A stretch of 32,717 nt of DNA, from the NCBI GenBank assembly GCA_038746835.1, contig JBCDKH010000019.1:1-32717 (forward strand), in the 5' to 3' direction. Each line of letters opens with the position of its first letter. The first letter of the stretch is position 1. A program made the position numbers and the translations under genes. Source of the stretch: Planctomycetota bacterium. GTDB lineage: Bacteria > Planctomycetota > Phycisphaerae > Tepidisphaerales > Tepidisphaeraceae. Under the pieces are notes generated by a model. The model had not been told where the DNA came from. It did no database searches and saw only the letters and a list, made by a program, of their open reading frames with translations. Shown here piece by piece: positions 1 to 32,717 of the stretch.

Positions 1-820
1 CATCGCCAGCCGGGCCGCGACCCGTGCCCTCAAGGCCGCCAAGCTCGAGGCGAAAGACCTGGACCTGATCGTCGTCGCCACGATCACGCCTGACATGATG
101 ACGCCGGCCTGTGCGTGCTTCGTCGCCCACTCCCTCGGCCTCGACCGCACGCCCGCCGTCGACCTTAACGCAGCATGCAGCGGATTCGTTTACGGCCTGC
201 AATTCTCGTCTGCCCTGATCGAAAGCGGCCGGTACAACAACATCCTGCTCATCGGTGCCGACAAGCTCAGCAGCATCACCGATTACACCGACCGCACCAG
301 TTGCATCCTCTGGGGCGACGGTGCCGGCGCCGCGGTCCTGCGTCGCACCGAAGAGACCGGCAAAGGCCTGCTCTTCAGCGAACTCCACGCCGACGGCGGC
401 GGGTGGGAACTCATCAACTGCCCCGTCGGCAGCCGGCACCCGATCAACGACAAGATGGTCGCCGCCGGCAAACACCACCTGCAGATGCGCGGCCGAGAGG
501 TCTTCAAGTTCGCCGTCACGCGCCTCGACGAGCTCGTCGACCGTGCCCTCCGCAAGACCGACCTGAGCCCGGACGACATCAAGCTCGTCGTCCCGCACCA
601 GAGCAACCTGCGGATCATCGACAGCGCCCTCAACCGCCTCGGCCTCGACCGCGACAAGGCCGTCATCAACATCGACAAGTACGGCAACACCAGCGCCGCC
701 AGCGTCCCGATCGCGCTCGACGAAGCCCTGCAGCAAGGCCGAGCCAAAGAGGGCGACCTGATCCTCTTCCTCGCCGTCGGCGCCGGCCTCACCTGGGGTA
801 GTGCCCTCGTCCGCCTCTGA
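1..820 (+). CDS. fabH: 3-oxoacyl-ACP synthase III (FabH), 3' part
   Basis: The gene enters from the left edge; the reading frame is open from base 2 and stops at 820, giving about 272 residues without the N-terminus. KAS III condenses acetyl-CoA with malonyl-ACP to start type II fatty acid synthesis in the cytoplasm. The full catalytic triad of the family is visible: the nucleophilic Cys in LNAACSGFVYGL, the His in VVPHQSNLRIID, and the Asn in KYGNTSAASVPIAL. The protein ends in the usual glycine-rich GAGLTWGSALVRL. The missing part should be only about 50-60 residues, given a usual length near 330. The gene converges on the transglutaminase gene that follows. A related KAS III-like enzyme for a specialised product cannot be excluded because its left-hand neighbours are outside the window. 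Confidence 0.95.
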   Translation, partial: IASRAATRALKAAKLEAKDLDLIVVATITPDMMTPACACFVAHSLGLDRTPAVDLNAACSGFVYGLQFSSALIESGRYNNILLIGADKLSSITDYTDRTSCILWGDGAGAAVLRRTEETGKGLLFSELHADGGGWELINCPVGSRHPINDKMVAAGKHHLQMRGREVFKFAVTRLDELVDRALRKTDLSPDDIKLVVPHQSNLRIIDSALNRLGLDRDKAVINIDKYGNTSAASVPIALDEALQQGRAKEGDLILFLAVGAGLTWGSALVRL

Positions 821-840
821 GCTTGCTCAAAGCCAGGTAG

Positions 841-861
841 CTGCGGGGCTACGGCCCGCAG
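841..861. terminator. hairpin between convergent genes
   Basis: A perfect 7-bp stem, CTGCGGG/CCCGCAG, encloses a 7-nt loop. It lies 20 nt after the fabH stop and just beyond the stop of the convergent transglutaminase gene. There is no T-run on either side, so it is a weak candidate for a bidirectional transcription end. Confidence 0.35.
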
Positions 862-868
862 TCCGACT

Positions 869-1861
869 TCACTGCTGCTGTTGTTGCTGCTGCTGTTGAC
901 CGTCGCCCGCGATGACCATCTCCGGACTCGGCGTCACGTCGATCGCGATCGGGTGGAATCGCTCCGCCAAGAGCTCTGGCGGAACACTCTGGAGACGCCG
1001 CGTTTGAACTGACACGTCGATCGTCTCCTCGGCCGCACCGATGTACACGCCGCGATTGGGCGGAACATCGCCGAAGTGTCGGCCGACCGCCACCTTCACA
1101 AACCGCGGCCCGGCCCGCATGCCGTTCGTCGGGTCGACCCCGATCCAACCACCCGTGCCATCACTCGAACGCTGTGACGGAAACAGCACCTCTGCCCACG
1201 CGTGCGTCTGCGTCGCCCCGAGCAAGTGGTGCTCCTTGTCCTCGTGCACGATGCCGCTGACGTACCGCGCCGGCACGCCCAGCTTCCGCAGCGTCGCGAC
1301 GTACAGATGCGTGAAGTCCTGACACACGCCCCGGCCTTTCTCCAGGAACGCCGCGACCGGTGTCGCGCTGTTGGTCGCGCCTTTCTTGTACTCGAACCGC
1401 TCGCGAATCAGCTCCAGCGTCCGCTTCGCCAGCTCGCCCAGCGGCTCGCCGTCCTTCGCTCCGATATCGGACACGAGTTGGTCCAGCGCCTCACTCGACT
1501 TCAGCGGCCCTTCGAGCGTGAGGAAGTCGTACAGCGCGTACCCGTCATCCACATCGTCCGCCGGCCAACGGTCTGGTAGTTCGACCAGCGACGCCACCGC
1601 CTCCTCTGCCCGCGTCGTCTGAACGATGCTGGTCGCGTCGATACGAATGCGATCGTGCCACCCGTCGATGCCGAACGAGTGGACATGGTTGTCGAGCCAG
1701 TCGAAATACCCATGCACCTGCGTCGCCGGCCCAATCCCGAGATCGAAGCTCAGCCGCACCTGATCGCCCAACTGCGCCGGACACACCCGCAGCTCCATTT
1801 GGCTCTGCCGAATCGGCTCGGAGTAGGTGAGTTCGGTGGTATGCGTGAGCTCGATCAGCAT
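869..1861 (-). CDS. transglutaminase-like cysteine protease (COG1305 family), poly-Q tail
   Basis: The 330-residue protein has the bacterial transglutaminase N-terminal beta domain (about 1-85) followed by the papain-like core. The catalytic triad is visible: Cys180 in GRGVCQDFTHLY, His220 in TQTHAWAEV and Asp243 in GVDPTNG. No signal peptide is seen. Family members occur beside ATP-grasp and alpha-E genes and are predicted to cleave or transfer amide-linked peptides. Both partner genes lie 5-7 kb away at 6702-9289. The start is the ATG at 1861, where family similarity begins (MLIELTHTTELTYSEP); the frame stays open upstream but only through repeat sequence and the shadow of the next gene. 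No Shine-Dalgarno is visible. The protein ends in nine consecutive Gln, encoded by mixed CAG and CAA. It is paralogous to the neighbouring gene at 1948-2874. Confidence 0.88.
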   Translation of the reverse strand: MLIELTHTTELTYSEPIRQSQMELRVCPAQLGDQVRLSFDLGIGPATQVHGYFDWLDNHVHSFGIDGWHDRIRIDATSIVQTTRAEEAVASLVELPDRWPADDVDDGYALYDFLTLEGPLKSSEALDQLVSDIGAKDGEPLGELAKRTLELIRERFEYKKGATNSATPVAAFLEKGRGVCQDFTHLYVATLRKLGVPARYVSGIVHEDKEHHLLGATQTHAWAEVLFPSQRSSDGTGGWIGVDPTNGMRAGPRFVKVAVGRHFGDVPPNRGVYIGAAEETIDVSVQTRRLQSVPPELLAERFHPIAIDVTPSPEMVIAGDGQQQQQQQQQ

Positions 1862-1870
1862 GAAGAGTGC

Positions 1871-1973
1871 GGAAAGCTGGAAGGAGGAAGCTGGAAGCTT
1901 GAAGACGTGGCGATGGCAGACGAGGTTTCGAGGCGTACCTTCTGGCTTCAAGCTTCTGGCTTCAAGCTTTCTG
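1871..1973. repeat. GCTTGAAGC-type inverted/tandem repeat between two paralogous genes
   Basis: The left arm (1871-1906) and right arm (1940-1973) are imperfect reverse complements built on a CTTCAAGCTTCnnGCTTC theme. The right arm contains a perfect 14-bp tandem duplication of TTCTGGCTTCAAGC (1940-1953 and 1954-1967). The right arm overlaps the 3' end of the 1948-2874 gene and supplies its last codons and stop. It separates two transglutaminase paralogues. Confidence 0.7.
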
Positions 1974-2874
1974 CCCAAACTTCCACCGTCGCCTCCAGCG
2001 TTTCCGTCGCGGATTCGCCGAAGAGGGTGCCGGTGATGGGGGCGGTGTCGCGCCAGTTGCGGCCGACCGCCAGACGCACGTGGTCGAGGCGGGGCAGGAC
2101 GCCGTTGGTCGGGTCGAAGGATTTCCAGCCGACGTAGGGCAGGTAGACCTGCAGCCAGGCGTGCGTCGCGTCGCTCGGGGCGCGGCCGGCGGCTTGGGCG
2201 TCGCTGTCCGCGTTCCCTGTGTAGAGATAGCCGCAGACGTAGCGGGCGGGGACGCGGATGAGGCGAATCAGCGTGATGAACAGGCCGGCGAAGTCTTGGC
2301 AGACGCCGCGCTTCGTGCTGAACGTCTCGAACGGCGTCGTCGCGTTGCTCGTCGAGCCCGGCACGTACTCGAAGTCGTGGAACAGCTTGAGATTCAGGGC
2401 AAACAGCGACTCCAGCAGGTCGCCGCCGTTGTCGTCGACGATGGCCATGACGTAGTCGAACAGCGCGTCGATTTGCGGGTCGGGCAGTTCCTGGCTCTGC
2501 AGATACGGCCCGAGCGCCAGACGCTCGCGCGGCATCCAGTTCAGCGGAATCGTCGGCCGCTTCGGTACCACCGTGATCGCGTACGGATCGACGTCGACCA
2601 GCGTCACCGTCGACTCGGCCGTGACGGTCAGCTCGCGATACGGGTCGGCCAGCTCGAAGCGGGTGGACTCGTTGCCGAAGGCATCTTCGTATCCGACGTG
2701 CGGGACGTCTCGCTCCGGCAGGGCAGAGATGGCAAGGCGGTAGTCGTCCAGCGTCTGAAAGCGATCGTGCGTCGGCCGGAGGTGGGCCTGATGGATCGAT
2801 CGCTCGACGTCGCGGTCGTAGTGGTATCGCGTGACGTGTCGGACGCGGAGCGTGCGGGTGACGGCGGTGGTCAA
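1948..2874 (-). CDS. transglutaminase-like cysteine protease (COG1305 family), second paralogue
   Basis: The 308-residue protein has an N-terminal beta domain (LRVRHVTRYHYDRDV onward) and a transglutaminase core. The triad is Cys192 in KRGVCQDFAGLF, His238 in DATHAWLQVYLP and Asp254 in SFDPTNG. No signal peptide is seen. It probably belongs to the same amidoligase-associated set as the gene at 869-1861, with which it is likely co-transcribed (86 nt gap). The start is uncertain. I chose the TTG at 2874, giving MTTAVTRTLRVRHVTRY; the frame runs open to 3174, but that extension passes through the palindromic repeat at 2930-3020 and overlaps the divergent iron gene. The C-terminus (SLKPEA) is encoded by the repeat at 1940-1973, so the original end may have been altered. 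Confidence 0.87.
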   Translation of the reverse strand: MTTAVTRTLRVRHVTRYHYDRDVERSIHQAHLRPTHDRFQTLDDYRLAISALPERDVPHVGYEDAFGNESTRFELADPYRELTVTAESTVTLVDVDPYAITVVPKRPTIPLNWMPRERLALGPYLQSQELPDPQIDALFDYVMAIVDDNGGDLLESLFALNLKLFHDFEYVPGSTSNATTPFETFSTKRGVCQDFAGLFITLIRLIRVPARYVCGYLYTGNADSDAQAAGRAPSDATHAWLQVYLPYVGWKSFDPTNGVLPRLDHVRLAVGRNWRDTAPITGTLFGESATETLEATVEVWAESLKPEA

Positions 2875-2929
2875 GGGCCGAGCATTGTGACATGGAGCCG
2901 AGTCGAACGGAACGTCGCAACGTTGGCCC

Positions 2930-3020
2930 GTCATCCTGAGCGAGCGCAGCGAGCCGAAGGACCTCGCTTGGCCATCGTCGCAGATCCGCTGCGAGGTCCC
3001 TCGGCTGTGCTCGGGATGAC
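2930..3020. repeat. palindromic intergenic repeat, copy 1
   Basis: The left arm (2930-2967) begins GTCATCCTGAGCGAGCGCAG and ends GAAGGACCTCGC. The right arm (2991-3020), read on the opposite strand, is GTCATCCCGAGC...GCCGAGGGACCTCGC. The arms are similar but not identical, with the left about 8 nt longer. A second copy in the opposite orientation lies at 20982-21061. This copy sits in the divergent spacer between the transglutaminase and iron-importer genes, so it is close to promoters. Confidence 0.85.
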
Positions 3021-3052
3021 GGAGGATTGCTTCTCGGAGCCGTTTCACATCT

Positions 3053-3073
3053 TGTTGAGACGCAGAATCAACA
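3053..3073. promoter_or_regulatory. possible operator upstream of the iron importer
   Basis: There is a perfect 6-bp inverted repeat, TGTTGA-N9-TCAACA, 25 nt before the start codon at 3098. It does not match a Fur box in any way I can defend. The position fits an operator or 5'UTR structure, but the short arms could occur by chance. Confidence 0.25.
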
Positions 3074-3097
3074 GGCGTCACATGCCTAACGTGGGCT

Positions 3098-4117
3098 ATG
3101 CGACGCCTCGTCCTTGCCACCGTGTTGAGCTTCCTGGTCTCGCCAATTGCGGCTTTGGCTGCCGGTGAGGTCAACGTGTACTCGTCACGCCACTACGACT
3201 CGGACGACGAGCTCTACGCGCTCTTCACCGAGCAGACTGGCATCGAGGTCAACATCATCGAGGGCAACACCGACGAGCTGATCACGCGGCTCGAGCGTGA
3301 GGGCGACCTGAGCCCGGGCGACATCTTCATCGCGGTCGATGCCGGGCGACTGCACAAGGCGGTCGAGGCCGACCTGCTCCAGCCGACGCAGTCGGACGTG
3401 CTGGCCGAGCGGATTCCCGAAACGCTGCGTCACCCGGACGGCCTGTGGTTCGGATACAGCAAGCGGGCCCGCGTCTTCGTCACCAGCCCCGACATCGACG
3501 CCGACTTCGTCACGACGTATGCCGAGCTTGCCGACTCGAAGCTGGAAGGCTCGCTCGTCATTCGCTCGTCGAGCAACATCTACAACCAAAGCCTCGTCGC
3601 CGCGATGATCGCTCGCTACGGCACCGAGGCGACGCAGAACTGGGTCGACGGCATGGTGGAGAACTTTGCCCGTCGGCCGCAGGGTGGCGACCGCGATCAG
3701 ATTCGCGCCGTTGCCGCAGGCGAGGGTGATCTGGCGGTGGTGAATCACTACTACTTCGCCCGCATGCTCGCCGGGAGCGACGCCGCCGACCGCGAGGCCG
3801 CCGGCAAGCTCACGCTCATCTGGCCCGACCAGCAGGGCGACGGCGTGCACGTCAACGTCTCGGGTGCCGGCATGCTCAAGAACGCCCCGAACGCCGAAAA
3901 CGCCAAGGCCCTCCTCGAATTCCTTGCGAGCAACGAGGCTCAGAAGCTTTGGGCGTTGGCCAACTTCGAGTACCCGGTCGTCGAGGACTCCTCGCTGGAG
4001 CTGCCCGACGTGCTGGTCGGCTTCGGCACGTTCAAGTCCGACTCGGTCAACGCGGCCAAACTGGGTGAGAACAACCGCGAAGCCGTCCGCGTGATGGACC
4101 GCGCCGGTTGGCGGTGA
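3098..4117 (+). CDS. iron(III) ABC transporter substrate-binding protein (FutA/FbpA type)
   Basis: The 339-residue exported protein captures ferric iron outside the inner membrane and delivers it to the permease. A signal peptide is clear: MRR, a hydrophobic stretch to about residue 17, and AALA-A near residues 19-22. The mature start, EVNVYSSRHYDSDDELY, is typical of FutA/FbpA/IdiA proteins. So is the tyrosine pair Y218-Y219 in AVVNHYYFARML, which matches the iron-ligating tyrosines of the family. The length is normal. It is the first gene of a three-gene operon, and its stop overlaps the permease start by 4 nt (GTGA). The regulator is not identifiable from the sequence; a Fur-type repressor would be expected. 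Specificity for iron rather than another metal rests on family resemblance. Confidence 0.93.
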   Translation: MRRLVLATVLSFLVSPIAALAAGEVNVYSSRHYDSDDELYALFTEQTGIEVNIIEGNTDELITRLEREGDLSPGDIFIAVDAGRLHKAVEADLLQPTQSDVLAERIPETLRHPDGLWFGYSKRARVFVTSPDIDADFVTTYAELADSKLEGSLVIRSSSNIYNQSLVAAMIARYGTEATQNWVDGMVENFARRPQGGDRDQIRAVAAGEGDLAVVNHYYFARMLAGSDAADREAAGKLTLIWPDQQGDGVHVNVSGAGMLKNAPNAENAKALLEFLASNEAQKLWALANFEYPVVEDSSLELPDVLVGFGTFKSDSVNAAKLGENNREAVRVMDRAGWR

Positions 4118-5790
4118 CACAATCGCTGGCGATGCGGCGTCGCCTGGCAAAGCTCTGGCCTGGAGTCTGGCCGGCGACGTGTTTCGCCGTCTCGGCGATT
4201 GTTGCTATCCCGCTGCTGACCGTTCTGGCTTCGGTCTTCCAGAGCAGCGACGGCGAGTGGAGCCACCTGGCCGAGACACGACTCGGCGATTACGTCCGCA
4301 ACACGCTCTGGCTGGCGGTTCTGGTCGTCTCAATCACGCTCGTCGTCGGGACGGCGACGGCGTGGCTGATCGAGACGTGTGACTTTCCCGGCCGGAAGAC
4401 GTTCCGCTGGATGCTGCTGTTGCCGCTGGCGGTGCCGGCTTATCTGTCGGCCTACGCGTACACGGACCTGCTGCAGTTCAGCGGGCCGGTCCAGACGAGT
4501 CTGCGTGAGGCCTTTGGCTGGGGCCGGCGCGACTACTGGTTCCCGGAAGTCCGCAGCGTCGGCGGGGCGGCAGTCATCCTCGCGCTGTCGCTTTTTCCAT
4601 ACGTCTACGTCGCGGCACGCACCGCCTTTGCCGAACACGCGGCTTCGGCGATGGAGGTCGGGCGGACGCTCGGCCGTGGTCCGTGGCGTTGCTTCCTGAC
4701 GGTTGCTCTGCCACTAGCCAGGCCGGCACTGGCGGCGGGTGGGGCGTTGGTGTTGATGGAGACGCTGGCCGACTTCGGCGCGGCCGACTACTGCGCGGTC
4801 GACACCTTTGCGACCGGCATCTATCGAACGTGGCGTGGCCTCGAATCGCCCGTCGCCGCGGCCCAGCTGTCGGCGGTGCTGCTCGGGGCCGTGTCGCTGC
4901 TGGTGCTGGTCGACTTGCTCGCCAGGCGACGCCGACGATTTCACGGGGTGTCGCGGGCGTCTCGCCCGATGCGCAAGGTGCGACTCGGCTGGCGCGGCGC
5001 GACCGCAGCGATCGTCGTCTGCGGCCTGCCGGTCGTGCTCGGCTTCGTCTTGCCGGCACTCATCTTCGGCCACATGGCGTGGACGGCGGGCGACGCGCGG
5101 GCGCGCGAGGTCGTCCTCGACTTCGGTTTCAACACGCTCTGGCTCGCGGCTGCGTCGGGCGTCATCGCCGGCGGGCTCGCACTGCTGGTCGCGTTCGGCC
5201 GGCGTGTCTCCAAGAGCCGGACCGTGCGATCGGCGGGGCGGTTCGCTGGACTCGGCTACGCGTTGCCGGGCACCGTCGTCGCGATCGGCGTACTCGTGCC
5301 GCTGGGCTGGCTCGACCATGCCGTCAACGACGCGACCCGATCGCTTTTCGACTGGCGGCCTGGCCTGATCTTCACCGGCAGCGTGCTCGCGGTGATGCTG
5401 GCGTACCAGACGCGGTTCCTGGGCGTCGCGCTGGGCATGGTCGAGAGCGGCATGACCCGCATCCGCCGCAACGTCGACGACGCCGCCCGATCGCTCGGCA
5501 CGTCGGGCGGGCGATTGCTCGTCCGCATCCACCTGCCGCTGCTCCGCGGCAGCCTGCTGGCGGCGATGCTGCTCGTCTTCGTGGATGTCGCCAAGGAACT
5601 GCCCGCAACGCTCATGCTGAGGCCTTTCGACTTCGAAACGTTGGCAGTCCGCGTCTACCAACTCGCCAGCGACGAACGTCTCGAAGAGGCGTCGCTCGGA
5701 GCGCTCGCGATCATCGGTGTCGGGCTGCTGCCCGTGATCGTGCTCTCAGGCCTCTTAGAGTCGCGGCGGAGATCTCAGACGCACGCATGA
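4114..5790 (+). CDS. iron(III) ABC transporter permease (FbpB type)
   Basis: A long inner-membrane permease (558 residues from this start) with two fused halves, as in FbpB/SfuB. Each half has about six hydrophobic segments and an EAA-like loop: AASAMEVGRTLGRGPWRCFL in the first and DDAARSLGTSGGRLLVRIHLP in the second. These loops contact the ATPase. It moves ferric iron delivered by the upstream binding protein. I chose the GTG at 4114 because it forms a GTGA overlap with the previous stop; an ATG at 4132 and a TTG at 4108 are alternatives in the same frame. Its stop overlaps the ATPase start (ATGA at 5787-5790). All three importer genes are therefore translationally coupled. Confidence 0.93.
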   Translation: MTQSLAMRRRLAKLWPGVWPATCFAVSAIVAIPLLTVLASVFQSSDGEWSHLAETRLGDYVRNTLWLAVLVVSITLVVGTATAWLIETCDFPGRKTFRWMLLLPLAVPAYLSAYAYTDLLQFSGPVQTSLREAFGWGRRDYWFPEVRSVGGAAVILALSLFPYVYVAARTAFAEHAASAMEVGRTLGRGPWRCFLTVALPLARPALAAGGALVLMETLADFGAADYCAVDTFATGIYRTWRGLESPVAAAQLSAVLLGAVSLLVLVDLLARRRRRFHGVSRASRPMRKVRLGWRGATAAIVVCGLPVVLGFVLPALIFGHMAWTAGDARAREVVLDFGFNTLWLAAASGVIAGGLALLVAFGRRVSKSRTVRSAGRFAGLGYALPGTVVAIGVLVPLGWLDHAVNDATRSLFDWRPGLIFTGSVLAVMLAYQTRFLGVALGMVESGMTRIRRNVDDAARSLGTSGGRLLVRIHLPLLRGSLLAAMLLVFVDVAKELPATLMLRPFDFETLAVRVYQLASDERLEEASLGALAIIGVGLLPVIVLSGLLESRRRSQTHA

Positions 5791-6659
5791 CCGTCGCCGC
5801 ACACGAACCTCTGCAAAGCCTGACACGCGTCCAGATCACGCGCGGCGGTCAGGGCCCGACGACGCCGCAGGTCGAGCCGATTGTTCGCGTCGAAAACCTC
5901 TCGTTCGCCTTCGGCAAGACACGCGTCGTCGACGACGTGACGCTCGACCTCGTTGCGGGCAAGGTCGTCTGCCTGCTGGGCGATTCCGGCTGTGGCAAGA
6001 CCACGCTGCTGCGACTCATCGCCGGGCTCGAGCGACCCTCGGCCGGACGCATCGTCGTCGACGGCCAGGCTGCCGACGACATCGCCAGCGACGTCCACGT
6101 CCTACCGGAGCAACGGCACGTCGGCTTCGTCTTCCAGGACGCGGCGCTCTTCCCGCACCTCGACGTCCGGGCCAACGTCGCCTTCGGCATGCGCGGCCCA
6201 CGCGGCGCACGCAAACGCGCCGCCGACGAGCTGATCGAACGCGTTGGCATGAAGGGCCGCGAACGCGCGATGCCCCACACACTCAGTGGTGGGCAGCAAC
6301 AGCGCGTCGCCCTCGCCCGCGCGTTGGCACGCAAGCCGAAGGTCATGCTGCTCGACGAGCCGTTCAGCGGACTCGACCTGTCGCTGCGGGATCGCCTTCG
6401 CGAGGAGACGCTCGTTTTGCTGAAGGAGGCCGGCGTGGCGGTGCTGCTGGTGACGCACGACCCACGCGAGGCCCTCGTCGCGGCCGACACCGTCAGCGTC
6501 ATGCGCAACGGGAAGCTCGACATCAGTGGAGCGCCGTCCGACGTCTGCATCTGCCAGAAGGACGCCTTCGGCGGAACCGTCGTCCGGCTCTGCACCGAGG
6601 CCGGCGTCAATGGTCAAGGCGACGCCTGCGCTGCCGACGCGATGGCGGAAGGGCGGTAG
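5787..6659 (+). CDS. iron(III) ABC transporter ATP-binding protein (FbpC type), short with Cys-rich tail
   Basis: The 290-residue ATPase powers the importer. Walker A is GDSGCGKTT (65-73), the Q-loop lies in FVFQDAALFPHL (115-124), the signature is LSGGQQQR (167-173), Walker B is VMLLDEP (186-192) and the H-loop is VTHDPREA (222-229). The start ATG overlaps the permease stop; an open frame extends far upstream but only as a shadow of the permease. FbpC proteins are usually near 350 residues with a C-terminal regulatory domain. This one ends about 60 residues early and instead carries four cysteines in its last 40 residues (C254, C256, C269, C281), including CIC. Whether these bind metal or are incidental cannot be told from sequence. 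Confidence 0.94.
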   Translation: MTVAAHEPLQSLTRVQITRGGQGPTTPQVEPIVRVENLSFAFGKTRVVDDVTLDLVAGKVVCLLGDSGCGKTTLLRLIAGLERPSAGRIVVDGQAADDIASDVHVLPEQRHVGFVFQDAALFPHLDVRANVAFGMRGPRGARKRAADELIERVGMKGRERAMPHTLSGGQQQRVALARALARKPKVMLLDEPFSGLDLSLRDRLREETLVLLKEAGVAVLLVTHDPREALVAADTVSVMRNGKLDISGAPSDVCICQKDAFGGTVVRLCTEAGVNGQGDACAADAMAEGR

Positions 6660-6701
6660 CATGCCCGCCCCGCGAGACGACGTCCCTCCCCGACTTCCAC
6701 G

Positions 6702-8249
6702 ATGACGACCGCCACCACGCCGCCGACGCCAACCGACTTCGAAGGCTTCGGCGGCTACGAGCTGGGCGGCGTGTACGACGAGATGTTCGTCCCCGGCCAG
6801 TCCAACGGCTCGGTCGAGCCGCGTCCCCACTACGCCGACGTCCACCGCCAGCTCCTCGGCCTCGACGCCGAAGCCCTCGACCGACGCAGGCGCATGGCCG
6901 AGGTCAGCTTCCGCAACCAGGGCATCACCTTCACCGTCTACGGCGGCGAAGAGGCCGGCCGGGGCATCGAGCGCACGCTGCCGTTCGACTTCGCCCCGCG
7001 CATCATCCCCGACGGCGAGTGGGAAACCCTCGAGCGCGGCCTGAAGCAACGCATCGTCGCGCTCAACTTGTTCGTCGCCGACATCTACGGCAAGCAGCAC
7101 ATCCTGCGTGAACGCAAGATCCCGCCGAGGCTGATCCTCGCGGCCAAGTCGTTCCGACGTGAGATGCTGGGCGTCCGCGTGCCTGGCAACTGCTACGTCC
7201 ACATCTGCGGCAGCGATCTCATCCGCGACGCCGACGGCTACAAGGTCCTCGAAGACAACTGCCGCTCGCCCTCGGGCGTGAGCTACGTCCTGGAGAACCG
7301 AGCCGTCATGAAGCGGGTTTTCCCGAGCCTGTTCAACAGCTACCGCGTCCGGGCGATCGAGGACTATCCGTACAACCTGCTCGCCTGCCTGCGGGCCGGT
7401 GCGCCGGCCGGCGTGGACGATCCGACCGTCGTCGTCCTGACGCCCGGCGTCTTCAACTCCGCCTACTTCGAGCACACGTTCCTCGCACAGGAGATGGGCG
7501 TGGAACTGGTCGAAGGGCGCGACCTCGTCGTCCGCGACAACTTCGTCTACATGCGAACGGTCGCGGGTCTGCGTCGCGTCGACGTGATCTATCGCCGCAT
7601 CGACGACGACTTCCTCGATCCGCTCTGCTTCAACCCCGACAGTGCGCTTGGCGTGCCGGGCCTGATGAACGCCCACCGCACCGGCCACGTCGCCATCGCC
7701 AACGCCGTCGGCGCGGGCGTCGCCGACGACAAGGCGGTCTACCCGTTCGTGCCGGACATGATCGAGTTCTACCTGAAGCAGGAGCCAATTCTCGACAACG
7801 TGCCGACCTACGTCTGTGACCGCGAGGACGACCTGCAGTACACGCTGGAGCACCTCGACCAGCTCGTCGTCAAGGGCACCAACGACTCGGGCGGCTACGG
7901 CCTGCTGATGGGGCACCAGGCGAGCAAAAAGGAACGCGACGCCTACGCCGAGAAAATCAAGGCGGACCCGCGCGGGTTCATCGCGCAGCCCGTCATCGAC
8001 TTGAGCCAGCACCCAAGCCTCACCGCCGACGGCTGGCGCGGCCGGCGCATTGACCTTCGGCCCTACATCCTCACCAGCCCCGACGGGCAGGGCGGCTTCG
8101 AAATCAACATCATGCCCGGCGGGCTGACTCGCGTCGCCCTCCGCAAGGGCAGCCTCGTCGTCAACTCCAGCCAGGGCGGCGGCAGCAAGGACACGTGGGT
8201 GCTCGAAGACCCGACACGCGACGATCTCCCCAAGAAGGAGGCACTGTGA
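6702..8249 (+). CDS. circularly permuted ATP-grasp type 2 amidoligase (COG2308)
   Basis: A 515-residue cytoplasmic protein with the full set of motifs of the circularly permuted ATP-grasp family (formerly DUF404/DUF407). These include [49 protein letters not shown] and the near-invariant [20 protein letters not shown] followed by GGGSKDTW. The family is predicted to form amide or peptide bonds in a modified peptide or tag that partner transglutaminases remove. The start ATG at 6702 is 42 bp after the iron ATPase, so it may be read through from that operon. It overlaps the alpha-E gene by 4 nt (GTGA). The substrate is unknown for the family. Confidence 0.94.
8235..8241 (+). promoter_or_regulatory. 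strong Shine-Dalgarno fixing a GTG start
   Basis: AAGGAGG lies 4 nt before the GTG at 8246. It supports this GTG over an in-frame GTG at 8195 inside the preceding gene, and over the ATG at 8276. Few genes in the window have so good a site. Confidence 0.8.
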
Positions 8250-9289
8250 GCCTCTACCGCACCGACGAAAGCCCAATGCCGGCCACGCCCACCGCCGCCC
8301 GGCAGACCGAGCGGCCGCTGCTCGCACGCGTGGCCGAGAACATCTTCTGGACCGCCCGCTACGTCGAACGGGCAGAGCACCTGGCACGCGGCACGCTCGT
8401 CACGACGCAGCTCGCCAGCGACGCCGGCGACCTTGACGATCGCCTTCGCGACCAGCTCTGGCACGGCCTGCTCGAAGCCTTCGATTTGGTCGAGCCAGCC
8501 GTCGAGCTAGGCGAAACCCTCGGCGACGCCGTCGTCCGATTCGTCCTGACCGACGCCGACAACCCGACCAGCGCCTGCACGTGCGTCGCCCGTGCCCGCG
8601 AAAATGCCCGGGCCGTCCGAGGTGAGATCAGCCTGGAGATGTGGCAGACGCTCAACGAGTTCTACTGGTCGCTCGAAGGCGGCGGCCGGAACGAAGGGGC
8701 ACGCCTCATCCTCGCCGAGTCGGCCGAGACGCTCCTGCAGCACCTCGTCCGCAGCTCCATGCACTTCCAGGGCGTCACCGACCAGACGCTGGCCCACAAC
8801 CGTCGCTGGGACTTCGCCCTCACCGGCCGACTGCTCGAACGCGCCGACGCATCATGCCGGCTGCTGCTGGCGCGCGTCGAATTGCTGGCCAAGGCTGGCG
8901 ACTCGCTGGAGACGCCGCTGCGCAACATCCAGCTGATGGCCGCGCTGCGCATGTGCGGCAGCATCGAGGCCTACCGGCGTCAGCACGCCAACAACCTGTC
9001 GATCGAACAGGTCGTCGGCTTCCTGCTGCTGCGTGCGGACCACCCGCGGTCGATCCGCTTCGCCATCGCCTCCGCCCGCCGGGCCGTCGCGCGCATCCAC
9101 GGCGAGAGCGGCCCGGGCCTGGGCCACCTCGACGAAGCCGAGCGGCTTCTCGGCCGCATGGCCACCCGTCTCGAATATGCCGACCTCTCCGAAGTCGCCC
9201 ACGACGGCGGCCGCGAAACGTTGACCGACGTCCGCCGCTGCGTCGCCCAAGCCAACGCCGCCCTGCAGCAGCGGTACTTTGCGGGCTGA
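8246..9289 (+). CDS. alpha-E domain protein (COG2307)
   Basis: The 347-residue, largely alpha-helical protein begins its family domain with [20 protein letters not shown], the hallmark of alpha-E (DUF403) proteins. A later segment, [20 protein letters not shown], is also typical. Alpha-E proteins are nearly always encoded next to a circularly permuted ATP-grasp ligase and a transglutaminase-like protease. They are thought to act with the ligase; no catalytic role is established. The start is the GTG at 8246, overlapping the ligase stop, with a strong Shine-Dalgarno. No membrane segment or signal peptide is visible. The matching transglutaminases are at 869-2874, on the other strand beyond the iron importer. 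Confidence 0.93.
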
Positions 9290-9324
9290 CGGCCGATAAG
9301 ACGGCTTATGTATAGCCGACTCGA

Positions 9325-9774
9325 TCAAGGCTTTGGCGTCCGCCGCGCGCATTTCCGAAGCGGGTTGAGTACCGGCACCAAGCCTGCCTTGGCGAGTCCG
9401 GCGTCGAGCGTCGCAACGCCTTGATCATTTTGCTCCGCCTCGGCGAGCAGAAAGCAGTCGACGAAGTGCAGCTTCGGGCGTTGCCGGAAAAGCTCGAACG
9501 TGCGTTCGAGTGTTCGGCGATGCGGCACCCGGACACCCGGCAGGTCCATGACCTTCCGCATCGCTTCGGAAACGTCGCCGCGGCGAAGTCCGTAGTGCGA
9601 CGTCAGAACGTAGACGCACTCACCCACGACGAGCGACGTCAACACGGCCGATGGTGCGCCGGACGTAGCGATGTCTTCGAAGAACGCACGGGCCGCCTCG
9701 GCAGGTTCTGGCGGGTCGCTCCCGACGACGAGCCGGAGAATCAGATTGGTGTCGACGAGGTAGTGATCGGCCAT
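9325..9774 (-). CDS. PIN-domain ribonuclease toxin (VapC-like)
   Basis: A 149-residue PIN domain with the four acidic metal ligands in place: D8 (LVDTN), E52 (VVGECVYVL), D106 (HFVDCFLLAEA) and D124 (ATLDAGL). VapC toxins cleave RNA, often tRNA, when freed from their antitoxin. It follows the AbrB-type antitoxin gene by 23 nt on the same strand, the usual antitoxin-first order. The ATG at 9774 is the only sensible start. The length is slightly over the usual 130-145, with a basic tail (KCARRTPKP). The pair sits between unrelated housekeeping genes, typical of a mobile accessory module, but no transposase or attachment site is visible. Confidence 0.9.
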   Translation of the reverse strand: MADHYLVDTNLILRLVVGSDPPEPAEAARAFFEDIATSGAPSAVLTSLVVGECVYVLTSHYGLRRGDVSEAMRKVMDLPGVRVPHRRTLERTFELFRQRPKLHFVDCFLLAEAEQNDQGVATLDAGLAKAGLVPVLNPLRKCARRTPKP

Positions 9775-9797
9775 TCAAATCGCTTCGAGGGCTCGGA

Positions 9798-10061
9798 TCA
9801 ATCCGACTCTGCGCCGCGCCGGCCATCGCGAGCCCACGCACGCGCGGCCGCGGCACGCTCCTCTTCGTGGCTGGCAATCGGTAGCTTGATTTTGTCGCGA
9901 AGCATCCCCGCGACCTCATCGACACCCGGGTGCTTTCGCAAGACGATCTCGCCAGAGCTGTCGTCGAAAAGCAGTCGATCCCCGGCCTTAATGTTGTGCC
10001 GGTTGCGGAGCTCGACGGGCAGCGTCGTCTGCCCTTTGCTTGTCACGGTCGAATGCTCCAT
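9798..10061 (-). CDS. AbrB/MazE-type antitoxin (VapB-like)
   Basis: An 87-residue protein with an N-terminal SpoVT/AbrB swapped-hairpin DNA-binding domain, MEHSTVTSKGQTTLPVELRN, continuing to about residue 45. Its C-terminal half is charged and helical and probably wraps the PIN toxin encoded just downstream. Antitoxins of this type repress their own operon, often with the toxin as co-repressor. A perfect 8-bp inverted repeat lies 24-49 nt upstream of the start and is the likely operator. A weak Shine-Dalgarno (TAAGG) precedes the ATG at 10061. Confidence 0.9.
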   Translation of the reverse strand: MEHSTVTSKGQTTLPVELRNRHNIKAGDRLLFDDSSGEIVLRKHPGVDEVAGMLRDKIKLPIASHEEERAAAARAWARDGRRGAESD

Positions 10062-10084
10062 ATCTGTACCTTACTTCTCATCCG

Positions 10085-10110
10085 TGTAAGGAAGCAAAGC
10101 GCTCCTTACA
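10085..10110. promoter_or_regulatory. palindrome upstream of the VapBC-like operon
   Basis: TGTAAGGA-N10-TCCTTACA is a perfect inverted repeat with 8-bp arms. A related half site (ACCTTAC, 10068-10074) lies closer to the antitoxin start. Its position fits autoregulation by the AbrB-type antitoxin. The site also lies 31 bp before the plus-strand gene at 10141 and could affect it. Confidence 0.6.
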
Positions 10111-10140
10111 GTTTAGCCGCATTGCCAGCTACCATTCCGT

Positions 10141-10875
10141 GTGTCCGACGACGGCGGCATCCTCTGTGAGTCGTGCGGCTATCGGCTCGACGGACTGCCG
10201 GTCGAGGGGAATTGCCCGGAGTGTGGGACGCCGGTGCGGCTGAGCACCGTGGACTCGCCGCGGACGTTGTCGGCGTTTGAGGAGCACAACGGAGCGAGCG
10301 CGTTCTGGCGGACGACGCTGCGAATCTGGCTCAAGCCGGCCAAGGCGTTTGCGACGCTGCGGTCGCGCGTCGACGACCAGACGCGCGCGCTCGGGGCGTC
10401 GTTCGGACGCGATCACCTGATGCTCGCATCGGTGCCGGCGGCGCTGGCGATGACGGGGCATCTGGAGCTGAACGTGGGCTCGATCGGTGCGGCAGTCTCG
10501 CCTGGGCCGCCGAAGTTTTTGATGCTCGGGCCGGTGTTTTTGGTGACGCTGTTGCTTGCGTGGAGCGGACTGATGCTGGGCAGGAAGCTCATCATCGCGG
10601 TGGCGACGTTCGAGGCGCGGTGGCGTGGCATGCGGCTGCCCGGTCCGGTGGTGCGACGCGTCATGGACTACCACGTGGCACACCTGCTGCCGGTGACACT
10701 GATGGCCGCACTCGTCGTCGTGGCGGCGAACGTGGCGTTCCATCTGGGGCTGGCGGGACCGGCGACGTTTTTCAACTACCTCGTCGCGTTGTGCGGCGTC
10801 ATTGTCGTCGGATCGGTGTGGTTGTTCTGGACGTTTTGGCTCGCGATGAGCAACATGCTCCGAGCGAATGTCTGA
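10141..10875 (+). CDS. zinc-ribbon multi-pass membrane protein
   Basis: A 244-residue protein that starts with a zinc ribbon: C9, C12 (CESCGYRLDGLP) and C25, C28 (CPECG). This CxxCGYxLxGLP...CPECG form is very common at the N-terminus of Phycisphaerae membrane proteins. A cytoplasmic helical part (about 40-95) follows, then four to five hydrophobic segments between about 98 and 240, resembling Yip1-like proteins. Its function is unknown; a zinc-binding cytoplasmic head on a membrane anchor is all that can be read. The start is a GTG at 10141 with no clear Shine-Dalgarno. The last 8 nt overlap the next gene (ATGTCTGA), suggesting coupled translation with the deacetylase-family enzyme. Confidence 0.75.
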   Translation: MSDDGGILCESCGYRLDGLPVEGNCPECGTPVRLSTVDSPRTLSAFEEHNGASAFWRTTLRIWLKPAKAFATLRSRVDDQTRALGASFGRDHLMLASVPAALAMTGHLELNVGSIGAAVSPGPPKFLMLGPVFLVTLLLAWSGLMLGRKLIIAVATFEARWRGMRLPGPVVRRVMDYHVAHLLPVTLMAALVVVAANVAFHLGLAGPATFFNYLVALCGVIVVGSVWLFWTFWLAMSNMLRANV

Positions 10876-11812
10876 TCTTGCCGTCGCCACCTCTCCCACG
10901 TTTCGCGATCACCGTCCGCCCGACGGTGCACCGCATCCGGAGCGGCCCGAGCGATACGACGCGATGTTGGCCGCGCTGGAGGGCATGCCGCATCGCCTGC
11001 TCGACGAGCCCGAGCCGGTGGACGATGAGACCCTGCTGATGGTCCACGGCCAGGCGCACGTCGAGCAGATCGGCCAGCTCAGTCGTCGGGGACGATGGGC
11101 GGACGCGGACACCTACGTCGGCGTCGGCAGCGACGAGATCGCCCGGCGCGGCGTCGCGTGCTGCCTGGCGGCTGCGGACGCGGTGGCGACGGGTGAATCG
11201 AAGCACGGCCTGGCGATCGTCCGTCCGCCTGGGCACCATGCCGAGCCGGATCGACCGATGGGCTTCTGCCTCTACGCCAACGCCGCCCTGGTCGTCCGGC
11301 ACCTGCAGCGTCAGCACGGCATGGACCGAGTGGCGGTGGTCGACTTCGACGTCCACCACGGCAACGGCACCCAGGCTGTCTTCTGGCGCGACCCGAGCGT
11401 GCTCACCGTCAGCCTTCATGGCCACCCGGACCACCTCTGGCCCCACACCGGCTCGGCCGACGAGATCGGCGAGGGGACGGGCGAAGGGGCGTGCCTGAAC
11501 GTGCCGCTCATGCCTGGGTGCAGCGACGATGACTACCGCAAGGCACTCGTCGAGAACGTTCTTCCACAAGTTCGTGCTTTTCAGCCCGAGGCGCTCGTCG
11601 TTTGCGCAGGCTTCGATGCACATGAGGATGATCCGTTGGCCAATCTTGCATTGACAACTCCGTTCTTCGATGAAATTGGTCGTTTACTCGCGTCTCTTGC
11701 ACATCAAGCTTGTGAGGGACGCATTGTCATGACGTCCGAAGGTGGGTATGACCTCAAAGCTCTAACGAACGGAATGAACGCGTTTCTTAAAGGGCTCGGA
11801 AAGCAGGACTGA
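10868..11812 (+). CDS. histone deacetylase family amidohydrolase (class II-like)
   Basis: A 314-residue zinc amidohydrolase of the arginase/deacetylase fold. The catalytic set is complete: the His pair H123-H124 in RPPGHHAEPDRPMGFC, zinc ligands D161 and H163 in VVDFDVHHGNGTQ, D250 in CAGFDAH, and the transition-state Tyr294 in SEGGYDL. The N-terminal HPERPERY is also a family motif. Bacterial members remove acetyl or related acyl groups from amines such as acetylpolyamines, acetoin-pathway targets or proteins; the substrate here is open. The start overlaps the zinc-ribbon gene by 8 nt. The last quarter of the gene (from about 11640) has much lower G+C and different codon use than the rest. 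Confidence 0.93.
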   Translation: MSDLAVATSPTFRDHRPPDGAPHPERPERYDAMLAALEGMPHRLLDEPEPVDDETLLMVHGQAHVEQIGQLSRRGRWADADTYVGVGSDEIARRGVACCLAAADAVATGESKHGLAIVRPPGHHAEPDRPMGFCLYANAALVVRHLQRQHGMDRVAVVDFDVHHGNGTQAVFWRDPSVLTVSLHGHPDHLWPHTGSADEIGEGTGEGACLNVPLMPGCSDDDYRKALVENVLPQVRAFQPEALVVCAGFDAHEDDPLANLALTTPFFDEIGRLLASLAHQACEGRIVMTSEGGYDLKALTNGMNAFLKGLGKQD

Positions 11813-11862
11813 GGTCGCGAAGCCTCCTGCCTTTTTATTCACTGCATCTGACCTCTTTTACA

Positions 11863-12840
11863 ATGCCGATCGCGGACCTGCATCTCGACCTCGCTTGGAA
11901 CGTCGTTCAAGGTCGCGATCTCACGCATTCTCCAAAAGAGCAGCCGGACATCGGATTCGGACCTGCGTCGGTGTCGTTTGAGACACTCGCGGTCGGTGGG
12001 ACGGAGTTGATCGGAGCGACGCTGTTCGCCGATCCGGACGCATCCGAAACCGCGTCTGAGCAATGCCATCGACAGCTGGATGCTTATGCCGGCATGTCGC
12101 TGCGCGTCGTGCGAGACGCCTCCGATCTCGACGGCGAAGGGCTTCGGGCGGTGTTGCTGATGGAGGGGGCCGATGCGATCGATGTCGACGACCCTGATGA
12201 TGCCCGCCGTTGGTTCGATGCGGGCGTGCGCATCGTCGGCCTCGCGTGGGGACAGACGCGCTACGCCGGCGGCACGCGCTCGCCCGGCCCGCTCACGCCT
12301 GACGGCCGACGCCTCGTCCCTGTGCTCGACGAGCTCGGGATGATCCACGACGCATCGCACCTGGCGGATGACTCGCTCGCGGAGATGCTCGATCTGGCGA
12401 ATGGGCCGCTGTTTGCGAGCCACTCGAACTGCCGCTCGCTCGTCGGCGAGGATCCGACGGGCCGGCATCTGCCGGACCGACACATCGAAGGCATCCTCCG
12501 CCGCGGCGGCATCGTCGGCATCAACCTGTTCGACAAGTTCCTCCTGCCACCCGCCGAACTGGAAAGGCGACGTGCGACGCTGACGGACTGGACGAACCAC
12601 GTCCGCCACGTCTGCGACCTTGCCGGCGACGCGAACCACGTCGCCCTCGGCTCCGACGCCGACGGCGGCTTCGGGAAGCTGCGGTTGCCGATCGAACTCG
12701 AAACCGTCGCCGACTATCCAAAGCTTGGCACCGCCCTCTCCGACGCCGGCTTCAGCGACGCCGACGTCACCAACATCCTGTGGCACAACGCGGCCGGCTT
12801 CCTTCGCAAGAGCCTGCCAGGCGATGCGTCGTCCGATTGA
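11863..12840 (+). CDS. membrane dipeptidase (peptidase family M19)
   Basis: A 325-residue metallopeptidase of the renal dipeptidase family. It has the HxD motif H7-x-D9 (ADLHLDLAW), the bridging glutamate E101 in LLMEGADAID, H166 in IHDASHLAD and H187 in FASHSNCRS, and a final Asp in LGSDADGGFG. This gives a full binuclear zinc site. The family cleaves dipeptides, including those with D-amino acids. There is no signal peptide, so it is probably cytoplasmic despite the family name. The ATG start follows the previous stop by 50 nt, in a T-rich stretch. The first 100 nt share the lower G+C of the preceding gene's end. It converges on the radical SAM gene with only 5 nt between the stops. Confidence 0.9.
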   Translation: MPIADLHLDLAWNVVQGRDLTHSPKEQPDIGFGPASVSFETLAVGGTELIGATLFADPDASETASEQCHRQLDAYAGMSLRVVRDASDLDGEGLRAVLLMEGADAIDVDDPDDARRWFDAGVRIVGLAWGQTRYAGGTRSPGPLTPDGRRLVPVLDELGMIHDASHLADDSLAEMLDLANGPLFASHSNCRSLVGEDPTGRHLPDRHIEGILRRGGIVGINLFDKFLLPPAELERRRATLTDWTNHVRHVCDLAGDANHVALGSDADGGFGKLRLPIELETVADYPKLGTALSDAGFSDADVTNILWHNAAGFLRKSLPGDASSD

Positions 12841-12845
12841 ACAAA

Positions 12846-14255
12846 TCAGCGCCTGCGCTTCTTCGACTTCGCCTTCGATCGCGCCGGGTCTTTAAATCGC
12901 TTGCCGAGTGGTCCGCCCTTCTTTTCGTGTTCGGCGATCATTTCGCGGATCATCGCGGGCGGTTGTCGGTGCATGAGCAACTGCACCATCGTCCGCATGT
13001 ACGGGTCGACGTGATTGAAGAAGGGTTTGTATGCACCACACAGGTAGTTCAGTCCGTCTTCGCCGTGGGGCGTTTTGATGAATCGGTGCTTCGGACACTC
13101 GCCGTGGCACGCGTGGCGCACCTCGCATTCGCGGCAGTACTTCGGCAGCGTGTCACGCTTGTCCGTGCCGAACTTCTTCTGGAATGGCGACTCGACCATG
13201 TCGCCCAGCGGCGTCTCCATGATGTTGCCGAGCTTGTAGCGCGGGTAGACGTAGTGGTCGCACGAGTAGACGTCACCGTTGTGCTCGACGGCCATGGCGC
13301 TGCCGCAGGTTTCGCTGAAGACGCAGAGGCTGGCCTGCTGCTGGCCGGTCATCTTGCTCATCCAGTTGCCTAGCGCGACGTCGAACATCTGGACGAACGT
13401 CTCGCCGATGTCGCGGCGGATCCATTCGTCGAAGATCGTGGCCAGGAACACGCCGTAGTCGCGGCTTCGGACCGACCACTCCGTCACCGGCGCGTAGAAC
13501 CGCTCGCCGCCGTCGACGTCGGGCGGGCCTTGCAGCCACAGGCCGTCGTCTTTGAAGGGAGCGTCGTCGGTCGCGTCGCGTTCGACGAGCGGGATGAACT
13601 GGATGAAGCCGCTGCCGATGTCGCGGAGGTAGCGGTAGACGCGCAGCGGGTGCTGGCTGTTGATGCGGTTAACGACGGTGAGCGTGTTGAACTCGACCTC
13701 GTGCTTCTTCAGGATTTCCAGGCCACGCAGGACGTTGTGGCTGCTGGCGTTGCCCTGCTTGTCGACGCGGTAGCTGTCGTGCAGCTCCGGCGGACCGTCG
13801 ATGCTGAGGCCGATGAGGAAGTTGTTCTCCTTGAGGAACTCGCCCCACTCGTCATCGAGGAGCGTGCCGTTGGTCTGGAAGGCGTTGTCGATCTGCCGGC
13901 CGTCGCCGTGCTTTTTTTGCAGTTCGACGACCTTTCGGAAAAAGCGGACGCCCAGGAGCGTCGGTTCGCCGCCCTGCCAGGCGAAGCTGACGTGCTGGCC
14001 GGGCTGGCTCTTGATGTACTGTTTGATGTACTGCTCCAGCACCTCGTCGGGCATTCGCCACTTGCGCTCGCCCTGATAGAGGGCCTCTTTTTCCAGGTAG
14101 AAGCAGTATTTGCAGTCGAGATTGCAGATCGGCCCGATCGGCTTGGTCATGACGTGGAACGGCCGGGTCGCCGTGTGGACGTTCTGCGTCGGCGCAGCCC
14201 GCAACGGCGAGACCTGACCTTCGGCAACCGGCAACGCGACGGGCATACCTGCCAT
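12846..14255 (-). CDS. radical SAM/SPASM protein, anaerobic sulfatase-maturase type
   Basis: A protein of about 469 residues. The radical SAM cluster motif CNLDCKYCFY has C44, C48 and C51. The C-terminal SPASM/twitch cysteines appear in SLCVFSETCGSAMA, GDVYSCDHYVYP, YCRECEVRHACHGECPKHRF and LNYLCGAYKPFF. Both the length and cysteine pattern match anSME enzymes, which convert an active-site Cys or Ser of sulfatases to formylglycine. A Cys-type sulfatase with CMPAR lies at 24277-25647 and is a plausible client. The start is unclear. I chose the ATG at 14255; an ATG at 14246 and a GTG at 14297 are in frame. The tail is very basic (RSKAKSKKRRR). A related peptide-modifying SPASM enzyme is the main alternative. 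Confidence 0.88.
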   Translation of the reverse strand: MAGMPVALPVAEGQVSPLRAAPTQNVHTATRPFHVMTKPIGPICNLDCKYCFYLEKEALYQGERKWRMPDEVLEQYIKQYIKSQPGQHVSFAWQGGEPTLLGVRFFRKVVELQKKHGDGRQIDNAFQTNGTLLDDEWGEFLKENNFLIGLSIDGPPELHDSYRVDKQGNASSHNVLRGLEILKKHEVEFNTLTVVNRINSQHPLRVYRYLRDIGSGFIQFIPLVERDATDDAPFKDDGLWLQGPPDVDGGERFYAPVTEWSVRSRDYGVFLATIFDEWIRRDIGETFVQMFDVALGNWMSKMTGQQQASLCVFSETCGSAMAVEHNGDVYSCDHYVYPRYKLGNIMETPLGDMVESPFQKKFGTDKRDTLPKYCRECEVRHACHGECPKHRFIKTPHGEDGLNYLCGAYKPFFNHVDPYMRTMVQLLMHRQPPAMIREMIAEHEKKGGPLGKRFKDPARSKAKSKKRRR

Positions 14256-14311
14256 ACGAGGCGTCAAACCCGCAGGTTGCAAGTCGGATCGCCCCACGGA
14301 ACCATGCCCAC

Positions 14312-15133
14312 GTGCAGCAGCCGTCGGCAGACACCCTTCTCCAACGCGTCCGATCGCTCGACGACTGGTTTCACAATCTCAAAATCCCCGACGGCCATGG
14401 CGGCACGATCCAGACTCGGCCCGATCACCCCTTTGGCGACTTTCCGCAGTTCAAGTGGGATCAGGTCGCCCCGCACCTGCCGGCCGACCTTTCGGGCAAG
14501 ACCTGCCTCGACGTGGGCACCAACAGCGGCTTCTACGCCTGCGAGCTCGCCAAACGCGGCGGACGCGTCCTCGGGATCGACCTGAACGACCACTACCTCG
14601 CCCAGGCCGACTTCGCACGCAAGGCGATGGGTCTCACGGGCCGCGTCGAGCTGCGCAACGTGCAGGTCTACGGCCTGGCCGCGGATGCGGAGGCGGGGCG
14701 TCGGTTCGACGTCATCCTGTTCATGGGCGTCTTCTACCACCTGCGCTACCCGCTGCTCGGGCTCGACGTCGTGAGCAAGCTCCTGGCAGACGACGGCCTG
14801 TTGGTCTTTCAGACGCTCGAAGCCCCGGGTGCCGAGCCGTTGCCCGTCGAAGAGACGCGGAGCCTGACGTTCCTGACGCGCGATCGTCTGGCAGACCCCG
14901 GCTGGCCGCGGATGCACTTTTTCGAGGACGGGTTCAACGGCGACCCGACCAACTGGTGGGCACCGGACCGATCGGGCGTCCTGGCGATGCTGCGATCGGC
15001 AGGCTTAAAGGTCGTGGGCGAGCCGGGCGACGAGATGTACCTCTGCCGGCCCAGCCCGACCCCGCCGCCGGGGCTGCCGGAGTTGCGTCGCGACGAGTAC
15101 GTCGCCGCATTATCGGGCCTCAGCGGACGCTGA
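14312..15133 (+). CDS. class I SAM-dependent methyltransferase, CmoB-like
   Basis: A 273-residue methyltransferase. Motif I is CLDVGTNSGFYACELAKRG, followed by the acidic strand end in VLGIDLNDHY. A later motif is DVILFMGVFYHLRYPLLGLD, with the FYHLRYP pattern shared with tRNA wobble-uridine enzyme CmoB and the TIGR04290 family. The N-terminal WFHNLKIPDGHGG followed by DFPQFKW is also typical of that group. CmoB itself needs carboxy-SAM; whether the specific residues are present here I cannot judge, so the substrate is left open. The start is a GTG at 14312; an upstream ATG (14304) is in another frame. The 3' end overlaps the convergent ThiL-TsaE gene by 14 bp. Confidence 0.82.
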   Translation: MQQPSADTLLQRVRSLDDWFHNLKIPDGHGGTIQTRPDHPFGDFPQFKWDQVAPHLPADLSGKTCLDVGTNSGFYACELAKRGGRVLGIDLNDHYLAQADFARKAMGLTGRVELRNVQVYGLAADAEAGRRFDVILFMGVFYHLRYPLLGLDVVSKLLADDGLLVFQTLEAPGAEPLPVEETRSLTFLTRDRLADPGWPRMHFFEDGFNGDPTNWWAPDRSGVLAMLRSAGLKVVGEPGDEMYLCRPSPTPPPGLPELRRDEYVAALSGLSGR

Positions 15134-16469
15134 TCCGGCGGGCGTCTTCGCCGAGGTGTTCGATCTCGACGGTCATCGCATCGCTCGGCAGCAGCTCAGC
15201 CACGCGGTCCGGCCATTCGACGACGACCACGTCGCCGTTGCGGGTGTCGTCGAGCAGCTCGCCGAAGCCGATCGCCTCGAAGTCATCGCTGCCGGCGACG
15301 CGGTAGGCATCCAGGTGATGCAACCGTCGACCGTCAGCGATCGGGTAGGTCTGGTGCAGGACGTACGTTGGCGAGGAGACGTCGGCCCTGTCGCCGCCGA
15401 GGGCTTCGACAATGCCTGCGACGAAGGTTGTCTTGCCCGCCCCGAGGTCGCCCACGAGCCGAAGGACGCCGCCACGTTCGAGTCGTTGTGCGACGCGGCT
15501 CGCCACGGCATGGGTCTGGGCGACGCTGGTCGAGGTGGTGACGTCTGCCCCGTGGACGAAGCCGCCCGGGGCGATCGTGATGACGTCATCGGTCGACGCC
15601 GCGGCGCTAGCCGCGGATCGGGCTGGCTCGATTGAATCAGCCTCGGATCCGCGGCTGGCGCCGCGGCGTTGCAGACGGATGCCGGTTCCACCGTCGACCG
15701 TGCCGATCGCGATCGCGTCGACGCCTTCGGGCGCGCGATCGGCAGCGAACAGCAACTCGTAGTCCTCGCCGTCGTTCAGGGCGTGTTGCAACGCGTCGCC
15801 GTCGAGTTGGCGCGCGTCGTCGTGGATCGGGACGTGCGTGAGCGTCGCGCCCAGGCCGTCGAGGAGCTTGGGCAGGTCGCCCGCGAGGCCGTCGGAGAGG
15901 TCCATCATCACGGACAGGCCGATCGCGTCGGCTTGGTCGGCCAGTCGCCGCCCTTCTGTAAGTCGTGGCGTGAACGTCAAATGCCTGCCGAGGATCGATC
16001 CGCCGAGTGGGCCGGTGACGAAGAGCTGCTGCCCGACGCGCACGCCGGTTCGCGGGACGGGCTGGTCCGCCGTGCCGAGGACGGCGACGACGATGGCCGT
16101 CGGGGCGTCCCATACGGCGAAGTCGCCACCGACGAGCACGCAGTCCGCCTCAGTCGCGGCCTCGGCAACGCCGTCGACGATCTCCAGGGCCGTGTCCAGT
16201 GACAAGTCGCGCGAGGCGACGAGCGAGAGCAGCAGTGCCGTTGGCTGGCCGCCCATGGCTGCGACGTCGCTGAGATTGCGATTCGCCGCCTTCCGCCCCG
16301 CCGCAAGGCCACCGGCCTCGGCCAGCCGCACGTGGACGCCGTCCAGCACCGGATCGATGCCCGCGAGCAGCTTGCCCGCCGGAGACGGCAGCACCGCCAG
16401 GTCGTCGCCTACGGCCGGGACGCGCCTTCGCAGCGCGTCGAGGAAGTCTCGCTCGTTGAGCCCGGCCAC
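15120..16469 (-). CDS. ThiL-TsaE fusion: thiamine-monophosphate kinase joined to tRNA t6A ATPase
   Basis: A 449-residue single open frame with two complete enzymes. Residues 1 to about 308 are ThiL, which phosphorylates thiamine monophosphate to thiamine diphosphate. Visible motifs are AVGDDLAV, AANRNLSDVAAMGGQPTAL, VGGDF, VTGPLGGS, MMDLSDGLAGDL and LNDGEDYELLFA. Residues from about 311 are TsaE, the ATPase of the tRNA t6A37 complex: RLVGDLGAGKTTFVAG (Walker A), DVSSPTYVLHQTYP, RLHHLDAYRV and VVVVEWPDRVAELLP. The start is a GTG at 16469. Residues 267-292 are encoded by a 74-nt palindrome that interrupts the end of the ThiL domain, just before its GGFVHG segment, which resembles the GYDHF end of ThiL. 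The two activities are in unrelated pathways, so the fusion is unexpected. Confidence 0.9.
   Translation of the reverse strand: MAGLNERDFLDALRRRVPAVGDDLAVLPSPAGKLLAGIDPVLDGVHVRLAEAGGLAAGRKAANRNLSDVAAMGGQPTALLLSLVASRDLSLDTALEIVDGVAEAATEADCVLVGGDFAVWDAPTAIVVAVLGTADQPVPRTGVRVGQQLFVTGPLGGSILGRHLTFTPRLTEGRRLADQADAIGLSVMMDLSDGLAGDLPKLLDGLGATLTHVPIHDDARQLDGDALQHALNDGEDYELLFAADRAPEGVDAIAIGTVDGGTGIRLQRRGASRGSEADSIEPARSAASAAASTDDVITIAPGGFVHGADVTTSTSVAQTHAVASRVAQRLERGGVLRLVGDLGAGKTTFVAGIVEALGGDRADVSSPTYVLHQTYPIADGRRLHHLDAYRVAGSDDFEAIGFGELLDDTRNGDVVVVEWPDRVAELLPSDAMTVEIEHLGEDARRISVR
15596..15669. repeat. palindromic element inside the thiL-tsaE coding sequence
   Basis: The two 24-nt arms (15596-15619 and 15646-15669) are reverse complements with one mismatch (23/24). 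The left arm reads ACGCCGCGGCGC then TAGCCGCGGATC. The 26-nt loop contains a further small inverted repeat (GGCTG/CAGCC). The element is in frame and encodes an Arg/Ala/Ser-rich stretch (RRGASRGSEADSIEPARSA) where ThiL proteins have only a short loop. It resembles in principle the protein-coding palindromic elements known from Rickettsia, with unrelated sequence. Confidence 0.85.
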
Positions 16470-16605
16470 GATGCGACAGTAGATGACGACGCCGCGCCCG
16501 ATAACGACGGCGACCCGTCACGTGCCCGGTAAAGCCTCGCCCTCCGGAAGCACCCGGGCCGATGCGACGATTGCCACGTGCGTTGTCGTGCCGGGAGTCG
16601 GTACG

Positions 16606-19600
16606 ATGTCGGCGCGACCACCCGCGTCGACCGGACGCGACCTTCCGATGCCCTCGTCCGACGCCTCATCTTCCGCGGCTCCGTACCTGCGGCTGCTCGA
16701 ACCGCTGCCCGCCGGCACCCTGCCCGACGAAGGTCCGATCGTCCGGCTCGATCGCCCGATCACCCAGGCCGGCTCGCGACGGACGGCACGGCTGTTCCTG
16801 TCGAGCCACACCGTCAGCCGGGCACACTGCCTCTTCGTCGTCCGGCCGGACGGCGTGATGGTGCGCGACACCGTCAGCCGATCGGGCACGCTCGTCAACG
16901 GCGACGCGGTCGACGAGGCCGTGCTGGAAGATGGCGACGAAGTCCAGCTGGGACGATTTCGGTTCACCTTCTTCGAAGGCGAACTGCCCACAGCGCGCGA
17001 CGACACCCGCGCAGGCCCGGCTGAGCTGACGGCCATCCTGCCGGACGGCGGTGTGCTGACGAAAAAGGTCGCCGCGGATCGCCAGACGCTGCTGATCGGG
17101 CGGCGCGAGGGCATGGATCTGGTTCTGCCCAGCAGTCAGATCTCGACGGCCCACCTCGCGCTCATCCGTCTGCCACAGGCCGGCGGGAACGGGTTCGCCG
17201 CGTTCGACCTGGGCGGCAAGGGGTCAACGCGCAACGGCAAACGGCTCAAGCAGGCGGTCCTGAAAAACGGCGACACGCTGACGGCCGGTCCGGTCGAGAT
17301 CACACTCGCCGTCGACATTCCGAAGCCGGCGGCGAGCAGGCGTCCCGCCTCGCCGGTCGCCGAAGCCCCGCCGGTGGCTCCGGAGCCGCCCGTCGAGCCG
17401 GAGGCCGAGGCTGAAACTGAGACGCCAGCGGACGAATCGCTGAGCGATTTCCGCCGGCAGTGGCAAAAACCCGCCGCCGACGACGTCGAGGACGCCGTCG
17501 TCGAAGCCGAGCCGGAAGCAGGCAGCGAACCAGAAGCGGCAGACGACTGGGTCCCCTTCGACGAGGACGAGACGGCGTCAGACGACGAGGCACCGGTCGC
17601 CGAGACCGAACCTGTCGCCGAGACGGAGGCGATCGAGGAGCCTTTCGTCGAAGACGAGGTGGAGGAGGCCGTCGCGGACGAACCCGAGGCGTCCGACGTC
17701 GCCGAAGCATTGCCGGCAGACGTGATCGCCGACGTGGTGCAGGAGCCCGTCGAAGAGCCACCGCCGATCGAGCAGATTGTCGAGGAGGCCGAGGAGCCAG
17801 AGCCGATCGAGACTGCCGGGACCGACGAGGCGGATGAGCCGGACGAAGTGATCGCCGCGCCGGTCGCTATCGAAGAGGAACCCATCGCTGTCGAGGAGGC
17901 GCCGGTCGCGGAGGTCGCGCCTCCGGAGGAGCCGCCTGCCGAGATTGCCGACGAGGTCGTTGAACCCGTCGCGGAGGAGGAAGTCGCCCCGATCGAACTG
18001 GCCGATACAGACGAGCCGGTCGCGATCGAAGAGGAAGCCGTCACGATCGAGGAAGAGCCGGTCGAGGAGGTCGCGCCGACGGAGGAACCGCGTGCGGAGA
18101 TCGCCGACGTCGTCATCGAACCCGTCGAGGAGACGGAGGCCGCCCCGATTGAGCTAGCCGAGGTTGACGAAACGCCGACCGTTGAAGCAGAAGTCGCGGC
18201 CGAGCCTGTCGAGGAATCGGCGGACGTCGCGATCGACCTCGCCGAGGGCGAAACCGACGAGAACGGGGAAGACGAAGGCGTCGACCTGTCGATGCTCGAC
18301 TTCGACGAGCCTGTGGCCGACCCGGCCACAGACGAAGTCGTCGCGGAAGTCGAGCCCGAACCGACTCCCGAGCCGTTGGTCGAGCCCGAGCCGGTCGCTG
18401 CAGTTGAGCCGGAACGAGCGGTCGAGCCCGTCGCCGAGGTCGAGCCCGAGCCAGTCGCCAAAGTCGAGCCCGAAGCCGACGTCGACACACCGGTGCGGCG
18501 GACGAAGGGGACGCGGCGAGTCATCGAGGCGGAGACGCTCGACGAGGTCGAGTCTGCGCCGTCGTTGCCCACCGCCTCGTCGCCGGACGAGGACGCGCTG
18601 TTCGACGCGAGCCACCAACTCGTCGCCGAGACGCCTGCGGAACCCGAACCTGCTGTCGAGTTCGAGCCGTCCACCGACGAGCCGGAAGGTCCGCCGCTGG
18701 CGACGTTCGAGGAGGAGAAGCGTTTCGAGCACAAGGCGACCGATGACGCGCCCGACGACAGGCCGTCGTCCACGCAGGAGCGGCCGGTCACGCCTGTCGT
18801 GAAGCCGGGCGACACCGGCTCAACCGGCAAGGCTGTGCCGCTGTCGTCGTGGCAAGCCAACTGGGGCTCGCTCGACTCGGTGACGAACACGCCACCGCCG
18901 GCGGTTGCCGATGCCGGCGTGCTGTCGTTCATGCCAGCCCCGACGCCGCTGGCACCGCAAACGCCCGAGCCGCAGGCAGAAGCACCGCCCGAGCCTGAGC
19001 CCGAAGCGACGCCGGAACCGGAGTCAGCTACGCCTGTCGATGCCGATGCCGACGAACCGGACGAGCCACCCATCGACGCACTGCCGCCGCTGGAGGGCAA
19101 GCCCAAGGACCGCCCGACGACTGTCGGCTTCGGCACGTCGTCCGACGACGATCTGCCCGAGATCGACGAGACCGCCAGGCCCGCCGGGCCGTTCTCGGAG
19201 GCGAAGTTTCCGCCGTCGAATCGCAAGGACGCCCCGCCGATCGGGCCAGCGTCCACGCCCACGCACGACACGCCCACGCACGAGTCGTCGGTGCTCGACC
19301 CGTCGTTCGTCATGCCCGAGACGTCGGGTCTGACCGGCACGGTCGAAGACTTCGGGCTCGACGCCGCCGTCGACCCGGCAGACCTGCGCGACACGCCCGC
19401 CGACGCCGTCCCGCCCAAGGACGACACGCGGCTTGGCGAAGCCCTCGACGACGAACCAGCCGTCCCGAGCGGCGGGTTCCTGCGCGTCATCCGCAACGGC
19501 GTCGACCCGGACGTGCTCAACGGCAACGGGCACGCGGGCGAGTACGACGCCGACGCCAACGGACACCGCGACGACGGTGGACTGGGTGTCGCTACCGCCG

Positions 19601-20967
19601 TCGCACCGGCTGCGACCGCCACTCGAACCGTCGGCCGACCAGCTGGTCCCGACGGTCGACGCCGCCGGCCACGCGTGCCGCCGACACCGAAGCGCGCAGC
19701 CGTCGCACGTGCCACCGCGACGGAATTGCAGCGGCGAAGCCCCAACCGCAAGAAGGCCGTCGCCCTCGTCGTCGGAACGACGCTCATAGCGATGGTCGGC
19801 GTGGTAGCGGCGGTGCTGACCCTGGCCGGGCCCACGTCGGTCGTCGAGGGTCGGCTGCGGCACGAGGTTCCTCAAAACCTGCCGATCGAGGAGCAGATCC
19901 TGTTCGAGCAGACGCGTGTCGCTGCGGTCAGCGATCCGAACGTGCGCAACGAGGCGGCGGCGATCCTTCGGCGTCAAGCGCCCGACGTCTCGCCGGGCTG
20001 GCTGGCAGGAGCTGGCGTCGAGGACGTGTTTGCGTCGTTCATTGCCGAACCGCCGGGCACGATGATCGTCGAGCGCAAGACGAAGAACGCCGAGGCCGGT
20101 CGCGCTCGAGTCGAAGCGTTGCTGCGAGCACTCGCCGCGTCGGATCAGGTGATCCGCGACGAGTCCGCGGCGGCGAAAGAGGCGGCCGATCGTCGTCGCG
20201 GGCGTCGACTGGGCATTGACGTGCAGGCGGGTCAGGTGACGCGTCAGCTGCAGGACCTGCGAACGCTGCAGAACCAGCGTGCCCTGGCAGAGCCGCTGCC
20301 GACCGCCGAAGCCATCGAGTCGCAGCTCGAAGCAATCCGCCAAAGCAAGACCGACGCCGTTCGCGACGCAGCCGAGGCACGAGCGGCGCTTGCGAAGCTG
20401 GCCGACCTTCCCGACGACGCCGGGCCCAACGGCGAGCCGGATCCGACGCTCGCCCAGCTGCGTCAGCAGGAACGCAACCTCGAACGCGACGCCCTCACCG
20501 CCGCCCCTTCGGAGAAACCGGCGCTGGCCGATGCGCTGTCGTCGCTCGGGCGTCGCATCGAGCTTCGCGAGGCCGAGCTGTCTGGCGAACGCCGACGCGC
20601 CGAGACGTCGCTTCGCCGCGACATTGCCCGCGCGGCCGTCGCGGCAGACACAGCCGACACGAACGAGGACGAGCTTCTGCGTCAGCTTCGAGACGTCCGC
20701 GATCGCCGCGACGAAGACCGACGCCTGCAGACCCAGATCGACGAAGCCATGGAGCGGTCGGCCACACTCGACGAAGAGCTGACGCGTCTTCGCGAAGAGG
20801 ACGAGCAAGCCGCCATCGACGCCGCCGGCTTCGTCTACGCGACCGACGTCGGCGAGATCTCGTTCACCACCGGCGAAGACGAACGCCCGCAAATCATGGC
20901 CTACGGCCTGCTCGCGGTCTTCGCCCTCGGACTCGCAGCGCTCTACCTTGTGCTCCGCCGCTCGTAA
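16606..20967 (+). CDS. giant FHA-FHA / acidic / coiled-coil membrane protein
   Basis: About 1453 residues. FHA domain 1 (45-122) has LSSHTVSRAHCLFVV and GTLVNGD; FHA domain 2 (158-236) has LLIGRREGMD, SSQISTAHLAL and STRNGKR. Both keep the Ser, His and Asn that bind phosphothreonine. Residues 240-1045 are low-complexity and rich in Glu, Val, Pro and Ala, including a 52-residue tandem duplication. A membrane segment follows (1051-1075, AVALVVGTTLIAMVGVV), then about 350 residues dominated by charged coiled coil, and a C-terminal membrane segment (1430-1449, MAYGLLAVFALGLAALYLVL). The membrane topology resembles Wzz/GumC chain-length proteins, with a cytoplasmic FHA head. I chose the ATG at 16606, preceded by GGGAG at 8 nt; an ATG at 16648 and an upstream in-frame start at 16483 exist. 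I do not recognise this architecture. Confidence 0.82.
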   Translation: MSARPPASTGRDLPMPSSDASSSAAPYLRLLEPLPAGTLPDEGPIVRLDRPITQAGSRRTARLFLSSHTVSRAHCLFVVRPDGVMVRDTVSRSGTLVNGDAVDEAVLEDGDEVQLGRFRFTFFEGELPTARDDTRAGPAELTAILPDGGVLTKKVAADRQTLLIGRREGMDLVLPSSQISTAHLALIRLPQAGGNGFAAFDLGGKGSTRNGKRLKQAVLKNGDTLTAGPVEITLAVDIPKPAASRRPASPVAEAPPVAPEPPVEPEAEAETETPADESLSDFRRQWQKPAADDVEDAVVEAEPEAGSEPEAADDWVPFDEDETASDDEAPVAETEPVAETEAIEEPFVEDEVEEAVADEPEASDVAEALPADVIADVVQEPVEEPPPIEQIVEEAEEPEPIETAGTDEADEPDEVIAAPVAIEEEPIAVEEAPVAEVAPPEEPPAEIADEVVEPVAEEEVAPIELADTDEPVAIEEEAVTIEEEPVEEVAPTEEPRAEIADVVIEPVEETEAAPIELAEVDETPTVEAEVAAEPVEESADVAIDLAEGETDENGEDEGVDLSMLDFDEPVADPATDEVVAEVEPEPTPEPLVEPEPVAAVEPERAVEPVAEVEPEPVAKVEPEADVDTPVRRTKGTRRVIEAETLDEVESAPSLPTASSPDEDALFDASHQLVAETPAEPEPAVEFEPSTDEPEGPPLATFEEEKRFEHKATDDAPDDRPSSTQERPVTPVVKPGDTGSTGKAVPLSSWQANWGSLDSVTNTPPPAVADAGVLSFMPAPTPLAPQTPEPQAEAPPEPEPEATPEPESATPVDADADEPDEPPIDALPPLEGKPKDRPTTVGFGTSSDDDLPEIDETARPAGPFSEAKFPPSNRKDAPPIGPASTPTHDTPTHESSVLDPSFVMPETSGLTGTVEDFGLDAAVDPADLRDTPADAVPPKDDTRLGEALDDEPAVPSGGFLRVIRNGVDPDVLNGNGHAGEYDADANGHRDDGGLGVATAVAPAATATRTVGRPAGPDGRRRRPRVPPTPKRAAVARATATELQRRSPNRKKAVALVVGTTLIAMVGVVAAVLTLAGPTSVVEGRLRHEVPQNLPIEEQILFEQTRVAAVSDPNVRNEAAAILRRQAPDVSPGWLAGAGVEDVFASFIAEPPGTMIVERKTKNAEAGRARVEALLRALAASDQVIRDESAAAKEAADRRRGRRLGIDVQAGQVTRQLQDLRTLQNQRALAEPLPTAEAIESQLEAIRQSKTDAVRDAAEARAALAKLADLPDDAGPNGEPDPTLAQLRQQERNLERDALTAAPSEKPALADALSSLGRRIELREAELSGERRRAETSLRRDIARAAVAADTADTNEDELLRQLRDVRDRRDEDRRLQTQIDEAMERSATLDEELTRLREEDEQAAIDAAGFVYATDVGEISFTTGEDERPQIMAYGLLAVFALGLAALYLVLRRS
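17860..18171 (+). repeat. 156-bp tandem duplication in the acidic region (2 x 52 codons)
   Basis: Unit 1 (17860-18015) and unit 2 (18016-18171) abut exactly and have the same length. Both encode PVAIEEE...EEVAP/AEVAP...AEIAD...APIELA..DE. They differ at scattered residues, so the duplication is not recent. The units lie in the low-complexity part of the FHA protein (about residues 419-522). Confidence 0.85.
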
Positions 20968-20981
20968 CTTCGCCACTCTCC

Positions 20982-21061
20982 GTCATCCCGAGCGCAGCCG
21001 AGGGACCTCGCAATGACAAGCGGACGAGGTCCTTCGACTCGCTGCGCTCGCTCAGGATGAC
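20982..21061. repeat. palindromic intergenic repeat, copy 2 (inverted relative to copy 1)
   Basis: The left arm (20982-21011) begins GTCATCCCGAGCGCAGCCGA and ends GGGACCTCGC. The right arm (about 21023-21061) ends CGCTGCGCTCGCTCAGGATGAC. The shorter, CCCGAGC-type arm is on the left here but on the right in the copy at 2930-3020, so the two are in opposite orientation. It lies between the convergent stops of the FHA gene (20967) and thyX (21095), where its hairpin could end transcription from both sides. Confidence 0.85.
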
Positions 21062-21094
21062 GGAGGAACGCTCGGTGCGAACGGAGTGGATGCG

Positions 21095-21970
21095 TCACGC
21101 TTCGCCTGAGAGCAGCTTGCGCTTCTCGTCCCACTCGGCGTTCTCGCGTTTGTTTTCGCTCGCCAGCGGCTGGCCGGTGCGCATGGCTTCGAGCTCGAGG
21201 CGTGTCAGCTGGACGCTGCCCAGCTGGTAGTCCTCAAAGGCCTCGCACGCGACGGGGGCGATCGGCTTCATCAGCGCGAACATCGCCTCGGCGTAGTCGC
21301 GGATCTCTTTCTGCGCGTGGGCGTCGAGCCGAAGCCTGAGGAAGCGGAAGACGTTGTGCAGGTCGCACTTCCAGTACCACTCGGTGTAGACGTTCTGCGG
21401 CAACAGCATGCGGGCCGTCTCGCGGGCGACGCCTTCGTCGAGGTAACGCTCGTACGTGGCATAGCTGTCGCGCTCGACGGCGTCGAGGTGGCCCATGAAG
21501 GCGTCGGCCGTCGCGGCGGGCAGTTCGTCGCCACGGCCCTGGCGATTGGTGCTGCTCTGGGCCCGAAGGTCGTCGCGCGAGGGCTTGTAGAAGCGGTCCT
21601 GCACGACGCTGTAGCGGGCGCTGTACTCGTTGATGTTGGCCGTGCGGTGCCGGACCCACTGCCGGGCGACGAAGATCGGCATGACGCAGTGGAACTTGAG
21701 CTCCACCATCTCGAACGGCGTGGAGTGCCAGTGCCGCATGAGGTAGCGGATCAGGCCGCGGTCTTCGGTGACCTTTTTTGTGCCGGCGCCGTAGCTGACG
21801 CGCGCTGCCTGGACGATGGCCGCGTCGGCGGTTTGGCCTTCGCTGACGAGGCGTGGCATGGCGTCGACGAGGGCGACCATGCCGTGGTCGTGCACTTTGA
21901 TCTCGCGACGCGCGTCGCCCTGCAGAATGTCGACGAGCGGCTGATCTGGGGAAATCCGTTGCGTTTCCAT
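21095..21970 (-). CDS. thyX: FAD-dependent thymidylate synthase ThyX
   Basis: A 291-residue flavoprotein that makes dTMP from dUMP with methylene-tetrahydrofolate and reduced FAD. The signature RHRx7S is intact as RHRTANINEYSARYS. Other family segments are RYLMRHWHSTPFEM, MLLPQNVYTEWYWKCDLHN and FRFLRLRLDAHAQKEIRDYA. The length is at the long end for ThyX, with a charged C-terminal tail after LTRLELEAM. The start is the ATG at 21970, giving METQRISPDQPLVD; the frame is open further up only across the shadow of the previous gene. It lies 17 nt after the membrane gene stop and is probably co-transcribed with it. Confidence 0.95.
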   Translation of the reverse strand: METQRISPDQPLVDILQGDARREIKVHDHGMVALVDAMPRLVSEGQTADAAIVQAARVSYGAGTKKVTEDRGLIRYLMRHWHSTPFEMVELKFHCVMPIFVARQWVRHRTANINEYSARYSVVQDRFYKPSRDDLRAQSSTNRQGRGDELPAATADAFMGHLDAVERDSYATYERYLDEGVARETARMLLPQNVYTEWYWKCDLHNVFRFLRLRLDAHAQKEIRDYAEAMFALMKPIAPVACEAFEDYQLGSVQLTRLELEAMRTGQPLASENKRENAEWDEKRKLLSGEA

Positions 21971-21987
21971 AATGACTGCCGGCAGGT

Positions 21988-22920
21988 TTACCGCGAAGTG
22001 GCCCCGCCGAGAACAAGGTATGCCACGAACAACACCACCAGCCCCAGACCTTCGATCGGCCCGAGCCGCCAGCGACCGAGCATCGCCGGCAGCGTCAGCA
22101 GCGACACCACCGCCAAAATCGGCAAGTCGATGCTGGACAACCGCGGCGACGCCGGCACCGTCTCGCCCAGGAGCAACAACATGCCAGCGACCAGCGCCGG
22201 AATGAGCGTTACCAGAAGCCCCGCCGTCATCGCCAGGGCGACGAGTGTGCCGGTCGCGCTGCCATTGCTGCTGCTGTTGATGGCCGGGCGAATGAGCGGG
22301 ACAGCCAGCATCGGGCCGACCAGGATCATGCCGGTGAGTGCCTGCCCACCGGGGCGTCCCGCGACGTCGAGTCCGCCGGCACCGTGCCACGCAAGCCAGC
22401 CACCCGCGACCGTCAACAGTCCCGCCGCGGCGACCTGGACCCAGCCGATCGGCGCCGGCAAGAGCGCACGTCTCGCTCCCGCGACGAGGACGGCCACGCC
22501 GCACGCTGCGAGCAGGCCCAGGTCGAGCGTGGCCATCGCTCCACCCTGGACGACCACGAGCGCCGCCAGCGCCGCCGGCAGCAGCAGAACGCCCGCGGAC
22601 GACGGGAGGTCGTCGGGTGCGTTCGAATCACTGTCGGGCTGGTTGATGAGGGCCAACCCTGCGACGAGCGTCATGCACGCGACGGCCAGCGCGATCGGCA
22701 ACGTCATCGCCAGGTCCGGCAGCCCGACCCACGCCGCAGCGAGGCTGAGCAGCGTCGCGGGCAGAACGCCGGGCACGATCAGGCTCGCCGGGCCACGCGA
22801 TCGCCCGGCATCGTGCGTCGCCCGCACCGCGAGATACGACGCGATCGTCGCCCCCAGGAGCAACGCCGCCGCGACGAGCGGCGTCGCGTCGGACGACGTT
22901 GCACTGACCTGAGCGAACAA
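21988..22920 (-). CDS. ten-helix membrane protein, degenerate Na+/Ca2+ exchanger (CaCA)-like
   Basis: A 310-residue protein that is almost all hydrophobic, with about ten predicted membrane segments (about 14-35, 47-67, 70-90, 110-126, 129-148, 155-178, 190-207, 222-250, 262-280, 287-306). Its last segment pattern, DLPILAVVSLLTLPAML then GPIEGLGLVVLFVAYLVL, matches the end of YrbG-type cation/calcium exchangers. The central part (ALTGMILVGPMLAVPLI ... LIPALVAGMLLLLG) could be a worn alpha repeat. The acidic residues of the exchanger alpha repeats (GTSLPE-type) are missing, so exchange activity is doubtful. The start is a TTG at 22920. It lies between the cysteine desulfurase and thyX on the same strand. 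The family assignment is tentative. Confidence 0.6.
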   Translation of the reverse strand: MFAQVSATSSDATPLVAAALLLGATIASYLAVRATHDAGRSRGPASLIVPGVLPATLLSLAAAWVGLPDLAMTLPIALAVACMTLVAGLALINQPDSDSNAPDDLPSSAGVLLLPAALAALVVVQGGAMATLDLGLLAACGVAVLVAGARRALLPAPIGWVQVAAAGLLTVAGGWLAWHGAGGLDVAGRPGGQALTGMILVGPMLAVPLIRPAINSSSNGSATGTLVALAMTAGLLVTLIPALVAGMLLLLGETVPASPRLSSIDLPILAVVSLLTLPAMLGRWRLGPIEGLGLVVLFVAYLVLGGATSR

Positions 22921-22982
22921 GCGTCCACCCTAGCACGGGCGACGCGCTGCTCGATTCTGATCAGTGCCCCGAAGCCGAGAGC

Positions 22983-23068
22983 AGAGCGCAGCGTCGCTCC
23001 GGGTCTGATCGACTGACAAAAGGAACCCGACTCACGCTCGTCCCCGACCCGGGGTGACGCTGCGCTCT
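22983..23068. repeat. long inverted repeat between cysteine desulfurase and membrane gene
   Basis: The arms at 22983-23005 and 23046-23068 (23 nt each) are reverse complements at 21 positions. The left arm begins AGAGCGCAGCGTCGCTCC and the right arm ends GACGCTGCGCTCT. The loop is 40 nt. It is unrelated in sequence to the repeats at 2930 and 15596. It sits 37 nt after the desulfurase stop and 63 nt before the TTG of the next gene, so it could act as a terminator or attenuate the downstream pair. Confidence 0.75.
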
Positions 23069-23104
23069 ACCCACAGCTTCGACCTGTGACTCCAACGAGA
23101 GATG

Positions 23105-24244
23105 TCATGCTGCGACGGGCATGACACGACGCAGACGCGTGACAGACTCGGAAATGATGCGGATCGCGTCGCCGACCTCTGCGTCCGTCGTCTCGCGCGA
23201 CAGACTCAGTCGGATGCTTCCGAATGCCCACGGCTCGGGGACACCCATCGCCAGCAGCACCCGGCTCGGCTCGAGCGAACCGCTGCTGCAGGCGGCACCG
23301 GCGCTGGCACAGACGCCGGCCTCGTTCATCAGCATCAGCAGGGCCTCCGCCTGCACACCCTTGAAGGCGATGTTGCTCGTGTTCGGCAGCCGATCGGCGT
23401 CGAGGCCGTTGATCCGAACGTCGGGCAACGCGTCAACAAGCGACTGCTCCAGCCGATCACGCTTGGCCGCGGTGTCGCCCGCAGCGGCGATGCGATCTGG
23501 CGACGTCTCTGCCGCGACGCCCGCCGCGAGGATGCCGACGACGTTCTCCGTCCCGCCGCGACGGTCCCGCTCCTGAGGCCCGCCCACCACCAGCGGCGGC
23601 ACGCGCAGCCCACGCCGGACGTATAGACACCCGACGCCTTTGAGCCCGTGGAATTTGTGCGGCGAGAACGTCGCCGCGTCGCAACCGACGGCGTGTAGAT
23701 CGACCGGCAGCTTGCCGACCATCTGCGTCGCGTCGACGTGCAGCGGCACGCCCTTCTCACGGCACACCTCCGCCAGCGACGCGACGTCGTTCAAAACGCC
23801 CGTCTCGTTGTTCGCCCAAATGACCGAGACGACCGCCGCGTCCTCGTCGAGCGCTTCCCGCATCGTTTCGGGCGACAGACGCCCTGATTCGTCCACCGGC
23901 AGGAAAGCCACATCACGGCCGGACTCGCCGAGGGTTTCGACGGTGCGGTGCGTCGCATCGTGCTCGACGACGGTCGTGACGATCCGGCCGGCACGCTTCG
24001 AAGCCAGGCCGCGGAGCAGCGTGTTTGTCGCCTCGGTGCCGCTGCCGGTGAAGGTGATCTCGCGGTCGCGACAGCCGACCAACTCCGCGACGCTCGCTCG
24101 GGCCTCGTCGATCGCGGCCCGCGTCTGCTGGCCGAGGGCGTGGACGCTGCTCGGGTTGCCAAACGCTTCGCCAACGGAGTCTCGCACACGCTCGACGACG
24201 GCATCGTCGGGCCGCGTGGTCGCGTTGTTGTCGAGGTAAATCAC
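23105..24244 (-). CDS. cysteine desulfurase (NifS/IscS family)
   Basis: A 379-residue PLP enzyme that takes sulfur from cysteine for Fe-S cluster or thio-cofactor assembly. H95 in VVEHDATH and the PLP-binding Lys197 in TFSPHKFHGLKG are visible. So is the catalytic Cys319 in AACSSGSLEPSRVLLAMG, in the SSGS loop typical of the NifS/IscS group. The N-terminal MIYLDNNATTRPD is canonical. The start ATG at 24244 is back to back with the divergent sulfatase gene, only 32 nt away. No scaffold (IscU/NifU) or other Fe-S assembly gene is in the window. A specialised role, for instance tRNA thiolation, is possible. Confidence 0.94.
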   Translation of the reverse strand: MIYLDNNATTRPDDAVVERVRDSVGEAFGNPSSVHALGQQTRAAIDEARASVAELVGCRDREITFTGSGTEATNTLLRGLASKRAGRIVTTVVEHDATHRTVETLGESGRDVAFLPVDESGRLSPETMREALDEDAAVVSVIWANNETGVLNDVASLAEVCREKGVPLHVDATQMVGKLPVDLHAVGCDAATFSPHKFHGLKGVGCLYVRRGLRVPPLVVGGPQERDRRGGTENVVGILAAGVAAETSPDRIAAAGDTAAKRDRLEQSLVDALPDVRINGLDADRLPNTSNIAFKGVQAEALLMLMNEAGVCASAGAACSSGSLEPSRVLLAMGVPEPWAFGSIRLSLSRETTDAEVGDAIRIISESVTRLRRVMPVAA

Positions 24245-24276
24245 GCCGACGAACGTTAGCCAGTACGGTGTCTCGC

Positions 24277-25647
24277 ATGGGCCAACCGAACCTGATGATC
24301 GTCATGTGCGACGAGCTCCGCTGGTGCGAGCCCGGCTGCTACGGCGGCCAGGCCAAGACGCCGCACCTCGACGCACTCGCCGCCCGTGGCGTCCGCTGCG
24401 AGACGGCCGTCAGCAACGCCCCGGTCTGCATGCCTGCCCGCAGTGTCGTCCTCAGCGGACAGCACGCCCGCACCTGCACGGGCTTCACGAACAACACCGC
24501 CCTTCGCTTCGCACGCGACGCCGACGGCTCGAAAGGGTGGTGCTTCGACGGCTACGCCCCGGCCGAAAAGTGCGGCTTCGACGACCCGACGCTCGCCGAA
24601 CTGCTGCGAGACGCCGGCTATCACACGCGGGCCATCGGCAAGTGGCACGTCGACGCCTGGCCGCACGACCTCGGCTTCGACCGATACCTCATCCCGCGCA
24701 ACCACCACGCTCATTCCGCCCAACCGTTCTGCGAAGACGGCGGCCCAGAGCTGATGCCCGACGGCTTCAGCCCCGACTTCGAGGCGGACCGCGTCTGCTC
24801 ATTCCTCGCGGAAACGCACGAGAAGCCCTGGTTCCTCTACTACAACCTCAGCCCGCCGCACATGCCGCTGGCGGACATGCCCGAGCGGTACCTGACGATG
24901 TTCGACGCCGCTTCCGTCGGCCGACGTGGAAACGTGCCAGACGACTTCGTGCCGGAAGAGCGTGCCGTCGGGGCGTACCTGTGGGACTACCGGCACTACC
25001 TGCAGTTCATGCCCCACGCCGTCGCCGACGCCAAGGCCGGGCGATCGATCGAGGCGCTCTACGCGCTCTACCTCGGCGCGACCGCCTGGGTCGACGACCT
25101 CGTCGGCCGGGTCATGCAGCAGCTCGAAACGACCGGCCAGCTAGACGACACGCTCGTCATCTTCACCAGCGATCACGGCGACATGATGGGCAGCCACGGC
25201 CTGATGGGGAAGGCGACGCTCTACGAAGAGAGCTACCGCATCCCCATGATTGCCGCCGGCGCCGGCGTGCCCGGCGGAAGGGTCGCGTCCGACGGCGTCG
25301 CCTCGCTCCTCGACCTCGCCCCCACCCTCCTCGACGCGGCCAACCAGGCGTCGCTGGACCATCTGCAGGGCACGAGCCTCCTGCCGATGTTCGCTGGCAC
25401 CGCCCCCGGCCCCGAGGCTGCCGTCATCGAAACCTCCCATGACGGCACCGGCCTCCGCACCACCAGCCACCTCCTGGCCCTGGACCGCCAAGACCAAGCG
25501 TTCACCGGCAACGTCCGACGCTTCCACGACCTGACGGCCGATCCCCAGCAAAACCAAGCTTTCGAGGACTCGGGCCTGCGGGTTGATCTGCAAAGTCGTT
25601 TAGCCGACTGGGACGCCACGACGCCTTGGCGTGCTCCCCACACTTGA
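24277..25647 (+). CDS. sulfatase (Cys-type, formylglycine-dependent)
   Basis: A 456-residue sulfatase. The modification motif is C51-M-P-A-R55 in NAPVCMPARSVVLSGQHA, where the Cys becomes formylglycine. Metal-site segments are VMCDELRWCEPGCYGG near the N-terminus and FTSDHGDMMGSHGLMGK in the C-terminal half. IGKWHVD is the usual GKWH motif. There is no signal peptide, so it is either cytoplasmic or exported unconventionally. The start is the ATG at 24277; a GTG three codons earlier is in frame. It opens the glycan-degradation end of the window, so a sulfated polysaccharide substrate is likely. The radical SAM protein at 12846-14255 is a candidate maturase. Confidence 0.93.
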   Translation: MGQPNLMIVMCDELRWCEPGCYGGQAKTPHLDALAARGVRCETAVSNAPVCMPARSVVLSGQHARTCTGFTNNTALRFARDADGSKGWCFDGYAPAEKCGFDDPTLAELLRDAGYHTRAIGKWHVDAWPHDLGFDRYLIPRNHHAHSAQPFCEDGGPELMPDGFSPDFEADRVCSFLAETHEKPWFLYYNLSPPHMPLADMPERYLTMFDAASVGRRGNVPDDFVPEERAVGAYLWDYRHYLQFMPHAVADAKAGRSIEALYALYLGATAWVDDLVGRVMQQLETTGQLDDTLVIFTSDHGDMMGSHGLMGKATLYEESYRIPMIAAGAGVPGGRVASDGVASLLDLAPTLLDAANQASLDHLQGTSLLPMFAGTAPGPEAAVIETSHDGTGLRTTSHLLALDRQDQAFTGNVRRFHDLTADPQQNQAFEDSGLRVDLQSRLADWDATTPWRAPHT

Positions 25648-25680
25648 GTTGAGCCGGCCATCGCCAGTTGTGCGTCCTCG

Positions 25681-26499
25681 TCAGTCGCCAGCGAAAGGTC
25701 GCTTGGGGTGGGACAGGACTTGGCCGATGGATGTCGAGGGGAGGAAGAACAGCTCGCCTCGGTCGACCGATCCGTCTTGGTAGAGGACGTTGCGCACGGC
25801 GTCACGGTGAGGCGTCGAGAATGGGTGAGACGTCTCGCCGAAGATGTCGCTGCGGAAGGGGGCGATCAGCCCTCGGTTCGCCTGGCTTTTGATCGTCGTT
25901 ACGACCTCAGCGACGAGCGGGACGTAATCGTCCCGCGTGACTTGGAACTGTGGGTTTGCAGGGACCTTGGCGAGCTGTTCGCCGAGGTAGTGGACCGTGC
26001 CGTCGGTCGAGCTGGTCGTCGGATTGTTCGCGCGATTGCCGTTGGGCAAGATGGAGTACCAACCGAAGCTGTACAAGCCCTTGTACGACGTGTTCCACTC
26101 GGCACCCCAGGCGAGTGAAGCTGAGTCCGACTCGACGAAGGTGACGTTGTCTGCCGGGCAGAACAACACGTCTCGCCGCTCTTCGTTGGCCGGATCGTCG
26201 CTCGGCAGGTATCCGCCCTCGACGATGCGTTCGATCCAGCCGAACCCGTTGTAGTGCAGGTTGTCCGCGTCGCCGTGGGCACTGGGGAGCGCGCCTTGCT
26301 CCGACGCGTAGGCCCGGAGGCCGATGCCGACCTGACGCAGGTTGGAGGCGCAGACGACCAGCCGTGCCGAGTTCTGAGCACGACTGAGCGTGGGGAGCAG
26401 AATCGAAATCAACAGAGAGATGATCGCAATGACCACGAGCAGCTCCACCAACGTGAACGCTCGGGCGGATCTGGTTTTCGAAGAAACGTGCTCCATCAT
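25681..26499 (-). CDS. planctomycete-type pseudopilin with N-terminal prepilin motif
   Basis: A 272-residue protein with a class III prepilin signal: a basic leader, then AFTLVELLVVIAIISLLISI (from about residue 14) as cleavage site and membrane helix, with Glu at position +5 (TLVEL). The C-terminal HRDAVRNVLYQDGSVD matches the H-X9-DG motif of the large planctomycete pseudopilin family, often present in dozens of copies per genome. The protein is exported and probably part of a type II secretion-like system or cell-surface structure. A strong AGGAGG lies 5 nt before the ATG at 26499. It is downstream of the PEP-CTERM gene on the same strand. Confidence 0.9.
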   Translation of the reverse strand: MMEHVSSKTRSARAFTLVELLVVIAIISLLISILLPTLSRAQNSARLVVCASNLRQVGIGLRAYASEQGALPSAHGDADNLHYNGFGWIERIVEGGYLPSDDPANEERRDVLFCPADNVTFVESDSASLAWGAEWNTSYKGLYSFGWYSILPNGNRANNPTTSSTDGTVHYLGEQLAKVPANPQFQVTRDDYVPLVAEVVTTIKSQANRGLIAPFRSDIFGETSHPFSTPHRDAVRNVLYQDGSVDRGELFFLPSTSIGQVLSHPKRPFAGD

Positions 26500-26504
26500 G
26501 ACAG

Positions 26505-26510
26505 CCTCCT
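26505..26510 (-). promoter_or_regulatory. Shine-Dalgarno of the pseudopilin gene
   Basis: AGGAGG on the minus strand lies 5 nt before the first of two adjacent ATG codons (26499 and 26496), favouring 26499. Confidence 0.8.
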
Positions 26511-26604
26511 CAACGTGTCGAAGCCAGCGGCAACACCGTCGGCGAAGCGAGCTCGCGTTCGAGGTGAAATCGTCCGTGACTCCACCTTGAAACGCCTACT
26601 TGGT

Positions 26605-26621
26605 TGTCGGCGATACCGACA
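26605..26621 (-). terminator. small hairpin after the PEP-CTERM gene
   Basis: A perfect 6-bp stem, TGTCGG/CCGACA, encloses a 5-nt loop and starts 8 nt beyond the stop of the PEP-CTERM gene. There is no T-run after it, so it may equally be a processing or stability hairpin between two co-transcribed genes. Confidence 0.3.
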
Positions 26622-26628
26622 GACCGCT

Positions 26629-27429
26629 TCACATGCGTCGCCTCGCAAGCACGAGCATGCCACCGAAAACGCCCATGCCGACGGATGTCGGCTCCGGGAT
26701 TACGGTTCCGGTGCCCTTCCACAGAGTTCCTTGGGTCAGGTCGCCGTCGAGATTGGTCAAGACGGATCGACTGAACGCATCGGCCGTGCCATTGGTGTTC
26801 TCACCACCCGTGTTGTTGTTCGCCAGACCGAATCCGACCGTGTTGTTGCCGAAGAAGTTCGTGTTGCCAGCGAAGTTCGTGAACGTGAAGTTGTCGACGA
26901 CCGGATCCACGCTGGCGTCGCCGTCCGCGTCGACGGCCAGAACGAGCGTGCTGCCGGGGTCGCTGCTGCCGGGCGTGTTGTAGATGAGCGCGATGCTCGT
27001 CTCGACGCCAGCCGTCAGTGTCCCGCCCGAGAAGTTGACCGCGACGGTGTCGTCGCCCAGGTTGTCTTCGAACGAGAGGTCGTTGGTGCTGGGCGACCAT
27101 GCGTTGCTCTGCTGCGTCGCACCGCTGTTGGCCTTGGAGACGAAGACGGGCACGCCGTCGATCAGGAACAGCCCTGTGCCGTTGGACTCGGCACCGACCT
27201 CGAACAGGCGAACGCTGCCGGTCAGGTCGTTGGCGGTCGGCGTGAACGTGATGTTGAGCGTGAAGTTGTCCGACGCTGCGAATCCCGCGCCTCCACCGCT
27301 GCCGGCCGACGTCACGTTGCTGACTTGGGTCAGCCCGGTGGTGTCGACCAGGACGGCCGCGGAAGCGACGCTGGTCGCGGCGAGGGACGCCGCTGTGACG
27401 GCGATGACTTGAGTGGTCCGAGTAAGCAT
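26629..27429 (-). CDS. secreted PEP-CTERM surface protein
   Basis: A 266-residue exported protein. The signal peptide is MLTRTTQVIAVTAASLAATS with VASA-A near residue 24. The body is beta-rich, low in Lys and rich in Asn, Gly, Thr and Ser, with NNNTGGENTNGT-like stretches. The C-terminus is a PEP-CTERM sorting signal: VIPEPTS, a hydrophobic stretch (VGMGVFGGMLVLA) and ARRRM. Such proteins are cut by an exosortase and often tied to extracellular polysaccharide; no exosortase gene is in the window. A strong AGGAGG lies 6 nt before the ATG. It follows the regulator by 47 nt and precedes the pseudopilin, all on one strand. Its molecular role is unknown. Confidence 0.88.
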   Translation of the reverse strand: MLTRTTQVIAVTAASLAATSVASAAVLVDTTGLTQVSNVTSAGSGGGAGFAASDNFTLNITFTPTANDLTGSVRLFEVGAESNGTGLFLIDGVPVFVSKANSGATQQSNAWSPSTNDLSFEDNLGDDTVAVNFSGGTLTAGVETSIALIYNTPGSSDPGSTLVLAVDADGDASVDPVVDNFTFTNFAGNTNFFGNNTVGFGLANNNTGGENTNGTADAFSRSVLTNLDGDLTQGTLWKGTGTVIPEPTSVGMGVFGGMLVLARRRM

Positions 27430-27435
27430 TTGAAT

Positions 27436-27441
27436 CCTCCT
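27436..27441 (-). promoter_or_regulatory. Shine-Dalgarno of the PEP-CTERM gene
   Basis: AGGAGG on the minus strand, 6 nt before the ATG at 27429, in the short gap after the regulator gene. Confidence 0.8.
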
Positions 27442-27476
27442 GTCAGGAAAGTGAGCAATCGAAGCGGAAAAAGGCC

Positions 27477-28700
27477 CTAGCCGTGGACGACGAGTTGTGG
27501 CTCGACGAGCCGCGGCTCGGTCTGGAACTGTTCAAAGGACGAGTCGGACGATCGGCTGACGCGGAACGCCTCTTCGGCGAGCACGCGGCCGATCTGTCGG
27601 TTGTTCTTGTCGATCGTGGCGGCCGGGCGGAACTGCCGTTCTTGCCAGTCGAACGTCGCACCCAGATTGTGGTCGTACCCGACGATCATGATGTCCGACT
27701 CCGGATCGACACCAAGACGCCGGCACGCTTCAGACAAAAAGACCGCGTGGTGGTCGGACGTGCCGATGAGCGCGTCGACCGCGTCTGGGCCCGTGATCCG
27801 GTCGATGAGGAATCCGACGATCTGCCTCACCGCGTGGTCGAACGCATCCGGCTGCCCACAGGCTGCTTCGTTTGTGCCGCTCAGCGGCAGATGGACCGGC
27901 GTCAACGACGCGACGTCACGCCGCTTGCATACTGCGTCGTAGCCGATCTCGCGTTCCTTGATCCAAGGCCGAGACGAGATGTCGGGCGAGAACCCAGTCC
28001 AGACCGGAAGGATGCGGCGACACCCGCGCTCAATCAGCCAATCGGTCAGCATGCCACAGCCGGCCTGATGGTCCGATCCCACGCGCACCGAGGCGTCGGC
28101 CTGTGCGTCGCTTCCATAGACGACCAGCGGCACGCCGGCGCGTACGAAGCGTTCTCGCGCCTGCCGACTGAGCTCGAAACCGGACATGTCCCGCAGCCCA
28201 ACCACCGCCATCGGTCGTTGGGCGACGAGAATGCGGAGCGTCTCGATCGTCAGCGTCGAGGGGGCCAGCGCCATCGCGTTGCCGCCGAGCGAACGAACGC
28301 GCGACAGCAACGCCGCCTCGATCATCCGGTCACTCGCCGGATTGACGGTTCCCTCGTCTTCGCCTGCTGCGTGCTCCGTCAGAAGCACCACCGTGTTGTC
28401 GAGCAGTGTTCGGCCGGTCGTCTCCGATCGAATCGGCAAGTCCGTCGATGGGTCATTCGGCAGACACAGGCGCCGCCCGCGAACGCCGTGCGGCCGGATG
28501 TAGCCGACCTCTTCGAGGCTCCCCAGGACGGCGCGGATGGTCGGACGTGAGACGTCGAAGTCCTCTGCCAGCACACGCTCGGACGGCAGCGGCTCGACCC
28601 GGTCGCCGGTGTTGGCCATCTCCACGAGACGGTCAAGGACGCGGCGCTGTCGGGGCGTCGTGATGCGGGTGAGCACATCGCTGGCCACGGCGGTGGACAT
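27477..28700 (-). CDS. GntR/LacI-hybrid transcriptional regulator
   Basis: A 407-residue regulator. Residues about 15-80 form a GntR-type winged helix (TPRQRRVLDRLVEMA, LPSERVLAEDFDVSRPTIRAVLGSLEEVGYIRP). The rest resembles a LacI-type periplasmic-binding-protein sensor: VVGLRDMSG, GVPLVVYGSDAQADASVRVGSD, LTDWLIERGCRRI, DALIGTSDHHAVFLSEACRR and DIMIVGYDHN. This is the AraR arrangement, normally responding to a sugar. It is divergent from the secreted glycoside hydrolase gene and probably controls it, and perhaps its own operon with the PEP-CTERM and pseudopilin genes. The start is the ATG at 28700. The ligand is not readable from sequence. Confidence 0.9.
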   Translation of the reverse strand: MSTAVASDVLTRITTPRQRRVLDRLVEMANTGDRVEPLPSERVLAEDFDVSRPTIRAVLGSLEEVGYIRPHGVRGRRLCLPNDPSTDLPIRSETTGRTLLDNTVVLLTEHAAGEDEGTVNPASDRMIEAALLSRVRSLGGNAMALAPSTLTIETLRILVAQRPMAVVGLRDMSGFELSRQARERFVRAGVPLVVYGSDAQADASVRVGSDHQAGCGMLTDWLIERGCRRILPVWTGFSPDISSRPWIKEREIGYDAVCKRRDVASLTPVHLPLSGTNEAACGQPDAFDHAVRQIVGFLIDRITGPDAVDALIGTSDHHAVFLSEACRRLGVDPESDIMIVGYDHNLGATFDWQERQFRPAATIDKNNRQIGRVLAEEAFRVSRSSDSSFEQFQTEPRLVEPQLVVHG

Positions 28701-28725
28701 GCCGGGAGACTAACCCTTTGCCGAA

Positions 28726-28751
28726 CCACTTGCAACCACAAATACATCCAC
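28726..28751. promoter_or_regulatory. three phased CCAC repeats, candidate operator
   Basis: CCAC occurs at 28726, 28736 and 28748, spaced 10 and 12 nt, each preceded by AA or AT. They lie in the AT-rich divergent spacer just upstream of the regulator's start. The spacing puts them on the same face of the helix. No good palindrome typical of GntR sites was found, so this is only a candidate. Confidence 0.3.
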
Positions 28752-28794
28752 AATTTTGGTCCTTTATTTTCTTACCATTATGACCATGTGACGT

Positions 28795-28822
28795 TTGCAC
28801 AGAACCAGCAATCGGGTATGCT
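28795..28822 (+). promoter_or_regulatory. sigma70-like promoter for the glycoside hydrolase gene
   Basis: TTGCAC (28795-28800), a 16-nt spacer and TATGCT (28817-28822) form a reasonable -35/-10 pair. Transcription would begin near 28829, leaving a leader of about 64 nt before the ATG at 28893. The rest of 28701-28892 is the most AT-rich stretch nearby and holds no open gene. Confidence 0.5.
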
Positions 28823-28892
28823 TGCTCCCGGTCCGCAGGGCCTTCGCATCAGATGGATGCCCTGACTCGGCTTCCGCATACCGGCTTCAACG

Positions 28893-31800
28893 ATGAAAAA
28901 TCGATCATTGAGGGCAGTGTTGTCCGCAACAACTGCGCCTGCTCCGGGCGACATTCGTCGGCCGCGTGGCAAAATCGGCCGAGGTTCGTGGGCATGGACC
29001 GTGTTGCTGATGGTCATGCTCTTGGCCAACACGGCCGCACAGGCGGCGTCCGAGGCGTTCGACTTGGTTGTGACCAAACAGGCGTTCAACGTGCCGAGCG
29101 GTGTCAGCTACGAGCCGACCGCTCCGATCGTCGTCGAACTCGAAGTGACCAACGCAGGAGACGAAACGGTCGATTTCACACACGCTCGGTGGCAGGTCCG
29201 CCGGGTGCGCGAGCTGGTTGGGGATCCGCGTGACATTTGGATGAGCCAGTGGACCGACCTCGACGTCATTGCCACGGGCGCGTTTGAAAAGGACCCCGGT
29301 CTTCCCGAAGCAATCGAACCGGGTCAGGCGGTGCCGATGCGCTTCGCCTTCACGCCCGGCCAGTACGGCTCGTTCAGCGTGCTGATTCAGGTCGACCCGA
29401 AGCTCAACCGCAACGGCACCGAACGAACTCAAGGTGGCACGACGCCGCTACGCCTCACGACGACCGCCGTCATTCGACAGCCGGCCGAGGGATTTCGTCC
29501 GCTGTCGCCTTATCAAGTCGGCATCAGCGAGGCCCGGCATCGGCGGACGCGGGAGTACTTCGACCTCATGGGGCGATGGGGCTTCAAACAAGTCCGCTAC
29601 GGCATGATGAGTGTCGAGCAAAAGGACCCGAGCGCTCTCGACGGCAACGTCGAGTACGACTTTGGCGAGATTGACAGCGTCGTCGACGCTCTGCGCGAGC
29701 ACGGCATTGAGGCACAGATCGGCATGATGGCCTACGGCGACGGCGGCTTCCTCGATCGGCCGATGATCGGCGATCGGCTCATCACCTACATCGGCACGCG
29801 CAAAGCCAACCTGCTCGTCACGCCCGAAGACCTCGGCTCCGTCGGCGAAAACGGCACTTGGGCAGACTGGCTCTACCACCTGCTCGACGGGCGGACCGAC
29901 GTCTTCACCAGCGGGTTCATCCGCAACGAGCCCTGGGAAGGTGGCAGCATCAGCAACTACCACGCGACCGCCGAGTACTACCGGCAGGTCAATCGCCTCG
30001 CACGCGAGGTCGCCAAATCCGTCGATCCGGAATTCAAGATCGTCGGTGCCGACTCGGGCATGAACACGATCGATCAGTTCGTCATGTCCGGCGCGGCCGA
30101 AGTGTTCGACGCCCTGACCGTCCACGAGTACGGCACGGTCTACCGCGGCAATCTCTCGAACGTCATTGCCGAAACCTTCGGCTGGCCCGTCTATCACAAC
30201 GAAAACTGGTCCGGACCGTCCGACGCGTTCGTGATCATCAAAACGACCAACGGCCTGGCCGATGGCATGCTTTTGGAGCACCCGGTCGGCAGCGGCACCG
30301 GCTATCTGCCGTTGGGTGTCAAGCGTGACTACACGCTCATCGCGCCCCGGCCGCTCGCACAGGTGACGGCGACGATGCTGCACTTCATCGAAGACACCCG
30401 GCACGCCGAAGATCTTTCGCCACAGCACACGCCGCACGTGCACCTGTTCAAGGCCCACGAGTTGGCCGTCGATCCGGACAAGCATGCCGCAGTCGTCTTC
30501 GGCCGCTCGCCCCTGCACGGGCCGGCCTTCGATCCGGACCGACACGACGGCGTGTTCTTCGGCGTCCTCACGCCCGGCACGATGGCCATCCCCGATCCGG
30601 ACGTCGTCGTCACCGCGTACGACCTCGAAGGCAACGAACTACCGAGGCTGCACGGCACCGACACGCTCGACATTCCGCTCACCGATCAGCCGTACTACCT
30701 CGTTTCCGACAACGGCTACGACGACCTTCGGCAACGACTCGTCGATGCTGAAGTTCGACAGCATGGCCAACCGTTCCAGGTGGAGATCGACGACTTCACG
30801 TCGCCGCTGACATCGGGCGATGCGATGCTCACGGTTCGCGTGACCAACCGTGCCGCGACGCCCCGCACAGCCGTCATCGACGTCGCGCTTCCGGATGGTC
30901 TGTCGATCACGAGCGAGTTCGAGCCGGTTCTGCTTGAGCCCGGCGAGCAGCGTGAAGTCTCTGTCGGCGTCACGGCCGACCGGTCCGCGCCGGCCAATCG
31001 CTATCCGATCAAGCTCACGGTTCGACCCGAAGGCGGCGACGCTCACGACGCGCTGGTCGTTGAGGAAAACCTCCACGAATCCCTGATCGTCCACGGCACG
31101 CCGACCGTCGACGGCGATCTGTCCGACTGGCCAGAGCTCGGCGCCAGGCCGGTCTACATCACCGGCGGCATCGTCGAGGTCGACCCGGGCGAGGCGCTGT
31201 GGTTCCCGATGGACAACCTGGAGGCCGACGATGCGTCCGGCATGTCCGCACGGTTTGCTGCACTCTGGGATGAGACGCACTTCTACGTCGCTGCCGAGGT
31301 GCGCGACCCGACCGAGGACTTTCGCCCCAGCGAAGACGGCGGGACGACATTCGTCGTCCATCGAGACTTCCCCTACCTCTACTGGGACAACGGCCGCCGC
31401 GTGCCGCTGTTCCGTGGCGCACGCGGCGACGGACTGAAGCTCGCCTTCGACGTTCTGCCGCTCGGCGAGAAGGACCAACCGCTCCTGCCGCGCGAGGCAC
31501 AGCTCCAGCTCGACGACCGATTCGAGACGCTCCATCCCGATCACGAGATCGACCTCTACCCAGGCCGCGTCAACACGCTCGAGCGTTCGTACGACGAGGT
31601 CCACGCCGATCACCTCGCAAGCCTGAAAGACCCCTCACATCCCAATCACAAGGCACGATGGCCCGAGTTCGAAGGGCCGACGTGGGTGTACGAAGCGCCG
31701 ACCAAGCCGGAGGCCTGGCGATTCCTGGCACCGGGCGTGCCGTTGCACAACGCCTATCCGTTCTCGCCGATCAGCGAACGCGATCAGAAGCTTCTCGATG

Positions 31801-32078
31801 ACGTCCCCTTCGAGTTGCGTCGCACACCGACGGGCTGGGTTTACGAAGCGGCGATCCCGTGGACCGAGCTCTCCGCCGTCCAGCCGGAAGTCGGCAAAGT
31901 CGTCAACTTCGCCTTCTACGTGCTCGATGCGGGTCGTCAGAAGCTCAAGTGGACCGACGACCGATCGGCCGGGGCGCATCGCAACGTGACAATGCACCCG
32001 ACGTGGCTCATGAATCAGGCGATTCGAACGAAGTGGGGCTTTCAACCACCCGCCGATGAAACGGCGTCCGATGACTGA
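28893..32078 (+). CDS. large secreted glycoside hydrolase-like protein (clan GH-A fold, NEW3-like, CBM9-like)
   Basis: 1061 residues. A signal sequence with an unusually long N-region has its hydrophobic core at about 33-47 (WAWTVLLMVMLLANT) and likely cleavage after AQAA. A beta-sandwich (about 55-195) precedes a TIM-barrel-like part (about 205-480). E346 in FIRNEPWEGG is the expected acid/base of clan GH-A (NEP motif), and E437 in VYHNENWSGP is a candidate nucleophile. About 640-715 (LTVRVTNRAATPRTAVIDV, LEPGEQREVSV) looks like a NEW3-type beta domain. About 728-1045 (PTVDGDLSDWPELG, FAALWDETHFYVAAEVRDPTEDF) looks like a CBM9/DOMON-like carbohydrate-binding domain. The substrate is unknown. 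The stop overlaps the next gene by 8 nt (ATGACTGA). The enzyme family number cannot be assigned by eye. Confidence 0.82.
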   Translation: MKNRSLRAVLSATTAPAPGDIRRPRGKIGRGSWAWTVLLMVMLLANTAAQAASEAFDLVVTKQAFNVPSGVSYEPTAPIVVELEVTNAGDETVDFTHARWQVRRVRELVGDPRDIWMSQWTDLDVIATGAFEKDPGLPEAIEPGQAVPMRFAFTPGQYGSFSVLIQVDPKLNRNGTERTQGGTTPLRLTTTAVIRQPAEGFRPLSPYQVGISEARHRRTREYFDLMGRWGFKQVRYGMMSVEQKDPSALDGNVEYDFGEIDSVVDALREHGIEAQIGMMAYGDGGFLDRPMIGDRLITYIGTRKANLLVTPEDLGSVGENGTWADWLYHLLDGRTDVFTSGFIRNEPWEGGSISNYHATAEYYRQVNRLAREVAKSVDPEFKIVGADSGMNTIDQFVMSGAAEVFDALTVHEYGTVYRGNLSNVIAETFGWPVYHNENWSGPSDAFVIIKTTNGLADGMLLEHPVGSGTGYLPLGVKRDYTLIAPRPLAQVTATMLHFIEDTRHAEDLSPQHTPHVHLFKAHELAVDPDKHAAVVFGRSPLHGPAFDPDRHDGVFFGVLTPGTMAIPDPDVVVTAYDLEGNELPRLHGTDTLDIPLTDQPYYLVSDNGYDDLRQRLVDAEVRQHGQPFQVEIDDFTSPLTSGDAMLTVRVTNRAATPRTAVIDVALPDGLSITSEFEPVLLEPGEQREVSVGVTADRSAPANRYPIKLTVRPEGGDAHDALVVEENLHESLIVHGTPTVDGDLSDWPELGARPVYITGGIVEVDPGEALWFPMDNLEADDASGMSARFAALWDETHFYVAAEVRDPTEDFRPSEDGGTTFVVHRDFPYLYWDNGRRVPLFRGARGDGLKLAFDVLPLGEKDQPLLPREAQLQLDDRFETLHPDHEIDLYPGRVNTLERSYDEVHADHLASLKDPSHPNHKARWPEFEGPTWVYEAPTKPEAWRFLAPGVPLHNAYPFSPISERDQKLLDDVPFELRRTPTGWVYEAAIPWTELSAVQPEVGKVVNFAFYVLDAGRQKLKWTDDRSAGAHRNVTMHPTWLMNQAIRTKWGFQPPADETASDD

Positions 32079-32717
32079 GTCCGCCCACGCCACGCGCTGG
32101 ATCGCACCGCCGCCCGACGGCACTGCCGAGCAGCCGATGCACTGGTGGGCCGCGCTTGGGCTCAATCGTGCATCGGGCAACAGCGGCACGATCGAGGTGA
32201 CGGCTGACGCGCGGTTCACGCTGTGGCTTGAGATCGACGGGGAACGCCGACTGATCGGACGCGGTCCTCATCGCGGGACCCCGGCGTCGTGGTGTGTCCA
32301 TCGCTACGCGTTGTCGATCCCTTCGGCACCATGTCGTCTGCTCGCGTTCATCGAAAGCGGCATCGGCGAGCTCGGCACAACGTCGGCTGCGCAGCTTTCG
32401 ATTTCACCGGGATTCTGGCTCCGCTCGAGCAGCTTCGGCGACCTCACGCTCGACACCGGCATCGCCGATTGGCGTGTCACGTCGGCCGACGGCTTTCGGT
32501 GGCGATTTCCGAGCGACGTGCCCAACAGCCGACTCGCCGGCGGTGAGCAGTGGATGGATGTCGCCCGTTTCGACGCTGCACGCGACGCCGCGAAAAGCCA
32601 CTGGTCCCTTGCCAGTGCGTGCGCGCCCGACGAACATCGAACGCTCGAGCCGACGCCGCTGCCAGAGATGATCCACCGTCGCTGTCGAGGTGGTCGAGTT
32701 TGCACGGTGACCGGCGC
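32071..32717 (+). CDS. probable alpha-L-rhamnosidase-like glycosidase, N-terminal part
   Basis: The frame is open from the ATG at 32071 to the right edge (215 codons). The visible part, with TARFTLWLEIDGERRLIGRGPHR-like features (DARFTLWLEIDGERRLIGRG, then GTPASWCVHRYALSIP), resembles the jelly-roll domain at the start of alpha-L-rhamnosidase-like enzymes. There, a strand-rich module carries a G-P-x-R-G segment. No signal peptide is seen. The catalytic domain would lie beyond the window, so the call is tentative. Translation is likely coupled to the preceding hydrolase through the 8-nt overlap, so the two probably act on one glycan. Confidence 0.55.
   Translation, partial: MTESAHATRWIAPPPDGTAEQPMHWWAALGLNRASGNSGTIEVTADARFTLWLEIDGERRLIGRGPHRGTPASWCVHRYALSIPSAPCRLLAFIESGIGELGTTSAAQLSISPGFWLRSSSFGDLTLDTGIADWRVTSADGFRWRFPSDVPNSRLAGGEQWMDVARFDAARDAAKSHWSLASACAPDEHRTLEPTPLPEMIHRRCRGGRVCTVTG

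Follow-up and report, generated by a model that had tools for sequence, protein, structure and literature searches.

The palindrome inside the fused thiL-tsaE gene of this planctomycete is very probably a REPIN-like miniature mobile element made of two inverted 24-nt REP hairpins, the copy in ThiL being a tolerated selfish insertion. It lies in a stretch of 32,717 nucleotides (hereafter the window) from a MAG in 335 contigs with a completeness of 96.6% and a GC content of about 66%. Two 24-nt arms pairing at 23 positions had been noticed in a preliminary description, and the inverted repeat is indeed present (15596-15619 and 15646-15669; 24 nt, 96% complementary, one mismatch, 26 nt apart). 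Each 24-nt arm is itself a hairpin (Table 1). Folded as single-stranded RNA, the element reaches -63.9 kcal/mol (z = -8.8), a value equalled by none of 200 shuffles. Rfam matches to the hairpin were far under the gathering scores and were discarded. The idea that the arms are stop-free by design was also abandoned, as three of the six frames of the element are open, slightly fewer than in shuffles.

Table 1. The palindromic element and its host gene in the window
Feature	Position	Strand	Remarks
Whole element, inverted REP pair, probably REPIN-like	15595..15670	.	76 nt tag to tag
REP unit 1	15595..15618	+	perfect match to family pattern; stem covariation
Unit 1, tag GACG	15595..15598		
Unit 1, stem	15599..15605		
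Unit 1, loop GCTA	15606..15609		
Unit 1, stem	15610..15616		
Unit 1, AT	15617..15618		
Spacer, 28 nt	15619..15646	.	not conserved among copies
REP unit 2, inverted	15647..15670	-	AACG-CCGCGGC-GCCA-GCCGCGG-AT; one mismatch to family pattern (tag A for G)
Fused thiL-tsaE ORF, host of the element	15120..16469	-	449 aa; PF00586 and PF02367; fold match to ThiL structures
TsaE part	15123..15533	-	residues 313-449 of the fused protein; PF02367 at 315-445; separate gene in relatives
Codons 267-292 of the thiL-tsaE ORF	15594..15671	-	QRRGASRGSEADSIEPARSAASAAAS; 24 residues extra relative to relatives

The host ORF stays open across the element, as first described, and its Pfam domains identify it as a ThiL-TsaE fusion; its model matches known ThiL structures. 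Family relatives, unlike the window with its single ORF, have thiL and tsaE as two genes, which lie side by side in many genomes; ThiL ends there with a sequence like '...GIWLSRDGSREALAAEGWQHSL'. Alignment with eight family relatives reveals a clean in-frame insertion between 'GIRLQ' and 'GGFVHG', with no counterpart in any of the eight. The place proposed for the extra ThiL residues, between IRLQ and GGFVHG, was thus correct, and their number has to be amended from 26 to 24. Residues 271-296 are predicted by AlphaFold to be disordered (pLDDT < 50), beside a ThiL core that is modelled with its fold intact and a pLDDT mostly above 90. Of the genomes compared, this one alone has both the fusion and the insertion, and one could imagine that the inserted stretch has taken on a function as a linker connected with the fusion of ThiL and TsaE. 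We hold this to be very improbable: the insertion lies within the C-terminal region of ThiL, ahead of its conserved GGFVHG end and not at the domain junction, the inserted stretch is predicted to be disordered, and peptides of this same type are found in unrelated enzymes.

A search with the 74-nt element as query returned three more full-length paired copies from the same genome (G000), plus single arms; the arms are conserved and the centres differ. What recurs is the 24-nt arm, which is a REP hairpin, and not the 74-nt whole that had been supposed, the spacers of the copies being unrelated. With the unit consensus GACG-CCGCGGC-GCNA-GCCGCGG-AT, searched as GACG-CCGCGRC-GCNA-GYCGCGG-AT with up to three mismatches, 35 matches were obtained in this genome (14 of them perfect) and none with the reversed control. 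At 0-1 mismatch there are 28 matches in this genome and three in G022, from the same family; the other 296 of the 298 genomes of the class have none. The genome G022, which belongs to another genus of the family, has GACG REPs of its own (L121, L128), of the form GACG-CCACGGC-GCGA-GCCGTGG-AT with compensatory stems. A GC content of about 66%, together with several matches that encode DAAAQAAD-like helices, might suggest that the palindrome arose by chance in coding sequence rich in Ala, Arg and GC. Codon-permuted control patterns run on 229 kb of the genome, however, gave no match at 0-1 mismatch against the 28 real ones, which rules out codon bias as the origin of the arms. Neither codon bias nor a unique element, two of the objections foreseen in the preliminary description, can be upheld. 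The copy number refutes the chance reading, and the near-absence of the unit from the class, the presence of intergenic paired copies and the covariation of the stems speak against it as well, so that we attach practically no probability to it.

This covariation was measured on 32 distinct units from the two GACG families of the genome and from G022. The stem is paired in 97.3% of cells and shows 31 double changes, a result that none of 500 shuffles reaches; slid controls give 25-40%. The compensatory variants include CCGCGAC/GTCGCGG, CCGAGAC/GTCTCGG, CCGAAGC/GCTTCGG and CCACGGC/GCCGTGG, substitutions that resemble those of REPs which act as single-strand hairpins. Inverted pairs occur at seven loci, are 69-88 nt long with the tags outside, and have arms 89% identical and spacers 28% identical. 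With conserved ends and unrelated spacers, these seven loci are REPIN-like, and they match the doublet architecture described for such elements (PMC3116915).

The suggestion, made from the single copy, that the palindrome would be found elsewhere in the genome and would tolerate coding sites was borne out. When matches with up to two mismatches are counted as loci, each pair once, 24 loci result, about 18 of which lie in ORFs of recognisable or weakly recognisable proteins and five between genes, with one left unassigned. The hosts comprise ThiL-TsaE, NAD-dependent DNA ligase (ligA), valyl- and cysteinyl-tRNA synthetases (valS, cysS), topoisomerase VI B, ribonucleotide reductase (nrdJ), a metal ATPase, a glycosyltransferase, two amidohydrolases, an aldehyde dehydrogenase, GltX, FumC, FabD, an acyl-CoA synthetase and RhaI, as well as a symporter-like protein just below the cut-off and a FlgN-like protein below it. 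The bacterium would thus make enzymes with repeat-encoded stretches. ThiL (24 aa) and LigA (8 aa, against relatives and also against E. coli LigA, 2owo) each show a definite net insertion. In TopoVI-B, NrdJ, CysS, the ATPase and ValS, alignment with relatives places the unit in variable loops, where net insertion is ambiguous.

Conserved helices of GltX, FumC, the acyl-CoA synthetase, FabD and RhaI (L096, L111, L108, L109 and L100, respectively) hold one unit each, without mismatch in GltX and with one mismatch in each of the others. At these points the relatives are equally long or almost so, with little or no net insertion. To judge by the controls, a chance origin of these five units is unlikely; simple insertion does not account for them either, and they count against it as the only process. 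They might be due to gene conversion, to template switching or to selection for the motif. The last of these, extended to the whole family, would make the unit a host-selected DNA or RNA motif (a binding site, an attenuator or an mRNA hairpin) that evolves where it stands, in the manner of uptake or chromosome-organising motifs, and not a mobile element. Although the five helix units, beyond chance as they are, favour such a motif, we consider it improbable given the true insertions in ThiL and LigA, the inverted-pair architecture, the small number of loci (about 24), the absence of the family unit from the other genera of the family except G022, and a sister family that flanks a transposase gene.

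The sister unit, GACG-CCGAAGC-GGAA-GCTTCGG-GT, differs from that of the window's family by compensatory stem changes; its pattern has 76 matches in the genome where the control has 15, and some of the 76 belong to the window's family. Inverted pairs of this unit are found on both sides of a Y1-type ORF on contig C16 (L158, 1279-1821, minus strand). The encoded protein scores under the Pfam and NCBIfam cut-offs. Its HxH motif and tyrosine (H98, H100, Y157) are invariant among homologues, and its model matches structures of ISDra2, IS608 and a REP-bound RAYT (Foldseek: 2xm3, 2vjv, 4er8). The HxH motif, the catalytic tyrosine and the IS200 fold of the model are those of an HUH Y1 transposase. This IS200-like Y1 protein, of TnpA-REP/RAYT type, is likely to be the mobiliser of the family; that it also moves the window's own subfamily is inferred through the link with the sister family. 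In this fragmented MAG of 335 contigs, no transposase gene turned up with the window's own subfamily at its flanks, and the flanks of C16 homologues in the genomes of the family contain no GACG-type REPs. The best-scoring RAYT of the genome (C87, L083), a typical one above the NCBIfam cut-off, was rejected as the obvious mobiliser, its flanks carrying an unrelated palindrome, CACGAACTGAAGTTCGTG / CACGATCTTCAGATCGTG.

Another transposase sequence occurs within the only valS found in the genome (contig C157, L132). There, a 660-nt segment (3317-3976) with a Y1 transposase domain (PF01797) shares the open frame of valS and is bordered on each side by an inverted pair from a third REP family, GAGCCCCGAGCGTGAGCGAGGGG, which has 56 matches in the genome and none with the control. 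The segment is absent from the relatives compared. One unit of the window's family and two more pairs, one from the sister family and one from the third, also lie in this valS. From this third family also comes an in-frame 'SPERERAGSGDRSEPLADAQGS' insertion at about residues 159-190 of FumC. A bolder reading, which we regard as unlikely, is that the REP system both inserts and overwrites: single units would have replaced native codons in GltX, FumC, FabD and the acyl-CoA synthetase, and a whole REP-flanked transposase gene would have moved into the only valS, which is still read through. If so, HUH-driven strand exchange could write a REP over similar host sequence, and REPtrons could transpose whole.

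For the element in ThiL, the mobile-element reading would run as follows. Two inverted copies of a REP hairpin (5' tag GACG, 7-bp stem, GNNA loop) form the element, whose single-stranded DNA would be mobilised in trans by a C16-like transposase, probably at replication forks. An insertion in an essential gene would survive only where it keeps the frame, brings no stop into the host frame and falls in a loop, and the ThiL copy would encode a disordered loop that has acquired no part in the synthesis of thiamine or t6A. Counting against this reading, a search of GTDB with the ThiL protein brought up no close relative in which the site is empty, and the lengths of the coding pairs (76, 71 and 88) disagree modulo 3 and yield no fixed target-site rule.

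Protein-coding palindromes would on this evidence be a recurrent outcome of REP transposition, linked to a candidate transposase and not peculiar to Rickettsia, and annotators may read such enzyme segments as mobile-element peptides. The C16 locus, with its flanking GACG-tagged repeat, makes the transposase question testable in vitro, CGTC-type repeats having been reported without a transposase (PMC3733652). According to one view, REPtrons do not transpose as a unit (PMC6006769); the REP-flanked transposase ORF within valS is relevant to this question.

Among known systems, the REPINs and GTAG-REPs associated with RAYTs (Bertels and Rainey 2011, PMC3116915; work on TnpA-REP, PMC6006769 and PMC8266576) share with the present family inverted doublets of about 70 nt (here at seven loci) with conserved ends and a variable spacer, multi-copy hairpins with compensatory changes, singlets that are likely remnants, and a Y1 gene, flanked here by the sister family. 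The family differs from them in its GACG tag, where theirs is GTAG or GTGG, in the mostly intragenic position of its copies and in a transposase remote from typical RAYTs. Class 3 TnpA-Y1 proteins, enriched in Planctomycetes with atypical REPs (PMC6006769), resemble C16 by motif (HxH, Y----Q) and by context, among atypical non-GTAG hairpins; their reported 5' foot is CnGA, whereas it is GACG here.

The CGTC-tagged REPs, including Rickettsia RPE-4 and RPE-6, are likewise short tagged hairpins with a 4-nt loop, mostly in head-to-head dimers, with intragenic copies in several species (PMC3733652). They are reported to have a CCA tail, stems of 8-9 bp that begin with AT, and no link to transposase genes (PMC3733652). 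The window's family departs from this description: its 7-bp stem starts with CC, the complement of CGTC, GACG, stands at its 5' end, its 3' end is AT, and its sister family flanks the C16 transposase gene. Elsewhere in the window, an inverted pair CTCCGTCATCCCGAGCG / CGCTCAGGATGACGGAG (20978-21065), downstream of a long FHA-like ORF, looks like a pair of REPs with a CGTC tag and belongs to a different family; an inverted repeat of 36 nt, 83% complementary around a spacer of 40 nt, lies at 22970-23081.

The Rickettsia palindromic elements of Ogata and Claverie are described as in-frame palindromes in essential enzymes, tolerated at surface or disordered sites, and ThiL and LigA offer the same in-frame insertion in conserved protein genes; the units here differ in being 24-nt REPs tied to a REP-flanked transposase. 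The preliminary description named coding palindromes for Rickettsia and none for planctomycetes; they are not confined to Rickettsia: Di Nocera et al. (2013) reported intragenic REPs in several phyla, with many in Rickettsia conorii and in Opitutus terrae, a PVC bacterium, as well as REPs in planctomycetes and, in several species, in DNA ligase and tRNA synthetase genes (PMC3733652). Intragenic REPs are thus already known; what is new here is the non-GTAG tag, the mostly coding sites and a whole REP-flanked transposase gene within an essential gene.
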